From: Gymnodinialimonas ceratoperidinii
GTDB taxonomy: Bacteria; Pseudomonadota; Alphaproteobacteria; Rhodobacterales; Rhodobacteraceae
Assembly (NCBI RefSeq): GCF_019297855.1
Contig: NZ_CP079194.1
Span: 3,273,501-3,337,500, forward strand
Reading direction: 5' to 3'
Length of the DNA: 64,000 nt
The translations under genes were made by a program, and so were the position numbers. A model generated the notes under the pieces. That model was not told the DNA's origin. It saw nothing but the letters and a program-made list of their open reading frames with translations, and did not search any database. Below, in pieces: positions 1 to 64,000 of this stretch. Numbering within the stretch: the stretch's first letter is position 1; each line of letters opens with the position of its first letter.

Positions 1-420
1 GTGTCGGGCCTCTCGGATCATACGCTCGGCTCCGCGACGTCCGTGGCCGCCGTGGCCCTTGGCGGTGCGGTGATCGAGAAGCATTTCACCCTGAGCCGCG
101 CCGACGGCGGGCCGGATGCGGCCTTCAGCCTCGAACCTGCGGAATTTCGTCGCCTTTGCGAGGATTGCCACGACGCGTGGCTGTCCCTCGGGCGGGTCGA
201 CTACACTCGAAAATCAGCCGAGGCCGGTGCCGCGACCTTCCGCCGTTCGATCTATGCCGTGCGTGACATTGCGGCGGGAGAGGCCTTCACCCCGGACAAT
301 CTCCGCGTCATCCGCCCCGGCAATGGCCTGCCGCCCCGCCACTATGACCGCGTCATCGGCTGCCAAGCCAGCCGCGCCATCGCACGCGGCACGGCGCTCT
401 GCTGGACGATGGTGGGCTGA
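1..420 (+). CDS. pseI: Pseudaminic/neuraminic acid synthase, C-terminal part (5' end outside window)
   Basis: This is the last 139 codons of a NeuB-family synthase, which condenses phosphoenolpyruvate with an amino-sugar to make a nonulosonic acid. The reading frame is open from base 1 and the true start lies upstream. The segment GLSDHTLG, then IEKHFTLSR and GGPDAAFSLEP, is the end of the TIM-barrel domain as seen in PseI and NeuB enzymes. From about residue 75 it continues into the SAF (antifreeze-like) domain (RRSIYAVRDIAAGE to GTALCW). The GGPD-x2-FSLEP wording resembles PseI (pseudaminate) more than NeuB, but the substrate is an inference. It is followed after 5 bases by an oxidoreductase gene, so it looks like part of the glycan operon. 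Confidence 0.88.
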   Translation: MSGLSDHTLGSATSVAAVALGGAVIEKHFTLSRADGGPDAAFSLEPAEFRRLCEDCHDAWLSLGRVDYTRKSAEAGAATFRRSIYAVRDIAAGEAFTPDNLRVIRPGNGLPPRHYDRVIGCQASRAIARGTALCWTMVG

Positions 421-425
421 TCGGG

Positions 426-1403
426 ATGTTGCGCGCGGGGATCATAGGTGCCGGACGGATCGCTTGGTCCTATGATGGCGGCGCGTGGGACGGGGCCCGC
501 AGCCTCAGTCACGCGGCCTGCTTCCATCGCCACCCGGACACGCGTCTCGTCGCGATCTTCGATCCCGACCCCGCCGCCTGCGCCGCGTTCGAGGCGGGCT
601 ATCGTGGTCCAGGCCCGGTCGCTTGTAGTGCGGAGTTCGAGGCCTTCCTCGCCCATGATCTCGACCTGGTCGCCATCGCCTCCCCGACCGAGCATCACGC
701 CGACCAGATCAAGGCATGTATCGAAGCCGGCATCCCCAGGCTCTGGGTCGAGAAGCCGGCGACTGCCGATATGGCGTCGTTCACGTCGCTGCAAACTCAG
801 CTTGCCCAAAGCGCCGCTCCTCCGCGTATCGTGGTGAACTACTTTCGCCGGTGCCTGCCCCATGTGTCCGAGGCCAAATCGCGCCTGCGGTCCGCTCTTT
901 CGGCCGGAGAGCTGCGGCGGCTCGACGTGACCTACAGCCGAGGCCTCGCGATCAACGGCGTGCATTTCCTCGACCTGATCGGATATTTCTTCGACGCGGA
1001 TGACGCGCCCGCGCTCGACTGGATCGACCGCGCCGACACGGCAGATCCGAGCTTCGGGTTCTCGCTCAGCGGTGTACCCGTCGCCGTTCTCGGGGTTCCC
1101 GACCTCGGCTACCACGCGCTTGATCTGCGCGCTGTCACCGACGGGGGCCGATTGTCGTTATCCCGCGGCGCGGCCGAACTCACGTGGGAGGCGAAACAGC
1201 CCAATCCCGACGTGCCGGGGTTCTTCAACCTTGCCCCGCCGGTTCACGTGGTGCCGCCCGACGTTTCAACCCTCGCGATGCTGGACGGCAGCTACCTCGC
1301 GTTGTGCAACCTGCTGGATGACGGGGCCGCGTCGCAGTCGCCTTTCGCGGCCTCGGGCTTCACGCAATCGATCCTCGCGCAGCTGTCGGAGGGTCTCCGA
1401 TGA
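426..1403 (+). CDS. Gfo/Idh/MocA-family oxidoreductase
   Basis: A 325-residue NAD(P)-dependent sugar oxidoreductase of the Gfo/Idh/MocA family. The N-terminus has the Rossmann glycine motif (GIIGAGRIA, residues 5-13). The family signature E-K-P is present as WVEKPAT with Lys110, which in this family sits in the active site. The length is normal for the family. It starts 5 bases after the synthase and its stop overlaps the next start (ATGA at 1400-1403). In this context it probably oxidises, reduces or epimerises a nucleotide-activated sugar for the glycan, but the substrate cannot be read from the sequence. Confidence 0.85.
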   Translation: MLRAGIIGAGRIAWSYDGGAWDGARSLSHAACFHRHPDTRLVAIFDPDPAACAAFEAGYRGPGPVACSAEFEAFLAHDLDLVAIASPTEHHADQIKACIEAGIPRLWVEKPATADMASFTSLQTQLAQSAAPPRIVVNYFRRCLPHVSEAKSRLRSALSAGELRRLDVTYSRGLAINGVHFLDLIGYFFDADDAPALDWIDRADTADPSFGFSLSGVPVAVLGVPDLGYHALDLRAVTDGGRLSLSRGAAELTWEAKQPNPDVPGFFNLAPPVHVVPPDVSTLAMLDGSYLALCNLLDDGAASQSPFAASGFTQSILAQLSEGLR

Positions 1404-2485
1404 GCATGCGCATTTGCTTCGCAGCAGGAGATGTGGGCGGCGCGCGGGCGATCTTGCCGGTGGCGCGTCTGGCGGCAGCACGGGGGCTGCGCGTGGTGGG
1501 TTTGGACCACGGCGTCTTCCGCCGCGAAGGCGACGATGCGTGGCACTGGCTCTCCCCTGCCCAGACCCAACACGCCGCGTTTGACGTCTTGGTCTATGCC
1601 ACCAGCGTCGCGGACCCGCTTGCCTTTCAGACCGCTCTGGGGGCGCGACAGCGTGGCATTCCGGTGGTGCATGTCCTTGATAACTGGTCGCAATATGCGG
1701 AGCGGTTGCAGGGCATGGACCGTAATGGCATCGCGAGGACCCTTATCCCCGATGCCTATTGCGTCATGGATCAATTGGCCCGTGACGCGGCAAAGGCCGC
1801 CGGGGTGCCCGGTGCCATATTGAGGATTTCAGGACACCCGGCGCTCGCAAGCCTCGCCGAGGAGCGCCGCCGGTTCCGCCCCCCCGTGCAGGGGCTGGAC
1901 CACCTCCTGTTTGTCTCGGAACCGGTCAAGGCTGACAGCGGTGCCCGGAGCTCTCCATCCGGACGTGGCTACGATGAGGCTGAGGTCTCGAACCTCGTTG
2001 CAGCCGCATTGGCCGCGGTGCCCGTTGCGGGGCCCATGCCGGTTCACGTGGCGCCGCATCCCCGCGAGTGTCGCGAAGCGGTCGCCGACAGATGGCACAG
2101 GCTCGCTCGAACCCATGGGTTGAACGTCAAGATCGTCGCGCCCGACGGCGTCCGCGACGCACTGCATCACGCGCGCGCCGTGCTCGGCATGAGTTCCCTG
2201 CTCCTTTACGAGGCATGGCTGCTCGGCAAACCCACCCTCAGCCTCCAACCGAACCTGCGCCTGCGGGAGCTCAGGCAATTGCGAGAGCGCGAAGGCCTTG
2301 GGCTCTGCACCGATCCGACGAAGGCGAGCACGTCGGTCAAAGCGCTCCTCGCCACTGGCGCGCAAAGCGGAGCGGGCCGACAAGACATGGCCCTCCACGC
2401 AGGCGCGGCAGCGGCTGTGCTGGCCTGCGCACAAGCGCTCTGCCGGCAACCTGCACCCGCTCCGATGAAGGAGGCCACGCCATGA
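1400..2485 (+). CDS. GT-B-like glycosyltransferase, uncharacterised
   Basis: A 361-residue soluble protein without membrane segments. I do not recognise a named family. Its layout resembles GT-B enzymes: an N-terminal Rossmann-like half beginning ICFAAGDVGGARAI, and a C-terminal half with a His-Pro pair (H220-P221 in APHPRE) followed by a Ser-Ser pair (S265-S266 in GMSSLLLYEAWLLGKP). HP and SS motifs in this order are seen in bacterial sialyl- and polysialyltransferases and also in the UDP-GlcNAc 2-epimerase superfamily, so either a transferase or an epimerase-like role is possible. It overlaps both neighbours by 4 bases (ATGA), which points to translational coupling in the glycan operon. Confidence 0.6.
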   Translation: MSMRICFAAGDVGGARAILPVARLAAARGLRVVGLDHGVFRREGDDAWHWLSPAQTQHAAFDVLVYATSVADPLAFQTALGARQRGIPVVHVLDNWSQYAERLQGMDRNGIARTLIPDAYCVMDQLARDAAKAAGVPGAILRISGHPALASLAEERRRFRPPVQGLDHLLFVSEPVKADSGARSSPSGRGYDEAEVSNLVAAALAAVPVAGPMPVHVAPHPRECREAVADRWHRLARTHGLNVKIVAPDGVRDALHHARAVLGMSSLLLYEAWLLGKPTLSLQPNLRLRELRQLREREGLGLCTDPTKASTSVKALLATGAQSGAGRQDMALHAGAAAAVLACAQALCRQPAPAPMKEATP

Positions 2486-3789
2486 CCGTCGAGCTTGCCA
2501 TCCATGGAGGTCCCAAGACCCGAACCGCACCCTTCCCGGCGCATGTCACCGTCGGCGCGGAAGAAAAGGCGCGGGTTTGCGAGGTCATCGACAGCGGCGT
2601 CCTGTCCAACTACCTCGGCGCGCCGCATGAAAACTTCTACGGCGGCCGCTACGTGCGCGAATGCGAGGCGGCGTGGGCCGACAGCATCGGCGCCGCGCAC
2701 GCGCTGGCGTTCAACTCCAACACCGCCGGCCTGATCGCGGCGATGGGGGCCATCGGCGTGGGCCCGGCCGACGAGGTCATCGTCACCGCCTATTCCATGT
2801 CGATCTCTGCCATCGCACCGCTGTTCTACGGGGCGACGCCGATTTTCGCCGATGTGGAGCCGGATACCTTCTGTCTCGACCCGGCCTCCGTCGAAGCTGC
2901 AATCACGCCGCGCTGCAAGGCGATCATCGCGGTCGACCTCTTCGGCCAGCCTTTCAACGGCCCGGCTCTGCGTGCCTTGGCGGACCGCCATGGCCTCAAG
3001 ATCATCGAGGATTGCGCACAGGCCCCCGGCGGGCAGCTTCACGGCACGCCGACGGGATTGCTCGGGGACATTGGCGTCTTCTCCCTCAACTATCACAAGC
3101 ACATACACGCGGGCGAAGGGGGCATCGTCGTCACGCAGGACGCGGCGCTTGCGCAACGCCTCGCGATGATCCGGAACCACGGCGAATGCGTCGCCGGCGC
3201 GTGGGGGATCGAGGATCTGCGCAACATGATCGGTCACAACATGCGCATGACCGAGATCGAGGCCGCGATTGCCAAGGTCCAGCTTGGCAAGCTCGATTTG
3301 CTACTCGCGGAACGGCGCGACCGGGTCGCGTATTTCGAGGAACAGATGCGGGGGTTCGCGCCGCTGACCCTGCCCAAGGTGCGGGAGGGAGCGCGGCACG
3401 TGTACTACGCGCACGCCTGCCTCTGGGACACCACCTGCGGGCTTGCTCGCAACGCTTTCGTCGAAGCCGTAAGGGCCGAGTTGCCTGTTTTCGCGCTGCG
3501 CGAGAAGGAAGGCGTCAAGCTCGGAGCGGGCTACGTCAGGCCGATCTACCTTCTGCCCGCGTTCGAGCACCGCATCGCACTGCAAGGGGCCGCCAACGGC
3601 CTGACCCATTCGTGGCAGAGCTATGCGCCGGGTCTCTGCCCCGTGGTCGAGGATTTGCACTTCAACCGGTTGATCTCGCACGAGTTCATCGTGCCGAGCA
3701 TGGAGCGTTCGGACATCGACGACGTGGTGCGCGCCTTCGCGAAGGTCTGGGACGCGCGGGCCGCCTTGTCGCAAGGGGTCGCCGCATGA
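2482..3789 (+). CDS. DegT/DnrJ/EryC1/StrS-family aminotransferase
   Basis: A 435-residue PLP-dependent sugar aminotransferase of the DegT family. The chosen start (ATG at 2482) overlaps the upstream stop; the frame is open further upstream but that part has shadow-type composition. The PLP-binding lysine is Lys206 in YHKHIHAGEGG, the counterpart of the usual TKN-x3-GEGG. The pocket region EDCAQAPGG (around residue 175) is also typical. Such enzymes transfer an amino group from glutamate to a keto-sugar nucleotide, fitting synthesis of an amino-sugar such as a nonulosonate precursor. It is coupled to the acetyltransferase downstream by ATGA overlap at 3786-3789. Confidence 0.88.
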   Translation: MTVELAIHGGPKTRTAPFPAHVTVGAEEKARVCEVIDSGVLSNYLGAPHENFYGGRYVRECEAAWADSIGAAHALAFNSNTAGLIAAMGAIGVGPADEVIVTAYSMSISAIAPLFYGATPIFADVEPDTFCLDPASVEAAITPRCKAIIAVDLFGQPFNGPALRALADRHGLKIIEDCAQAPGGQLHGTPTGLLGDIGVFSLNYHKHIHAGEGGIVVTQDAALAQRLAMIRNHGECVAGAWGIEDLRNMIGHNMRMTEIEAAIAKVQLGKLDLLLAERRDRVAYFEEQMRGFAPLTLPKVREGARHVYYAHACLWDTTCGLARNAFVEAVRAELPVFALREKEGVKLGAGYVRPIYLLPAFEHRIALQGAANGLTHSWQSYAPGLCPVVEDLHFNRLISHEFIVPSMERSDIDDVVRAFAKVWDARAALSQGVAA

Positions 3790-4301
3790 TTGCCCCGGTG
3801 TTGACCCATGGCCCCGTCAGGCTGCTGCCCTTCGCCCGGCGGCACCTGTCGGAACGCTATGTGGGCTGGCTCAACTCGGCGCAGCTCATGCGCTTCAGCG
3901 AGCAGCGCCACCGTCGCCACGACATCGCCTCCTGCCGCGCCTATGTCGCGGGTTTCACCAACAGCCCCAACCTGCTCTGGGCGGTCGAGGATTTCTCGTC
4001 AGAGGCCCATGTCGGCAATGTCGCGGCCACGATCGACCCGGCCAATGGCCTGGCCGACATCGGCATCCTGATCGGCGGCGGCGGGCGGCGGGGCTATGGC
4101 TCGGCCGCGTGGCGTGCTGTCCTCGGCTACCTGGCCGGGCGCGGGGATATCCGGAAGATCACCGGCGGCTGTGTGGCGGGCAACAGCGCCATGATCGCGA
4201 TCATGGAAGGCGCCGGCATGATCCCCGACGGCCGCCGCAAAGCGCATTTCCTTGTCGGAGGCGAGCCAATGGACGTGGTGCATTATGCGCATCCCTGCTG
4301 A
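3786..4301 (+). CDS. GNAT N-acetyltransferase
   Basis: A 171-residue single-domain acetyltransferase of the RimJ/RimL-like GNAT type. The N-terminal strand (PVRLLPFARRHLSERYVGWLN) and the acetyl-CoA loop region GGGGRRGYGSAAWRAV around residues 97-112 (a variant of Q/R-x2-G-x-G/A) fit the family, followed by an ITGGCVAGNSAMIAIMEGAGM segment where the Asn and the GAGM turn are typical. Size and its place straight after an aminotransferase suggest it N-acetylates the newly made amino-sugar, as PseH does in pseudaminate synthesis. That role is inference. The start at 3786 overlaps the previous stop by 4 bases. Confidence 0.8.
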   Translation: MIAPVLTHGPVRLLPFARRHLSERYVGWLNSAQLMRFSEQRHRRHDIASCRAYVAGFTNSPNLLWAVEDFSSEAHVGNVAATIDPANGLADIGILIGGGGRRGYGSAAWRAVLGYLAGRGDIRKITGGCVAGNSAMIAIMEGAGMIPDGRRKAHFLVGGEPMDVVHYAHPC

Positions 4302-4347
4302 TCCCAAAACGCGCGAAACTTCCACGGCTGACGCAGGAGACCCGGCC

Positions 4348-5043
4348 ATGTTTGACGACGCCCTTCGTTCCATCGACCCGGACGCGGCCCGCGCCGATCT
4401 GGAGGCCGTCGGGTACCACCAGCTTTCCGTCAGACTGCCGCACAGAGCCCTGGCCGAGGTCGTGCGCCAGATGGATGACCTCTGCGCGTCCAACGTAGAG
4501 CTCGAGGTCAATTACGCGGGCTCCGAACATCGCATCTGGCACGCCGAGACGCATTTCTCCAGCGCCCGCGCCTTCCGCGCCTTCTCGGATGCGGTGATCC
4601 TGCAACTTGATCCCGACATGGGCCGCGCCCGCAACATCCTCGCGATCCGCAACCGGCCCCTTGCCACGGACAGCGGGCAGTTGCGGACAGGCCGGTGGCA
4701 CCTCGACAGTTTTCGCAAGCAACTCAAGATCTTCGTGTTCATGCAGGACGTCGGCGAAAACGATGGCCCGTTCGAGCTGATCCCCCGAACCCAGAACATC
4801 TCGGCCAAGATCAAGCACATCATTCCGGGGCGCTATTTCAGCCTGAAGGACATCGTCCAGCGGGCCGGCACGCGTGGGTATCAGCATATCGATGAGGGCT
4901 TCATCGCCGCCGTCGAGAAGACCTACCCCTCCAAGCTGTTCACCGTGCCCGCCGGCACGATCCTGATCGCCGACACCTCGGCCATTCACCGGGCCCACCC
5001 CGTCAACGGCGGCGCCCGCTACGCCTTCACCTCCTATCACTGA
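4348..5043 (+). CDS. Phytanoyl-CoA dioxygenase (PhyH)-like Fe(II)/2-oxoglutarate oxygenase
   Basis: A 231-residue protein with the metal-binding pattern of 2-oxoglutarate oxygenases of the PhyH type: His118-x-Asp120 in RWHLDSFRK and a distal histidine in SAIHRAHPV (His214, with His217 close by), followed by an arginine-containing strand (GARYAFTSY). The start at 4348 is preceded by AGGAGA with good spacing; in-frame upstream ATGs at 4252 and 4285 lie inside the acetyltransferase gene or lack a ribosome site. It ends 6 bases before the flippase-like gene. Hydroxylation of a sugar or lipid in the glycan pathway is plausible but unproven. Confidence 0.72.
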   Translation: MFDDALRSIDPDAARADLEAVGYHQLSVRLPHRALAEVVRQMDDLCASNVELEVNYAGSEHRIWHAETHFSSARAFRAFSDAVILQLDPDMGRARNILAIRNRPLATDSGQLRTGRWHLDSFRKQLKIFVFMQDVGENDGPFELIPRTQNISAKIKHIIPGRYFSLKDIVQRAGTRGYQHIDEGFIAAVEKTYPSKLFTVPAGTILIADTSAIHRAHPVNGGARYAFTSYH

Positions 5044-5049
5044 GAGCCC

Positions 5050-6342
5050 ATGACGCCGATCCGCCTCTTTCTGCAACCCCATGCTTTCGCGGTATTTTTC
5101 CTCTGCCGCGTCATCGGCGTGGTGTTGCGTCCGCTGACGTTGCTGGTGGCCCTCACTTTGCCGGACGGCCAGTTCGCGCGGGACTATGCGCTGGTGCTGA
5201 CGGCGATGGTGTCGAGCGTCGTGATCTACGGCAACCAGAACCACCGCGCGGTCTACGCCTATTTCATCGGAGATACGCCGCAGCGTCGCGGGCTTGGCGG
5301 GACCCGAAAGGTCTTGTGCTATATCGACGGTGTCGCGGTGCATATGATCCTCTTCGCGCCCCCGGTCGGAGCGGTCGTCTGGATCTGGACGGAGAGCATG
5401 CACCTCTGGGCTCTGGTGATGGCCCTGGTCGTGATGGAGAAGTTTTTCGACGACCACCAACGCGCGCTGATCTACCAGCGTCGCTATCTGGAATGGTCCG
5501 CGCACTTCGTGTTCCGAACGATCCTGCCGAGCGGGGCGATCCTTGTCATGGTGCTGATCTTCGGGGCTGGCAGCGTCACCCTCTATACCGCGCTCTGTTT
5601 GGCGTTCTTCCTCTGCTACATCAGCCTTGTCTCCTCTAAGTTCACGGGCGTCATCACGGCTTGGGCGCTGCACGTGGGACGGGAGGGGGTGAGAGGGGTT
5701 CGCGGCCGCGCAGGCAGTTACCTCAAGGCCTACGGTCGCGAGTATCTTGGCGCGCAGGTCTTCTCGATCCTCGCGATGAACATCCTGCTGGTCGACCGCT
5801 ACTTCGTGAACGCCGCGTTTCCCGAGACCTTCGCGAGCTACGTCTTCGCGGTGAACATCTTCGCCACGTTGCCGCTGGTCCACAACATCTTCCACTTCAC
5901 CCGCATCCGCCCGGCGCTGATGGACGCAGAGCGCCCCGTCCTTCCCACCATACTGAGCGCGCGCAACCTCCTGCCGCCGGTGGCGCTTGCCGTGATCGCG
6001 CTGCTTTCCTTTCGCCTGCTGATCACCCTCGGCTGGATCGAGTCGCCGCTGGAAGCCGCCACCCTGGGCTGGCTCGCGCTGGCCTATTTCCTCGCCGCGA
6101 TCTCGATGGTGGCGCAGGAGTTCGTCTTCTGGCGCAGCAAACGCGGCCCGCTCGTGGTCCTGCACGCGGTGCTCTTCATGGCCATGTTTGCCGTGCTGAA
6201 CATCCTGCCACCGAGCGTCGAGACCATCGCCATGGCTTTGGTCCTGATCCTCGCCCTGCGGCTTGTCGGCCTCGTCTGGCTCAGCCTTTCGGTGCACCCA
6301 CGTTTACGGCTGCCATCCAGCGTCGTGGAGGAATGCCGATGA
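5050..6342 (+). CDS. Polytopic membrane protein, polysaccharide flippase-like
   Basis: A 430-residue integral membrane protein with about a dozen hydrophobic segments spread over the whole length (for example VFFLCRVIGVVLRPLTLLVAL at the N-terminus and WLALAYFLAAISMVAQEFVFW near the C-terminus, quoted in part). The number and spacing of segments and its place in a glycan operon fit a Wzx-type flippase of the MATE/MVF-like fold, which would move lipid-linked repeat units across the inner membrane. No diagnostic motif allows a firm call. Its stop overlaps the start of the next gene (ATGA at 6339-6342). Confidence 0.6.
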   Translation: MTPIRLFLQPHAFAVFFLCRVIGVVLRPLTLLVALTLPDGQFARDYALVLTAMVSSVVIYGNQNHRAVYAYFIGDTPQRRGLGGTRKVLCYIDGVAVHMILFAPPVGAVVWIWTESMHLWALVMALVVMEKFFDDHQRALIYQRRYLEWSAHFVFRTILPSGAILVMVLIFGAGSVTLYTALCLAFFLCYISLVSSKFTGVITAWALHVGREGVRGVRGRAGSYLKAYGREYLGAQVFSILAMNILLVDRYFVNAAFPETFASYVFAVNIFATLPLVHNIFHFTRIRPALMDAERPVLPTILSARNLLPPVALAVIALLSFRLLITLGWIESPLEAATLGWLALAYFLAAISMVAQEFVFWRSKRGPLVVLHAVLFMAMFAVLNILPPSVETIAMALVLILALRLVGLVWLSLSVHPRLRLPSSVVEECR

Positions 6343-7772
6343 TCCGCGCCCCCCTCCGCCGGCTATCGCTGCGCCAGAGAACCGTGCCGTTTCTGCACGC
6401 TCTTCAGCCTGACCCGACGCTCCTCTCGCAAACCGCCAACATCCTGTTCCTTCTTCAGACGACCCGCAAAGTCCGCGATATGGCGGCACCCACCCGAGGC
6501 CGTTCCTGGCGCCGTCTGCGGCGCGCCCTCGCCCATGGGGTACGCGCGGCCTGCCACGTCCGATACGCCTTCACCGCCCGGGTTCGCGCGCATGACTGGA
6601 TCGTCGCCTTCGACGGCAAGCGGGCTCGGCCTCTGCCGGGTGAAAGCCCGCACCAGCACCTGACCCGCGTCTGTCGCACTAATCGCCCGCAATCGCTGCC
6701 CTCCCTGATCGGCATCAAAGAGACCAGCCGCATCCACCAGGTCGATATGTCCCGCCGGTTCGGCCATACGGACGAGAGCTACGGCGCGCTGGCGTTTCTC
6801 TGCGGTCTGGCGGGTCCTGCGGGACTCGCACGTCTCGCGTCGCAGGCGCTGATCGGCTACGCGACGACGCGTGACCCGCAGGCCGCCGTCATCTACGCCG
6901 GCCTCGATCTCGTCGAGCGCCGCCATCTCCTGACGCAATGTGGTTTCCTGACAACGACCTCCTCGACATGGCTGACCGAGGTCCTTCGCACCGGTTTCCT
7001 GACCGCCCGGCCGGATATAGACGTCGTCGAAGTGCTTCACGGCGCCTCGACGGTCACGATCGCTCCGTACTTCGCCCGCCTCCATGAGCTTTCGCGCGCC
7101 ACGCCGATCTACGTGAACCTCATCGCGGACCTGCCGCGCTTTGCCCCGCAGAGCGACCATCTGCTCACCGACGAGGATGGAGAGATCGCGTGCAACATCC
7201 GGCTCTGGCAGGACCGCAAGGGGCGTGACGTCGCGATACCCCGCAACCTGTTTGAAACCCCCGCGATTGCCTTTATCGGCGGGGCGAGCAATGATCCCGA
7301 CTACGCGGCAAGCAGCTATTTCGCCAAGGAGATCGCGCTGCTCAAGGCACTGCGCAGGCGCCTGTCCCTGCCGATCCGCTACTGCGTGCACCCCGCCCAC
7401 GGGCCTGACCTGCAAGCGCGGTTGATTGGCCGGGTCAGGGCTCTGGGTGCGCAGACGACGGGCCTTTCGACTCAGGATGACATCCTCGCGGCCCGCATCA
7501 CCGTCGGCGGCTTCTCGACCTCTTTGGTGGAGGCCGCCCTTCTGGGTCGGGAGGTCTTTGCCTACGAGGATATGGGCGCGCTTTTCGTGCCCGAGATCGC
7601 CGCGATGCTCACCTTTACGCCCGACATCGAGGCCTTGGCAGACAACATCGCCGAGGCATGCGCGGCGGTGTCTGCCACCTCACCCGAGGATGATTTCAAC
7701 CTTGTCTCGGCGCTCGCCCGGCGGCGCTACGGGTTGGAGATGAGATTGACGGACGAGGTGTCGCCGCAATGA
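6339..7772 (+). CDS. Putative GT-B glycosyltransferase with nonulosonate-transferase-like motifs
   Basis: A 477-residue protein, soluble, with a basic N-terminus. I do not recognise an orthologue. Three short motifs occur in the order known from bacterial sialyl/polysialyltransferases: an acidic-acidic-Gly motif (D278-E279-D280-G281 in LTDEDGE), His351-Pro352 (YCVHPAH) and a Ser/Thr cluster (S393-T394-S395 in GGFSTSLVEAALLG). With a nonulosonate synthase in the same operon, a transferase for pseudaminic or sialic acid is a reasonable hypothesis. The start at 6339 is chosen because GGAGG at 6327-6331 is correctly spaced to it and too close to the ATG at 6333. It overlaps both neighbours by 4 bases. 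Confidence 0.55.
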   Translation: MIRAPLRRLSLRQRTVPFLHALQPDPTLLSQTANILFLLQTTRKVRDMAAPTRGRSWRRLRRALAHGVRAACHVRYAFTARVRAHDWIVAFDGKRARPLPGESPHQHLTRVCRTNRPQSLPSLIGIKETSRIHQVDMSRRFGHTDESYGALAFLCGLAGPAGLARLASQALIGYATTRDPQAAVIYAGLDLVERRHLLTQCGFLTTTSSTWLTEVLRTGFLTARPDIDVVEVLHGASTVTIAPYFARLHELSRATPIYVNLIADLPRFAPQSDHLLTDEDGEIACNIRLWQDRKGRDVAIPRNLFETPAIAFIGGASNDPDYAASSYFAKEIALLKALRRRLSLPIRYCVHPAHGPDLQARLIGRVRALGAQTTGLSTQDDILAARITVGGFSTSLVEAALLGREVFAYEDMGALFVPEIAAMLTFTPDIEALADNIAEACAAVSATSPEDDFNLVSALARRRYGLEMRLTDEVSPQ

Positions 7773-9109
7773 CCATGGCGCAGACCTATCCCCTCCAACC
7801 CTTCGCAGAAGCCGCGATGCCAGTGCCGGTCTCGGTACAGACCGCAAAGCGCTACGCCTTCAGGATATTCGGCCTCTATTGCCTGATCTTCTACGTCGTC
7901 CCGGCAGTCTCGATCCTGTGCTTCGGCAATTTTCTCGAGGCCGCCATCCGGCCCCGCCCGAATTACCTCCTCGGGATACTCTACGTCGCCGTCGCGTTTT
8001 TGCTGTTCGCCCTGATCCTGAAGCTCCCCGTGCTGCGCCTGCCATTGATCGGCCGCACCTTGGCGCAACTGGCGTTCCACCCCCGCCTCTCGGTCGTCTA
8101 CGCCGCGGGGTTCGTGCTCTTCGCCCTCGCCACCCGCAGCACGCTCGGCCTCGAGTTCCGCCAGACGGGAGAAGCCCTCGCCGAGGTCGGCGCGATCGGT
8201 TTCCTCCTGCAGCTGCTCACCATCTATTTCGGCGTCGCGATTTTCGTCCACTACCGGATGCTGCACGAGGGCCACGCCCGGCGCGCCCGCTCCGCGACGC
8301 TCCTGCTGATCGCGCTCGGCTTTGCCTTCAGCATCCAGGCGTCGCTCGATGTGCTTTTCGTCTTCTGTGCGCTGCTGGCATCCGGCACCCGCTGGCGGCG
8401 GGTGTTCGGGTTGCATCTGCGGATCACCCGTCGTGCGGCCCTCGCCCTCATGCCGCTTCTGGTACTCGCGGCGCTCTTCGTCGGGACAGCCAACAAGCTC
8501 GGGGTGGAGCAGGCCCTCGCCACGCTCTCAAACCTCGAGACCATTGCGCAGGTCTTCGTCCGCCGGCTGAGCTATCACTTCACCAGCACGTCGATGCATG
8601 TCTCGGAGAGCTTCTTCAACTTCGGCCTGTTTTTCGAGGCGATCCGCAACATCTTCGACACGATGCTCTACCGTGCCTCGGTGCTTTTTGGGCTCGACGG
8701 GCTGACCAAGCCCGAGGTCGTCTCCACCGCGCGCATGAATTTCCTGCAATTGTCCTCTGGCTGGCGCGCACGGACCGGAGCGTCCCCCTCGATCCTCGGC
8801 TCGGCCTTCTACTTTCCGGGCGCCGGTTTCGCGATCCTCTACTACGTCTTCATCATCCGGGGCGTCGCCATGATGCTCGGCCGGATCATGGCGCCGTTCC
8901 TCACCAACGTGCCCTTCCTGCTTCTCAGCATGGTGACAATGGCCGGCGTCCGTGACGCCGCGCTGGACGGCCTCAACCCGCTGAGCCCCGGCTTCGTGCG
9001 GCTGTGCTTCCTCTACCTCGGCTTGGTCTACGTCCTGCGCACCGCCCCGTCCGAGCAGACGGATGGCCCGCGCGCTTCAACATCAACGAATTTACCAAAG
9101 GTGCCTTGA
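7769..9109 (+). CDS. Polytopic membrane protein, O-antigen polymerase-like
   Basis: A 446-residue integral membrane protein with roughly ten hydrophobic segments and a long extramembrane stretch (around residues 265-350, between ANKLGVEQ and GSAFYFPG) that would correspond to the large periplasmic loop of Wzy-type polymerases and O-antigen ligases. Sequence identity to a named family is not evident, so the call rests on topology and operon position next to a flippase-like gene, transferases and a sugar dehydrogenase. It starts within the stop of the upstream gene (ATGA) and its own stop shares one base with the next start (TGATG at 9107-9111). Confidence 0.55.
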   Translation: MTMAQTYPLQPFAEAAMPVPVSVQTAKRYAFRIFGLYCLIFYVVPAVSILCFGNFLEAAIRPRPNYLLGILYVAVAFLLFALILKLPVLRLPLIGRTLAQLAFHPRLSVVYAAGFVLFALATRSTLGLEFRQTGEALAEVGAIGFLLQLLTIYFGVAIFVHYRMLHEGHARRARSATLLLIALGFAFSIQASLDVLFVFCALLASGTRWRRVFGLHLRITRRAALALMPLLVLAALFVGTANKLGVEQALATLSNLETIAQVFVRRLSYHFTSTSMHVSESFFNFGLFFEAIRNIFDTMLYRASVLFGLDGLTKPEVVSTARMNFLQLSSGWRARTGASPSILGSAFYFPGAGFAILYYVFIIRGVAMMLGRIMAPFLTNVPFLLLSMVTMAGVRDAALDGLNPLSPGFVRLCFLYLGLVYVLRTAPSEQTDGPRASTSTNLPKVP

Positions 9110-10380
9110 TGGATCTGGATCATGTCAAAATCGCAGTCGTGGGCCTGGGCTATGTCGGCCTGCCGCTCGCCCTGGCCTTCGCGCGTGACCGGCCCGTGAC
9201 CGGCTTCGACATCTCCGAAAAGCGCGTGACGGACCTTCAGGCCGGCACCGACACGACGCTTGCCACAACCGCTGACGAACTGCGCGGCACCCCGAACCTC
9301 ACCTTTACCACGGACCCGGCCGGAATGGCGCAGGCGAATGTCTATATCATCACGGTACCGACCCCGATCGACGCCTTCAAGCGGCCCGACCTCGACCCCC
9401 TTCTCAGCGCATCTCGCAGCGTCGCCGCGACCCTCTCGAAGGGCGATACCGTGATCTACGAGAGCACCGTCTACCCCGGCGCCACGGAAGAGGATTGCGT
9501 GCCCGTGTTGGAAGAAGTCTCGGGCCTGCGCCTCAACGAGGATTTCTTCGTCGGCTACAGCCCCGAACGGATTAACCCCGGCGACAAGGTGAATACGCTG
9601 GAGACGATCACCAAGGTCACGTCCGGCTCCACCCCTGAAGCCGCGCGCTTCGTCGATGCGCTCTACGGCAGCATCATCACCGCCGGCACCCACCTTGCGC
9701 CGACCATCCGGGTCGCCGAGGCCGCCAAGGTGATCGAGAACACGCAGCGCGACATCAACATCGCGCTGATGAACGAGTTTGCGCTGATCTTCGGACGGTT
9801 GGGGGTGAACACGCTCGACGTCTTGGCCGCAGCCGGGACGAAATGGAACTTCCTGCCGTTCCGTCCGGGACTGGTGGGCGGCCACTGCATCGGGGTCGAT
9901 CCCTATTATCTCACCCACAAGGCCAAGGCAGTCGGATACGACGCCGAGATCGTCCTGTCGGGCCGCAAGATCAACGACGCCATGGGCGGTTTCATCGCCA
10001 AGCAGATGATCCGGGCGATGATCCTGAAATCCATCCAGATCAAGGACAGCCGCGTGCTTCTGATGGGGCTGACCTTCAAGGAAAACTGTCCCGACCTGCG
10101 CAACACCCGCGTGATAGACCTGCTGACGGAATTGCAAAGCTTCGGGATGAAGGTTGACGTGCATGATCCCTGGGCCGACCCGAAGGAGGCGAAATCGGCC
10201 TATGGCATCTCTCTGGTGGAGCCCGAGCAAGGCGCCTATGACGGCATCATTGTGCCGGTCTGTCACGGAGAGTTTCTTGCCATGTCGGACGCGGCAATGC
10301 GGGCTTTGGCGAAGCCCAACCACGTCATCTACGACGTCAAAGGCGCGCTGCCGCAGGTGACGGCAGACCTGTCCTTGTAG
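9109..10380 (+). CDS. UDP-sugar 6-dehydrogenase (UDP-N-acetylhexosamine dehydrogenase, TviB/WbpO type)
   Basis: A 423-residue nucleotide-sugar dehydrogenase that makes a uronic acid by two-step NAD-dependent oxidation at C6. The N-terminal NAD motif is VVGLGYVGLPLALAF; the catalytic cysteine is Cys260 in GGHCIGVDPYY; KVIENTQRDINIALMNE and LMGLTFKENCPDLRNT complete the central and C-terminal signatures. The FKENCPDLRN wording fits the TviB/WbpA/WbpO branch (UDP-GlcNAc or UDP-GalNAc dehydrogenases) rather than UDP-glucose dehydrogenases, so the product is probably an N-acetylhexosaminuronate. The start at 9109 overlaps the polymerase-like stop by one base. The 3' end overlaps the convergent glycosyltransferase by 44 bases. 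Confidence 0.9.
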   Translation: MDLDHVKIAVVGLGYVGLPLALAFARDRPVTGFDISEKRVTDLQAGTDTTLATTADELRGTPNLTFTTDPAGMAQANVYIITVPTPIDAFKRPDLDPLLSASRSVAATLSKGDTVIYESTVYPGATEEDCVPVLEEVSGLRLNEDFFVGYSPERINPGDKVNTLETITKVTSGSTPEAARFVDALYGSIITAGTHLAPTIRVAEAAKVIENTQRDINIALMNEFALIFGRLGVNTLDVLAAAGTKWNFLPFRPGLVGGHCIGVDPYYLTHKAKAVGYDAEIVLSGRKINDAMGGFIAKQMIRAMILKSIQIKDSRVLLMGLTFKENCPDLRNTRVIDLLTELQSFGMKVDVHDPWADPKEAKSAYGISLVEPEQGAYDGIIVPVCHGEFLAMSDAAMRALAKPNHVIYDVKGALPQVTADLSL

Positions 10381-11641
10381 CGCGGTTGCCGAATGTCTTG
10401 ACCGTCTCGACAAGCTGCGCGTGCATCCGCGTGGAGAGGGTATCATACCCCAAATGCTGGACAAATGCGGCGCGGGAGGCGGCTTTGGCGGTCGTCAATG
10501 TGTGCGGGTCATCCTGCAATCTCGTCAAAGCCTCGGTCAATTCCGCAGCGGTCTCATAGCAGAAGCCACTTCCGGTCCGGCGCAGGAAGTCGGCCAAGGC
10601 ACCACGCTTGAACGCCAGCCCCACATGCAGCCCGCCGCCGAGGTATTCGGTCGTCTTGTTCGGCATGTTGGCCGCGAAATTGTCGGTGAAGATGTAGGGC
10701 GCCAGACCGATGTCCGACAGTTCCATCGCCGCTTGCAGCCGGGCCGCACCTACCGGGCCGTGCATCGTACAATTGGGCAGAGACGCGCAGCCTTCAGACA
10801 AGAATTTCTGCTGCTGGCCGGCGCCGAAGAAATGGAAGTGATGCGCGCTGCCTTTTGCCTGCAACCGTCGGGCTGCCTCCAGCACCGGGGCGAAGTCGAA
10901 GGCCTTCGAGAGCGTGCCGAAGAAGACGACATGCAACCGATCAGGCTGGAAGAGCCCCTCACGCCGCCACGCGTCTTGGATCGCCGCCTTCTCTGCGTCG
11001 GAGACCGTCAGCGGCTTGTAGGCAATCGGCAGCGTCATGTCATGTCGCCCGCGCCTGCGCCCGCCCAGGCTGCAGCCCCATTCCACGAAGGCATCAGAGT
11101 TGCCCCAGATGGCCGTCGCGTCCCGGCAAATCTCTGCCACGCGGGCCTTCATCGGAGCGGTCGCAAGCCGCACCAGCGGGCCGAGGGACGCCGGCGCGCT
11201 TTCGACGAAGATGTCGGGGTGAAGATCGCGGATATCGACGATCACGGGGATGCCGTGCGCCATGCCATAGCGCACCGAGGCCAGCGCCAGATCGACCGAG
11301 GGCATTGAGGCGAGGATCACGTCGGGCGGCCCTTGGCGCGGCGCGAGCTCGACAAAACCCGCCGCCACCGCGCGGTCGTAGCGCAAGCGGGCGAGAGACT
11401 TGGTCTTTCCGTAGCCCGTCGCCGCGAGGTAGCGGATGCGATAGGTGTCGGAGACCGCGATCTCGGCGTTGTCATGTCCGCGCTGGCGACGGCCGTAGTG
11501 ATCATAATCCCCCGTCCACCACAGAACCTCCGCGCCATGGGTCGACAGATATTCCGCCATCAGCCCGGTACGCATCGGACGCCGCCGCTCGCCCATATCG
11601 TGCGGCGTAGGCTCCGCCCGCTGCGTTAACCATACTTGCAT
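10337..11641 (-). CDS. Glycosyltransferase family 4-like protein
   Basis: A 434-residue GT-B glycosyltransferase. The start chosen (ATG at 11641, MQVWLTQRAEPTPHD) gives the usual N-terminus; a longer open frame to 11704 adds a basic, unlikely leader. The N-terminal half contains SMPSVDLALASVRYG and VDIRDLHPDIF, typical of family-4-like donors-acceptors binding halves, and the C-terminal half has VVFFGTLSKAFDFAPVL and NKTTEYLGGGLHVGLAF, where family-4 enzymes bind the nucleotide sugar (E in the KTTEYL segment). It is transcribed opposite to the main glycan operon, and its last 44 bases overlap the dehydrogenase gene on the other strand. Acceptor and donor are unknown. Confidence 0.82.
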   Translation of the reverse strand: MQVWLTQRAEPTPHDMGERRRPMRTGLMAEYLSTHGAEVLWWTGDYDHYGRRQRGHDNAEIAVSDTYRIRYLAATGYGKTKSLARLRYDRAVAAGFVELAPRQGPPDVILASMPSVDLALASVRYGMAHGIPVIVDIRDLHPDIFVESAPASLGPLVRLATAPMKARVAEICRDATAIWGNSDAFVEWGCSLGGRRRGRHDMTLPIAYKPLTVSDAEKAAIQDAWRREGLFQPDRLHVVFFGTLSKAFDFAPVLEAARRLQAKGSAHHFHFFGAGQQQKFLSEGCASLPNCTMHGPVGAARLQAAMELSDIGLAPYIFTDNFAANMPNKTTEYLGGGLHVGLAFKRGALADFLRRTGSGFCYETAAELTEALTRLQDDPHTLTTAKAASRAAFVQHLGYDTLSTRMHAQLVETVKTFGNRATRTGLPSPAAARL

Positions 11642-11706
11642 CGTGGCCCCCCTCGTTCTCGCGGTGAAGCGCCACCACTGCCTCTGCCATCTCAGCCCGC
11701 CCACGT

Positions 11707-11721
11707 TAATTTTTGATTAAC
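11707..11721. promoter_or_regulatory. Candidate CtrA box (TTAA-N7-TTAA)
   Basis: TTAA at 11707-11710 and TTAA at 11718-11721 are separated by exactly seven bases and followed by CC. This is the full-site consensus of the alphaproteobacterial cell-cycle regulator CtrA. It sits in the 133-base divergent region between the leftward glycosyltransferase and the rightward epimerase, so it could control either. Evidence is the motif alone. Confidence 0.45.
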
Positions 11722-11774
11722 CGAAACAGGTTTAACCTCGCTGCACTGCCGCTCCCCATGACGGAGGCTGATGC

Positions 11775-12665
11775 GTGCCCACCCCTTCGATGAGCAAACC
11801 GTCCGCCGCCCGGCCGCAGCGGATCCTCCTCGTCGGAGGCTCCGGCCGCGTGGGAAAGCTGGTGTTGCCGCGCTGGCGCAGGATCGTGACGACAGCGGAC
11901 AGCTTGGTGGCGCAGCACCGCGACCCACAGCGCGAAACCGGCTTGTATTGGCCCTTGCTGACAACCGCACCCAAGGATCTGGCGGCCCATGAGTTCGACG
12001 TGATCGTGTCGCTGGCGGGCGTCACGCCAGCGTCCGCCGCCGACCTCTCGCTGAACACACCGCTGGCCGTGGCTGTGCTGCAGGCCGCGCTTTCGGCCAA
12101 CATCCCCCGTGTTCTGTTGGCCTCCTCCTCCGCCGTCTATGGGGCCGGCGACGGCACGCCATTCACCGAGGGCAGCGCGCTCTCGCCCACCACGCCCTAT
12201 GGCAGCGCCAAACGGGAGATGGAGGAGGCCTGCGCCCCTTGGCGCGCGCGGGGGCTGGAGGTCTGTTGCCTGCGGATCGGCAACGTCGCGGGCGCCGATG
12301 CGCTGTTGTCGAACGCGGCCCGGACCGCGCCGAACACGCCCCTCACCATCGATTGTTTTGCGGACGGTGGCGGGCCGATCCGCTCCTACATCGGGGTGGA
12401 GACCTTGGCCGATGTCCTGCACCGCCTCGCGACACAAGCTGCTCCGCTGCCCGAAAGCCTCAACATCGCGGCACCCCGAGAGGTGGCCATGACAGACCTC
12501 GCCCGTGCGGCCGGGCGCGCGGTCGCCTTCCGTCCCGCCTCGCCCGGTGCGCAACAACGGATCACGCTGGACTGCCGCGCGCTTGCCGAGCGTCACCTCT
12601 TCGACCCCGCGTCCTGCGAGCCCTTCGAGATGGTCGCCCAGTGGCAAAGGGCCCTCTCCCCATGA
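11775..12665 (+). CDS. NAD-dependent epimerase/dehydratase family protein
   Basis: A 296-residue extended SDR-like protein. The Rossmann motif is LLVGGSGRVGKL, the catalytic serine region is LASSSAVYG, and the Tyr-x3-Lys pair is YGSAK. It is slightly shorter than typical sugar epimerases. The initiator is probably GTG at 11775, with CGGAGG eight bases upstream; an ATG at 11790 is an alternative. It overlaps the sugar transferase gene by 4 bases, so the two are a coupled pair that likely supplies and attaches the first sugar of a repeat unit. Substrate unknown. Confidence 0.8.
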   Translation: MPTPSMSKPSAARPQRILLVGGSGRVGKLVLPRWRRIVTTADSLVAQHRDPQRETGLYWPLLTTAPKDLAAHEFDVIVSLAGVTPASAADLSLNTPLAVAVLQAALSANIPRVLLASSSAVYGAGDGTPFTEGSALSPTTPYGSAKREMEEACAPWRARGLEVCCLRIGNVAGADALLSNAARTAPNTPLTIDCFADGGGPIRSYIGVETLADVLHRLATQAAPLPESLNIAAPREVAMTDLARAAGRAVAFRPASPGAQQRITLDCRALAERHLFDPASCEPFEMVAQWQRALSP

Positions 12666-13267
12666 CCCCGGCCAAACGTGCGCTCGACCTTTGCTGTGCC
12701 ATTCTTCTCAGCGCCGTCCTTCTTCCCTTCATCGCCCTCGTCGCCCTGATGATCCTTATGCTGGACGGGCGGCCGATCCTCTATATTTCCGAGCGGATGA
12801 AGACCCCGACCGAAGGGTTCAAACTGGTGAAATTCCGAACCATGAGCGTCGTGGGCGAAGACAGCGGCGTGTCAGGCGGCGACAAGGCGGCTCGGATCAC
12901 CCGAAGCGGCGCTTTCCTGCGCGGCGCCCGGTTCGATGAGGTGCCGCAACTATGGAACGTGCTGAAGGGCGACATCAGCTTCATCGGCCCGCGCCCGCTC
13001 CTGCGCCAATACGTGGAGCGGTTCCCCGAGATCTACGCGCGGGTCCTGCGCTCTCGCCCCGGCATCTCAGGGCTCGCGTCGATCTACTTCCATGCGCACG
13101 AGGAATATCTGCTCGGGCAGGCCATCAGTCGCGAGGAAACTGACGCGATCTATGCGCGTGCCTGCATTCCGCGCAAGGCTCGGCTCGATCTCATTTACCA
13201 AAGACGGCGCACCATCTGGCTCGACATGTCGCTGATGCTCAGAAGCGTCATCAAACGGCTGCGGTAG
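12662..13267 (+). CDS. Bacterial sugar transferase (initiating phosphoglycosyl transferase)
   Basis: A 201-residue monotopic phosphoglycosyl transferase of the WcaJ/PglC/ExoY C-terminal type, which places a phosphosugar onto undecaprenyl phosphate to start glycan assembly. One N-terminal hydrophobic re-entrant segment (residues 11-36) is followed by KLVKFRTM, then RFDEVPQLWNVLKGD and FIGPRPLL; the Asp-Glu pair in RFDEVPQ is the catalytic dyad in this family. It lacks the extra N-terminal transmembrane bundle of WcaJ, so it is the small form. The start overlaps the epimerase stop (ATGA). Confidence 0.9.
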   Translation: MTPAKRALDLCCAILLSAVLLPFIALVALMILMLDGRPILYISERMKTPTEGFKLVKFRTMSVVGEDSGVSGGDKAARITRSGAFLRGARFDEVPQLWNVLKGDISFIGPRPLLRQYVERFPEIYARVLRSRPGISGLASIYFHAHEEYLLGQAISREETDAIYARACIPRKARLDLIYQRRRTIWLDMSLMLRSVIKRLR

Positions 13268-13279
13268 CCGGGATGTGCC

Positions 13280-14062
13280 CTACGCCTCGGCTTCGGAGCC
13301 GATCAGCTTGGACAGTTCCTCCGAGGCTTCCTGCAGCGCTTCGAGACAGGTGATCGCGCGGTCGATATCGAAGCGTTGCGTGGGCGCATGGAACGACAGC
13401 GTGGCCATCAAGCGGCCGTTGGTCTCCATGATCGGCACAGCGAGGGCGATCATGTCCGACATGAACTCCTCGCGGTCCAGCGCGTAGCCATTGCGGCGCA
13501 CCTCTTCCAGTTCCGCGATCAACGTGTCGGCATCGGTGATCGTGTTCTCGGTGTGTTCGGTCAGGTTGGTCGCGTTGAGGTAGCGCTGGAGGTGGGACTG
13601 CGCGAGGGAGCTTAGGTACATCTTCCCCGAAGCCGTCGCGTGAAACGGCACGCGGGTGCCTTGGGGAAGCTGGATGCGCAGGGGCCATTCGGTCTCGACC
13701 CGTTCCAGATACAGCATCGACTCGCGGTCCGGCAGGGCGATGTTGCAGGTCTCTCCGATCTCGCGGCTCAACCGCCGCAGGATCGCCTGACGCGCCGTGC
13801 GGATGCGAAGCGATGACAGCGTCGACGTGGCCAGCACGCGCATCCGGGGGCCGGGCGAATAGGTCCGCCCGTCCATGTCGCGCTGCAGGAAACCCTCCTC
13901 CTCCAGCGTGGCGAAAAGCCGATGGATCGTGGGCTTGGGCAACTCCAGCGTGGCATTCACCTCGGTCGGCGTCACCGGCACACCAATCCGCGCGACCTCC
14001 TCCAGCACCATCAGGAGCCGGAGGTTCGTCGGTATCGTGTCGCGAGATTGTTCTCCGTCCAT
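13280..14062 (-). CDS. IclR-family transcriptional regulator
   Basis: A 260-residue regulator with an N-terminal winged helix (residues 12-75, VTPTEVNATLELPKPTIHRLFATLEEEGFLQ quoted in part) and a C-terminal IclR effector domain (GETCNIALPD, PFHATASGKMYLSS, GYALDREEF). Length and layout are typical. It lies 9 bases downstream of the TRAP permease gene on the same strand, so it may be cotranscribed with the transporter and control it and the divergent GMC oxidoreductase. The effector is unknown. It converges with the sugar transferase gene, 12 bases apart. Confidence 0.9.
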   Translation of the reverse strand: MDGEQSRDTIPTNLRLLMVLEEVARIGVPVTPTEVNATLELPKPTIHRLFATLEEEGFLQRDMDGRTYSPGPRMRVLATSTLSSLRIRTARQAILRRLSREIGETCNIALPDRESMLYLERVETEWPLRIQLPQGTRVPFHATASGKMYLSSLAQSHLQRYLNATNLTEHTENTITDADTLIAELEEVRRNGYALDREEFMSDMIALAVPIMETNGRLMATLSFHAPTQRFDIDRAITCLEALQEASEELSKLIGSEAEA

Positions 14063-14071
14063 CGGACCCTC

Positions 14072-15451
14072 CTAGAGATCAGGCAACAGCATGGTGGAGA
14101 GTGGAGGCACCAATGCCACGATGATCCAGATCGAGATCAGTGCGATCAAGTAGGGCCACGTATACCGCAACAGTTTGAAGTACGGCACCCCTGTCACGCC
14201 CGACGCAACGTAGAGGTTCAGGCCGTAGGGTGGCGTGATGAAACCGATGGATGCGCCGACAAGGAAGATCACCGCGAACTGCACGGGTTCCACCCCGATA
14301 TCATGGGCGATGGGGGCGAGGATCGGCGCAAGGATGATGGTTACCGGAAGGCTTTCCAGCACCATGCCCGAGATGAAGACGATCACCATCGCCGTGAACA
14401 AAACGGCGTAATAGCCTCCCATCGAGGTCACGAAAGCGGTCAGGAATTCCTGCGCGCCCATCACCGAGAGGATTTGCTGCATCACCACCGAAACCGCGAT
14501 CAGCGGCGCGAGGATGCCGGTGATCTGGGCCGAACGCATGGTGATCGAAGGCAGCTCCAACGGGCCGAAACCGTTCACCACTAACATGCCGCCAAAGCCA
14601 CGCTCATCGACCGGGCGTTCCTCGCGCTCGGCGAAGCCCGGATGGGTCCGGTCGACGATCTTGGTGATCGCAAGGCAGAGGAAGCCCACGATCACGCAGA
14701 AGCCCACGGTGACGCCCGCCGCCTCGGTCGGAGAGAACTTGCCGGTGTAGATGCCCCAGAGCACGAGGCCGATGGCAAAGAAGCCGAGCCATGCGCCGAC
14801 GCCGGTTTTCAGGACCCGGATGATGTCGAAGTTGATGATGTAGCCCCACTTGTTGCGGAAGCAGACAAGGAAACAGGCGATCATCATGGCCAAGACCATC
14901 AGCGCGCCGGGTAGGATGCCGGCGATGAAGAGATCACCGATCGGCAGGTTCATCAGGAAGCCGTAGACGATGAAGATGATCGAGGGCGGAATGATGATAC
15001 CGACCGTACCGCCGGCCGCGGCGGTGGCCGCCGAAAAGCGCTCGTCGTAGCCGCCCTTCACCATTTCCGGATGCAGCATCGAGCCGATCGTCGCCGTGGT
15101 GGCCGAGTTGGAGCCCGAGATCGCGGCGAACAAGCCGCAGGCGCCAAGGGCCGCCATCGCAAGGCCACCCCGGATCCAGCCGAGGCAGGCGTAGGCGTAA
15201 TCGGTCAGCCTTCGGGCAATGCCCGAACGGTTGATCAGGTCGCCGGTGAGGATGAACAGAGGCATCGCGAGAAGCGCGAAGCCGTCGGTGAACACGCGGC
15301 TGAGCGCGGCGGCGATATTGTCGATCGGCAGTCCGAGCACGAAGGACATGCCGACGACCCAATAGCCGATGACCAGAAAGACCGGCACGCCAAGCATGAA
15401 AAGCGCCGTGACGCCCAACGACAGCAGGGTGATGAGAGTTCCGTCAGACAT
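14072..15451 (-). CDS. TRAP transporter large permease subunit (DctM type)
   Basis: A 459-residue polytopic protein with the DctM layout: many membrane segments, AMPLFILTGDLINRSGIARRL near the N-terminal third, and SGSNSATTATIGSM (quoted short) in the conserved central region, then GFITPPYGLNLYVASG near the C-terminus. It forms the transport channel that works with the small permease and the periplasmic binding protein, driven by the sodium or proton gradient. The start is ATG at 15451, sharing one base with the small-permease stop (TGATG); the longer open frame upstream is a shadow of that gene. Confidence 0.92.
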   Translation of the reverse strand: MSDGTLITLLSLGVTALFMLGVPVFLVIGYWVVGMSFVLGLPIDNIAAALSRVFTDGFALLAMPLFILTGDLINRSGIARRLTDYAYACLGWIRGGLAMAALGACGLFAAISGSNSATTATIGSMLHPEMVKGGYDERFSAATAAAGGTVGIIIPPSIIFIVYGFLMNLPIGDLFIAGILPGALMVLAMMIACFLVCFRNKWGYIINFDIIRVLKTGVGAWLGFFAIGLVLWGIYTGKFSPTEAAGVTVGFCVIVGFLCLAITKIVDRTHPGFAEREERPVDERGFGGMLVVNGFGPLELPSITMRSAQITGILAPLIAVSVVMQQILSVMGAQEFLTAFVTSMGGYYAVLFTAMVIVFISGMVLESLPVTIILAPILAPIAHDIGVEPVQFAVIFLVGASIGFITPPYGLNLYVASGVTGVPYFKLLRYTWPYLIALISIWIIVALVPPLSTMLLPDL

Positions 15452-16158
15452 CAGTCGCCTCCGATCACGGCTTGCTCGATCATCGGCGCACCGGATCGAT
15501 AGTTGGCATAGTCGTCGATCCAGTTTTCCATGACCCGCGCGACGAGGAAGATGAACGACAGCGGCACGGCCATGATGAACCACCACTGCATCAGCCCGTC
15601 GGTGGCGGGCACGATCTGGAAGTTGGAGGCCGCATTGGCCACGACGCGCGCGCCGGTGACCACGACGACCCAGGAGAAGCCGATCCACAAAAGCGCATCC
15701 AGCGACAACAGCGCCATCTGCGGCCCGCGTCCCATGTTGGCGCGGAACTCGCTGAACGACAGGTGCGTGCGCAGCTTCACGTTATAGGCGCAGCCCACCC
15801 AGGTCATCACGAGGAACAAAAACGGCGGCAGGGAGGTGGTCCAAGCCCAGGGCCGGAGCCACTGCGGCGTGTTCGAGAAATCCAGACCCAACATGCCCGG
15901 CACGAAGCGCTGGATCACCCCGAAGAAGATGATCCCGCCGATAGTAAGATAGGAAATCACCATCACGTAGGATTCGAGATGCCGCTCGATGAAAGGCACA
16001 TGGCGGTAGACCATCAGGATGGCGAAGCCGCCGATCAACATCACCATGAGCCCAAGGATCCATGCCCCGGGCTCTCCCAATGCCTCGCTGATCATCCAGC
16101 TGTCGCCGTCCGCGAAAGCCGCGAATATTTCGCCGATGCCGGTGAATATTTCTCCCAT
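15451..16158 (-). CDS. TRAP transporter small permease subunit (DctQ type)
   Basis: A 235-residue membrane protein with four main hydrophobic segments (AWILGLMVMLIGGFAILMV, YLTIGGIIFFGVI, SLPPFLFLVMTWVG, and FIMAVPLSFIFLVARVMEN, some quoted in part). It is longer than the typical 160-200 residues of DctQ because of an N-terminal stretch and an inserted loop. The order binding protein, small permease, large permease is the normal TRAP operon order. It is separated from the binding-protein gene by 120 bases that contain two hairpins. Confidence 0.85.
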   Translation of the reverse strand: MGEIFTGIGEIFAAFADGDSWMISEALGEPGAWILGLMVMLIGGFAILMVYRHVPFIERHLESYVMVISYLTIGGIIFFGVIQRFVPGMLGLDFSNTPQWLRPWAWTTSLPPFLFLVMTWVGCAYNVKLRTHLSFSEFRANMGRGPQMALLSLDALLWIGFSWVVVVTGARVVANAASNFQIVPATDGLMQWWFIMAVPLSFIFLVARVMENWIDDYANYRSGAPMIEQAVIGGD

Positions 16159-16194
16159 CTGTCCCTCCCCGGACGTGTGAAAGTTATTACTGCA

Positions 16195-16242
16195 GGGGCT
16201 TTTGCCCCGCTTGAGAAGTTTGCGGCGGCCCGTGAGCCGCCG
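16195..16242. promoter_or_regulatory. Two stem-loops between TRAP binding-protein and permease genes
   Basis: Two inverted repeats are visible: CGGCGGC/GCCGCCG at 16223-16242 with a 6-base loop, and GGGGC/GCCCC at 16195-16208 with a TTTT loop. They follow the binding-protein gene (minus strand) and precede the permease genes. Hairpins in this place commonly stabilise or attenuate the message so that more binding protein than permease is made. No long U-tract follows, so a full terminator is less likely. Confidence 0.55.
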
Positions 16243-16278
16243 ACAAGTCTTTTGTTAGTGTCTGATCCCGATAGCGGA

Positions 16279-17520
16279 TCAGCTGCTGCGCCACCAGCGC
16301 CGCGGCTCGACATTCTCGGCGAGCGTGTCTTCGGGGATCTGACGGGCGACGTCATAGATCTCCTGATAGGTGTCGACACCGCCGGCCCAGTTGTTCAGAC
16401 GCTCGCGCCACTGCTCCCAAGGCTCGGGCACATACTCGGGCGCGCACATCTCGCGGGCCATCTGGATCTGGTCCTCGCCAAGCTTGGCCACGCGGACATC
16501 GTTCTCCGCGAAGATCGTGCCGGGCATGGGCGGATCGGTGAAGCCCACGGTGTTGACCAGCGCCGCCTCGTTGGCGGCCTGAACATGGACCTGCGTCAGG
16601 TAGGCGGATTCCATGATCGCGTCCTGCAGCTCACCGCTCATGCTGTCGAACAGCTCGGCGTTCATGCCGGTGTGCTCGGTGCCGCAGAAGAACTTCAGGT
16701 CGACCGACTGGGTGACCACGGGCGACATGTTGGCGTAGGCCACGGCCGACGCCCATGTCTCGGCGCCGTCGACCAGACCCTGACGCAGACCGTCCAGCGT
16801 CTCTTCCCACGCGATCGGCGTCGGGTTGAGGTTCATCAGGTCCATCGCGATGCGGCCAAGCTGCGTGCCCGTCACACGGTTGCGGGTGCCGAAAAGCTCT
16901 TCCAGCGAGGTCACCGTGTCGCGCTCGGCGAAGGATGCGCCCATCTGCAGGCCGCGCAGTTCGGCGTGGCTGAAGAGGAATTTCACGCCGTGACGCTGTT
17001 CCAACGGATCGCGCAGAAGACGCTGCGACTCGGGCGAATAGAGGAAGTGGTACTGATCCGCGCGCGAGCGGAACATGTAGGCGTAGTCCAGCACGTTCAG
17101 ATAGGGTGCGGAGCCGGCGGAGTTCTGGGTCGATGCCGAATAGAAATCAACGACGCCCAACTGCGCCTTCTCGAGGCAGTTCAGCTGGCCACAGATCTGG
17201 TTGTCGCCGATGAACTCGATCCGGATCGCGCCGTCGGTACGCTCTTCGAGGTCACGGGCGAATTCGAGAACGCCTGCGCGCTCGACCAGCAGGTTGCGCT
17301 GGTTGAAGCCTGCCGCGCCAAGGGTCAGCGTGTGCTGTGCCTCGGTGCCATAGCGACGGTCGTAGGTGGATTCCACGGCCCGGGCGAGCGACGGCAGCGT
17401 GACCGCTCCGGTCAAGGTCGCGGCGCCCATCACCACGGACGAGACGCCATACGTCCCCGTGAGTTTCATCAGATCGCGGCGCGATATCTGCGCGAGCGCC
17501 TTTGATGCTTTCATCTTCAT
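16279..17520 (-). CDS. TRAP transporter substrate-binding protein (DctP type)
   Basis: A 413-residue periplasmic binding protein with a twin-arginine signal (SRRDLMKLTG at residues 13-22, hydrophobic stretch, cleavage likely after ALARA-like LPSLARA). The mature part has DctP features, such as CLEKAQLGVVDF and GTRNRVTGTQLGRIAMDLMNLN (shown in part), the latter being the region that holds the ligand-binding Arg in this family. It is somewhat longer than most DctP proteins. GGGAGG lies ten bases before the start. Expression is probably linked to the divergent GMC oxidoreductase and the IclR regulator. Ligand unknown; an alcohol or hydroxy acid is a guess from the neighbour. Confidence 0.9.
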   Translation of the reverse strand: MKMKASKALAQISRRDLMKLTGTYGVSSVVMGAATLTGAVTLPSLARAVESTYDRRYGTEAQHTLTLGAAGFNQRNLLVERAGVLEFARDLEERTDGAIRIEFIGDNQICGQLNCLEKAQLGVVDFYSASTQNSAGSAPYLNVLDYAYMFRSRADQYHFLYSPESQRLLRDPLEQRHGVKFLFSHAELRGLQMGASFAERDTVTSLEELFGTRNRVTGTQLGRIAMDLMNLNPTPIAWEETLDGLRQGLVDGAETWASAVAYANMSPVVTQSVDLKFFCGTEHTGMNAELFDSMSGELQDAIMESAYLTQVHVQAANEAALVNTVGFTDPPMPGTIFAENDVRVAKLGEDQIQMAREMCAPEYVPEPWEQWRERLNNWAGGVDTYQEIYDVARQIPEDTLAENVEPRRWWRSS

Positions 17521-17547
17521 TTCGGCCTACCTCCCAATAATGCCTAA

Positions 17548-17568
17548 ATTGATACTTGTGGTCTCAAT
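17548..17568. promoter_or_regulatory. Inverted repeat ATTGA-N11-TCAAT in TRAP/GMC divergent promoter
   Basis: ATTGA (17548-17552) and TCAAT (17564-17568) form a 5-base inverted repeat in the AT-rich 123-base region between the divergent dctP-type and GMC genes. It could be the operator for the IclR-family regulator encoded in the same cluster. Short arms make this weak. Confidence 0.3.
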
Positions 17569-17643
17569 ATTGGGCAGCTTATGTTTAAAAGAGCAAGTAA
17601 AAACTGAACCTCACTCCGATGTGAAACGAAGAGTACCGGAAGT

Positions 17644-19260
17644 ATGACCGAAGTATCAGCGGACTACGTGATCGTGGGGGCAGGCTCTGCCGGCTGCGTT
17701 TTGGCCAACCGGCTCTCTGCCGATTCGCGAAATTCGGTCGTTTTGCTTGAGGCGGGTGGCCGAGACTGGAACCCGTGGATCCACATCCCGGTCGGCTATT
17801 TCAAGACGATCCATAACCCCAAGGTCGATTGGTGCTACAAGACCGAGCCCGATCCCGGCCTCAACAACCGCTCGATCGAATGGCCCCGTGGCAAGGTCCT
17901 GGGCGGGTCCTCTTCCCTGAATGGTCTGCTCTACGTGCGCGGGCAGGCAGAGGACTATGACCGCTGGCGGCAGATGGGGAATGCCGGTTGGGGGTGGGAG
18001 GACGTCTTGCCCCTGTTCAAACGCGCGGAGCGCAACGAGCGCGGCGCCGATGAATTCCACGGCGACGAGGGGCCCCTTTCCGTCTCGAACATGCGCATCC
18101 AGCGCCCGATCACGGACGCCTGGGTCGCGGCTGCGCAGGCGGCGGGCTACCCGTTCAATCCCGATTACAACGGCGAAAGCCAGGAGGGCGTGGGCTACTT
18201 CCAGCTGACCTCCCGCAATGGGCGCCGATGCTCTGCCGCAGTGGCCTATCTGGCTCCGGTTCGTGCGCGCAAGAACCTCACCATCCTCACCCATGCGCAG
18301 GTGGATCGGATCACGCTGGACGGCACCCGCGCCACCGGCGTGACCTATACCGACCGGGCGGGCAACGAAGTGACGGTGAAAGCCGGCCGCGAAGTGATCC
18401 TGTGCGGCGGCTCGATCAACTCTCCACAGCTGCTGATGACCTCGGGCATCGGGGAGGCTGCGCAATTGGCGGAGCACGGGATCGCGGTGGTGCGGGACCT
18501 GCCGGGCGTGGGCAAGAACCTGCAAGACCACCTGCAGGCGCGTCTGGTCTACAAATGCAACGAGCCGACCCTGAACGACGAGGTCTCCAGCCTCATGGGT
18601 CAGGCGCGCATCGGCCTGAAATACATGATGTTCCGGTCAGGCCCGATGACCATGGCGGCAAGCCTCGCGACCGGTTTCATGCGGACACGCGAGGACCTGG
18701 GAACCCCCGACATCCAGTTCCACGTCCAACCCCTGTCGGCGGAGAATCCCGGCAAGGGCGCCGACAAGTTCAGCGCTTTCACCATGTCCGTCTGCCAGCT
18801 TCGCCCGGAGTCGCGGGGAGAGATCCGGCTGGCCAGCGCCAACCCGCGCGATTACCCCAAGATCATTCCCAAGTACCTCTCGACCGAGACCGATTGCCGG
18901 ACCCTCGTCGCAGGCGTCAACATCGCCCGCAGGATCGCGCGCCATGCGCCGCTCACCTCGAAGATCAGCGAGGAATTCCGGCCCCACCCGAGCCTCGACA
19001 TCGACGACTACGAGGCGACCCTCGATTGGACGCGCAACAACACGGCCTCGATCTATCACCCCACCGGCACCTGCAAGATGGGGCAAGGCACCGACACGGT
19101 CGTCGACGCCCGCCTGCGCGTGCATGGCATCAGCGGCCTGCGCGTGGCGGATTGCTCGATCATGCCGGAGATCGTTTCAGGCAATACCAACGCGCCCGCG
19201 ATCATGATCGGAGAGAAGGCCTCTGACATGATCCTCGAAGATCAGCAAAGCGCCGTTTAG
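17644..19260 (+). CDS. GMC-family oxidoreductase (choline/alcohol dehydrogenase-like)
   Basis: A 538-residue FAD-dependent oxidoreductase. It has the N-terminal dinucleotide motif [14 protein letters not shown], the GMC signature 1 region [19 protein letters not shown], signature 2 around [15 protein letters not shown], and the C-terminal [10 protein letters not shown] with the active-site His and a second motif [16 protein letters not shown]. Such enzymes oxidise primary alcohols. It is divergent from the TRAP operon, so it probably oxidises the imported compound. Substrate unknown; choline is unlikely to be assignable because no bet genes are near. Confidence 0.9.
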
Positions 19261-19407
19261 GCCATTCCCGGCGTGCCGCGCAGGCACAGCCCAACGCCCA
19301 AAACCTGTCACAATCGCACCTGCCCGCGCCGCAATTTCGCCGCGCGAGATCGTTAAAAACTTATCTAGTTGAGTAGCCGGCCGTAGAGCCGATGCGAGTA
19401 GAGAAGT

Positions 19408-22400
19408 ATGGCAACGATCAACGGAAACGGATCGGACAACAGTCTGAACGGCACGGCTGGCGCGGACAGCATCACCGGTTTCGCCGGCAATGACACCATT
19501 TCCGGTGGCGGTGGCAACGACTACATCGACGGAGGCGCACCGTCACTTGCGCCAACCCCGCTGGACCTGAACTGGGCCAACCAAGGCAACGACGGCACCA
19601 ACCTCGCGGGCGGCTTCACCCAGAACACCGGCGGCATCAACGTCGGCGTCAGCTTCACCAACAATGGCGGCGGCACCTCGGCTCAGGTCGAGACGGATGC
19701 CACCTATGTCGGCTCCGGCGAATCGTTCGACCCGAACTCCAACCTCGCGATCCGGGGCAACGGCAGCGCCGATGTTTGGACCGTCGATCTGGACTTTTCT
19801 GCGGCAAGTGGTTCAGGCTTTGCGGACGAGGTCGAGAACGTCGTGTTCCGGCTGCACGACGTCGACCAGGCCGGCTGGCAGGACGTTTTCACGATCAACG
19901 CCTATGACGCGGACGGCAACGCGGTCCCCGTTGTCCTGACCGCAACGGGCGACGACACCGTTGACGGCAACACCGTCACCGCAGGCCCCTCGGCCACCGG
20001 CTACAGCGATCCGCAAGGCTCCGTTCTGGTCGAGATCGCCGGTCCGGTCGCCAATATCGAGATCATCTACTCCAACCTCGGCTCCTCGGCGCAGCTTGGC
20101 CTCATCGGTGACGTCCAATTCGACGCCGTGCCGACCGATGACGACGTGCTGTCGGGCGACGCGGGCGAAGACACGATCTACGGTGGGTTCGGGAACGACT
20201 ACATCGACGGCGGCGATGACACCGACCTGCTCGACGGCGGGTCGGGAAATGACACGCTTCTGGGCCGCGCGGGCAATGACACGCTGGAAGGCGGCAGCGG
20301 GAACGACAGCCTCCTTGGCGGCAGCGGGCAGGACAACCTCTCCGGCGGCGAAGGCAACGACACGCTGGAAGGCGGCGGCGCGGGGGACACGCTTGATGGG
20401 GGTCTGGGCGACGACAGTTTGCTCGGCGGCGGTGGCTTCGACGTTCTGATCGGCGGCGCGGGCGCCGACACGCTCGACGGCGGCTCTGGCAACGACACCT
20501 TCTTCGCAGGCGGCGGTGATCTCGTGATCGGCGGCGAGACCGGCACCGACACCGGCGACAACCTGATCGCCAATGACGTGGTCGAGATCATCTTCGACAG
20601 CGTGAACCCCGAAAACGGCACCGTCTATTTCAGCGATGGCTCCACCGCGACCTTCTCGGGCATCGAGACCTTCACCATCAACGGCGGCCCCGACGGCATC
20701 GTTCAGGGCACCGCGGGCGATGACGTCATCGACGGCACCTACACCGACCTCAACCTCGAGATGGTCGACAACGACGATGGCACCCTCGGCACCACCGGTG
20801 ACGAGGATGTGATCGAAGCGGGCGCAGGCAACGACACGGTCTACGCGGGCGAGGGCGACGACAGCGTGCAAGGCGGCCCGGACGGCCCGATGCCCACGGT
20901 CGAGGAGAGTTTCAGCTGGATCGCCGAGGGCGATGGCACCGACGTTTCCGGGGGCATCACACAGGATACGGGCTACGCCAACATCACCGTCGAAGTCACC
21001 GACGACGGGGCGCTCAACCTGTCCGACGTCACGGACACGACCCAATATGTCGAAAACGGCGAGCCCTTCGCGACCAACTCCGGCCTAGCCCTTGGCGGCG
21101 ACGGCGGCCCAGATGTGGCCACGGTCACCTTCACCTCGGACACCCCGCTGAGCGATGTCAGCTTCCGGCTCAACGACGTCGATTCCGGGTCTTGGGAAGA
21201 TATCCTCACGGTGAACGCCTATGATGCGGACGGCAACGCCGTTCCCGTCACCCTCACCTCCGAATCCTTCTTCGATCAGGTGTCCGGCCAGACCGTGACC
21301 GGCGGCGGCAACGACAATCCGGACGGGCAATTCGGCTCGGTCCTTGTCGAGATCGCCGGGCCGATCAGCAGCTTCGAGATCATTTACGAGAACGGCGACA
21401 ACGGCGGGCAGGTCGCCTATGTCACCGACATTCACTATGCGGCGACCGTGACCGATCACGACGTCCTGTATGGCGATCAGGGTGGCGACACCATCGACGG
21501 CAATACCGGCGATGACCTGATCTTCGGCGATCAACTGGCCGTCGACCCTGCCGATCTCGCGTCTGGTACGGGCGGCTCGCTGACCTCCGTGACCTTCCAG
21601 AACGACAGCCCCTTTGCGGTCGAGCTTGCGCAGGTCTCTGCCGCCGGCACCGTCGTTCCTGTCATCACGATCCCGGCCGGAAACGACTTCACGGCGCCTT
21701 CAACGACCCAGACGAACTGGGTCCTCCGCGACCCGACCACGGGCGATATCCTGCAGGTCTATGAGGCCCCGGCGGACGGCTCCACGCAGGTCTTCGACAG
21801 CAGCGGCGCCGACAGCCTGTCCGGCGGCACCGGCAACGATACGATTTCGGGCGATGTGGGTGCGGACACCATCGACGGCGGCACGGGCGACGACAGCCTG
21901 AGCGGCGGCGGCGACGCGGACGTGTTCCAGTTCTCCGACAACTTCGGCACCGATACGGTCGATGGCGGCGAAGCGGGCGAGGATGCCGACACGCTCGATT
22001 TCAGCCAGATGAGCACCGGCATGAACGTGCTCTTCACCGGAGATGAAGCCGGCACGGCCACGAATTCCAATTCCAGCTCGGCCAGTAGCGCCGAGTTCAG
22101 CAATATCGAACAAGTCGACGGCAGCGACCAGAACGACACCATCGATGCCAGCGCCTCCAGCTCGGACCAGACGCTCAACGGCAACGGCGGCGACGATAGC
22201 GTTGTCGGCGGCGCGGGCGACGACTCCATCGACGGCGGCAGCGGCAACGACAACCTTTCGGGCGGTGCCGGAAACGACACCATCCTCGGCGGCGCGGGCA
22301 ATGATACGATCGAAGGCGGCGCGGGCAACGACAGCCTGACCGGCGGCGAGGGTGCCGACACGCTCTCGGGCGGTGACGGTGCCGACTGGATCAACGGCAG

Positions 22401-23154
22401 CGGTGGCGATTTCATCGACGGCGGCGAGGGCGGAGACGACAACGACACGCTCTACCTCGACGACCTCGGGGCGGTGATCAGCTACGATGGCCTCAACCCG
22501 GAAAACGGCTCCGTCCTGTTCAGCGACGGGCGCACCCTGACGTTCCAGAACATCGAAACGGTGATCCCCTGTTTCACCCCCGGCAGCCGCGTGGCGACCG
22601 AGCGCGGCTCGTTCAAGGTGGAGGATCTGCGCGTCGGCGATCTGATCCAGACGCGCGACCACGGCCTGCAACCGATCCGCTGGATCGGGACCAAGACGCT
22701 GACACAGGTGGACCTCGCCAAGTCGCCGCATTTGCGCCCCGTACGCATTTGCAAGGGCGCCCTGGGCCCCGACGTGCCGAACCGCGACATGGAGGTGTCA
22801 CCGCAACACCGGATGCTCTTCGAGGGCGTCCAGTCCGAACTGTTGTTCGGGGAAGACGAGGTTCTGGTACGCGCCAAGCACCTGCTGCATCTGCCGGGTG
22901 TCGAGGTCGTCTCGACCTGCGAGCGCGTGACCTACATTCACATCATGTGCGACGCCCACGAGGTGATCTGCGTCGATGACGCCTGGACCGAGAGCTTCCA
23001 GCCCGGCGACATGGTGCAGGATCAGGAAGCGCGGGAAATCTTCAGCGACCTGCTCCACACCTTCCCCGAACTCGGCACCGAACGGGGCCGCGAGAACTAC
23101 GTCTCGGCCCGCCTCAGCCTGAAGGCCCACGAGGCCGGATTGCTGACCGTCTAG
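19408..23154 (+). CDS. Secreted RTX-repeat protein with C-terminal Hint domain
   Basis: A 1248-residue acidic protein. It starts with RTX-like glycine-aspartate repeats (residues 4-45), has a beta-rich domain at about 50-245, a large RTX block at about 249-370, a second copy of the beta-rich domain at about 495-685, further RTX blocks at about 799-834 and 925-1012, and a Hint domain from Cys1055 (CFTPGSRVATERGSF) to near the end. RTX repeats bind calcium after type I secretion. The Hint domain of this Rhodobacterales-type class probably autoprocesses the protein. There is no Sec signal, which fits type I export. No secretion genes are adjacent. The function of the beta-rich domains is unknown. 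Confidence 0.88.
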   Translation: MATINGNGSDNSLNGTAGADSITGFAGNDTISGGGGNDYIDGGAPSLAPTPLDLNWANQGNDGTNLAGGFTQNTGGINVGVSFTNNGGGTSAQVETDATYVGSGESFDPNSNLAIRGNGSADVWTVDLDFSAASGSGFADEVENVVFRLHDVDQAGWQDVFTINAYDADGNAVPVVLTATGDDTVDGNTVTAGPSATGYSDPQGSVLVEIAGPVANIEIIYSNLGSSAQLGLIGDVQFDAVPTDDDVLSGDAGEDTIYGGFGNDYIDGGDDTDLLDGGSGNDTLLGRAGNDTLEGGSGNDSLLGGSGQDNLSGGEGNDTLEGGGAGDTLDGGLGDDSLLGGGGFDVLIGGAGADTLDGGSGNDTFFAGGGDLVIGGETGTDTGDNLIANDVVEIIFDSVNPENGTVYFSDGSTATFSGIETFTINGGPDGIVQGTAGDDVIDGTYTDLNLEMVDNDDGTLGTTGDEDVIEAGAGNDTVYAGEGDDSVQGGPDGPMPTVEESFSWIAEGDGTDVSGGITQDTGYANITVEVTDDGALNLSDVTDTTQYVENGEPFATNSGLALGGDGGPDVATVTFTSDTPLSDVSFRLNDVDSGSWEDILTVNAYDADGNAVPVTLTSESFFDQVSGQTVTGGGNDNPDGQFGSVLVEIAGPISSFEIIYENGDNGGQVAYVTDIHYAATVTDHDVLYGDQGGDTIDGNTGDDLIFGDQLAVDPADLASGTGGSLTSVTFQNDSPFAVELAQVSAAGTVVPVITIPAGNDFTAPSTTQTNWVLRDPTTGDILQVYEAPADGSTQVFDSSGADSLSGGTGNDTISGDVGADTIDGGTGDDSLSGGGDADVFQFSDNFGTDTVDGGEAGEDADTLDFSQMSTGMNVLFTGDEAGTATNSNSSSASSAEFSNIEQVDGSDQNDTIDASASSSDQTLNGNGGDDSVVGGAGDDSIDGGSGNDNLSGGAGNDTILGGAGNDTIEGGAGNDSLTGGEGADTLSGGDGADWINGSGGDFIDGGEGGDDNDTLYLDDLGAVISYDGLNPENGSVLFSDGRTLTFQNIETVIPCFTPGSRVATERGSFKVEDLRVGDLIQTRDHGLQPIRWIGTKTLTQVDLAKSPHLRPVRICKGALGPDVPNRDMEVSPQHRMLFEGVQSELLFGEDEVLVRAKHLLHLPGVEVVSTCERVTYIHIMCDAHEVICVDDAWTESFQPGDMVQDQEAREIFSDLLHTFPELGTERGRENYVSARLSLKAHEAGLLTV
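20152..20517 (+). repeat. RTX nonapeptide repeat block
   Basis: A run of about a dozen GGxGxD-type nonapeptides (for example GGSGNDTLL, GRAGNDTLE) encoded in tandem inside the large secreted protein. Further, shorter blocks lie at about 21802-21910 and 22180-22445. DNA copies are diverged, so this is protein-level repetition and not a CRISPR or satellite. Confidence 0.85.
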
Positions 23155-23996
23155 ACCCGCCGCAACGGCACGTCCCGGCCTGTCGCCAGCGCCGGGATTT
23201 GCGCGCGGGCCTTGTCGACGAGCGTCAGGTCCAGATCCACAAGCGCCAGTTTCGGCGCGCCCTCTCCCACATCGGCCAAAACGCGGCCCCATGGGTCGAC
23301 GGCCAGCGAATGCCCGTAGGTTTCGCGCCCATCCGCATGGGTGCCAGATTGTGCGGCGGCAATCACGAACGCGCCGGTCTCGATCGCGCGGGCGCGCAGC
23401 AACACCTCCCAATGGGCGCGGCCGGTGGCCACGGTGAAGGCCGAGGGGATGAAGATCACCCGCGCGCCGGCCTGCCCCAAGGCCCTGTAGAGGTAGGGAA
23501 ATCTCAGGTCATAGCAGATCGTCATGCCAAAGCCGCCCCAGGGGGTCTCGGCCAGCACCGACGCCTCGCCCGGCGCATAACGCTTGGATTCGCCGATAGG
23601 GGCCTGCCCCTCGATCTGGACGTCAAAGAGATGCACCTTGTCATATTCAGCGCGGATCGCCCCGGTCGCATCGATCAGCGTCGCGTGGTTCAGAAACCGC
23701 CCGTCCGGCCCGAGAACCGGGGTGGAGCCCGTGTGAATCCAGATCCCGTGCTGTGCGGCGAGCGCTTGGCAGGCGTCGACGTAGGGATCACGGGCGGCCT
23801 CGACCACTTGCGTCTGCGCAACCTTGCGGTTGGCGTTCATCAGGCCGGCCACTTCCGGCAAGGCCAGCACCTGCGCGCCCTGCCCGGCCGCGTTGGCCGC
23901 CAGCGCCGTCACCGTGTCGATGTTCACCTCGTGGCTGTCGCCCGAGCACATCTGCCCGATGGCAAGCCGAAGCGGTTTGTCCGCGGCCTCAGCCAC
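23151..23996 (-). CDS. Carbon-nitrogen hydrolase (Nit1/Nit2-like amidase)
   Basis: A 281-residue nitrilase-superfamily amidase. The catalytic triad is visible as Glu48 (LPEVAG), Lys120 (EYDKVHLFD) and Cys161 (TICYDLRFP). The pattern and length fit the Nit branch, which includes omega-amidase and deaminated-glutathione amidase. The initiator is GTG at 23996. It overlaps the end of glpK by 8 bases on the same strand and its stop overlaps the convergent RTX-Hint gene by 4 bases. The link with glycerol catabolism is only positional. Confidence 0.85.
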
Positions 23997-25458
23997 GGTC
24001 GGTCAAGGTCCGCGCCACCGCGTCCTTCCATCCGGCGTAGCGCGCCTCGCGCGTGTCCTCATCCATCTTCGGCGAAAACGTCGTGTCGAGCGCCCAAGCC
24101 TCTGCAAACCCCTGCTGATCCGCATAGATGCCCGCCCGCTGCCCGGCGATCCATGCCGCGCCCACGGCGGTGGTCTCCAACACCCCCGGACGGTCAACCG
24201 GGGCGCCGAGGATGTCCGCGAGGAATTGCATCGTCCAATCCGACGCGGTCATGCCGCCGTCGACGCGCACGTTTCCGGTATCGCCCGGATAGTCGGCGGC
24301 CATCGCCTCCAGCAGGTCGCGGGTCTGGTAGCCGACGCTCTCCAAGGCCGCCCGCGCGATCTCGGCAGGGCCGGAGTTGCGCGTCAGGCCGAACAACGCG
24401 CCGCGCGCATCGGGGTCCCAATAGGGCGCGCCCAGACCGGTGAAGGCCGGCACGAGGTAGAGGTTCTGGCCCGCGTCCGCCTGATCGGCCAGCCCCGCGC
24501 TCTGGGAGGCGTCATCGATGATCTTCAACCCGTCGCGCAGCCATTGCACCACCGCGCCCGCAATGAAGATCGAGCCTTCAAGCGCATAGGTCGGCTTGCC
24601 ATCGAACTGGTAGGCAATCGTGCCGAGCATCCGGTTCTGCGACGAAACCAGCGTATCGCCGGTGTTGAGCAGGGCGAAGCAGCCGGTGCCATAGGTGGAT
24701 TTCAACATGCCCGGCTGGAAACAGGCCTGCCCCACGGTCGCCGCCTGCTGGTCGCCCGCCACACCGAGGATCGGCAGCGGCGCGCCAAACAACGTGGTCT
24801 CACCGAAGTCCGCGCCGCAATCGAGAACCTCGGGAAGCATGTTGGCGGGGATGCCGAGCAAGTCGAGAATGTCTTCGTCCCACTGCCCCTCGCGGATGTT
24901 GTAGAGAAGCGTGCGCGCCGCGTTGGTGGCGTCGGTCACATGGCGCTTGCCCTCGGTCAGACGCCAGATCAGGAAGCTGTCGATCGTTCCGAAGGCCAGT
25001 TCTCCGGCCTCGGCGCGGGCGCGGGCGCCCTCTACGTTGTCGAGAACCCACGCCAGTTTCGTACCGCTGAAATAGGGGTCGAGCAACAGGCCCGTCTTCT
25101 CACGGACCATCTCCTCGTGTCCTGCCGCTTTCAGCTCGGCGCAGACCTTGGCCGTGCGGCGGTCCTGCCAGACGATCGCATTGTGGATCGGCGCACCTGT
25201 TTCGCGGTCCCAGACCACAACCGTTTCGCGCTGGTTCGTTATCCCGATGGCCGCGACCGCGCCGCCCTTGTCGAGCGCGCCCTTGCAGGTCTCCTGCACC
25301 GTGTCCCAGATCTCCTCGGGATCGTGTTCCACCCAACCGGAGGCCGGATAATGCTGCGTGAATTCCTTTTGCGCGCTCGCCTTGGGGCGCAGGTCCGCGT
25401 CGAACACGATCGCCCGGCTCGAGGTGGTGCCCTGATCGATGGCAAGTATCTGGGTCAT
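23989..25458 (-). CDS. glpK: Glycerol kinase
   Basis: A 489-residue FGGY-family kinase that phosphorylates glycerol to sn-glycerol 3-phosphate. The start ATG at 25458 gives the standard N-terminus [19 protein letters not shown]; the open frame upstream lies within glpD sequence. Further signatures are [28 protein letters not shown] and the second FGGY region [17 protein letters not shown] (residues 313-329). It begins 2 bases after the glpD stop, giving a glpD-glpK pair typical for glycerol use. Confidence 0.96.
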
Positions 25459-25460
25459 GG

Positions 25461-27017
25461 TTACGCCTCCCTTGCGGTTTCCATGTAGTCGTCCAACGCA
25501 GCAATCTGGTCTGCCGTCAGTTTGAGCCCAAGTTTCGAGCGGCGCCAGACCACATCTTCCGCATATCGCGCATATTCCCGGCTCATCAGCCAGCGCACCT
25601 CGGCCTCCGTCAGACTGGCTCCGAAATCGCGCCCAAGGTCCTCTGCCCGCGGCGCGGGTCCAAGAACGTCTGCGGCCTCGGTGCCATAGGCGCGCACGAG
25701 GCGCTTGGCCCATCGGTCATTCAGGAACGGATAGGCGGTTTTCAGTTGCCCGATCAGCGCGTCGACGCCATCGACCGGGAAATCGCCGCCCGGCAGCGGC
25801 ACGCCCGCAGTCCAATTGCCCTTTGCCGTCGCGAAGTGCGGCGCGAGCTTTGCCCAGGCATCCTCCGCCAGCACGCGGTAGGTGGTGATCTTGCCGCCAA
25901 AGACATTGAGCATCGGCGCGCCGTCATCATCCATCGACAGCACGTAGTCCCGCGTCGCCGCCGTCGCCGATTTCGCGCCGTCATCATAGAGCGGCCGGAC
26001 CCCGGAGTAGGTCCAGACGACATCCTCTGCCGAAAGGCGCTCCTTGAAATACTCGTTTGCGAAGTCCAGCAGGTAGTCGCGCTCTTCCGGCGTGCATTCC
26101 GCTGCGCGGGGATCGTCGTTGTGCTCGGCGTCGGTCGTGCCGATCAGGGTGTAATCGGTCTCGTAGGGGATCGCGAAAATGATCCGGCCGTCCGTGCCCT
26201 GAAAGAAGTAGCACTTGTCGTGATCGAAGAGCTTGCGGGTCACGATGTGAGAGCCGCGCACAAGGCGCACCCCTTCGCTGGAATCCTGCCGCGCGACGTT
26301 GCGCACGATGTCGGCAACCCATGGCCCGCCCGCGTTCACCAGCGCGCGCGCCTGAACCACCTCTGTGCCCTGCGGCCCCGTCATCTCGACGCGCCAGAGG
26401 TCTCCTTCACGCGTGGCCGAGGTCACTTCGGTCCCCACAAGGATGCGCGCGCCGCGCGTCTCGGCGTCGCGGGCGTTCAACACCACCAGCCGCGCGTCCT
26501 CCACCCAACAATCCGAGTATTCATAGGCCTTGTTGAACCGATCCTGCAGCGGCGCCCCCTCCGGCGTGCCGTCGAGGCTCACGCTATCGGTGCCGGGCAG
26601 GATCTTCCGCCCCCCAAGGTTGTCATAGAGAAACAGGCCCAGACGGATCAGCCAGTTCGGCCGCCGCCCCTTCATCCATGGCATCACGGTGCCGAGAATC
26701 TTCGAGGTCGGGGTCGAGTTGTCGAAGCGCATGTCTTTCGACAGCGGCAGCACGAAACGCATCGGCCACGAAATATGGGGCATGGCGCGCAGCAGGGTCT
26801 CGCGCTCTTCCAGCGCGTGACGCACAAGCCGGAACTCGAAGTACTCCAGATACCGCAAGCCGCCGTGAAAGAGCTTGGTCGATGCGCTGGACGTCGCCCC
26901 CGCAAGATCGCCCTGCTCGGCGAGGCAGACGCTCAGCCCGCGCCCTGCCGCGTCGCGTGCGATCCCGCACCCGTTGATGCCGCCGCCGATCACGAAAATA
27001 TCGTAGGGCTGATCCAT
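25461..27017 (-). CDS. glpD: Aerobic glycerol-3-phosphate dehydrogenase
   Basis: A 518-residue FAD-dependent membrane-associated dehydrogenase converting glycerol 3-phosphate to dihydroxyacetone phosphate and passing electrons to quinone. The N-terminal FAD motif is [35 protein letters not shown] follows as the family signature, and GGKITTYR near residue 375 is also characteristic. Length is normal. It is the first gene of the glpD-glpK-nitrilase unit; the promoter would lie in the 160 bases between it and the divergent phosphatase gene. Confidence 0.95.
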
Positions 27018-27177
27018 GGTGCGTCCCTTGAAGCTGTCGGACCCGACACTCGGGCCGTGAATCCGTCATCTCACCCAATGTTCGTTTTGTCAATTTTTCC
27101 GCTCGCTTATCTTCGCGTCTTGCCTGCTCCCCGCCTTTGCTCTTGCCAAATCACGGCCAAATGCGCACCTGTGACAC

Positions 27178-27987
27178 ATGTTGAAATCGATGCGATCCAT
27201 ACTCGGCAGGAAGGCCCGCAAACCGTCTCTGGCGGACGCCGTGGCCCCCCGGTTGCAAAGCATGCCGCTGCCCGAGCAGCAGACCTACGTCATCGGTGAC
27301 ATCCACGGCCGCGCGGACCTTCTGGAACTGATGCTGGAGCTGATCGACGCCCATATCGGCGGCACCTCGGCAGTGAACCCACAGCTGGTTTTCGTCGGCG
27401 ATTACATCGACCATGGCCCCGACAGCGAGGCGGTCCTGACCCGGATGCGGGAGTTGCACGAGAGCTTTCCCGACAACGTCGTCTGCCTGATGGGCAGTCA
27501 CGAGCGGATGATGCTCGATTTCCTTGCCGATCCCGCGACCCGCGGCCCCCGCTGGATGCGCTCCGGCGCGTTGGAGACCCTGCGCTCCTACGGCGTGGCG
27601 ACCAGCGATCTTGAAGAGAGCCCCGAGTTCGATGCTTACCCCAAGGCCGCGAATGCGCTGCGCCGCCGTCTGAAGAAAAGCACGCTCGACTGGATGGAGG
27701 GCCTGCCGCTGAGCTGGAGCTCGGGCAACCTCTGGGCGGTGCACGCCGGGGCCGATCCGGGGCACGCCATGGAAGCGCAGACCGCGCGGGTTCTGCTCTG
27801 GGGTCATCCGGAGTTCGACAGCGGCCCGCGCAGCGATGACATCTGGATTGCCCACGGCCATTCCGAGGTCGATACCCCCCGTGTGGCCGAGGGCCGGATT
27901 GCCACCGACACCGGCGCATGGCGCACCGGGCGTTTGACGGCCTGCGCGATCCGCTCGAACGGGCGTTACGATTTCCTGCAGACCTGA
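27178..27987 (+). CDS. Metallophosphoesterase (PrpA/ApaH-like protein phosphatase)
   Basis: A 269-residue calcineurin-like phosphatase. Metal-binding motifs are GDIHGRAD (Asp41, His43), GDYIDHGP (Asp75) and MGSHERM (residues 105-111), followed by VHAGADPG and AHGHSE. The third motif is normally GNH[E/D]; here the asparagine, a metal ligand in this family, is Ser107. The rest of the site looks intact. It resembles serine/threonine protein phosphatases of the PP1-like bacterial class. It stands alone between divergent glpD and the convergent mrp operon. Confidence 0.85.
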   Translation: MLKSMRSILGRKARKPSLADAVAPRLQSMPLPEQQTYVIGDIHGRADLLELMLELIDAHIGGTSAVNPQLVFVGDYIDHGPDSEAVLTRMRELHESFPDNVVCLMGSHERMMLDFLADPATRGPRWMRSGALETLRSYGVATSDLEESPEFDAYPKAANALRRRLKKSTLDWMEGLPLSWSSGNLWAVHAGADPGHAMEAQTARVLLWGHPEFDSGPRSDDIWIAHGHSEVDTPRVAEGRIATDTGAWRTGRLTACAIRSNGRYDFLQT

Positions 27988-27994
27988 CAGCCGC

Positions 27995-28327
27995 CTAGCG
28001 CGACAGCTTCTTCTTCGCCTGATCCTCGACCGAGGTGTGCCACAGCGGCACGCCCGCCCTGAAAGCGGCCCGCCCGATCATATGCGCTGCCACCGGCGCG
28101 GTGATCAGCAGGAACAGCATCGTCGCCACCGCGCGCGTCATTGTCGTGAGGTCGCCGAAGAAGACGGCCACCGCGATCAGGATCAGGCCCGCGCCCAACG
28201 TGCCCGCCTTGGTGGAGGCATGCATCCGGATCAGGACGTCCGGCAAGCGCAGCACGCCGAGGCCCGAGACGAAGCAGAAGAACCCGCCAAGCAGGATCAG
28301 CGCGGCGATGATATATTCCACGATCAT
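27995..28327 (-). CDS. mrpG: Na+/H+ antiporter subunit G
   Basis: A 110-residue membrane protein with three hydrophobic segments, beginning IVEYIIAALILLGGFFCFVSG and containing GVLRLPDVLIRMHASTKAGTLG (shown in part), the MrpG/MnhG/PhaG signature. It is the last gene of the seven-gene mrp operon and part of the multisubunit cation/proton antiporter complex of the inner membrane. Its start overlaps the mrpF stop by 4 bases. Confidence 0.94.
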   Translation of the reverse strand: MIVEYIIAALILLGGFFCFVSGLGVLRLPDVLIRMHASTKAGTLGAGLILIAVAVFFGDLTTMTRAVATMLFLLITAPVAAHMIGRAAFRAGVPLWHTSVEDQAKKKLSR

Positions 28328-28647
28328 GGCATATCCTCCGGAGGCGGCGGTGGCCCGGGCGGCGGCGCGTCGCTGCGGCGCTGACTGCGGTCCACGAAGC
28401 GCGCCAGGGCGACCGTGGCCAGAAACCCGATGATGGCCACGACAATGGCTACGTCAACGAAGGCCGTCTCGCCCGATTGCAGCGCGTAGAGCCCGCAAAA
28501 GCTGACGATCAGCACCGTCATCATGTCCAGCGCGACGATCCGGTCGGGCAAGGACGGCCCTTTCACCAGCCGGATGAAACCGCCCACGACGCCCAACATG
28601 ACAAGGACGAAGCTGATGTCGATGGCGATGGTCAGGATCGAGCTCAT
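28324..28647 (-). CDS. mrpF: Na+/H+ antiporter subunit F
   Basis: A 107-residue subunit with three membrane helices; RLVKGPSLPDRIVALD is the MrpF/MnhF signature. A proline-rich tail (PPPGPPPPPEDMP) extends the usual C-terminus. It overlaps both neighbours by 4 bases. It acts within the Mrp complex, where the small subunits E, F and G surround the larger ones. Confidence 0.94.
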   Translation of the reverse strand: MSSILTIAIDISFVLVMLGVVGGFIRLVKGPSLPDRIVALDMMTVLIVSFCGLYALQSGETAFVDVAIVVAIIGFLATVALARFVDRSQRRSDAPPPGPPPPPEDMP

Positions 28648-29120
28648 TCCATGGCCTCCCTCACGCGCTTCTCGACGCCATTCTTGATCGACGCGCGGAT
28701 CGCATCGGGATCATCGCCGAACATGGCGTGAATATAGAGCGTCCGGCAATCCTCGGACACATCGAGGCTCAGCGTGCCCGGGGTCAGGGAAATATAGTTG
28801 GTCAGCACCAGCAGGGCCATCTCGGAATGGTCCTCCAGCGGCACCGAGATGATGCCGGGTCGCGATTTGTGCTGCGGCGTCAGCACGTCCCAGACCACGC
28901 TCAACGCGCCGACAAGCAGCTCCCAAAGAAAAAACAGGATCAGCTTCAGGATACTGGTCGCGCGGGTGAAATAGCGCTCGGTGCCGGGGTAGAGCGGCCG
29001 CGTGGCAAACAGCGCGGCCGAGCCGATGGCAAAGCCGATCAGCAGATTGATGAGGCTGAAATCGCCGGTCAGGGCGGCCCAGGCTGCCGCGAGCGCGACG
29101 TTGATGGCGAAGACATTCAT
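28644..29120 (-). CDS. mrpE: Na+/H+ antiporter subunit E
   Basis: A 158-residue subunit with two N-terminal membrane segments and a cytoplasmic part. LLIGFAIGSAALF, RPGIISVPLE and NYISLTPGTLSLDVSED follow the MrpE/MnhE order; the SLTPGT segment is the most diagnostic. Coupled to mrpD and mrpF by 4-base overlaps. Confidence 0.93.
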   Translation of the reverse strand: MNVFAINVALAAAWAALTGDFSLINLLIGFAIGSAALFATRPLYPGTERYFTRATSILKLILFFLWELLVGALSVVWDVLTPQHKSRPGIISVPLEDHSEMALLVLTNYISLTPGTLSLDVSEDCRTLYIHAMFGDDPDAIRASIKNGVEKRVREAME

Positions 29121-30640
29121 TGGAACACCTCTTCGCTCGTCGGAGAGGCCGGCGACAGGACGATGTCCACATAGGCCTGCGGGTTCAGCAATTGCTCGGC
29201 GGCGCGTTCGGCGAACAGCACGAAGGGCTCAGGAAACAGGCCGATGATGCAGGTCAGTGTCGCCAAGACGGCAATCGGCACCAACAGCGCGGCGCGATCC
29301 TTGGCGGGCAGGATCGACAGCTTCGGCGAGACACCCGCCGGGTGCGGCTTCCAGAAGGCATTCCCCCAGATTTTCGTCATCGAATAGATCGTCAGCAACC
29401 CGACCACCAGCGCCACACCGGCGATCACGTAGCCGCCCCCCTCCAGCGCCGCCTTCACGAGGATGAATTTCGCCCAGAAGCCCGAGAGCGGCGGGAAACC
29501 GGCGAGGCTGAAGGCCGGTATCAGGAACAGGAAGGCCAGCAACGGCGCGGTCTTGTAGAGCCCGCCGATCTGGCTCAACTCGGTCGACCCCGCGATGCGC
29601 CGGGTGACGCCGGCCACGAGGAAGAGGTTCGCCTTCACGATGATATGGTGGACGAGGTAGAAGACCGCCCCCGCCAGCGCCAGCGGTGTGAACAGCGCGA
29701 GGCCAAGGATCATGTAGCCGATCTGGCTGACGATATGGAACGACAGGATGCGGCGGAAATCGTTCATCGCCGCCGCGCCAAGAACGCCGGTCACCATCGT
29801 CAGCCCCGCAATCCACAGAAGGATCGTATGGGTGTAGGCCACATCGGTGGTGAAGATCAGCGTGAAGGTCCGTATCAGCGAATAGACCCCCACCTTGGTC
29901 AAGAGGCCCGCGAAGATCGCGGAAACCGAGACTGTCGGCGTGTGGTAGGACGCGGGCAGCCAAAAGAACAAGGGGAAGACCGCGGCCTTCACCCCGAAGG
30001 CCACCATGAACATCATCGACACGGTGATCAGCAGGCCCTCGTTCTCGACCTCCTGCACCGCGCCGTGCAGATCCGCCATGTTGAGCGTCCCGGTCATCCC
30101 GTAGAGCAGGCCGATCCCGGTCAGGAACATCACGGTGGAGACGAGGTTGAGCGTCACGTACTTGATGCCGCCGTCGAGCTGCTGGCGGTTGCCGCCCATC
30201 ACCAAGAGCCCGAAGGACGAGATCAGCATGACCTCGAACCAGACGTAGAGGTTGAACAGATCGCCCGTCAGGAAGGCCCCGCAGACGCCTGCGAGCAGCA
30301 CTTGGTAGAGCGCGTGATAGCCCAGATGCTCCTTCCGTTCCTCGACATCCGCCAAGGCGTAGATCGCGATGGCAAGCCCAGTGATCCCGGTGATGACGAC
30401 CATCACGGCGCTCAGCAGGTCGGCGACCAGCGTAATGCCGAAAGGCGCCGGCCACTCGCCCATCTGCGCGGCGATCACGCCTTGTCCCCAGACGTTCGCC
30501 ATCAGGATGATCGACGAGATCAGAAGCCCCGCCGCCCCCAGAACCGAAAGCCAACGGCCCTCGGGTCCATGCCGGAAAAGGAACGCCAGAACGGCGGTGG
30601 CGAAAGGGATGATCAGCGGCGCGGCGAGGATCCAGCTCAT
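29117..30640 (-). CDS. mrpD: Na+/H+ antiporter subunit D
   Basis: A 507-residue polytopic protein of the Complex I NuoL/M/N-like family. Ion-channel signatures include FEVMLISSFGLLV (the membrane Glu), VKAAVFPLFFWLPASY and SAIFAGLLTKVGVYSL. It forms one of the two proton-path subunits of the antiporter. The start is ATG at 30640 (MSWILAAP), overlapping the mrpC stop by 4 bases; a longer open frame begins inside mrpC and is not used. Confidence 0.95.
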   Translation of the reverse strand: MSWILAAPLIIPFATAVLAFLFRHGPEGRWLSVLGAAGLLISSIILMANVWGQGVIAAQMGEWPAPFGITLVADLLSAVMVVITGITGLAIAIYALADVEERKEHLGYHALYQVLLAGVCGAFLTGDLFNLYVWFEVMLISSFGLLVMGGNRQQLDGGIKYVTLNLVSTVMFLTGIGLLYGMTGTLNMADLHGAVQEVENEGLLITVSMMFMVAFGVKAAVFPLFFWLPASYHTPTVSVSAIFAGLLTKVGVYSLIRTFTLIFTTDVAYTHTILLWIAGLTMVTGVLGAAAMNDFRRILSFHIVSQIGYMILGLALFTPLALAGAVFYLVHHIIVKANLFLVAGVTRRIAGSTELSQIGGLYKTAPLLAFLFLIPAFSLAGFPPLSGFWAKFILVKAALEGGGYVIAGVALVVGLLTIYSMTKIWGNAFWKPHPAGVSPKLSILPAKDRAALLVPIAVLATLTCIIGLFPEPFVLFAERAAEQLLNPQAYVDIVLSPASPTSEEVFQ

Positions 30641-31041
30641 TGCTTGGCCTCCCACGCGATGTAGGTCTTGGAATCGTCCGGCGGCGCCTCGTCCGGTGGC
30701 TCCGCCAGCCGCATCTCGTCCGAATTCAGCGTCCCGAGGTTCTGATACGCGCGGTAGACCAGCATCAGCGCGAAGGCGAAGAGGCCAAAGCCGATCACGA
30801 TCGCAGTCAGCACCAGCGCCTGAGGCAGCGCATTGGCGGCGCCTTCAAGGGGCGCGTAATCGCCCTCGTGGATCAGCGGCGGCGTCTCGGGTGTCAGCCC
30901 GCCCGAGACGAAGATCGTCAGGTTCGCGGCGTTGGAGATCAGGATCAACCCGAACAGGAACCGCAACACGTTCCGCGCCAGCATCAGGTGCACGGCGGCA
31001 GCGACGAGGACCCCGACCATGATGGCGACGAGAAGCTCCAT
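30637..31041 (-). CDS. mrpC: Na+/H+ antiporter subunit C
   Basis: A 134-residue NuoK-like subunit with three membrane helices; RNVLRFLFGLILISNAANL and ALPQALVLTAIVIGFGLFAF (the NuoK-type quartet region) are diagnostic. A hydrophilic C-terminal tail of about 30 residues is present. It shares one base with the mrpB stop and overlaps mrpD by 4 bases. Confidence 0.94.
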   Translation of the reverse strand: MELLVAIMVGVLVAAAVHLMLARNVLRFLFGLILISNAANLTIFVSGGLTPETPPLIHEGDYAPLEGAANALPQALVLTAIVIGFGLFAFALMLVYRAYQNLGTLNSDEMRLAEPPDEAPPDDSKTYIAWEAKQ

Positions 31042-31472
31042 CAGACTTCATCCTCCAGCGCCAGAACAAGGGTCAGGATCGCCCCGAAAACAACAAGGTA
31101 GACGCCGATATCGAAGACCAGCACCGAAGAGATCGGCAGCCCCTTGTCGGTCGGATCCGCCGGGTCGGCGCCCGCGAACCACCACTGGCCGGTGAAGAAG
31201 GCGTCGTTGAAAAAGACCGAGAAGACACCGGCGGCAAGCGCCACGCCAAGGCCGATCATCGCGATGTTCTGCGGCTCGAACTTCAGCGCCTCCCGCGTGG
31301 CCCGAGAGCCCTGTGCAATCGCGTAGAGGATGAACCCGGTGGAGCCGATCAACCCGCCGATGAACCCGCCCCCCGGCTGGTTATGGCCGCGAAACAGCAT
31401 GAAGATCGAGAACAGGAGCAGCAGCGCCGTCAGCAGCCGGGTCGCGGCGTTGAGGATGATCGAATTCATCAT
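31041..31472 (-). CDS. mrpB: Na+/H+ antiporter subunit B
   Basis: A 143-residue four-helix membrane subunit (MnhB domain). RGHNQPGGGFIGGL is the family signature, and KGLPISSVLVFDIGVYLVV follows. It is a separate gene downstream of mrpA, although the A subunit also ends in an MrpB-like region as in other organisms. The first ATG (31472) overlaps the mrpA stop; an adjacent second ATG lies at 31469. Confidence 0.94.
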   Translation of the reverse strand: MMNSIILNAATRLLTALLLLFSIFMLFRGHNQPGGGFIGGLIGSTGFILYAIAQGSRATREALKFEPQNIAMIGLGVALAAGVFSVFFNDAFFTGQWWFAGADPADPTDKGLPISSVLVFDIGVYLVVFGAILTLVLALEDEV

Positions 31473-33838
31473 GGGCGGCTCTCCTCCGGGCTCACGCGGG
31501 CTGGCGCCGGCGCATCCTCGATCACCGTCGTGTCACGGCGCGGCGGCTCGGTTTCCTCGCGGATGGTGCCGTAGCGCGTCCCGCGCAAAAGCGCGTAGGC
31601 CGAGAGCGCCGCAACCACGATGACCGCGATCTCGCCGAACGTATCCACCGCGCGGAAGTCCACGAGGATGACATTCACCACGTTGCGCCCATAGGCCTCG
31701 GGCCATGACGTCTCGTTGAAATAGGCCGTCAGGCTCAGGTCCAGATCGGTCTGCAGGACGGCGACAAGAACCAACGTCGTCAGAACCCCGACGACGACGG
31801 ACAGAACCGCATGGATCGGGCGGTGCCGTTCCTGCGTGCGGGGTCGCAGATGCGGGAGCTTCAGCATCGCGACGGCCACGAGTACCACCACCAATGTCTC
31901 CACCAGCAGCTGCGTGATGGCCACGTCGGGGGCCGAGAACATGATGAAGATCAACGCCACGCCGATGCCCACAACCCCAAGCGACGCAATGGCTGTCATC
32001 CGCGATTGCGTCAGCGCCGTCAGCAAGGCGCCCGCGGTGATGAACAGCAGCACGGCCCAGTGCTTGAACTGCAACCCGTCGAACTCCGCCTCGAAATCGA
32101 CGCCGAAGTTCATCGCCTCTTTCAGGTAGAGCGTGGCGCCGACCGCAAGCGCGAAGGTCGCGAAGGTCACGAAGATATACCGCTGCAGGATACCGCTCTG
32201 CAGATACCGTGTCTGCCAGCTTGCCAATGCCTTGAGCCCATCGAGCGAGCGGTCCCAACCGGGATCGAACTTGATCGGATTGGCCGAGATCACCCGCGCC
32301 AGCATCTCGCGCAGACGCCCGTGCAGCAGGTAAAGGACAAAGCCCACGCCGAAGGTCACAAGCGACAGGATGAAGGCGGCGTTGACCCCGTGGAACAGGT
32401 AAAGATCCACCTCCACCGCGCTGCCATAGACGGCCTGCGTCGCCGGGCCGACCAGCCAGACCTCGGGCACATCGGCGAAAACGCCGAAAAAAAGCGAGAA
32501 GGCGCCGAGGATGACGGGACCGAGCCACATGGCCATCGGTCCCTCGGTCACCTCCTGAAACTTCTCGGGCAATCGTCCAAGGAACGGCCGCGCGACCGCG
32601 ATGCCGGCGGCCACGAACATCAGGACCGACGCGGCAAAGATCGTGCCCGTGATCCATAGCGAGGCGGTCTCGGCCTCAAGCCCGGCATCGTAGAGGAACT
32701 CCTTGCCGATGAAGCCGACGAAGGGCGGAATACCGGCCATGGAAATTGCTGCCAGAGCGCCTGCGAAGAAGGTAATCGGCATCTTGCGCGCCAGACCGCG
32801 AAGCTGCGCCACCTCGCGCGTGCCGGTCTGCATGTCCACGATGCCGATCATCAGGAACAGCCCCGCCTTGTAGAGGGAATGGACCACCAGAAACAGCATC
32901 GCCGCCTTGATCGCCGCACTGCTCCCCGCGCCGATGAACAAGGTGAGCGCGCCAAGCGCCATCAGCGTCGTATAGGCAAGGATCTGCTTGATATCGGTCT
33001 GCCGGATCGCCAGCACGCTCGCGAAAACCGTCGTGAAACCGCCCGCGATGACCAGCGCCCAGAACCATGGCTCGGTGCCGCCGAGCGTAGGGTTCATCCG
33101 CGCCATCAGGTAGACGCCGCCCTTCACCATGGTCGCCGAATGCAGGTAGGCCGAAACGGGCGTCGGCGCGGCCATGGCATTGGGCAGCCAGAAGTGGAAC
33201 GGGAACTGCGCCGACTTGGTGAAGGCGCCTGCAAGGAACAGGATCAGGATCGGCAGATACAGGGCATGGTCGCGGATCGCGCCCTCCATGCTCCTGATTT
33301 CGCTCAGTGAATACGTGCCGGCAGCCGTCCCCAACAGGACCGCGCCGGCCAGAAGCGCCAGCCCTCCGGTGCCCGTCAGAAGCAGCGCCTGCAACGCCGA
33401 GCGGCGTGACTTTGCGCTGTCGGAGTTGAAGCCGATCAACAGGTAGGACGAGATCGTGGTGACCTCCCAGAACACGAAGAGCGCGATCAGGTTGTCGGCC
33501 AGCGTCAGGCCCAACATACCGACCATGAAGATCATCAGGTAGAGCACGAAGCGCGGATATTCCGGGTGCGCGCCGAGGTAACGGATCGAATAGAGCGTCA
33601 CCAGTGTTCCGATACCGGTGATCAGAAGCGCGAAGGTCAGGGACAGGCCGTCGATCAGCATCTCCAGCCGGACGCCGAGCGAAGGCACCCACTCGATGCC
33701 GATCAGGGCGCTGGAGCCCCCGGCAACCGGCCCGAGGAACTGTGCGAACCACGCGAACAAGGCCGCCGGGATCAGGACCGAGATCCACCCCGCCGGGCCG
33801 CCCGCGATCCGCGCCACCGCTTCTCCGCCACTTGCCAC
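31469..33838 (-). CDS. mrpA: Na+/H+ antiporter subunit A
   Basis: A 789-residue NuoL-like subunit and the largest of the Mrp complex. Signatures include FWEVTTISSYLLIGF, FTKSAQFPFHFWLPNAM, SATMVKGGVYLMAR and HSLYKAGLFLMIG, with the C-terminal MrpA-specific part (SAPDVAITQLLVETLVV). I place the start at GTG 33838, which has GAGGGA eight bases upstream; the open frame extends 38 codons further, but that leader is highly basic and has no ribosome site. It is the first gene of mrpABCDEFG. The operon exchanges Na+ for H+ and supports pH and salt tolerance. Confidence 0.93.
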   Translation of the reverse strand: MASGGEAVARIAGGPAGWISVLIPAALFAWFAQFLGPVAGGSSALIGIEWVPSLGVRLEMLIDGLSLTFALLITGIGTLVTLYSIRYLGAHPEYPRFVLYLMIFMVGMLGLTLADNLIALFVFWEVTTISSYLLIGFNSDSAKSRRSALQALLLTGTGGLALLAGAVLLGTAAGTYSLSEIRSMEGAIRDHALYLPILILFLAGAFTKSAQFPFHFWLPNAMAAPTPVSAYLHSATMVKGGVYLMARMNPTLGGTEPWFWALVIAGGFTTVFASVLAIRQTDIKQILAYTTLMALGALTLFIGAGSSAAIKAAMLFLVVHSLYKAGLFLMIGIVDMQTGTREVAQLRGLARKMPITFFAGALAAISMAGIPPFVGFIGKEFLYDAGLEAETASLWITGTIFAASVLMFVAAGIAVARPFLGRLPEKFQEVTEGPMAMWLGPVILGAFSLFFGVFADVPEVWLVGPATQAVYGSAVEVDLYLFHGVNAAFILSLVTFGVGFVLYLLHGRLREMLARVISANPIKFDPGWDRSLDGLKALASWQTRYLQSGILQRYIFVTFATFALAVGATLYLKEAMNFGVDFEAEFDGLQFKHWAVLLFITAGALLTALTQSRMTAIASLGVVGIGVALIFIMFSAPDVAITQLLVETLVVVLVAVAMLKLPHLRPRTQERHRPIHAVLSVVVGVLTTLVLVAVLQTDLDLSLTAYFNETSWPEAYGRNVVNVILVDFRAVDTFGEIAVIVVAALSAYALLRGTRYGTIREETEPPRRDTTVIEDAPAPARVSPEESRP

Positions 33839-34163
33839 TGATTTCGTCCCTCGTTTGCCACGCAACGGCGCCGTGCCGCGCCGGGGCCCTCTTCTGGTCT
33901 GCCGCTTCTGTGGCAGGCTCGGGGCACCCTCTGTCACCCTAAATTGACGCAAAGCCGCGCCGCGTCCAGCTTTTCCGGCCCGCCTGCGTCATTCAGCAAC
34001 TAGGAACGGCGGCGGCTCCGATCAATGCAATTCGGCTGCGACAAACTGGATGCTTCGCGCGGAGACAGGATCAGCGGCGGACGTGACTGCACGTGGTGCG
34101 CGAGGGGCCATTGACCTTCCGACGCCCCACCGGAACACTACCTTGATGAAAGAGACCTTCCAG
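33839..34163. other. Intergenic region between mrpA and the Ldh2-like gene
   Basis: About 325 bases with divergent genes on both sides, so it must carry the mrp promoter and that of the rightward gene. I see no RNA gene, no repeat and no coding sequence that I can support. An in-frame extension of the rightward gene to 34050 is open but has no ribosome site. Confidence 0.5.
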
Positions 34164-34847
34164 ATGTCCGACCTGCAGATGCTCGCCCGCGATTGCCTGA
34201 CCCGCGCCGGTGTGAGCGCTCACGTGGCCGGGATCGTCGCACGCGACGTGGCGCTCTCCGAGGCCACCGGCCGGGCGGATTGCGGGTTCGCGGGGCTGCT
34301 GCGCGACATTCGCCTGATCCGCTACGGGCGTCTCTCCCCCGATGCGACGGCGGTGATCTCCAACCCCGCGCCCTCGGTCATCGAGGTTGACGCCGCCCAT
34401 GGTTTCGCCGCCGCAGCCCTCGCCCAGTCCCTGCCCGCCCTTGTCGACGCCGCGCGGGCGCAGGGCGTGGCGATGCTGCACCTCACCCGCGCCAGCAATC
34501 CCGGCGCCATGGCCGGGGCGATGGCAGAACTCGCCGCGTCAGACCTTGCCGCGCTCGGGCTTGGCAGCAAGGGACAGGCCTTCGCGATCCGCCCGCAGGC
34601 AGGCGTGGTCACGGCGCTCGACAGCGGCGCCGACACGGCACTTTCAGCGCTCCTCTCCGAGGCGCCACCGATCGAGGATTCCCCCCTCGACGGGCCGGTC
34701 GAGGCCTCCGGCTGGTTGACGGCGCTCGATCCGGGCGTCACAGCCGCCGCTGAATTACTGCGGCACCTGCCCCTGAAGCGTGGTATGATTGCGCCCACCG
34801 GAGTTTCCTTAGCGCCAGAGTTGTTGGCGCAGATCGTGAATGCCTGA
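34164..34847 (+). CDS. Short Ldh2-family (malate/L-lactate dehydrogenase-like) oxidoreductase
   Basis: A 227-residue protein whose N-terminal two thirds follow the Ldh2/YlbC-type pattern: a helical start, RADCGFAGLLRDIRLIRYGRL where family members have SHG-x2-L-x2-Y, then VIEVDAAHGFAAAAL, and LHLTRASNPGAMAG in place of the usual N-S-x-H-x-G. It is about 100 residues shorter than normal members (around 330) and lacks parts of the NAD-binding domain, so activity is doubtful. The start with AAAGAGA upstream is 34164; ATG 34146 is an alternative. Its 3' end overlaps the LysR gene by 8 bases. Confidence 0.6.
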   Translation: MSDLQMLARDCLTRAGVSAHVAGIVARDVALSEATGRADCGFAGLLRDIRLIRYGRLSPDATAVISNPAPSVIEVDAAHGFAAAALAQSLPALVDAARAQGVAMLHLTRASNPGAMAGAMAELAASDLAALGLGSKGQAFAIRPQAGVVTALDSGADTALSALLSEAPPIEDSPLDGPVEASGWLTALDPGVTAAAELLRHLPLKRGMIAPTGVSLAPELLAQIVNA

Positions 34848-35811
34848 GATGCCATCGGGACTAAGCAAAGGATTGTCGCTGCGCGGGCTGGAGGTGTTCG
34901 AGACCCTCGCCCGCACCGGCTCGGTCGCTGCCACAGCCGCCGAACTGGGGATGAGCGCGCCGGCGGTGTCTCAGCAGATGAAGAACCTGTCGGCAGCGCT
35001 CTCCGTCGAGCTGGTAGACGCCTCGCGCCGCCCGATGGTGGTGACGCCGGCAGGGCGGCTCTTCCTCGCGCAGGCCAAGGAGGCCTTGCGCGCCCTACGG
35101 GCGGGGCAGCGCAATCTGCAGGCACTCGACCTGAGCGAGTTGTCGTCGCTCTCGCTCGGGGTGATCGAGGATTTCGAAAACGAGGTAACCCCGCTGCTGG
35201 CGACGCGGCTGGCGGAGGCGATGAGCCAATGCGCCTTCACGTTGCAGACCGGCGCCAGCCATGTCCTGCACGGCCGGATCGCGGCGCGCGAGCTGGACAT
35301 CGCGATCTGTGCGGCGGGCGACACGCCGCCGCGCGGCACCTCGGCCCTGCCGTTGCTGGATGATCCCTATATTCTCGCAGTGCCCAAGGGGACGGAGATC
35401 GATGAGGGGTTGGCGTCACTCGATTCTTTGCCGTTCCTGCGGCGGGATCTGGAACAGGTCATGGGGCAACAGATCGAGGCCTATCTGACCCGCGCCGGGA
35501 TCGTGCCTGCCAACCGCTTCGAGATGGATTCAAACCAATCGATCTCGGCGCTCGTGGCCGCGGGCTCTGGCTGGACGATCACCACCGCCCTGTCGCTCGG
35601 CCGCGCCGGGCGTTTCGCCGATGGCATTGCGGCGCATCCTCTGCCCGGTGAGGCGATGACCCGGCAGATCGTGCTCTATGCCTCCTCGGACTGGTCCGGC
35701 GGCATCCCGGAACAGATCGCCGGATTGGCGCGCGAGCTGATCGCGCTGCATTTCACCGAGCCGGGGATCGAGCGGATGCCGTGGCTCGGGCGCAGCTTTC
35801 GCCTGCTGTAA
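34840..35811 (+). CDS. LysR-family transcriptional regulator
   Basis: A 323-residue regulator with an N-terminal winged helix (LRGLEVFETLARTGSVAATAAELGMSAPAVSQQ shown only in part; recognition helix SAPAVSQQMKNL) and a C-terminal periplasmic-binding-like effector domain. Two starts are possible, ATG 34840 or ATG 34849; the first overlaps the upstream gene by 8 bases. The overlap suggests regulator and Ldh2-like gene are translated together, unlike the more common divergent arrangement of LysR genes. Targets are unknown. Confidence 0.88.
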   Translation: MPEMPSGLSKGLSLRGLEVFETLARTGSVAATAAELGMSAPAVSQQMKNLSAALSVELVDASRRPMVVTPAGRLFLAQAKEALRALRAGQRNLQALDLSELSSLSLGVIEDFENEVTPLLATRLAEAMSQCAFTLQTGASHVLHGRIAARELDIAICAAGDTPPRGTSALPLLDDPYILAVPKGTEIDEGLASLDSLPFLRRDLEQVMGQQIEAYLTRAGIVPANRFEMDSNQSISALVAAGSGWTITTALSLGRAGRFADGIAAHPLPGEAMTRQIVLYASSDWSGGIPEQIAGLARELIALHFTEPGIERMPWLGRSFRLL

Positions 35812-35816
35812 CCTCC

Positions 35817-35875
35817 CCCCGCTGGCGCGGGGCGACCCGTGGGGGGCCAGCCCCCCACACCCCCCGGGATATTTC
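35817..35875. terminator. GC-rich double palindrome with CCCGGGATATTT motif (bidirectional terminator-like)
   Basis: Between convergent lysR and the ABC permease lie two strong stem-loops: CCCCGC/GCGGGG at 35817-35832 and GTGGGGGG/CCCCCCAC at 35839-35858 with a 4-base loop. They are followed by CCCCCCGGGATATTT, a sequence that recurs between convergent genes in Rhodobacteraceae as far as I know. The position fits a terminator serving both strands. Confidence 0.6.
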
Positions 35876-35891
35876 CGGAACGAGGAAGAGG

Positions 35892-37052
35892 TCAGCCTTT
35901 GACGGCGCCGGCGGTGAGACCGCTGACGATCTGGCGCTGGAAGACCATGACCAGCACAAACAGCGGGGCGATGATCGAGACGGCGGCGGCGACGGCCACG
36001 ACCTGATCGGTAGTGGTGGTCTCTCGGTTGAAGAAGCCGGCGATGGCGGGGACCATCGTCTGGTTGGAGCCGTCGAGCAGGAGCGCGGTGATCAGGTAGT
36101 CGTTGTAGGCCAGCAGGAAGGAGAACAGGCCGGTGGTGATGACGCCGGGCCACATGACCGGCATGATCACCCATCGGAACGCCTGGAAGTGGGTGCAGCC
36201 ATCGACGCGGGCGGCCTCGTCCAGTTCGTTGGGGATGTTCTGGAAGAAGCTGCGCAGCATCCAGATGGTGAAGGGCTGGTTGATCGAGACCAGCACGGCG
36301 ATCACCGCGAGGGGTTGGCCGTAGAGCGTGGGGGCGTTCTCGCCGAGCCAGGGGCGCAGGATCTCGGCGGAGTTTACGAAAACCGGGAGGTAGCCTGCGA
36401 GCAGCACGGAATGGGGGAGCGCGCGGAAGACGAGCGCCATGATCAGCAGCCAGAAGGCGATGTTGGAGCCGGACCGCGCGAGGCCGTAGCCGGCGAGGGT
36501 GCCGACGGTGAGGGAGATGGTGACGGTGCCGCCGGTGACGATCAGCGAGTTGATGAAATTGTTGTAGAAGCCGCGTTCGACCCAGATTGTCTGGTAGTGC
36601 TCGGTCGTCAGGCCGATGAGCGGCGTGCCGAGGGGGCCGAGGATGGGGTTGAGGACGCCGAGGATCGCGGGGAGCACGAGGAAGAAAACGAAGATGAAGC
36701 CCACCGCGTAGGCCATGACGCCGATGATCCAGCCGGCCCAGACCTGACCTGCCGGGCTCCAGGCGGAGACCTTGCGGGGCAGCCAGGTGAAGGCCTGGCG
36801 GATGGTGAAGAAAAGCACCGTGAGGCCGAGGGCCAGATCGAGGGCCGAGAGGCCGTTGCCGCGGTCGCGGGTGACGGGGCCGAGGATCACGTCGAAGGGG
36901 TTGGCGGCGAAGGCGTCGACCGGGGACTTGAAGCTCATCAAGGTGATCCAGACGATCGGAAAGGCCGCCAGAAGGCACCAGAAGGCGAGGAAGGCGGCGG
37001 TGCCGATTTTCAGGCCCATGGGCTGACGCATGGCGCGGGGGGTATCGCTCAT
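35892..37052 (-). CDS. ABC transporter permease, MalG type
   Basis: A 386-residue inner-membrane permease of the carbohydrate CUT1-type family. The EAA loop is ELDEAARVDGCTHFQAFRWVIMP (shown in part: EAARVDGCTHF) and the C-terminus VSGLTAGAVKG is typical of MalG-like subunits. The protein is about 100 residues longer than standard MalG owing to an insertion between the first two membrane segments (about residues 50-140). It is the last gene of a binding protein, permease, permease set. No ATPase gene follows; the next gene converges. Confidence 0.9.
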   Translation of the reverse strand: MSDTPRAMRQPMGLKIGTAAFLAFWCLLAAFPIVWITLMSFKSPVDAFAANPFDVILGPVTRDRGNGLSALDLALGLTVLFFTIRQAFTWLPRKVSAWSPAGQVWAGWIIGVMAYAVGFIFVFFLVLPAILGVLNPILGPLGTPLIGLTTEHYQTIWVERGFYNNFINSLIVTGGTVTISLTVGTLAGYGLARSGSNIAFWLLIMALVFRALPHSVLLAGYLPVFVNSAEILRPWLGENAPTLYGQPLAVIAVLVSINQPFTIWMLRSFFQNIPNELDEAARVDGCTHFQAFRWVIMPVMWPGVITTGLFSFLLAYNDYLITALLLDGSNQTMVPAIAGFFNRETTTTDQVVAVAAAVSIIAPLFVLVMVFQRQIVSGLTAGAVKG

Positions 37053-37083
37053 ATCGCGGCCTCCGAGGATGTGTTTCGGGGGG

Positions 37084-37099
37084 TGCTCAAGCTTGAGCA
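37084..37099. promoter_or_regulatory. Perfect 16-base palindrome between the two permease genes
   Basis: TGCTCAAGCTTGAGCA is a perfect palindrome in the 74-base gap between the permease genes, flanked by GATGT/ACATC outer arms. It could be an operator, an mRNA stem or a processing site. No regulator for it can be named from the window. Confidence 0.45.
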
Positions 37100-37126
37100 G
37101 ACATCTAAGACATTGATATTACACAT

Positions 37127-38155
37127 TTAATGCGAACTCCCCTTGTGGTCTCGCCAGGTGCGGCGCAGCAGCGGGATCAGCAGCACCACGATCCCCAGCA
37201 TCGTCAGCATCGAGGAGGCCGAGGCCCGAGAGAAGGCGCGGTTGCCGGCGTCGTCGGGGCGCAGGAAATCGAAGGTGAGGTACTGGAGCGAGGTCACATG
37301 GGCCTCGGCCCGGAAGCCCACGATCTCGTCAAACACGCGGTAGGCGTCCATCAGGTGGATCAGCGCGATGAAGATGATCAGCGGCATCAGGTGCGGGATC
37401 ACCACGTAGCGCAGGCGGTCGAAGCGCGAGGCGCCGTCGATGATCGCGCTTTCGAGCGTATCCTGGTTCACCGTCTGAAGGCCGGCATAGAAAATGACGA
37501 AGGCGAAGGGCGCCACGTGCCAAACCCGGTAGAAGAGCATCAGGAGCTCGATCGTCCAGCCCTGGGCGAACATGGCGATGTCGCGGTCGAGCCAGGCCTC
37601 GATCCCGCGGGTCAGGATGCCGTCCCCGACGAAGAGCCAATAGATCGAGAGCGAGCCGATCACCGGGGTGATGATGAAGGGCAGGAGCGAGATGAAGATG
37701 ATCGGCCCGCGCAGGGAGCGCGCGGCGCTGTTGACCGCCAGCGCGATGGCGAGGCCGACGCCGATGACCAGCGGCAGCGTCACCAGCGTGAACATCAGGG
37801 TAAAGCGCAGGGCCGACCAGAAATCGATCTGCATCAGCGCGTTGTAATCGAGTGCGGTGATCGCGGCCCAGGCCCGTGCCGGTTCCAGAACGCGGTCGTA
37901 GGAGAGGAAGCCGACCCATTCGGTCGTGGTGACAATGTCGCCTGTTTCCTCGTCGATCAGCGGCACCGTCTGCAACTCGGTCGTGCAGGTCTGCGCAAGG
38001 AAACCGGCGGAGCAGGTTTCGACCTCGATCTGCTGGACGACCGGTTGGGTGATGCGAAAGGAGCCGAGGAACACCGAGGCCAGCGGGGCCGCGATGAACA
38101 GCACCATGAGAAACAGCGAAGGTCCGACGAACCAGATGAATGTCTTGAACTTCAT
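37127..38155 (-). CDS. ABC transporter permease, MalF/UgpA type
   Basis: A 342-residue permease with an N-terminal membrane anchor, a periplasmic insert after the first helix (about residues 37-105, containing three cysteines) and the permease core. The EAA loop is TLESAIIDGASRFDRLRYVVIP, shown here as ESAIIDGASRFDRLRYVV. It pairs with the MalG-type subunit and the upstream binding protein to import a sugar or polyol. The ribosome site region is weak, and the gene is preceded by a hairpin. Confidence 0.9.
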   Translation of the reverse strand: MKFKTFIWFVGPSLFLMVLFIAAPLASVFLGSFRITQPVVQQIEVETCSAGFLAQTCTTELQTVPLIDEETGDIVTTTEWVGFLSYDRVLEPARAWAAITALDYNALMQIDFWSALRFTLMFTLVTLPLVIGVGLAIALAVNSAARSLRGPIIFISLLPFIITPVIGSLSIYWLFVGDGILTRGIEAWLDRDIAMFAQGWTIELLMLFYRVWHVAPFAFVIFYAGLQTVNQDTLESAIIDGASRFDRLRYVVIPHLMPLIIFIALIHLMDAYRVFDEIVGFRAEAHVTSLQYLTFDFLRPDDAGNRAFSRASASSMLTMLGIVVLLIPLLRRTWRDHKGSSH

Positions 38156-38222
38156 GGGTCGTGCCCCCCGATTTGTTCATGCCGCGCGTGTGTGGGCGCG
38201 TTTGTGTATCTGTGTGCGCCGA

Positions 38223-38238
38223 GGCCGCAAGTGCGGCC
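38223..38238. promoter_or_regulatory. Stem-loop after the ABC binding-protein gene
   Basis: GGCCGC-AAGT-GCGGCC forms a perfect 6-base-pair stem with a tetraloop between the binding-protein stop and the permease start (minus strand). As in the TRAP operon, this probably protects or attenuates the message to raise binding-protein levels over permease. Confidence 0.5.
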
Positions 38239-38261
38239 CCGGCTGTAGCTAGGGGTGCGGA

Positions 38262-39494
38262 TTACTCCAGCAGGCCCGCTTCCTGAGCGGCGACCGTATA
38301 GGCGGCCTCGACGGCGGCGAGGGCTTCTTCGGCGGAGACTTCACCGGTGAAGAAGGCGGGAAGCTCGTTGCCGAGCGCCGTGTGCATCAGGCCCATCTGC
38401 GTCGTGGAGGGGTAGTTCGGCGGCGCCGGGTTGGCGGTGGCCGAAGCAATCGCGCCGGTGGCCATGTCGTTGGGGGTATAGCCCTCGATCAGCCAGATCG
38501 CCGCTTCGGGTGCCGCGGCAACGGTTTCGCTGTCGAGCCCCTCCATCGCCAGACGGAAGGCGTTGTCGGCCTCTTCATCGGAGATGTTGGCGGCAATCAC
38601 GATGCCGTCCCACCAGAGCGTGGTGGCCGGAGCGCCGCCTTCCATGGCGAGCGGAGCCGCTGCCGAGGCGACCAGACCCACGACCTGGCTTTCCGCCTCG
38701 TCGTTCATCGCGCCGCCGCGCGAGGCCCAGAGGTTGGCCATGGCGATGGTGCCCTGCTGGAACTGCTGCTGCACGTAGGTGCTGTCGGACACGAGGTATT
38801 CCGGGTCCATGTATTCCGTCGCGCGCATCATCATGTCGAGCGCGGCGAGGCCCGCTTCGTTGTTCACGTTGGGGGTGTTGTCGTCGTTGACGAAATCGCC
38901 ACCGAAGCCGCCGAACATGTTGACGAATTCCTGCGCGAGGTTCCAGCCGGACTTCATGGTTGCGCCCAGCGGGTAATCAACGACGCCGGCTTCCTGAATC
39001 GTCTCGGCCGCGGCGAGGACTTCTTCCCATGTCGTCGGCACGTCGATGCCGAGGTCCGACAGGATATCCTCGCGGAACATCAGGTGCTGGGTGTTGACCA
39101 TCATCGCGACGGCCATGGTGTCGCCGTCGATCTGGATCAGCTGGTTCGGCGTCAGATGCTCGCCATGGGCCGCGATCAGATCGTCGAGCGGGCGAATCGT
39201 TCCCTGGTTCAGGAGCGGCGTGATCGTGCCGTTGGACACGCCACCGATCTGGTAGAGCGAGGGGTCGGCCGCGAAGCCCTCGGGCTGCTTGGTGCGGAAT
39301 TCCTGATCCAGCTCGGGCGAGAAGTTGCCGCAGGCGGCCATGCCTTCGCTGACGGCCATCCAGGCCTCGAAAGCGGCGGACAGCATGGTGACTTCAGTGG
39401 TGTTTTCCCAGTCGCAGCTGGCTTGGCCGTCGGCATAGGCGGCGCTGGCCGCGACCGTTACCGCGCCTGCGAGGGCAAATCGTTTCACAAACAT
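38262..39494 (-). CDS. ABC transporter sugar-binding protein (family 1 solute-binding)
   Basis: A 410-residue periplasmic binding protein. The start ATG at 39494 has GGGAGA upstream and gives a Sec signal (FVKRFALAGAVTVAASAAYA, cleavage after AYA). The mature protein has UgpB/MalE-like features such as QEFVNMFGGFGGDFVND and LLNQGTIRPLDDLI. It is the first gene of the leftward transport operon and faces the SnoaL-like gene across a 206-base divergent region. Ligand not readable; a carbohydrate or polyol by family. Confidence 0.9.
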   Translation of the reverse strand: MFVKRFALAGAVTVAASAAYADGQASCDWENTTEVTMLSAAFEAWMAVSEGMAACGNFSPELDQEFRTKQPEGFAADPSLYQIGGVSNGTITPLLNQGTIRPLDDLIAAHGEHLTPNQLIQIDGDTMAVAMMVNTQHLMFREDILSDLGIDVPTTWEEVLAAAETIQEAGVVDYPLGATMKSGWNLAQEFVNMFGGFGGDFVNDDNTPNVNNEAGLAALDMMMRATEYMDPEYLVSDSTYVQQQFQQGTIAMANLWASRGGAMNDEAESQVVGLVASAAAPLAMEGGAPATTLWWDGIVIAANISDEEADNAFRLAMEGLDSETVAAAPEAAIWLIEGYTPNDMATGAIASATANPAPPNYPSTTQMGLMHTALGNELPAFFTGEVSAEEALAAVEAAYTVAAQEAGLLE

Positions 39495-39615
39495 GGGTTC
39501 TCTCCCGTTGGTTGGCGTTCGTTTGAGGGGCGACGGTGGGGACCCTCCCCGCCACCCGATGTTTCCCGCGTTCCGAGCGCCGGAATCTGGGCTCCGGTCT
39601 CTCGTCACGCGATTT

Positions 39616-39631
39616 TTGCATAGGTTTGCAA
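39616..39631. promoter_or_regulatory. Inverted repeat TTGCA-N6-TGCAA in divergent promoter
   Basis: TTGCA (39616-39620) and TGCAA (39627-39631) form an inverted repeat in the region between the divergent binding-protein and SnoaL-like genes. Spacing and composition resemble LacI/GntR-type operators. No regulator gene is next to it. Confidence 0.35.
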
Positions 39632-39700
39632 TATGACGCTAGTGTCCTCTCCTGCAATCTGGCAAGCCTTTTCGTGAGCACAGCTGAAACGAGGCACGAT

Positions 39701-40708
39701 ATGACGGACACACGGGCAAGGATCGCGGAGAACCTGACGGCGCTTTTCCGCGTTGAAACCAAAGGATTACAAGAGCTTGCGGCGCAGGTCTTCGCTGAAG
39801 ACGCGCGGATCGAGGTCTCGGCGCCGGTGGGCACGCTGACCGGGCCGGAAGAAATTGTCGCGGGGCTGATCGCGCCGCTTCGCGCGGCGTTGCGCCCGGC
39901 ACGGCGTCGCGACCTGATGGTTTTCGGCGGCGAGAATCGGCGCGACAATGGCGGGGACTGGGTGACCGCGCTTACCCATGTCACCGGGCTGTTCACCGCG
40001 CCGCTTTGGGGCGTGCCACCCTCGGGCAAGCTGGTCTACCTGCGGATCGGCGAGTTCTGGCGGGTGGAGAGCGGAAAAATCGCGGAGGCGCGGCTGATCG
40101 TGGACCTCTTGGACCTGATCCATCAGGCCGGGCACTGGCCTTTGGACGAGGCGCATTACGGCGCGCCGATCATCTTCCCCGCCCCCGAGACGCAAGACGG
40201 CCTCTGCCCCGCCAACCGCGAGGACGGCGCGGCGGCGCTGGATGTGGTGGAAACGATGCTCGGCGCGCTGCATGTCTTCGATCCGGGCAGCTTCAGCTCG
40301 GAAGGACAGGTCGGCGCGGGCGGCACGTGGGCGCCGGATTTCGCGTGGTACGGGCCGGGGGGCATCGGCTCGACCGTGTCGTGGCCGGGTTTCGTCGACC
40401 ACCACCGCGCGCCGTTCCTGCGGGCCTTCCCCGATCGCAAGGGTGGCAATCATTATGCGCGGGTGGGCGATGGCAATTACGCCGCCGTCTCGGGCTGGCC
40501 CTCGATGACGATGACCCACCGCGACACCTACCTGGGCGTGCCGGCGACGGGCAAGGCGCTGACCCTGCGGGTGATGGATTTCTACCGGGTGGAGGGCGGT
40601 CTGATCGCCGAGAACTGGGTGCTGCTGGATTACATCGACCTGTTGCAACAGATGGGCGTCGATGTTCTGGAGACGCTCGGGCAAGGGGGCACGGCGGCGG
40701 ATATGTAA
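39701..40708 (+). CDS. Tandem SnoaL/NTF2-like domain protein
   Basis: A 335-residue protein made of two SnoaL-like (NTF2-fold) halves, at about residues 1-165 and 180-330. Each half carries the family pattern of a helical start and a late strand: YLRIGEFWRVESGKIAE in the first and LRVMDFYRVEGGLIAENWVLLD in the second (part shown). The ATG at 39701 is preceded by GAGG. It is divergent from the sugar ABC operon, so a role in turning over the imported compound is possible. NTF2-fold proteins include isomerases, hydrolases and ligand binders; the reaction here is unknown. Confidence 0.75.
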   Translation: MTDTRARIAENLTALFRVETKGLQELAAQVFAEDARIEVSAPVGTLTGPEEIVAGLIAPLRAALRPARRRDLMVFGGENRRDNGGDWVTALTHVTGLFTAPLWGVPPSGKLVYLRIGEFWRVESGKIAEARLIVDLLDLIHQAGHWPLDEAHYGAPIIFPAPETQDGLCPANREDGAAALDVVETMLGALHVFDPGSFSSEGQVGAGGTWAPDFAWYGPGGIGSTVSWPGFVDHHRAPFLRAFPDRKGGNHYARVGDGNYAAVSGWPSMTMTHRDTYLGVPATGKALTLRVMDFYRVEGGLIAENWVLLDYIDLLQQMGVDVLETLGQGGTAADM

Positions 40709-41001
40709 AGCGATTTACACGTTCTCGTCACAGCGGTAAAATATCCCGACTGGATTTTCGCAGGGTCGAAAAAGCCATTCTAACCGCGCGCCTAACCTGC
40801 CATGTTACCGGCGACGCAGATCCCCATCGGCCGGGAGGGCCACGTGATGGGACATCCGCCTGGGGAGGGTTCACTGATGATCCGTGACCACAGCAGACTT
40901 GCGCGCCAGAGGGCGCCCCACCGCTGCGCCGTCTCCCCGAGCCGTTTGTTCCGCGCCGCCTCCCCCAGTGCCGCTCGACCCACGTTCTAGGAGGAACACC
41001 C

Positions 41002-42939
41002 GTGCCCAAAGACCACCTGCCCGCCCTTCTGCCCGACGCTCACATCAACGCCGCCCGCTACGAGGAGATGTACGCGGCCTCGATCAATGATCCCGAGGCG
41101 TTCTGGGGCGAGCAGGGCAAGCGGATCGACTGGATCACGCCCTACACCAAGGTCAAGGACACCTCTTTCGCGCCCGACGACGTGCATGTGAAATGGTTCG
41201 AGGACGGCACGCTCAACGTCAGCGCCAATTGCATCGACCGCCACCTCGAGACACGCGGCGACCAGACGGCGATCTTGTTCGAGCCGGACGATCCGAACGA
41301 CGCGGCGCAGCATATCACCTACCGCGAGTTGCACAGCCACGTCTGCCGCTTTGCCAATGTCCTCAAGGAGTTGGGCGTCGGCAAAGGCGACCGCGTCGTG
41401 CTCTACATGCCGATGATCCCCGAGGCCGCCTACGCGATGCTGGCCTGCACGCGGATCGGGGCGATCCACTCGGTCGTCTTCGCGGGCTTCTCGCCCGATG
41501 CGCTCGCCGCGCGGGTGACGGGTTGCGCGGCGAAACTCGTCATCACCGCCGACGGCGCCCCGCGCGGGGGCCGGGTCACGGAGTTGAAGGACAACGTCAA
41601 CAAGGCGCTGCTGCACAACGGCATCGACACCAAGTGCCTCGTCGTCAAGCGCACCGGCGGTCAGGTCGCCTGGGTCGAGGACCGCGATTTCTGGTACGAC
41701 GAGATCGCCGCCCGCGTCAGCGACGATTGCCCGCCTGAAGAGATGAACGCGGAGGACCCGCTGTTCATCCTCTACACCTCCGGCTCCACCGGCCAGCCCA
41801 AGGGCGTGGTCCATACCACCGGCGGCTACCTCGTCTACGCGGCGATGACCCACGAATATACCTTCGACTACAAGGAAGGGGACGTCTTCTGGTGCACGGC
41901 GGACGTGGGTTGGGTCACCGGCCACAGCTACATCGTCTACGGCCCGCTGGCCAACGGCGCCACGACCCTGATGTTCGAGGGTGTGCCCACCTACCCCGAT
42001 GCCGGGCGCTTCTGGGAGGTCTGCGAAAAGCACAAGGTGAACCAGTTCTACACCGCCCCCACCGCGATCCGTGCGCTGATGGGCAAGGGCAACAGCTTCA
42101 TCGAAAAATACGATCTTTCCAGCCTGAAGCTGCTCGGCACCGTGGGCGAGAACATCAACCCCGAGGCCTGGAACTGGTACAACGAGAACATCGGCAAGGG
42201 TAAATGCCCCATCGTCGACACATGGTGGCAGACCGAGACCGGCGGCCACATGATGACCCCCCTGCCCGGCGCCCATGAGCTGAAGCCCGGCTCGGCGCAG
42301 AAACCCTTCTTCGGGGTGAAGCCGCTGGTGCTCGACCCCGCCTCGGGTGACGTGATCGAGGGCAACGACGTGGAGGGCGTGCTGGTCATCGCCGACAGCT
42401 GGCCCGGCCAGATGCGCACGGTCTGGGGCGATCATGAGCGCTTCGTGAAAACCTACTTCAGCGACTACAAGGGCTATTACTTCTCGGGCGACGGCTGCAA
42501 ACGCGACGCTGACGGCGAATACTGGATCACCGGCCGCGTCGACGACGTGATCAACGTCTCGGGCCACCGCATGGGCACCCCGGAGATCGAGAGCGCGCTG
42601 GTCGCTCACGAGACCGTCTCGGAGGCCGCCGTGGTGGGCTTCCCGCACCCGGTCAAGGGCCAGGGCATCTACTGCTACGTGACCCTGATGAACGACGAGG
42701 AGCCTTCGGACGAGCTGAAGACCACTTTGCAGAACTGGGTGCGTCAGGAGATCGGGCCGATTGCGAAACCGGACGTGATCCAATGGGCGCCGGGCCTGCC
42801 CAAGACCCGCTCGGGCAAGATCATGCGCCGCATCCTGCGCAAGATCGCCGAGAACGACTACGGCTCGCTCGGTGATACCTCGACGCTGGCCGACCCGTCG
42901 GTCGTGGACGATCTGATCGCCAACCGCGCCGACGTCTGA
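41002..42939 (+). CDS. acs: Acetyl-coenzyme A synthetase
   Basis: A 645-residue AMP-forming acetate-CoA ligase. Signatures: the P-loop [16 protein letters not shown], the acetate-pocket segment [11 protein letters not shown], the hinge region [17 protein letters not shown], and near the C-terminus [10 protein letters not shown], whose lysine is the acetylation target in this family. The initiator is GTG at 41002 with AGGAGG seven bases upstream. The 293 bases before it hold no gene I can support and presumably carry the promoter. The downstream GntR-like regulator is on the same strand. Confidence 0.97.
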
Positions 42940-43068
42940 GCCCTGCAAAAGCCTGTCGCCGTGGCGCTGCATCCCGGCGGCAGCGCCCCCCGCGCCCGCG
43001 ACGTTTGGCGCGTTGCGGCAAATGCTGCGCCGCGGCATGGTGAGATGACCAGACCCGGAGCTCCTGCC

Positions 43069-43761
43069 ATGGCGCGCACGCCCCTCTACAAGACGACCGA
43101 GACCGAAATGATCGCTCGAATCACCAAGGGCGATTGGGAGGTGGGGCGTCGGCTGCCCAACGAGTTCACGCTGGCCGACGAGTTCGGCGTCAGCCAGGGG
43201 ACCATGCGGCGCGCGCTGATCAGCCTCGAGGGGATGGGCTACCTGAACCGCAAACCGGGACGCGGGACGCTGGTGGCCGCGCAGGCGCCAGCCGAGGCCG
43301 CGCCAACCCGTTTGACCCCTTCCCTGCTGGACGCGGCGGGCACACAGCTCTCGCTGGAGCCGTTCCGCGGCCGCGCCGACATCCGCGCCGCGACACCTGC
43401 CGAGGCTGACCTGATCGGGGCCGACCGCGTCGCCGTTCTGGAGCGCACCCTGAAACACAAGGGCCGCCGCGCGGCGCTGGAAACCACCGTCCTGCGCGCG
43501 GACCTGTTGCCTGCCGGGTTGGACGAAGACGCCCCGGCGCCGCTGGACCAGCTTCTGGCGCATCACGCTATCGCCGTCTCGCAGCTGCGCGCCGAGGCCC
43601 GCGCCGAGGTGACCGACATGGCGAAATCCGTCGCCCTCTCCGTCGATCGCCACTGCGCGCTTCTGGTCGTCTCCACCGAGGCCTACGCCGCCGACGGCAC
43701 GCTTATCGCCCACCAGATCCTGCGCATCGCCACCGAGGGCGCACATCTGGCCCATCAATAG
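43069..43761 (+). CDS. GntR-family (HutC/UTRA type) transcriptional regulator
   Basis: A 230-residue regulator with an N-terminal winged helix (YKTTETEMIARITKGDWEVG to NRKPGRGTLVA) and a UTRA-like effector domain. GGAG lies nine bases before ATG 43069; an upstream ATG at 43045 is possible. It lies downstream of acs in the same direction with a gap of 129 bases. Targets are unknown; involvement with acs is only a suggestion. It ends 74 bases before the tRNA gene. Confidence 0.82.
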   Translation: MARTPLYKTTETEMIARITKGDWEVGRRLPNEFTLADEFGVSQGTMRRALISLEGMGYLNRKPGRGTLVAAQAPAEAAPTRLTPSLLDAAGTQLSLEPFRGRADIRAATPAEADLIGADRVAVLERTLKHKGRRAALETTVLRADLLPAGLDEDAPAPLDQLLAHHAIAVSQLRAEARAEVTDMAKSVALSVDRHCALLVVSTEAYAADGTLIAHQILRIATEGAHLAHQ

Positions 43762-43835
43762 GCGGCAAAGGGTCCGAGAGGTCAATTTTCATGTTGACGC
43801 AACGCGCGCGCCACCGTACCCACTGCCTCGCGTTT

Positions 43836-43912
43836 GGCGGAGTAGCTCAGTTGGTTAGAGCAGCGGAATCATAATCCGCGTGTCGGGGGTTCAAGTCCCT
43901 CCTCCGCTACCA
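43836..43912 (+). tRNA. tRNA-Met (CAT), elongator type
   Basis: A 77-base cloverleaf with encoded CCA. The acceptor stem GGCGGAG pairs with CTCCGCT (first pair G-U), the anticodon stem GCGGA/TCCGC encloses the loop ATCATAA with anticodon CAT, and the T-arm is GGGGGTTCAAGTCCCTC-like. The absence of initiator-type features (mismatched first pair of C-A type, GGG/CCC anticodon stem) and the resemblance to alphaproteobacterial elongator tRNA-Met support the assignment; a tRNA-Ile2 with modified CAT is less likely. Composition of the DNA changes directly after its 3' end, making this a probable island insertion site. Confidence 0.95.
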
Positions 43913-44354
43913 AATTTTCTTATTACGGATAGAGCCTTACAGAGTTCATCGTGCTATGTGCGTTCTGAATTCCTGCCTGTGGGTGCCATATGGGTGCCAT
44001 TTGAGTTAGCTTCGGAAGTAACGCAATGATTATTGTCAGGTCGAATTGAACCACCACAACTTGCCTGCTCATTGCTGGATATGACTCGAATCCGTCCAAA
44101 TTCGGCCCACACCCAACCTTGAGCAAGAGAGCAACGCTAGGCGGCATCGTCACTCACGCGGCCATTGGTGGGCCAGAGCATCATCTCAGGAGAAGCCAAA
44201 GCTGTCCCGCGCGGACAAAGCAATCATAGATCCGTAGCTGGTTTCTAATACAAATCCTCCGCTAGTTAGTCACCAAACCTGTCCCTCTATGGCTGGTGCC
44301 GGACACCCTGAATGTATCTGGCGGACATTGACATTGAGCTGCTACCGTTCAGGT
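43913..44354. other. Non-coding or decayed stretch after the tRNA
   Basis: About 440 bases between the tRNA and the first HNH gene. A 76-codon frame on the minus strand (43923-44153) has no recognisable product. A short duplicated string GGGTGCCAT occurs near 43981-44000. I see no supportable gene; this is probably the left junction of the island. Confidence 0.4.
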
Positions 44355-45083
44355 ATGGTCGAGACACGAAACCCACCTTGGACGCGCGACGAACTTCTCG
44401 TCGCCCTGGACTACTATCTTGACAACACGGACGACTACTTCTCGCCGAAAGGCGAAGGCGTGCTCGAACTAACGGCGAAGATCAGCCAAGTCGCAAAGGC
44501 GCTCGGACTGACTGGTTCCGACACACTGCGCAATGCCAACGGCGTGTCCATGAAACTCCTAAACTTTCGCGCCCACGATCCGAACCATGATACCAAGGGT
44601 TTGAGCCGAGGGAACAAGCTGGAGGAGGTCGTTTGGGCCGAATTTGCCGACAATCCGAAGGCGCTGAAGAAAGTGGTCGCGTCAATCGTGGATGCGACAC
44701 GAGCGGCAATGTCGAATGATGCGCCGGTGCTGCCCGAAGACGACCTGACAGAGGCACCTGAGGGACAATTGCTGACCCGCATACACCGCTACCGGGAGCG
44801 CAATGCTGCAATCGTGAAGCGGAAGAAAGCTTCATACCTGAAACAGCATGGGCACCTGTGTTGCGAGGCCTGCGGATTCGACTTTCAAGCGAATTATGGC
44901 GAACGCGGTTCTGGGTTTATCGAGTGCCACCATTCAAGGCCGATTTCAGAATTTGTAGCAGGTGAAACTACTAAGCTGGTCGATCTTGTCTTGCTTTGCG
45001 CCAACTGTCACCGGATGGTGCACGCAGCACGTCCCTGGTGGACCCTCGAAGAGTTGCGGGCGGCACTAGATACCGGGCAGTAG
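44355..45083 (+). CDS. HNH endonuclease, McrA-like
   Basis: A 242-residue protein with an N-terminal helical domain (PPWTRDELLVALDYYLDN and a segment ending NANGVSMKLLNF) of the kind seen in a group of putative modification-dependent restriction enzymes, and a C-terminal HNH nuclease domain. The zinc and catalytic motifs are CCEAC at 169-173, ECHH at 190-193 and CANCHRMVH at 215-223. The ATG at 44355 is chosen; an upstream start at 44289 adds 22 residues of unlikely composition. It opens the island cargo and is followed by another nuclease-like gene and a second HNH gene. A role in restricting foreign DNA is inference. Confidence 0.82.
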   Translation: MVETRNPPWTRDELLVALDYYLDNTDDYFSPKGEGVLELTAKISQVAKALGLTGSDTLRNANGVSMKLLNFRAHDPNHDTKGLSRGNKLEEVVWAEFADNPKALKKVVASIVDATRAAMSNDAPVLPEDDLTEAPEGQLLTRIHRYRERNAAIVKRKKASYLKQHGHLCCEACGFDFQANYGERGSGFIECHHSRPISEFVAGETTKLVDLVLLCANCHRMVHAARPWWTLEELRAALDTGQ

Positions 45084-45317
45084 CTGTCCAATTGATTCAA
45101 TAGTATGAATACAGGCCACGAAAGCAGGCCGAAAGGAGCGGACGTGCGTCGACGAGTCCAATTTGATCGTTTGCGGCAAACTTCGGTCTTTCCTGTGGCC
45201 AACGATGCCGGGATACAGCTTACTCCTTGCTGAAATTGACGTACTGTTCGAAAGTTGCTGGTTGGTTCACGAAACTCACAGCAATCAGAACATTTTGAGT
45301 GAAAGTCGGAATAATCC

Positions 45318-45785
45318 ATGAATGAAACTGATTGGCCAACGGTCGGCACTTTGATCGACGAACTTTATCACGCAACCGACGCCCTCGAGAAAATGTTCCC
45401 GGGCCGGAAGTTCACTTTGGATGGGCACTTGGTCGGAAGTGTCGGAGAAGTCGTCGCGTCATTCATGTTCGATCTTGAGCTCAACCCCGCCTCGACGCTT
45501 GGGCACGACGCACGCGCGAAAGACGGCCGCAAAGTTGAAATTAAACTTACCCAGGGCAAAAGCGTCGGTCTCCGGCATGAATCAGAGCATCTGATTGTCC
45601 TGTCTCGTCCCAAGGGACGGTCCATATCTGTCATCTACAATGGGCCGGGGGCTTTGGCTTGGAACGCCGCCGGAAAGATGCAGAAAAACGGCCAACGCAG
45701 TTTGGGGCTTCAAAAGCTGCGGATGATGGCTGCTAACCTTGGCCTAGAACAGCAGTTGCCGCTTGTTCGAGTTGCTCCAGTGTGA
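45318..45785 (+). CDS. DUF6998-like protein with PD-(D/E)XK nuclease-like pattern
   Basis: A 155-residue protein. The core LDGHLVGSVGEVVASFMF, GHDARAKDG and KVEIKLTQG matches the family I know as DUF6998 in outline. Read as a PD-(D/E)XK fold, Glu44, Asp64 and Glu74-x-Lys76 would be the active site. No start-to-stop defects are seen. It lies between two HNH endonuclease genes in the same direction with gaps of over 230 bases, so cotranscription is uncertain. Function is unknown; the fold reading is inference. Confidence 0.65.
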   Translation: MNETDWPTVGTLIDELYHATDALEKMFPGRKFTLDGHLVGSVGEVVASFMFDLELNPASTLGHDARAKDGRKVEIKLTQGKSVGLRHESEHLIVLSRPKGRSISVIYNGPGALAWNAAGKMQKNGQRSLGLQKLRMMAANLGLEQQLPLVRVAPV

Positions 45786-46021
45786 ACGCCCCGAAACAAG
45801 CATTGACGCCGCAACGGCGATTCGGCAGCGCATCCGGTCCACCCCGCCGTTCGATGCGACAGCAGCGTGAGAAATTGGATATGCGATCTCTTTCTAGTGC
45901 TCCAATCATATACCCTATTTCGGACCGATAAGAACCAAGAGGAACCCGAGCCATGAACCGAAAGCAATTTATTGAAAGCCAAGGAGCCACTTGTGACAAT
46001 TGGAATTGATCTTGGTCCTTC

Positions 46022-46699
46022 GTGAACGAGACCAAGCGGTTTATCATTTTCGGGTTATGGTCCCACCACTCGGGAAGTGAAGAGGGGCTAATTCTTAGTA
46101 GAGATTGGGAGAGAAACGCGTCAGGCAGAAGGAACCCCGGCTTCAGCCAATCTGAAGAACACACAAGGCTAGTAGTTGAAGAAGGATATTCACTTCTGAC
46201 TTTCCCAATGTTCGCCAAAGTCGACGAGCACGGAAAAATTCCGGAAGATGAGCCTGTCAAAATTGATCGTTTTGAGCCGATCCTTCAACGCAAATTCTTA
46301 GTTGAGCTTGGTAAAGAATGGTATTCGGTTGAGACTCCTATTCCACCTGCAAATTCTTATGAGCCTTTGATTGTCCAAACATTCGAAGAAGGAGAACAAT
46401 CCATGTTGCTCTCCAAGCGCGTGGAACGCAGCGCCGCCGCGAGGAAGCGATGTCTAGATATACATGGGCATCAATGCTTGGTCTGCAATAAATCAATGTC
46501 TGATCGCTACGGAGAAATGGGCGAAGACGTTATTGATGTTCACCATCTAAACGAGCTATCGCAAACAAATGGAAAATACCTAGTCGATCCAGAGACAGAC
46601 CTCGTTCCGGTTTGCCCTAACTGTCACCGGATGATTCACACTCAGCAACCTGCGCTGAGTCTGGAAGCTGTACGAAAAATACTGACGAAGCTCTGCTGA
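46022..46699 (+). CDS. HNH endonuclease with unknown N-terminal domain
   Basis: A 225-residue protein with clearly A+T-rich coding sequence, unlike the chromosome around the island. Residues 1-130 form a domain I do not recognise (FIIFGLWSHHSGSEEGLI at the start). The C-terminus is an HNH domain: CLVC at 152-155, DVHHLNELS at 172-180, and CPNCHRMIH at 198-206. The initiator is GTG at 46022 because an in-frame stop lies five codons upstream; no good ribosome site is visible, so a later start is possible. It resembles McrA-type modification-dependent nucleases in architecture. Confidence 0.75.
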   Translation: MNETKRFIIFGLWSHHSGSEEGLILSRDWERNASGRRNPGFSQSEEHTRLVVEEGYSLLTFPMFAKVDEHGKIPEDEPVKIDRFEPILQRKFLVELGKEWYSVETPIPPANSYEPLIVQTFEEGEQSMLLSKRVERSAAARKRCLDIHGHQCLVCNKSMSDRYGEMGEDVIDVHHLNELSQTNGKYLVDPETDLVPVCPNCHRMIHTQQPALSLEAVRKILTKLC

Positions 46700-46716
46700 C
46701 CAAGACTGCGGGCGAC

Positions 46717-47060
46717 ATGGACCTCCGACGTCAGTTGATTTCAAGCGGCAACCCATTGGAAAAGATTGTCGGATTCAGCCGTGCGGTCCGAGTAGGTTCT
46801 TACATCGCTGTGGGTGGCACTGCGGCTGTTGATAGCGATGGAAAGACCAATGGCGTAGGGGACGTCTACGCCCAGACCAAGCAATGTTTCGAAATTATCA
46901 AGGCAGCGCTCGAACAGGCTGCCTCTGGTCTGCATGATGTAATACGCACACGTGTCGTTTTGACGGACATCGCCCGATCGACACCATTATGGCAATAAAT
47001 CGTTTTGTGAATCCGGAGTGGCTCGTGGAAATCGAGGTCGACGCTGTAGTCGCTGATTGA
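46717..47060 (+). pseudogene. RidA-family gene with internal deletion
   Basis: The N-terminal two thirds of a RidA/YjgF enamine deaminase are intact (NPLEKIVGFSRAVRVGSYIAVGG in part, AALEQAASGLHDVIRTRVVLTDIAR). After DIAR the frame runs into a stop at 46998. In another frame the family C-terminus resumes, read from 47001 as RFVNPEWLVEIEVDAVVAD with a stop at 47058-47060. About 20 codons between the two parts are missing, including the segment that normally carries the RPA(C/A)T motif. The product is therefore broken by an out-of-frame deletion. Confidence 0.8.
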
Positions 47061-47189
47061 TCTGCGAAATCTTTTCGGCTTCGGGCACGAAGTTGCCGGC
47101 AGCTTCTAGGAGTGAGCGTACGTACATCCAAGCGTGCGCACCGTCCGCTACCGACGCTAAAAGAATTGCCTCAGACTTTGGTCGCAGAC

Positions 47190-47501
47190 TTAGATCGCAA
47201 AATCGTCCAGTGATTTCCCTGCTGCGAGACCGTCCTTGATCCAATTGGGCTGCCGACCACGTCCAGTCCAAGTGAGAGACGCATTCTCTGGATGCTTGAA
47301 CTTGGCAGGGGAAGCGACTTTAGTCTTCTTGCCGCTGACAAGATCGCTGAGCTTGAAGCCGTGCTTCTGTGCGACGGCCTCTAGTTCCGCGATCGCCTCA
47401 GCTCTTTTGCGTTCTTCAAAGCTCGCAATGGCCTTCTCAGTGTCTTTCTGAAGTTGCTTCAGTTCCGCGACGGACAGTGTCTCAAGGTTCGGTTTTGCCA
47501 T
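47190..47501 (-). CDS. H-NS family nucleoid protein (HvrA-like)
   Basis: A 103-residue protein with an N-terminal coiled-coil for oligomerisation (LSVAELKQLQKDTEKAIASF and on to residue 50) and the C-terminal DNA-binding motif TWTGRGRQPNWIKDGL, typical of alphaproteobacterial HvrA/H-NS homologues. The ATG at 47501 is preceded by AGGAGAGG. Being inside an A+T-rich island, it may silence island genes. It stands alone on the minus strand between the ridA remnant and the ParB-like gene. Confidence 0.9.
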   Translation of the reverse strand: MAKPNLETLSVAELKQLQKDTEKAIASFEERKRAEAIAELEAVAQKHGFKLSDLVSGKKTKVASPAKFKHPENASLTWTGRGRQPNWIKDGLAAGKSLDDFAI

Positions 47502-47832
47502 TGGGACGCCTCTCCTAGATTGTACGCTGCTCCTTAGCCTGAAGTGATCCTCGTTTACAATGCTCATGGGTGGAAACTTAAACAACACTATCGGCCCAGA
47601 CCTGCCGTTCAGTTCTGGGCTGATCGCTGCGGTGCAGCTTGACCAGACCGGCCATTTGTTCTTCGCACAGGATCTCAGGGAAACTGGTGACCTGTGCGTG
47701 GGTGACCTGCCCCCCAGCCCATCCGGCTTGTGTGGTTGAGGCAGCGCCGAGGAAATTAGTTTTGGTATCAGCTACCAATCTCGAGCGTAAGCACTTAACG
47801 ATTGGGGTGTCGACCAATAATCGGAGATTAGT
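47502..47832. other. Gap between H-NS and ParB-like genes
   Basis: About 330 bases with divergent genes at both ends. It should hold the promoters of both. A 79-codon minus-strand frame (47578-47817) and a 68-codon plus-strand frame overlap each other, and neither has a recognisable product or clear ribosome site. No other feature seen. Confidence 0.4.
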
Positions 47833-49008
47833 ATGTCCTCCTTAGCAGCAGACCTCACTCCCGAAAACATTGCGCTGGAAAAAATCTTCCTTGACCCAAA
47901 CAACCCTCGTTTTGTGGGCACCGACTGGACATTCGTCCCTGATGAGGAGGTGACGCAACTGCCAGTTCAACAGGCAGCTCGTCGACGATTGATCGACCAT
48001 CATGACGTCGGGAAACTTCAATCTGTGATGGAAGCTAATGGCTTCCTGCCAATCGATCGTGTGGTTGTTCGAAAACTTGACGAAAATGGAAATTACGTTG
48101 TTTTGGAAGGTAATCGACGCATTTGCGCGGCTAAAGAAGTCACCGGGTATTACGACAATGGCGACCCAATCCCCCAAGAGATAATGGACACGTTTCAGGA
48201 AATTTCGTGCCTCGTTTATGAAGGCAATGACAACAGTATGAATGCAGCATGGATTTTGCAGGGCCTCCGACACGTCTCAGGAATCTCGGAGTGGCCGGCC
48301 TACAACAAGGCGAAATTGCTGGTTGATCGCATGGAAGCTGACGATTTGACACTGACTCAAGTGGGGAAGAGTTTTGGGCTATCTGCTCATGGTGCGGGAC
48401 AATGGGTTCGGGGGTATTACGCCTTTCAGCAAGCAAAGGAAGTGACCGAGGTCGGCGAGCACATTGACGAGAAAATCTATCCATTTTTCCAAGAGATATT
48501 TGGCCGCAGCAGTATCGCGTTGAAAGAATGGATGCGATGGGATGATGCAAAGAACGAATTTCAGGACTCCGCAGCGCTGAATGAGTTCGTGGGCTGGTTG
48601 TTCCCAGTAGACAGAGTGGAAGGCGATTCAGGCGATTCTTGGCAGGATCCTACAAAAGCGGAAGTTGAGGCCGCGTGGAGCAATAGACGCATTACGAAAC
48701 GCGATAACTTGCGAGAAATATCTTACATGATCTCTGATGCGCCCAAAGAATGGATGTCATTTCGCAGTGGTGCATCGCTTGAGACGGCATACAATACCGC
48801 CGTTTATAACAGCATTGAAGACACTCATGCATCGGAAAAGTCTACCGAAGATCGATTCTTTAAGATCATATCGGACGCTTTGCGTGAATTAAATGAAACC
48901 CCGATATCAGTAATTATGAACTCTGAGAAGAGAGCGAAGCTTCTCCAACTAACGGCGGAAGTAAAGAGTGCAATTAACAATATTGATGATATCAGTGGGA
49001 AGCAATGA
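47833..49008 (+). CDS. ParB/Srx-like domain protein
   Basis: A 391-residue protein whose first 110 residues follow the ParB/sulfiredoxin fold: DPNNPRF at 21-27, a GFLPIDRVVVRKL segment and YVVLEGNRRICAAK with the E-G-N-R-R signature at 92-96. The middle part (about 150-215) may include a helix-turn-helix (LTQVGKSFGLSAHGAGQWV). It is not a partition ParB, since no parA or parS is near. It overlaps the next gene by 4 bases (ATGA at 49005-49008), so the ParB-like protein and the Mrr-like nuclease are made as a pair. By analogy with DUF262/ParB-fold NTPases of GmrSD and SspE it may hydrolyse a nucleotide to gate nuclease action; this is inference. Confidence 0.78.
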   Translation: MSSLAADLTPENIALEKIFLDPNNPRFVGTDWTFVPDEEVTQLPVQQAARRRLIDHHDVGKLQSVMEANGFLPIDRVVVRKLDENGNYVVLEGNRRICAAKEVTGYYDNGDPIPQEIMDTFQEISCLVYEGNDNSMNAAWILQGLRHVSGISEWPAYNKAKLLVDRMEADDLTLTQVGKSFGLSAHGAGQWVRGYYAFQQAKEVTEVGEHIDEKIYPFFQEIFGRSSIALKEWMRWDDAKNEFQDSAALNEFVGWLFPVDRVEGDSGDSWQDPTKAEVEAAWSNRRITKRDNLREISYMISDAPKEWMSFRSGASLETAYNTAVYNSIEDTHASEKSTEDRFFKIISDALRELNETPISVIMNSEKRAKLLQLTAEVKSAINNIDDISGKQ

Positions 49009-49868
49009 AGCCATCAAGACCGCGAATTGTTTCAGCAATATACTCCTTAGCGCCCGATCCCAAGACGCGTTCCATTATGGAGCTGTCGCTCCAAGCGATC
49101 AGGGCTTTCTACGGTAGCGTCGACCGCAAGCAGGAAGAGTTCATTAGCAAGTTCAGGAAATCTATTCTGAACGACTTGCTTGTGTTTGATGATCTTCATC
49201 ACAGGAGCGGCGGCAGTCGCTCTTTCGTTTGCGTGGACACCGGCAAACAACTGGTGCAGTGGCACGGCAAAATATTGCGCAATCCACGGACATTACAGAC
49301 AATCAGGAACCGATCACGCATCTATTATTGGATGAGAAATCTTGATGATCGCCAGTATGAGTGCTTCGGAGCTGCTCTTATGCAATCATTGGGAGCAACG
49401 AAAGTTCATTTGACCCCTCGCGGCAATGAGTTTGGGATCGACTTTCTGGCATTAGTCCCTGCCTACTCTCGAAGCGAATTATTCGTTTCCGGGGGGAGGG
49501 GAATTCGGATCGTAGGGCAATCCAAGCTTTATCAGTCAAAGGTGCCGCGGGATTCCATTCAAAGCTTCAATAGCTTAATGGACTCTATCCGGCACAATAG
49601 ATATGAGATCCAGACGATAGTTCCCGCGTGGTTTCGGAACAGCCCCGCTCCACTCGTTGGTTTGTGGGCAGCGCACAAAGGCTATCAAGAAGGGGCAAGA
49701 ATTATTTCTGGACAAAATGGGTATATACTCCTCGATACATTGATGATGGCCGAGATATTCGGAAGCTCAAAGCCCCTCCAAGGTGTCCGTGATCAATCGG
49801 ACCTGGAAAAGATGATGTGGTCATACTTAGCCGAGTTTGAAAATACCGGGGAAGCACTCGAGGCATAG
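49005..49868 (+). CDS. Mrr-like PD-(D/E)XK restriction endonuclease
   Basis: A 287-residue protein. The C-terminal half carries an Mrr-type catalytic core: YECFGAALMQSLGATKVHL with Glu119, GNEFGIDFLAL with Asp146 and IRIVGQSKLYQSKVP with Gln172-x-Lys174. The E-x26-D-x25-QxK layout is that of Mrr and related type IV restriction nucleases. The N-terminal 110 residues are unassigned and could recognise DNA or bind the partner. It is translationally coupled to the ParB-like gene upstream. Downstream there are only transposase remnants, so the pair looks like a complete two-gene cassette. Confidence 0.78.
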   Translation: MKPSRPRIVSAIYSLAPDPKTRSIMELSLQAIRAFYGSVDRKQEEFISKFRKSILNDLLVFDDLHHRSGGSRSFVCVDTGKQLVQWHGKILRNPRTLQTIRNRSRIYYWMRNLDDRQYECFGAALMQSLGATKVHLTPRGNEFGIDFLALVPAYSRSELFVSGGRGIRIVGQSKLYQSKVPRDSIQSFNSLMDSIRHNRYEIQTIVPAWFRNSPAPLVGLWAAHKGYQEGARIISGQNGYILLDTLMMAEIFGSSKPLQGVRDQSDLEKMMWSYLAEFENTGEALEA

Positions 49869-49873
49869 AATGC

Positions 49874-50059
49874 TTAAAACGCGATCAGATCTCGAGCGTA
49901 GACCCGACCTTTCGCCAACCCGAGCTTTTCTGCTGGGATTTTCCGTTTGAGCGGGTCACCTCTTGTCGGCGCCAGCATGTAGTCGTGATAGAAGCGTAGG
50001 ATCGTTGCCATCTTGTCGACCATTGCAGGGTGGTAGAATGCCGTTTCATACCAAGTCGT
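49874..50059 (-). pseudogene. Possible transposase C-terminal remnant
   Basis: The minus-strand translation of this stretch ends FYHDYMLAP, then LKRKIPAEKLGLAKGRV and a stop shortly after. The TPAEK-GLA-like wording before a short tail is often seen at the end of DDE transposases. No intact N-terminal part is present; it is cut where IS3 sequence begins. The family is not identified. Confidence 0.3.
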
Positions 50060-50149
50060 TTCACCGGATGTTGGCTTGGTTCCGCACCCAAAACCAGGCA
50101 CTCTCCTGCGGGCTTGAGCGAAATACTTTTCTGCGGGTGCGAGGGAAGA

Positions 50150-50352
50150 GAGGTGGTCCTGTGGCGCTACGACTACAATACGGTCAGGCCGCACTCGTCT
50201 CAGGCCAACCAGACGCCACAGCAAGCGCGCCGGACGCTTGATCAATTTGAGGGCTCCGCGCCCGGCGCGCTTGCGCCAGACGACGAAGCCGAACACCCAA
50301 ATCCTACCTGCAGACTCTCGTTATGAATGACGGACCAGCAAGGGGCAGGTCA
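50150..50352 (+). mobile_element. IS3-family remnant (3' end of orfB)
   Basis: The plus-strand translation WRYDYNTVRPHSSQANQTP, followed by ARRTLDQFEGSAPGAL, is the C-terminus of an IS3-family (IS407-like group) DDE transposase, with the stop at 50324-50326. Sequence upstream of the remnant is unrelated. The string ending GGGGCAGGTCA at about 50352 could be the right inverted repeat. The left end and most of the transposase are missing. Confidence 0.7.
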
Positions 50353-50508
50353 AGCGCTGTAGCCTCATTTTGGCGGAAGGTCCGCTTGCTTGATGCCTCG
50401 AGGCTCGGTTTGCATCTGCAGAGAAGGTCTGCTCTCCGCCCTTTGCGTTAGCTAATACAATCGCCCTTTCAATGCCATCCCGCAGATCAGGGCCTTGCCA
50501 GTAGCACG

Positions 50509-50997
50509 TCAATCCTGACAGACGTGCCCCTGCCAATAGCGATCCCACCGGGCAGCCCAGCCGCCCTCAACCATCGCGCAGTTAATATCGCCGTGACGTG
50601 GTGAGATGCACCATGCCGCAGTGCGGCTCCTGCCAGCAGAACCGTCAGACAAGCATTGAAGCGTAGGGCCATTGACCAACACATGGCCGTGTTGCCCCAC
50701 GCCTATTACTTCACCAAGTATGCTTACCAGCGCATGGCGCGCCGTGAACGGGTCGGCATTCGTGCAGGGGCTGTTAGAGTTACAAGTCCCATCCATCTCT
50801 CGGGTGTTTATTCCCGAAAGCCGTATCCGAGGCCCCTCCGCGCACCAAATGGGTCCATCACCGTCCCATACATGTGTGGGAGTGCAGGCAAATTCCTCTC
50901 CCGCAGGAACGACGGGAACTGAAGCATCAACTGAGGCTCCGGTGACAAAAGAAGAAGAAATCACTGCTAGGAAGAATAGTTGGTTCAAAAGCTTCAT
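50509..50997 (-). CDS. Secreted thermonuclease (SNase)-like protein
   Basis: A 162-residue protein with an N-terminal signal peptide (LLNQLFFLAVISSSFVTGA, quoted in part) and one SNase-like domain. VWDGDGPIWC and PRIRLSGINTREMDG correspond to the calcium-binding Asp strand and to the first catalytic Arg plus Glu of staphylococcal nuclease. The cysteines suggest periplasmic or extracellular disulfides. It would degrade nucleic acids outside the cytoplasm. It lies next to IS remnants and about 2 kb from a decayed excalibur-domain gene, a domain that often accompanies such nucleases. Confidence 0.75.
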   Translation of the reverse strand: MKLLNQLFFLAVISSSFVTGASVDASVPVVPAGEEFACTPTHVWDGDGPIWCAEGPRIRLSGINTREMDGTCNSNSPCTNADPFTARHALVSILGEVIGVGQHGHVLVNGPTLQCLSDGSAGRSRTAAWCISPRHGDINCAMVEGGWAARWDRYWQGHVCQD

Positions 50998-51081
50998 TGT
51001 GATGCGCTACCCGTGACGGAACTGATGGCAGGTGAAACCTTTCTAAAGTCACCCTCGTTACACAAGGTCAGAAACCTTTCC

Positions 51082-51309
51082 TTAGTCACCGATCTTTGGG
51101 ACGTTAGACACGGGTCCATCCCCGTCGCTCTGATCAGGCGTGTGGCTAACACACTCAGCTGGAGCTGCGAACGCTTTGATCGCGAGGTCGGTTACACCAT
51201 AACGAGCTATGTATTCGAGCAAGGCTGCCTCGAGCCGCTCAATGCGAACAAGTAGATCTTCGTCTGCCTTTGATACTCCACCCAAACATTTTCTCAGCCT
51301 CCAGCTCAA
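51082..51309 (-). CDS. Small hypothetical protein
   Basis: A frame of up to 75 codons containing LLVRIERLEAALLEYIARYG, a plausible amphipathic coiled-coil helix, then a polar tail. There is no ATG; the first start is TTG at 51309 and another TTG lies about ten codons later, so the start is uncertain. It runs opposite to the recombinase gene and shares its upstream region. Function unknown. Confidence 0.4.
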   Translation of the reverse strand: MSWRLRKCLGGVSKADEDLLVRIERLEAALLEYIARYGVTDLAIKAFAAPAECVSHTPDQSDGDGPVSNVPKIGD

Positions 51310-51334
51310 TTGTTAAAAAGTGGTTAACATTGAG
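51305..51334. promoter_or_regulatory. Inverted repeat with CtrA-type TTAA-N7-TTAA core upstream of recombinase
   Basis: Arms CTCAATTGTTAA (51305-51316) and TTAACATTGAG (51324-51334) are inverted copies apart from one extra T, with a 7-base centre AAAGTGG. The core TTAA-N7-TTAAC is also the CtrA full-site consensus. A TATGAT at 51337-51342 could be a -10 box, placing the repeat over the -35 region. It may be an operator, a CtrA site or a recombinase core site. Confidence 0.55.
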
Positions 51335-51368
51335 GGTATGATGCGGCCTTTTTATAGGGAGCATCATC

Positions 51369-52397
51369 ATGGCCAAGGTATTTGACCGAGAAGTAGAGCG
51401 AGCAGAAGTTCTTACCCTGTTGTCCAGCCAATCGAAGCAGAAGCGTCAAGCCATCATTGACGAATATGAACGTCGATCCTTGCAGGCCTTCGCACCTGAA
51501 ACACTTAGAAACTTACGGCAGATCAAAAAGTCGTTCGCACGCTGGTGTGAATACCGAGCCTATGATCCGATGCCGCCTGTAGCGCCGGAGATCGTCGCCG
51601 AATATGTAGAGGCTCTTGGTGGAAAACTCAGTGCCAACACAATCGCGACCCGCTTGTGGGCCATCAGCGAGCACCACCGATCACTGTTCCTACCGTCTCC
51701 CTGTAGGCATAGATTAGTCGAGCTAGCCCTCAAGTCAGTAAAACGGAAGTATGGTGCGTACACCCGACAAGCCCCGCCCCTCTCGAAAGCTGAGGTGCTT
51801 GGGGTAGTGTTGAAATTAGGTGTGAGTCGGCAGGAATTACGGGACAAAGCACTGATCTGGGCGGCCTCAGATTCTTGGTGCCGAGTATCCGAGCTTGTGG
51901 CCTTTCAAGTGCGCGATATGGAGCGACAGGATGATGGATCGAGCTTGCTGTTCGTGCGCCGGTCTAAGACCGATCCCTACGGCAAGGGCGACTACGCATT
52001 TTTGTCCAAAGGTGCCTCCCTCGCTGTCCTGGCATGGATCGAGGCCGCAGGTCTTAAGGCGGAGGATCCAATGTTTACAAAGTCTCAGCGTGGAGGAAAG
52101 CGAACACCACTTGCCGCTGCAACTGTCTCAAGGATCATCAAGCGCCGCTTTGATCGTAGTGATGTCTCCTCCCACAGTATGCGCGTAGGCGGCGTACACG
52201 ATGCATTCAGATTGAACTGCAGTCTATCGTCGATCATGGTTGCTGGACGCTGGAGATCACCAGAGATGCCTGCACGATACGGACGACGAATTCTTGCAAG
52301 TCAGTCTGCAGCCGCCGAAGTCGCTAAGGCATTCGAGAGTGAAGTAAGCGAATTCACTCCAAGCGATATCTGTAAAGTTCACACATCGCCCGGGTGA
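51369..52397 (+). CDS. Tyrosine recombinase/integrase
   Basis: A 342-residue site-specific recombinase. The N-terminal part (residues 30-125) is the SAM-like core-binding domain; the catalytic domain has Arg172 (SWCRVSELV), Lys200 (RRSKTD), His269-x2-Arg272 (SSHSMRVGG), Trp295 (GRW) and Tyr304 (ARYGRR), so the R-K-H-R-W-Y set is complete. It lacks the P4-type N-terminal arm-binding domain. It may be the recombinase of an inner or older element inside the island. A 7-base inverted repeat ATGATGC/GCATCAT at 51338-51367 surrounds its leader. Confidence 0.9.
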   Translation: MAKVFDREVERAEVLTLLSSQSKQKRQAIIDEYERRSLQAFAPETLRNLRQIKKSFARWCEYRAYDPMPPVAPEIVAEYVEALGGKLSANTIATRLWAISEHHRSLFLPSPCRHRLVELALKSVKRKYGAYTRQAPPLSKAEVLGVVLKLGVSRQELRDKALIWAASDSWCRVSELVAFQVRDMERQDDGSSLLFVRRSKTDPYGKGDYAFLSKGASLAVLAWIEAAGLKAEDPMFTKSQRGGKRTPLAAATVSRIIKRRFDRSDVSSHSMRVGGVHDAFRLNCSLSSIMVAGRWRSPEMPARYGRRILASQSAAAEVAKAFESEVSEFTPSDICKVHTSPG

Positions 52398-52606
52398 CGG
52401 TTTCCTTACCAGGTCTGCCTCACCTACTGCAGGCAATCGCTTCGTAGACGAATATGACAGGACGCAAAGGTCTGACTAAGATCTAAGTATCAGAGCGCAA
52501 AGCTGATAAAAGCTGCCGCCTGCGCAACCGATTACATAAGTTGAGCGCCCGTCGCTCGTTTAAACCTCTACTGCTGGGCGCTCATACGACCCTCAAGTCT
52601 CGCGAT

Positions 52607-52933
52607 TCATCCGCAGCGAAGGGTAAGTTGGGTTTCGTCAATCGCTTGAAGTCTGCCGCGCGCGATTGCGATGTTAGTTTCTTGATCAGCGCCTGTCATC
52701 GAGGATACTGGCAATCCGAGTAAAAACACGCCGAAAGCGTCGCCATTTGCCGCACGATTTTGATCTGCGCTTAGGTTCGCGAGCTCTTGCGTTATACTTA
52801 GTTCTTCCGCTGCAAGTTGTGAACAGTTGTAGCCTGTATAAGGGTTAGGACCAATATCAGCGGCCGCAATGTTTTCGGGGCGTTGAGCGCAAGCGCATGC
52901 AGCTAGAATAGAAACAAGAAGAATAAGACGCAT
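52607..52933 (-). CDS. Small putative lipoprotein
   Basis: A 108-residue protein with a short signal and a lipobox (LLVSILAACAC; lipidated Cys near residue 13). The mature part has YTGYNCSQLAAEELSITQEL and a C-terminal Cys, a pattern found in small alphaproteobacterial lipoproteins with a conserved disulfide. A hydrophobic stretch FGVFLLGLPVSSMTG lies in the middle. GAGGGG precedes the ATG. Function unknown. Confidence 0.65.
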   Translation of the reverse strand: MRLILLVSILAACACAQRPENIAAADIGPNPYTGYNCSQLAAEELSITQELANLSADQNRAANGDAFGVFLLGLPVSSMTGADQETNIAIARGRLQAIDETQLTLRCG

Positions 52934-53060
52934 AGGGCCCCTCGGAAATTAACGTTATAGTTCAAACTCATGATCGAAATACCGAGGATTCGCAACACTC
53001 AATACTGGAGTAACGCGTAGACTTCTTCGCTAACGACTTTGCAGAAACGGAAGACACAAA

Positions 53061-53275
53061 ATGCATAATCGAACTCTGGCCATCGCGGCATGTGTGTCGA
53101 TGGCTGTGCATTCCGCTTCAGAACAAGTTGCGACCCGAACTACACGCCCTGCGTCCCTGTTGCCATGGATGTTAACTGCGCTGGCGGAAGCGGCAATGGT
53201 CCCGCATAAGTCAGAGGCCCAGTTTAAGTAATTGGAGCGGACTTTTACGGTTTGGACCGAGACGGGGAGAGTTGA
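53061..53275 (+). pseudogene. Decayed excalibur-domain secreted protein
   Basis: ATG at 53061 opens a short signal-like peptide (HNRTLAIAACVSMAVHSAS). From 53129, in another frame, a secreted calcium-binding excalibur-type sequence appears: CDPNYTPCVPVAMDVNCAGG, then GSGNGPA, a TAA, VRGPV, a second TAA, and VIGADFYGLDRDGES before the final TGA. The intact family pattern would read through both TAA codons and end DRDGDGxGC. One frameshift and two nonsense codons show that the gene is dead. Confidence 0.72.
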
Positions 53276-53410
53276 TGTCCGCTCTGCTACTCACCGCAGC
53301 AAACGTCCGCTAACCGCCCATGGTTACGCTGCTGACCGACCTACGACATCGGTTTGCCGGTGCCGCTGATCTGTGTTGGCCTGAAGCACACGTCAGAAAC
53401 GTGAATAAAT

Positions 53411-53617
53411 TCAGCAAGCCTTGCCTGTCAGGACCTGAATGGCTTCCTTCTCAGCCGCGCTCCCCTTCGCCCATTGCCAAGCCGACTTGGGCTTGTGCGC
53501 CTTGCTGAGCTCAGAGTGCTTCCCGCTGGTCAGCGCTGCCCGCAGCATCTTGCGAGCCTTCGTGGGGGACATCTTTCGTTCTTTGCAGACCTGCTGAAGC
53601 GTTGTGATTTCGGACAT
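53411..53617 (-). CDS. Small hypothetical protein, helical
   Basis: A 68-residue basic protein beginning SEITTLQQVCKERKMSPTKA, with a likely helix-turn-helix-like N-terminal half and a C-terminal SAWQWAKGSAAEKEAIQVL segment. The ATG at 53617 has GGGAGAA upstream; TTG at 53620 is an alternative. Similar short proteins occur in Rhodobacterales to my knowledge, but no function is known. Confidence 0.55.
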   Translation of the reverse strand: MSEITTLQQVCKERKMSPTKARKMLRAALTSGKHSELSKAHKPKSAWQWAKGSAAEKEAIQVLTGKAC

Positions 53618-53811
53618 CAAAATTCTCCCAGTTGGTTGATGGGAGCATCGATAAGGCGGAGCAGCTCGGTTGTAAGGCGCAAACTGGTCGGCGCTTCCTG
53701 TTTTCTTTAAACCTTGCTAACACCGACCCTGACGCGGAAGACGCATTCGCGTTGGGGCTTAGAAACCCCTCTCTGACTAGGTCGAGCAATCGGCTGAACA
53801 CCTTTGACCCT

Positions 53812-54312
53812 ATGGTCGGGGTGCCTGTGTTATACAACAGGCCCCGGCTAAAGGCACAGGGACCGTGTCAGAGCGGTTTTCTAACACCCCGATCACCAGG
53901 TGATATTGCGAGGGCGCTCGCAGATCGGGGTGACGTGGAACTAATCATTTCAGAGCCGATCAAGTGGGAGAGCCGAAAGGACCTTCCGAAACTTCCGGGC
54001 GTCTACATCATTGCGCGCGGTGATCCACAGAACACGGTCTACATTGGGCGCACATGGGGCGGCGGTGGCCTCCGCAATAGAATTCGTACATTCCACCGAT
54101 CTGCAACAACTGGCCTGAAGGGTCATGCAGGAGGTGTCACCCACCACCGATTATTCGGATTAGGGAGCGAACCCGATTGGGTATCCTTTCACACGCCCGC
54201 AAATATCAAGGACGCGGTGCGGCTCTACACCTACATTGCCTATGTCGAGCGATACCTCATCTGGCGCCATGTCGATGCGTCCGGAGCGCTGCCGGTGTGT
54301 AACTCCGAATGA
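53812..54312 (+). CDS. GIY-YIG nuclease-fold protein
   Basis: A protein of about 166 residues. The core KLPGVYIIARGDPQNTVYIGRTWGG is the GIY-YIG signature (GVYII and VYIGRT), followed by LRNRIRTFHRSA with the conserved Arg and then GHAGGVTHHRL. A Glu late in the chain (YVERYLIW) could be the metal ligand. It has no second domain, so it is a stand-alone GIY-YIG protein. The frame is open back to 53632; the ATG at 53812 is my choice but GTG at 53821 or other starts are possible. Whether it cleaves DNA is unproven. Confidence 0.62.
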   Translation: MVGVPVLYNRPRLKAQGPCQSGFLTPRSPGDIARALADRGDVELIISEPIKWESRKDLPKLPGVYIIARGDPQNTVYIGRTWGGGGLRNRIRTFHRSATTGLKGHAGGVTHHRLFGLGSEPDWVSFHTPANIKDAVRLYTYIAYVERYLIWRHVDASGALPVCNSE

Positions 54313-54630
54313 GCGCCACCGCAGAGGCTCTGCGAGGCCCCACAAGGGCCCCTGTCATCAATTCCGGCCTCCAACCCAGCCAATTTAGGACAGGGCCGTC
54401 AGAAGGCCCTCCTACGGCCATTTTGGACCGCACGTTGATGGGCGTGACGAGCTAGAGAGCGCTTTAGCCGATCTTGGCGTGCTCAAGGGGGTCTGAACTT
54501 CGCCAACTGCCTGTTTGGGTAGTGCCGATCGGGGCGGCGTTCGGCTGCCGTGGGTCGCTTTTTGCACGGTTTTCTCACCCGATTGGCACCCGTCACGATC
54601 CTGCGACCGTCGGCGCGTCGCTTGGGGAAT

Positions 54631-54660
54631 TGAAAAGGCGGGGAAAATCGCCCCCGCCTT
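54631..54660 (-). terminator. Rho-independent terminator-like hairpin
   Basis: AAGGCGGGG (54635-54643) pairs with CCCCGCCTT (54652-54660) around an 8-base loop, and on the minus strand the stem ends in TTTTCA. It lies about 140 bases after the ATPase gene, so it fits the end of the leftward replication module. The rest of the 484-base gap 54313-54796 holds no gene I can support. Confidence 0.6.
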
Positions 54661-54796
54661 CGTCGCTACAGTCTGATATTTAGTCCGTGTGTCGGTCTCA
54701 GGATGCCAGATCGCCAAATATCCATACCGACACGTGGCACCCTGCCAATGGCAACAGATCGCCAGAGTCGGCGCAGGCAGACTGGCACTCTGGCAA

Positions 54797-55777
54797 TCAG
54801 CCCTGGTCCAATGACCAATACCATGTCTTTGTCTTTTGACGGGACCGGACGCCAAGACGTTGCTTTGCACGATCAAGGGTACGCTTGCTGATGCCTTCCC
54901 GTTTTGCGGCTTCATAGGAATCATTTGCCTTTCGGGAACCGTCGCCGAGATAGCGCTTTAGGAAATCATCCGCGGCCTCGCGAGGCTTTGGCCCGGCACC
55001 CCCGGATGCCCCTTGCAGGTCATCGACGGTAAGGTCTGACCTCCCAGAGAACTTAACGACCGGAATGTCTCCTGCCCTCTTAGACGGCACGAGCGAGAAG
55101 ACCCAGCTGGGCCCCCTAGGCCCGATGTTGTGCTTCAGATGCGCAAGCACTTTCTTCTCAGGGTCGTCTGGATCAGCCGCCAGCCGAAGCGCGGATCGTG
55201 CCGTAGCAATCACGTCAATGGTCCCACCGCCCTGATAGAGGGCGTTTTCCTGCTTCATCTTGGTCAAGTGTCGCACAATGACGATGGCACAGTCGTTGTC
55301 GGCAACCATGTTTGTGAGGCGATGTAGCAGGCCCCGTATTGCGGCTGGATCCTTGCCTCTAGCCTCCGTAGGGACAAACGAGACCAAAGGGTCTATGATG
55401 ATCAAGTCTGGTCCGAATTCCTCGATTTCAGCCTCGAGAATGCTAAGACCGCCATCATTGAATTCAATCCAATCGTTGAGCACCCGTATACGGCTCGGGT
55501 CACCACCCATTGCGTCAATCCGAGGCCGCGTCGTGTACGACGCGTCGTCTTCTGCACTGATGTACAAGACATTGCCTTTTGCCAATTTGCACCTATCCGG
55601 CAGACGTCGGCCCTTTGATACGACTGATGCCAGATGCATCGACAGGAAAGACTTTCCGAGACCTGGGTCACCCTCGAGAATGGTGATCATGCCAATCGGG
55701 ATCAAAGGCTCCCAAAGCCATTCAACCTTCCTCGCTTTGACGTCCGAGAGGTTCACAAAGGTTGCATCATTTCCCAT
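54797..55777 (-). CDS. RecA-like AAA ATPase (RepA/DnaB-like helicase family)
   Basis: A 326-residue ATPase. Walker A is EGDPGLGKSFLSMHLA and Walker B is GPDLIIIDPLVSF; a conserved VIVRHLTKMK-type segment follows, as in AAA_25/RepA-like ring helicases. The C-terminus (AKREGISKRTLDRAKQRLG) looks like a winged-helix DNA-binding domain. The ATG at 55777 has GGGAGG upstream and overlaps the primase stop by 11 bases. Together with the primase it would form a replication initiation pair for the mobile element. Confidence 0.85.
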   Translation of the reverse strand: MGNDATFVNLSDVKARKVEWLWEPLIPIGMITILEGDPGLGKSFLSMHLASVVSKGRRLPDRCKLAKGNVLYISAEDDASYTTRPRIDAMGGDPSRIRVLNDWIEFNDGGLSILEAEIEEFGPDLIIIDPLVSFVPTEARGKDPAAIRGLLHRLTNMVADNDCAIVIVRHLTKMKQENALYQGGGTIDVIATARSALRLAADPDDPEKKVLAHLKHNIGPRGPSWVFSLVPSKRAGDIPVVKFSGRSDLTVDDLQGASGGAGPKPREAADDFLKRYLGDGSRKANDSYEAAKREGISKRTLDRAKQRLGVRSRQKTKTWYWSLDQG

Positions 55778-56729
55778 GACGGCCTCCCAATTTCGATGTG
55801 ATACGGGTGAGTTCATTGCTGAGCGCCCGAATGTTTGGACCGTACTTGTCTTGGAAGTAAGCAGACGCCCAAACAACGCTGGCGATCTCGTCGAGACTCG
55901 CGCCCACACCGTGGAGTCCTACAACGATCGCGTAGATGCGGCTCGAACGATCCGGGGCGTAAGCCCGCTTATCTCGAATGAGCTGCCGCGTTGAAACCGT
56001 CAAGCTGTGCCGGTATCGCTTCAGGACATCAAACTTGTCATGGGCGAGGTGGTCGAACCCATCGAAGGAAACTGCTGCCGCGGCTGCTGGACGATGCCAG
56101 GGCTCGGTTGCCGGGCGTTCGTTTATGGGCGTCAGTTCATATTTGAGGACCCCGACGAACGGGGATTCGTAATTGGGCTTGTGATTGAATGATCCCAAAA
56201 TCCGCAGAAGTTTGTTTGATGGCCACCCATTCTTGTCACCGCCATGATTGTAGGTCAGCGCGCGAGAAAAGGTTTCAGCTTCACCGGGCGTCAAAGTCTC
56301 ATCCAAGATCCATATGGCTTGATATCGCCTGGGGGATGTCTCCCAAACGATCGAGGGTGGTGGTGAGAACCCGCGGGGATCGGCTTCGTCGGCGTCACAC
56401 CAGAGTAAATTTGTGGGAAGTGCATAGCGTTTCTCGCGGCTCCTCTCAGAGAACGTAGCGGGGCAGAAGTACTGATCCCATTCCTTGCGGTTGTGAGCCA
56501 ACAGGGCAGCCCGAGTTTGCGATCGATCTGACGGGTCGACGAAAACAAACTCGAACTTTCCTCCGCCTTGTCGTCGGAAGGCCATGCAGGCATATCTTGT
56601 TGCCGGACCATCGGCGGCGCTCTGCCAGATAGATGTCAAGAACTTCGCTTGATATTTTGCTGATTTCTTGTCCGGCTTTCTTCGTGAGGCCAGAGCAGTG
56701 GGCAAAGAGGTAGTGATCTTCGGGGACAT
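55767..56729 (-). CDS. RepB-type primase/primase-polymerase-like protein
   Basis: A 320-residue protein with an archaeo-eukaryotic-primase-like pattern: LLWCDADEADP carries the two metal-binding aspartates, RRYQAIWILDE follows in the position of the second motif, and KLLRILGSFNHKPNY is the third region (LR-x-GS-FNHK, as in RepB-like and phage primases). The N-terminal part is basic. The ATG at 56729 has GGAGG five bases upstream. It is the first of two coupled replication genes. Its role would be to prime replication of the excised element. Confidence 0.72.
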   Translation of the reverse strand: MSPKITTSLPTALASRRKPDKKSAKYQAKFLTSIWQSAADGPATRYACMAFRRQGGGKFEFVFVDPSDRSQTRAALLAHNRKEWDQYFCPATFSERSREKRYALPTNLLWCDADEADPRGFSPPPSIVWETSPRRYQAIWILDETLTPGEAETFSRALTYNHGGDKNGWPSNKLLRILGSFNHKPNYESPFVGVLKYELTPINERPATEPWHRPAAAAAVSFDGFDHLAHDKFDVLKRYRHSLTVSTRQLIRDKRAYAPDRSSRIYAIVVGLHGVGASLDEIASVVWASAYFQDKYGPNIRALSNELTRITSKLGGRHGK

Positions 56730-56772
56730 GATTGCCTCCAAATTTAGGTGAGTTTGATGATATCGGAGTTAG

Positions 56773-57003
56773 TTAGTCGGGGCGTGCGTAGTGCGTTCGC
56801 GAACGCTCAGTTTTTCGGTCCTCGACCCATGCTAAGATCTCGTCGGCAGGCCAGGCCACGCTGCAACCTGCCATGCGGATGCGACGTGGGAAACGGCCGT
56901 CAAACTCCCAACGCAGTAGCGTGGAATTGGATACGCGAATGCCCAGTTCTGTCAGGCCATCTCGCCCAACAATTAAAGGACCTTTGTTAGAAATATCGTA
57001 CAT
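56773..57003 (-). CDS. AlpA-family excisionase/regulator
   Basis: A 76-residue helix-turn-helix protein: VSNSTLLRWEFDGRFPRRIRM and AWPADEILAWVEDRKTER follow the AlpA pattern (recognition helix, then FP-x-R and a W-x2-DEI-x-W-like end). Such proteins activate or assist the excision of P4-like elements. The ATG at 57003 has GAGAACAG upstream. It sits 43 bases before the primase gene on the same strand. Confidence 0.85.
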   Translation of the reverse strand: MYDISNKGPLIVGRDGLTELGIRVSNSTLLRWEFDGRFPRRIRMAGCSVAWPADEILAWVEDRKTERSRTHYARPD

Positions 57004-57115
57004 CTGTTCTCTCCAATGGTGGACCGGGTTGCCCCGAACATCAGAGAGTTCCCAGAATTCCATTGGCGAAAATAGACATCGGAAATAAAGACACGTAGTG
57101 ATTAGATTAAGTGAA

Positions 57116-57685
57116 TTAGGTCGACTTTGGCCTTCCGGCCACTTTGAGATCAAATCGACCAGTGTACACGATAGCTTCTTCTCGAGCGTCAGAGATGCTT
57201 CTAAAAGACAATGTCGGAAACACCCTTCTGGCTTCTTCTTTCAACATTGCTGCAGGCTTCACCTCTTCACCATTGTTGATGCGCTCGATAATCCAATCCC
57301 GACAACGTGACCTATCAGACAACTTAGATGGCTTACCACCACTAACCTTAGATCGAATATAGGCAGTCAAATCCTCTACGTGAATTCTGGCATCGACTCG
57401 TCCCGGACCATCCAGCCAAAGTGAATTCTTCTCCAATTCGATAGTGAAAAATTCTGCCGCTGCGTCGGTTGCCTTCAACTGTCGCTGACGGTCTCCCGTG
57501 AAGTAAGTCGTCCGCACTTTGCCGCTCTCTAGCGCCAACCGGAGATTGGCCATCGCATCTACTCTCAGAGGCGACTCCTCGTCCCAAACAAACTCCTCAC
57601 TCCAAGCTCTTCCAAAAGAGAGATTTCCCACAATTTGAAATGCTTCGCGAGGATCTACAAACTCAGGTTTAGTTATGCGGCTCAA
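57116..57685 (-). CDS. Hypothetical protein of the integrative module
   Basis: A 189-residue protein of unknown function. The C-terminal part (LKEEARRVFPTLSFRSISDAREEAI, shown in part) resembles short regions found in proteins encoded with P4-like integrases. The initiator appears to be TTG at 57685, with AAGGA about eight bases before it, overlapping the integrase 3' end by 17 bases. That overlap and the strand suggest cotranscription with the integrase. Confidence 0.6.
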   Translation of the reverse strand: MSRITKPEFVDPREAFQIVGNLSFGRAWSEEFVWDEESPLRVDAMANLRLALESGKVRTTYFTGDRQRQLKATDAAAEFFTIELEKNSLWLDGPGRVDARIHVEDLTAYIRSKVSGGKPSKLSDRSRCRDWIIERINNGEEVKPAAMLKEEARRVFPTLSFRSISDAREEAIVYTGRFDLKVAGRPKST

Positions 57686-58850
57686 GTTTATGATCCTTAC
57701 CTAGACTGCCTACGACCTGCGCCCATTGCTCCAACGCATGACGCTTCTCGGTCAAGTACGTATAGCGATTGTATGTTGCCCCAACGCCTGAGACGACCCC
57801 TGATTTGTGGTTCGTTACAGCGTCGATGACGTGCGGCAGCACACCCAGTTTGGCCATCCCTGTTGACGCTGTCCGCCGGAAGTCGTGGAAGCGCCAGTCG
57901 GCTGTGTCGTCGGGCAATGCCGCATCTAAGCGTCGCTTGAGGCGACCGAAGCCAGACACCGGGTTTCTGCCGTTCGTCGTAAACACAAGGTCGCTATCAA
58001 TGAACCGTGGCACTGCATGGAGCAGATCGATCGCAGCCTCTGGAAGCGGCACCATGTGGACCTGCGAGTTCTTCACACGCGCACCGGGTAGCGTCCAGAT
58101 GCCGTCCTCGAAAAAAATTTCCGACCAGCGCATCCCTGCGACTTCGCCACGTCGCTGACCCGTCAGGAGCAGCATCTTGATAAACTGCTCGAACGGATAC
58201 CCTTCCCCCTCAGCAGCGTTCCAGATTGCGATCAACTCTTGGTCCGTCAACACCCGGTCTCTGGCGTATTCTCGGCTCGGGGGCTTGAGGGCCGCAATCG
58301 GAGAGACTTCAATCATGCCCCGGTCAACGCACCAGTTCATGAGCTTCTTGATGGCGGCCAGTGCACGGTTCGCTCGTGTCGGCGTGCCACTTGCAATGAT
58401 AGAGTCGAGAACGGCGACAACGTCGCGGCGTCTGATTTCATCAATGGGCCTGTCAAACAGGGACCGGAACTTCCTGAGGATGCTTTGTGATCCTCGCCAG
58501 TCTTTGGTGTTTGGTTTCGCGTACAGGTCGATGAATTGATCAACGACCTCACGGAGTGTAGGAGTTGCCTCAACTGGCAAATCGTCTTTTGCCGCGTATA
58601 CCCCCAGTGCAACATCCCGCGCGATCTGCGTCGCTTTCTGCCGAGCCTCAGCTAGCGAAATCAAAGGATACGTCCCGACCGCAATTCGAAGGCGGCGGCC
58701 GTCCACACGGCACTTGTAGTCGAAGACCTTCCTCCCGGTCCTGTACACACGCACGCCGAAGCCTTGCATCTTGGCATCGCGAACCTCGATACGGTTCTTC
58801 TCACCAGGATCAAGACTATTAAGCAACTTGGTGGTTAGGACTTTCTTCAT
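57669..58850 (-). CDS. P4-type tyrosine integrase
   Basis: A 393-residue integrase with an N-terminal arm-binding DUF4102-like domain (RIEVRDAKMQGFGVRVYRTG), a core-binding domain (about 100-195) and a catalytic domain with Arg233 (LLTGQRRGEV), Lys260, His322-x2-Arg325 (FHDFRRT), His348 and Tyr360 (ATYNRYTY). The set is complete. It is the probable recombinase of the island. It reads leftward, with its 5' end toward the right edge, where inverted repeats lie. P4-type integrases usually use tRNA genes; the tRNA-Met lies at the opposite end. Confidence 0.93.
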   Translation of the reverse strand: MKKVLTTKLLNSLDPGEKNRIEVRDAKMQGFGVRVYRTGRKVFDYKCRVDGRRLRIAVGTYPLISLAEARQKATQIARDVALGVYAAKDDLPVEATPTLREVVDQFIDLYAKPNTKDWRGSQSILRKFRSLFDRPIDEIRRRDVVAVLDSIIASGTPTRANRALAAIKKLMNWCVDRGMIEVSPIAALKPPSREYARDRVLTDQELIAIWNAAEGEGYPFEQFIKMLLLTGQRRGEVAGMRWSEIFFEDGIWTLPGARVKNSQVHMVPLPEAAIDLLHAVPRFIDSDLVFTTNGRNPVSGFGRLKRRLDAALPDDTADWRFHDFRRTASTGMAKLGVLPHVIDAVTNHKSGVVSGVGATYNRYTYLTEKRHALEQWAQVVGSLGKDHKLEPHN

Positions 58851-58856
58851 AGCGAC

Positions 58857-58947
58857 AGTCTAAGATAGTGGAGGCTTCGGCGTCAGGGACAATCTGAGGG
58901 GTTTTGAGGCGCACTGAAGCGGATGCTTCCCACACTATCCTCAGACT
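58857..58947. repeat. Imperfect inverted repeat flanking the integrase promoter
   Basis: AGTCTAAGATAGTG (58857-58870) and the reverse complement of 58933-58947, AGTCTGAGGATAGTG, are near-identical 14-15-base arms about 62 bases apart, directly upstream of the integrase gene. They could be integrase arm sites or an autoregulatory operator. Confidence 0.45.
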
Positions 58948-59115
58948 TAGGCCGCGTATGGACGCTATATTCATGCTCGTGATCTGCGCTTCCACTCGGC
59001 AAACTGCAGACCCACTTCCAAAGCGGACCTCACCCTCAAGCGCGACATCGGAAACATAGGGCGGGAAGCTGCAATTCGCTGCAACATACATCAACGGCGG
59101 CTTTGAGGACGACTG

Positions 59116-62100
59116 CTACTTCGCGCGTCGCGCGAGGCCGTCCTGGATGGTCTTGATTTCATCTTCAAGGTGCGGGCCACGATAGACAAACGACGTTTCG
59201 TGCCGGGCGAATTGCCCGTTCCGATCCGCGCTGAGCCAGTTGAATGATCCAACACAGAGAAGCGCCTTGTCGACGGTCACGATCTTGCTGTGGAGTTTCG
59301 GAACCCGTTGAACCGCGACACCGATCGCGGAAAGCCTGCGTTCAACAGCTTCCATCTGGCTCAGCCCACCTGCGGCCGGGCCGGTGTTCAGCAGAGGATC
59401 GGCAACGACTTGGATGTCTGCCCCACGCTGGCGAGCGGACGCCATAGCGTCTAATAGACCAGTCCGCTCGATCGTTCCGGCAACGACCCACGGGCTGACG
59501 ATCATGTATCTCCGCCCCTCGCCCTTTAGTGCATTCAAGAGGAAGGCATCGTGCTCAGCGGAGTGCTGAATCATCTCGATTTGAGCGTCGCCGCGGGTCA
59601 GGTCCTCGCGCGGCTCCATGGCAAAATCCAACGCCTTGCCCTTGGCCGCAAGGAATTCGGACAGCAATGCGCGTGGAGAACCGCTGCGGGCGGTGGCCAG
59701 GATGTCCATATCGCCGAAGACGAGGCAGCTATCCTTGGCCCTCGACACTGTCACGTTCAACATGCTGGGCGAGGCATCGATGAAACCGCCATCCGCGTGT
59801 TTGGAGTAGACTGGCGAGAAGATCACCACGGGCCGTTCGGCCCCTTGCAGCGCGTGCACGGTGCCGATGGTCATGCCTTCACGACCGGACACGGTGATGC
59901 CGCGTGCGGTGCAGGCGTCCCGGATGGCGCGCACTTGCTGGCCAAAGGGCGTGACGAGCCCGACAACCTGCTCAAGCGGAAAACCGTAGCGGCCTTCCAG
60001 ACGTGCGCGGTTTTCTTCCAGCCATGCTGCGATGGTATGGGCCTCGACGGGGTTGGCGCGGCTGCCACTGTTCGAGAAGGCACGGCCTTCGACATGCAGG
60101 TAACCCAGTGCCGGAAGGGGCGCGTTCGCCGGTGCGGGGCCGCGCATCGGGCGCAGTTTGCCCTTGTAGCATAAGGCATTGCTGAAACCGATGATCTCAT
60201 CATGGCAACGGCGATGTTCAAATAGGTAGAGCCCGCGATCCAGCTCGGGCCAGGGCGCGACTTTGCAGGCCTGCTGCGCAAGACGCATGGCGCTGCCGTC
60301 GGTTGATCGGATGCCGCTCGCGGACAAGCGATCGGGCACTTCCTCGCCGTCGATCACCCCGCTGTCCTTGAGATTACCAATATCGACAGGGCCGGGCACG
60401 GCCGAGATCGGCTCGATCTGCTGCGTGTCGCCGATGACCAGCGCGCGTTTGGCCAAGGCGAACGAGGCGCCAGCGACCTCGGGCAGGACTTGCCCAGCTT
60501 CATCGACGATTAGCAGGTCGATGAAATTATAAAGGCTGTCGGACGCGAACTTGCCGCCTTGGTAGCGGCTGCACGACAGCTTCTTCGGCAGGCTGGCAAA
60601 GGTGGCCACGGCGCAGGGCGTCAACATCATGCGACGTTGCCAGCGTGGTTCGACGGCCTTTCGCCCGGTCTTTTCATGCGACGTGGTGATGGTGCCGAGA
60701 TCGGCTTCCATTGCCATCAACCACCGTCCTTCCCAGTAGTGGGTCGCGAGCAGGAACAAGTCAAAACGGGTCCCGAGATCAGCCCGCCGCTCCAGCGCGT
60801 CCAAGTCATCCGAGCCCCCGAAGGCCTCAGCCGCCTCGCGCCAAGCCAATTCGCTGGCCGTGGCTTGCTGTCTCAGGTCCTCTGCTCGGGCCAAGAGCTG
60901 TTTGGCAGAGGCAAGGCTCTGCTTCCCGTGTCTCAGGGCATCCGCGACCCGCGTTTCGATATCCTCGACACAGGTCATGTCTTGCAACCCGTCCAGCCGA
61001 TCTCCGATAGTCAGTCGCGCCTTCAAAGCGCGCTTGTGCTTGACCGAAGAAATGAACCCGAAAAGGCCGGTGAGCCAAGATTCGGAGGCAAAATAGTGAT
61101 CCAGCGCCGCGCGTGCGGCGGCCAGTCGATCCGCCTCTTCTTGTCTGGCGCGGAGCGTATCCGCGCGACGGGTCTGTTCTGCGCCCGGATCTTCGCCCAG
61201 CTCGGATAAGAGGGCGGCGGCGCAGGTTCTGCGGCGGCCCAAAGCCTCGTCGACCTGTCGGAGCTTGTTGGCCTCCTCGCTCAGCCGATCTCGGAGCAGC
61301 GCGACAAACCCGGCGACGTCTGCGTCCTTTACACCCGGGAATGCCTTGCCAGCCGCGTCCAGCCAAGCGGCCCGTGCGCGTTCGACATAGGCCACGGACT
61401 CACATTCCGTCTGGAAGGCCTCCGTTTGATAGCGCTGCGCAGCCTCCATGCGCCGGGAATGCGACGGGAGAAACATCCCAAAGCTCTTGATGTCCGGCAG
61501 CCAGCGCCCGGCAAATACGCCGTCGCCCACTGCGAAATCCTTACCAAAGGCGTCGATGATGTTGGTGACCGCCTGGTTGTTGGACGAGGCCGCGACGATC
61601 ACAGGCGGCTCTCCCCCATCGAGAGCAGCCTTTACCCACAGCCCTGCCACAGCGGAGAGGAGCATCGTCGTTTTGCCGGTCCCTGGCGGGCCGTTCACCG
61701 CGATCACCTCGCCCGGTTTTGCGACGTCGAGCCAGGCCAGGACATGCCGTTGTTGTTCGGCCAAGGGGAAGTGTGGATTCGAATGCCCGAGGCGCCGATA
61801 GAATTCCTTCTCGATGCCGTGGTCCATCGCGGTCTCAGGGCGATGGGGCAACGCAATCTGGTGTAGAAGCGGCGTGTCCCGTTCATTGGCTAGCAGGCTG
61901 TCGTAAAGATCCAGCATCCCGCGCACCGTTGCATCGGCGCCTTCCGATACCTCAATGAATCCGCTTCCGGTCGGCAGATACTCCGCCTCGTCAGAGGGCC
62001 AGGCCGGCGCCAGGGCGTCGACCATCTGACGGCAATGCTTGCGGTAGTCCTGCCACCTGTCGGCCGTCGCCATTTCAGGAAGGGGCGTCGTCGTGAGGAA

Positions 62101-62511
62101 ATCGTCGAGCGCCTCCACCGATCCAAGGGCAAAGGCACCCCTGGGCAAGGGCGTCAGCAGGTCGCGCGCAATGGTATTGCGAGTCGGCACGATCCGCCCC
62201 GCCCGATCCACGATGCCCTCGGTGACCACGGGGGCGACAATTTCTGGCATCCCATCGGCGCGCGACGCGGCATGTGAGGCTTTGCGGGCGGTCACCAAGG
62301 GCCAGAAGCGAACCGAAATCGTTGTAGAACCATCCTTTCCGCTGAACAGTGTCTGGACCAGCTGCTTGGGAAGGCTACCCGTCTTCAGCGCTTCATTCGG
62401 GAGCACCAGAAATCTTTTTCGATCCGCAGTCCGAAACGTCCCTTCACCAAGCGCACCATCCGCCAGAGATGTCCGCCAATACCGCAGGACGTTGGACAGT
62501 AGTGCGGCCAT
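59116..62511 (-). CDS. SF1 helicase fused to C-terminal PLD nuclease (Mokosh type II MkoC-like)
   Basis: A 1131-residue protein with an SF1 helicase/ATPase core: Walker A GPPGTGKT at 274-281, a long insertion, Walker B LLIVDEAGQV at about 670, GDTQQIEP just after, and TIGTVHALQGAE with VTVSRAKDSCLVFGD as the late motifs. The C-terminus is a phospholipase-D-type nuclease with His1074-x-Lys1076-x4-Asp1081 and GSFNW (HKD motif). Helicase of the COG1112 kind plus one PLD in a single chain is the architecture of the type II Mokosh anti-phage protein. The coding sequence is GC-rich, unlike the island to its left. The assignment is by architecture, not by comparison. Confidence 0.75.
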   Translation of the reverse strand: MAALLSNVLRYWRTSLADGALGEGTFRTADRKRFLVLPNEALKTGSLPKQLVQTLFSGKDGSTTISVRFWPLVTARKASHAASRADGMPEIVAPVVTEGIVDRAGRIVPTRNTIARDLLTPLPRGAFALGSVEALDDFLTTTPLPEMATADRWQDYRKHCRQMVDALAPAWPSDEAEYLPTGSGFIEVSEGADATVRGMLDLYDSLLANERDTPLLHQIALPHRPETAMDHGIEKEFYRRLGHSNPHFPLAEQQRHVLAWLDVAKPGEVIAVNGPPGTGKTTMLLSAVAGLWVKAALDGGEPPVIVAASSNNQAVTNIIDAFGKDFAVGDGVFAGRWLPDIKSFGMFLPSHSRRMEAAQRYQTEAFQTECESVAYVERARAAWLDAAGKAFPGVKDADVAGFVALLRDRLSEEANKLRQVDEALGRRRTCAAALLSELGEDPGAEQTRRADTLRARQEEADRLAAARAALDHYFASESWLTGLFGFISSVKHKRALKARLTIGDRLDGLQDMTCVEDIETRVADALRHGKQSLASAKQLLARAEDLRQQATASELAWREAAEAFGGSDDLDALERRADLGTRFDLFLLATHYWEGRWLMAMEADLGTITTSHEKTGRKAVEPRWQRRMMLTPCAVATFASLPKKLSCSRYQGGKFASDSLYNFIDLLIVDEAGQVLPEVAGASFALAKRALVIGDTQQIEPISAVPGPVDIGNLKDSGVIDGEEVPDRLSASGIRSTDGSAMRLAQQACKVAPWPELDRGLYLFEHRRCHDEIIGFSNALCYKGKLRPMRGPAPANAPLPALGYLHVEGRAFSNSGSRANPVEAHTIAAWLEENRARLEGRYGFPLEQVVGLVTPFGQQVRAIRDACTARGITVSGREGMTIGTVHALQGAERPVVIFSPVYSKHADGGFIDASPSMLNVTVSRAKDSCLVFGDMDILATARSGSPRALLSEFLAAKGKALDFAMEPREDLTRGDAQIEMIQHSAEHDAFLLNALKGEGRRYMIVSPWVVAGTIERTGLLDAMASARQRGADIQVVADPLLNTGPAAGGLSQMEAVERRLSAIGVAVQRVPKLHSKIVTVDKALLCVGSFNWLSADRNGQFARHETSFVYRGPHLEDEIKTIQDGLARRAK

Positions 62512-63105
62512 GAGGGGATCACCGTGGGACTGTTGCGGGCAGAAAATTGAGTAAGCTCTATGGCTTGCTTTGAGATTTCCTGATTAGTGTCCTTTTGAAA
62601 GTGGAAGGGCAAGTGCTGGCCTTCCAGGTCTCCGGCCCGTCGCCGCGCCGCTTCGTATTCAACTCAGAAAGTCCCCTCCCTCAGCAGATCGGATCTTCAC
62701 CATCCGGACGATTCTTCACCGCGATGAGAAAGTCTGGTTCCGGGAAGCCGCGCCGCAGTGATGGCGGCTTTGGCAAAGGTCGGTTATGGGCCGATCGCTA
62801 CAGGGCTGTCTATACGGCAACGGGGAAGCCTCCATGATCAAAGACACCGGTTTTGGTTCAAACCCAACCGTTTCATGTCAGATGCAAAGGAAGGGTGCTT
62901 AACACTTTCCAAGATCGGCCAGAGCACTGTGGCGTGAAACCGTATTGGTAATAGTGTTAAGTTAACCTCGGCGTTCCGCATTTCCGCCTGCGCTACGCGG
63001 TGCAGGAAGGTCCGCTAAGCGGACAAAGCGCCATTTTGCTGCGGCTGCGCAAATGGCTGCTTTAGGCCTGGCGCACCAATAGAACATTGCAGCAGGACAC
63101 GTCGG
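62512..63105. other. Long gap between helicase and metal-sensor genes
   Basis: About 590 bases with no gene I can support; an 80-codon frame at 62595-62837 starts at TTG and has no recognisable product. Two inverted repeats are visible: GTCCGCT-A-AGCGGAC at 63010-63024, and GCCATTT (63030-63036) with AAATGGC (63051-63057). They lie downstream of the leftward metal-sensor gene and may form its terminator. Confidence 0.45.
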
Positions 63106-63456
63106 TTAATCCGTATAGCTTCGGCAGGCATCGACCCCTACGGCTGTCGAGGCAAGTAGTTGATCTGCGTCGCGGATGAGATCAGCGATCCGCCTGTCCG
63201 CAAGGCGATACCGGACGAACCGACCTTCGTTCCTGCGACTGACCAGACCGCAATCCAAAAGGCAGCGCAGATGGTTCGAGACATTGGGCTGACCAAGCCC
63301 TGTTTGGGTAACGATTTCCTGCACGCTGCGTTCGTCCGACAGTAGCGCATCGAGGATCGCAAGACGGCTGGGGTCGCCGAGACCCCGGAAGAGCTTTGCC
63401 CGCGGCTCAAGGGTGTCAGCTGCCGAAAGATCGTCTTGAATGTTTTGCAATGTCAT
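63106..63456 (-). CDS. ArsR/SmtB-family metal sensor, CmtR-like
   Basis: A 116-residue winged-helix repressor. The recognition helix region is TGLGQPNVSNHLRCLLDCGLV, here shown to note its Cys-x3-Cys pair in LRCLLDC; a third cysteine lies near the C-terminus (VDACRSY). The C-x3-C in the recognition helix plus a C-terminal Cys is the cadmium/lead site layout of CmtR. The ATG at 63456 is chosen; GTG at 63468 is an alternative. It is divergent from an HMA-CDF exporter gene and likely represses it until metal binds. Confidence 0.85.
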   Translation of the reverse strand: MTLQNIQDDLSAADTLEPRAKLFRGLGDPSRLAILDALLSDERSVQEIVTQTGLGQPNVSNHLRCLLDCGLVSRRNEGRFVRYRLADRRIADLIRDADQLLASTAVGVDACRSYTD

Positions 63457-63473
63457 ATCATTATCCACTGATA
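63456..63473. promoter_or_regulatory. Candidate operator TATCA-N8-TGATA
   Basis: TATCA (63456-63460) and TGATA (63469-63473) form an inverted repeat that overlaps the start of the metal-sensor gene, in the 63-base divergent region with the exporter. ArsR-type regulators bind such sites. The arms are short. Confidence 0.4.
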
Positions 63474-63519
63474 CGTTAGCGGCGACTTCTTTCGCACGCT
63501 ACCTTCAAGAGGATCGCAT

Positions 63520-64000
63520 ATGAGCCGAGCAGATAACACCACATTGCCTACAACGTCTTTGCCGATCCGGATGCGGGTGCATGGCATGGACTGCGCCAAG
63601 GATGCCGCCGAGATCGAACGGGCCGCTCGGTCTGCGGGCGTGGCTGAAGGCGATGTGAAGGTGTCTGCCGCAACCCATGTCATGACATTGCGGATCGCCG
63701 AAGACGACTTGCCGAAAGTGCGTCCAGCACTGGACGCAACCGGCTATGGCTTTGAGCTGATCAAGAGCGGGGATACATCGTCCGATCCGGCTTACAAAGA
63801 CCCGAGCTATCGCCGCGCGCTCTGGATCGTGGTCCTGCTCAATCTCGGCTACGGGGTGATCGAGATGTTCGGCGGGTTCCTGTCCGGATCGCAAGCTTTG
63901 AAAGCAGATGCCCTGGATTTTTTGGGCGACGGCGCAATCACCTTTCTGGGCCTGCTCGCTATCGGTTGGAGTCTGACATGGCGGGCGCGGTCGGCGATGA
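63520..64000 (+). CDS. HMA-domain cation diffusion facilitator, N-terminal part (3' end outside window)
   Basis: The first 160 codons of a metal exporter. Residues 13-80 form a heavy-metal-associated domain with VHGMDCAKDA in place of the usual GMxCxxC, so only one metal Cys remains, and GYGFELIKSG closes it. After SSDPAYKDPSYRRALW come the first membrane helices of a CDF transporter: VVLLNLGYGVIEMFGGFLSG and ALKADALDFLGDGA, where the Asp residues correspond to the CDF transport site. AGAGGAT precedes the ATG. With the divergent CmtR-like regulator it forms a metal-resistance unit. Confidence 0.88.
   Translation, partial: MSRADNTTLPTTSLPIRMRVHGMDCAKDAAEIERAARSAGVAEGDVKVSAATHVMTLRIAEDDLPKVRPALDATGYGFELIKSGDTSSDPAYKDPSYRRALWIVVLLNLGYGVIEMFGGFLSGSQALKADALDFLGDGAITFLGLLAIGWSLTWRARSAM

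Follow-up and report, generated by a model that had tools for sequence, protein, structure and literature searches.

The window (the whole 64,000-nucleotide stretch of DNA that was analysed) contains a coupled pair of genes, encoding a ParB-like protein (P0001) and an Mrr-family nuclease (P0002), that is more than a chance neighbourhood. On balance, we favour the reading that the pair is an unnamed two-component DNase or restriction module directed against foreign DNA, with an Mrr DNase licensed by a ParB-fold protein that is under nucleotide control. A first-pass annotation, made before the present comparisons, had proposed something close to this. Its conserved unit stands, as do its nucleotide-pocket motif, kept in sequence in 85/85 proteins, and, as far as PADLOC models go, the absence of a named system for the pair, whereas the kinship that it drew with DUF262 and DndB proteins does not.

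A coupled gene pair on a probable mobile element

Both ORFs are intact and, as first annotated, are joined by an ATGA overlap of stop and start codons (Table 1). The nuclease-rich island in which the annotation had placed them is also apparent, with two HNH proteins and a DUF6998 protein encoded just upstream, in AT-richer DNA that follows a tRNA-Met (43836-43912); GC content drops from 0.65-0.66 to 0.47-0.59 between 44 and 59 kb. The last 45 bases of the tRNA gene recur exactly at G000:C1:3349979-3350023 (76479-76523 in window numbering), and the pair is therefore probably located inside a mobile element of ~32.6 kb. In an empty-site comparison, the downstream flanks of three same-genus genomes had no blastn match to the flank that lies beyond the far repeat. 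An AAA_25 gene (Pfam) occurs in the same stretch as the pair, and a Mokosh-type MkoC gene (PADLOC, 1218 bits) lies ~9 kb from it within the probable element. There is no recognised modification gene next to the pair in the window.

Table 1. Positions of the gene pair, its motifs and neighbouring genes, in window numbering
Feature	Position	Strand	Basis
ParB-like gene P0001, 391 aa	47833..49008	+	intact ORF
Mrr-family PD-(D/E)xK nuclease gene P0002, 287 aa (predicted)	49005..49868	+	Pfam Mrr_cat E=1.9e-6
ATGA stop/start overlap, 4 bases, coupling both genes	49005..49008	+	sequence
LDPNNPRF, P0001 residues 20-27, presumed counterpart of ParB PNPxQPR region	47890..47913	+	
EGNRR, P0001 residues 92-96, counterpart of ParB GERR nucleotide motif	48106..48120	+	
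QGLRH, P0001 residues 143-147, candidate counterpart of ParB ENxQR motif	48259..48273	+	
ParB-type helix-turn-helix, P0001 residues 172-195	48346..48417	+	aligned to host ParB HTH
Nuclease N-terminal variable region, P0002 residues 1-105	49005..49319	+	mean identity 0.206
E119, first acidic residue of nuclease core	49359..49361	+	E in 49/56
D146 of nuclease core	49440..49442	+	56/56
QxK of nuclease core (Q172, K174)	49518..49526	+	56/56
HNH protein genes, two, upstream of pair	44289; 46022		Pfam
DUF6998 gene upstream of pair	45318		Pfam
Clear integrase gene	57669-58850		Pfam
Weaker integrase-like ORF	51369		below Pfam cut-off

P0001 matches Pfam ParB_N with E=0.0037 and 17.7 bits, under the curated cut-off of 26.3, and its assignment as a ParB N-domain followed by a helix-turn-helix (HTH) comes from hhalign, in a single comparison of the 85-sequence ParB-like profile (A4) with the host chromosomal ParB (E=5e-5, probability 67%). 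The alignment spans residues 9-245, placing EGNRRICAAK opposite AGERRWRAAQ and LDPNNPR opposite SPNPDQPR, and the HTH regions coincide. We take the LDPNNPRF region to match the PNPxQPR motif of ParB and QGLRH to match its ENxQR motif. The ParB-type EGNRR signature noticed at first pass is identical in all 85 aligned sequences (E92-G-N-R-R96; window included), in which L20-D-P-N-N, R26, G70, G144, R146 and W154 are also invariant and H147 of QGLRH is kept in 82/85. The invariance of LDPNNPR is partly built in, because loci were fetched partly by the LDPNNPRF pattern; EGNRR was no fetch pattern in the genome-locus scan. Residues 261-391 are the most variable part of the protein, with a mean identity to the window of 0.274 among 17 window-clade relatives, against 0.49-0.60 for the remainder.

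At E<0.01, the ParB-like profile matches three PDB entries, 7nfu and 7ng0 (nucleoid occlusion protein) and 6ryk (ParB-like), with E-values of 0.002-0.005, all of which we take to be CTP-binding ParB-like proteins; a PDB search with a narrower alignment (A1) gave no match at E<=0.1, and PDB matches with E-values of 0.16-1 were disregarded for this profile and the nuclease profile alike. All five ParA-type (PF13614) matches in the genome lie outside G000:C1:3317413-3350023, leaving no adjacent ParA ATPase as in ParABS. The catalytic cysteine of sulfiredoxin, which presumably sits in a GCHR motif, corresponds in position to N94 of EGNRR, an asparagine in 85/85 sequences.

The Mrr-type E...D...QxK core described for the second gene is upheld by E119, D146 and Q172-x-K174 of P0002, which form a PD-QxK Mrr catalytic domain, and by a Pfam Mrr_cat match of 28.4 bits (E=1.9e-6), above the cut-off of 21. 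D146, Q172 and K174 are invariant in the 56 nuclease sequences aligned. The top PDB match of the nuclease profile, through the D..QxK core, is 4f0p (E=1.3e-6), listed in the PDB as 'Restriction endonuclease' and presumably MspJI; other matches are LlaBIII (E=0.014) and 2dme, a PHD finger protein (E=0.0057), the latter probably by chance. Among 17 window-clade relatives, mean identity rises from 0.206 in residues 1-105 to 0.431 in residues 106-200 and falls to 0.309 in residues 201-287. The variable regions of the two proteins (nuclease 1-105, ParB-like 261-391) may hold target recognition or partner contacts.

Co-occurrence and co-divergence of the two genes

Genome contigs were scanned with 25 relatives, yielding 62 loci fetched as stretches coding for LDPNNPRF or A[GA]QWVRGY, a set from which relatives with neither pattern are missing. 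In 48 of the 57 assessable loci, an Mrr-family gene directly follows the ParB-like gene on the same strand, and the gap between the genes is -25 to +20 bases in 42 of these 48; the rest of the 62 comprise nine loci with an intact ParB-like gene and no Mrr gene, four with a broken or cut ParB-like ORF and one too near a contig end. Many of the nucleases counted in the 48/57 had themselves gone into the profile used, and these match by construction. Pfam, which is independent of the in-house profiles, detects Mrr_cat in 48 of 72 downstream proteins, in a set that, besides the window, draws on loci found by other searches and on distant ParB relatives whose partners differ.

An iterative nuclease profile had put 55 of these 72 proteins in the family. 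These included the downstream protein of L019, which lacks the D and the QxK motif and was removed before motifs and pairs were counted, and the short downstream ORF of L045, a locus finally counted as unpaired. L008, whose nuclease is split into two ORFs, was counted as paired, as was L039, which is absent from the nuclease alignment (A5). Alignment A3 was made without three duplicates of the window locus, one Wphi copy, L069 and L070, and the ParB copies of L016 and L058, together with L064 (a duplicate of L004), were removed by hand.

Distances among the ParB-like proteins correlate with those among the Mrr proteins, with a Mantel r of 0.895 over 48 pairs that was reached by 0 of 5000 permutations, and the correlation is retained inside the window's clade (r 0.919, 18 pairs) and in the rest (r 0.911, 30 pairs). 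The pairs were drawn from the 34 loci shared by A4 and A5 (without L019), another 11 loci, the window itself and two database pairs, P0007/P0127 and P0008/P0128, whose members were matched solely by their longest contigs being equally long. The comparison of gene neighbourhoods that the first-pass annotation had called for thus reveals a conserved unit (48/57 loci, r=0.895) whose members both co-occur and co-diverge, and the counter-case that it had named, homologues seldom occurring together, fails. Within the window's clade, the ParB-like protein is better conserved than the nuclease (mean identity 0.47 vs 0.33).

Paired loci are found in Pseudomonadota, Bacillota, Bacteroidota, Chloroflexota, Acidobacteriota, Verrucomicrobiota and Nitrospirota and in one archaeon (L037); two further archaeal loci (L018, L019) are unpaired. 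Locally, the family is rare. Among 292 genomes of the order, eight (counting that of the window) have a match, two of them a strong one, and the seven other same-genus genomes listed have none. A gene flanking L004 has two matches in 13 family genomes.

Defence neighbourhoods, the Dnd-linked clade and proposed function

The neighbourhoods of the family as a whole are rich in defence genes. The two nearest ORFs on each side at 30 loci (120 ORFs) match 184 PADLOC families at E<=1e-20, whereas 118 control ORFs from 20 arbitrarily picked regions of other genomes give no PADLOC match at that threshold, in scans that relied on a simple longest-ORF caller, excluded ORFs longer than 700 aa and had controls that were not taxon-matched. 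Among the 25 commonest families listed, those at the top are the DndD and PbeC models with four members each, perhaps the same proteins, and much of the enrichment derives from Dnd loci. The neighbourhood of the window's clade is only modestly defence-rich: over 131 ORFs at 14 loci, the matches listed fall on few proteins, with one Type I MTase model on two, mad3 on two and others on one each, among them RT-Toprim and a specificity subunit.

DndB, DndC, DndD and DndE were recognised by eye in four loci (L023, L031, L036 and L040) and used as queries on the 62 loci. Relatives of DndC or DndD occur near eight loci, namely the four query sources and L022, L056, L058 and L060; among the 120 neighbour ORFs, PADLOC finds DndD in four and Pfam finds DndE in two. 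Six of the eight Dnd loci fall in a single seven-member clade of the ParB tree (100/100 support), which is separate from the window's clade and is not its nearest sister. The seventh member, L039, shows no Dnd gene in the flank examined; L056 lies elsewhere in the tree and L058 outside it. The Mrr nuclease is present at five Dnd loci (L022, L023, L031, L036 and L040), and L060, L056 and L058 are unpaired. All five Dnd-linked nucleases lack the first acidic residue, with leucine in four and histidine in one (A5), a loss seen in only two of the 51 other nucleases, which suggests that they are perhaps altered or inactive. The Dnd-linked clade may work in the service of phosphorothioate systems, its active site possibly changed, and modification sensing is plausible for it.

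In the window's genome, DndC and C5-cytosine methylase (PF00145) have no match and DndD reaches only 20.2 bits, short of its cut-off of 245.85; reliance of the window pair on host-made phosphorothioate or C5-cytosine methylation was accordingly rejected. Dnd modification genes in the same genome, as in Dnd restriction, are thus a feature of another clade.

By analogy with other ParB-fold proteins, our proposal is that P0001, binding both nucleotide and DNA, licenses P0002. With pocket motifs in its N-domain followed by a ParB-type HTH, P0001 would be a nucleotide-dependent DNA-binding sensor or clamp. It would most likely load on the DNA of an invader, and the Mrr-like protein, the putative cutter, would be licensed when P0001 is in its nucleotide-bound or hydrolysed state. 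Nucleotide binding and hydrolysis, a complex of the two proteins, DNA cutting, a DNA mark as trigger and phage protection are parts of the scheme that we infer. The trigger would be a mark or some other foreign feature on DNA, and the module would protect against phages. Phage base modification is a first guess at the target of the standalone clades because EcoKMrr and MspJI act on modified DNA (in the available text of PMC12707154). In SspE and DndI, according to the available parts of PMC13251355 and PMC11662687, an NTPase domain of the ParB fold reacts to phosphorothioate DNA, with its hydrolysis controlling the attached HNH nuclease, and a portion of PMC5512222 describes ParB/Srx proteins of conflict systems as NTP-regulated DNases.

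The ParB-like protein might instead be an autoregulator that represses the operon through its HTH, with Mrr acting alone as a Type IV restriction enzyme. This reading, which we consider unlikely, could draw on the alignment of the P0001 HTH to ParB, on the single-gene Mrr enzymes known from part of PMC12707154 and on the claim, in the accessible section of PMC10853773, that DndB is an ATP-dependent transcriptional regulator. However, conservation is higher in the ParB-like protein than in the nuclease (0.47 vs 0.33, within the window's clade), and its pocket motif is fully kept; hhalign to DndB-like proteins gave a probability of 0, and the occurrence of the same ParB family in PDC-M38A and PD-lambda-5_A fits an active component over a repressor. 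The tight coupling and co-divergence of the genes would also suit a toxin-antitoxin-like or addiction pair, with a toxic Mrr protein silenced by the ParB-like protein until infection or loss of the element. The pair in the window probably sits on a mobile element, and DndI harms cells without the modification (PMC11662687, in the part available). This is quite improbable: unlike a dedicated antitoxin, the upstream protein exceeds the nuclease in size, has the pocket motif and also occurs alongside other partners.

Least probable, and to our minds very unlikely indeed, is a role in maintenance or replication of the mobile element, unrelated to defence, in which a partition- or recombination-like ParB protein would be accompanied by an accessory nuclease. 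The ParB homology agrees with such a role, as does the sharing of the stretch with integrase and AAA_25 genes, but the five ParA-type matches of the genome are all outside the probable element, and defence profiles are enriched around the whole family relative to the control, thinly so in the window's clade.

Comparison with known systems

The first-pass annotation knew of no named system with this pair, and PADLOC indeed has no model that covers both genes. In the search against defence-system profiles that it had advised, the nearest PADLOC model, PDC-M38A, matches the ParB half only, and P0002 has no PADLOC match at E<=1. A ParB-Mrr pair is named in none of the results of the PMC full-text searches, a scope that excludes supplements, most subscription papers, preprints, DefenseFinder and REBASE, and 'PDC-M38' was not found in the same texts. 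The available portions of PMC9519451, PMC12839542, PMC12373910, PMC10853773, PMC5512222, PMC11662687, PMC10952713, PMC9122126, PMC13251355 and PMC12707154 do not name the pair, and the main text of PMC13092281 contains neither 'ParB' nor 'Mrr'.

GmrSD, SspE and DndI have in common a ParB-fold NTPase controlling a nuclease (PMC11662687, PMC13251355 and PMC12373910, each in the part available), which is the logic proposed here. They differ in combining DUF262, with a DGQQR motif, and HNH/DUF1524, whereas the pair has EGNRR (85/85), Mrr_cat and separate genes; in Pfam, P0001 has no DUF262 match at E<=0.1 and no AAA domain. The likeness to DUF262 and DndB suggested at first pass is not sustained, as hhalign to four DndB-like proteins likewise gave a probability of 0 (E=0.91), and the relatives of P0001 are instead the ParB halves of PDC-M38A and PD-lambda-5_A. 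The Type IV enzymes Mrr and MspJI share the PD-QxK catalytic domain, 4f0p being the top PDB match, but P0002 has no Pfam SRA domain match at E<=0.1 and has a conserved ParB-like neighbour. The sets used in the hhalign comparisons (five PDC-M38-like viral-contig proteins of 730-762 aa, seven PD-lambda-5-like proteins and four DndB-like proteins) were picked on length, on partner or by inspection rather than with a profile.

The ParB-like proteins of the phage Wphi gp98-gp96 type align to the family over nearly their full length (probability 100). Their partners are distantly related to the family of P0002 (hhalign probability 95.6, E=1.3e-8), with a pattern of the FE...GDGGxD...QC type and no Pfam or PADLOC match, and a cytosine methylase adjoins the Wphi pair. 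In IMG/VR, where 80 of 99 loci were kept, an Mrr partner is present by profile at five loci (one, L110, apparently on the same contig as L015), the ParB-like protein exceeds 700 aa at 13 and many others are Wphi-like.

PD-lambda-5, reported to resist phages in the available text of PMC9519451, is a further relative. Residues 9-125 of P0001 match PADLOC PD-Lambda-5_A models (E to 1.9e-12), and the ParB-like profile aligns, over residues 2-262, with the proteins encoded directly ahead of seven PD-Lambda-5_B genes (hhalign probability 99.8). These upstream proteins are longer than P0001, at 448-553 aa, and their partner is a D12 adenine methylase, not a nuclease. It accounts for seven of the 40 partner proteins in A6, a set hand-picked from downstream genes in which the other 33 match no methylase model. 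The window pair falls outside PD-lambda-5, its downstream gene being Mrr_cat and its A-family match covering the N-terminal part only.

The strongest likeness is to PDC-M38, which PADLOC lists as a phage-defence candidate. Residues 11-325 of P0001 match positions 10-313 of the 715-position PDC-M38A profile (PDLC04607) with E=8.2e-48; the A protein starts with the same ParB-like family, and in L072-L075 a smaller overlapping gene follows. Four downstream proteins of the set match PDC-M38B and were taken as those of L072-L075. The A members at these loci are 724-731 aa long, vs 391 aa for P0001, and in two (L072, L075) an ATP-binding motif was read by eye in the C-terminal half. An identification of the pair as PDC-M38 was rejected, because only the ParB half matches, ending at profile position 313/715, and P0002 has no PDC-M38B match.

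Tentatively, and at somewhat under an even chance, the EGNRR-type ParB family may supply a nucleotide-gated sensor for foreign DNA that can be reused, joined to Mrr, to a divergent Mrr-like QC protein, to an ATPase or to an adenine methylase; the ParB-Mrr pair would then be an unrecognised restriction system, with one clade an unrecognised restriction arm of Dnd and the window's clade standalone. If so, several gene pairs would be linked through one shared sensor protein, and phosphorothioate modification would gain an extra restriction partner. Should the sensor read a DNA mark, Dnd-linked pairs should need phosphorothioates and standalone pairs should not. The ParB-Mrr pair itself would be a widespread two-gene addition to the nucleases controlled by ParB-fold NTPases, outside the DUF262 group in which this logic has been worked out.

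Ends and gene content of the probable element

The last 45 bases of the tRNA-Met gene recur as an exact copy approximately 32.6 kb downstream, beyond the window, and these repeats are probably the ends of an integrated element. An empty site was sought in three genomes of the same genus, in which the downstream flanks gave no blastn match to the flank past the far repeat. The ParB-Mrr pair lies within this one probable element together with a gene matching MkoC, from the Mokosh defence system. Also present are two HNH protein genes with a common 42-base repeat at 76% identity, between which lies a DUF6998 protein with a weak match to a methyl-directed Type II enzyme model (PADLOC), and two copies of a 162-aa ORF, 93% identical and approximately 20 kb apart.

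A ParB-like protein 99% identical to that of the window (P0003) has MMETSP as its listed source. MMETSP is a transcriptome source, and the listing hints that at least one marine sample contains transcripts of the ParB-like gene.

Coordinates of the repeats and genes discussed (window positions unless a locus or contig is named)
Feature	Position	Strand	Remark
tRNA-Met, last 45 bases	43868-43912		
Exact copy of these bases	G000:C1:3349979-3350023		host genome contig
HNH protein gene	44289-45083	+	
HNH protein gene	46022-46699	+	
162-aa ORF	50509-50997	-	
162-aa ORF, second copy	L200:14254-14742	-	
MkoC match	59116-62511	-	1218 bits, strong
Three tandem ParB-like genes	L058:8848-12364		deltaproteobacterial MAG; same family as the window's (P0001)
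Phage Wphi gp98, gp96	L102:96-2331		ParB-like gene, then nuclease-like partner

Dnd-linked and phage Wphi-type loci

The first acidic active-site residue is present in 49 of the 56 sequences in the Mrr-family nuclease alignment, and is absent from all five Dnd-linked Mrr proteins included there (loci L022, L023, L031, L036 and L040). A DndD relative is found further along L058, past the tandem ParB-like genes.

Phage Wphi and many IMG/VR loci among L128-L187 carry a ParB-like gene with a nuclease-like partner downstream of it. Neither Pfam nor PADLOC gave a name for the partner, which features an FE...GDGGxD...QC-type pattern, and in Wphi the pair is adjoined by a cytosine methylase gene.
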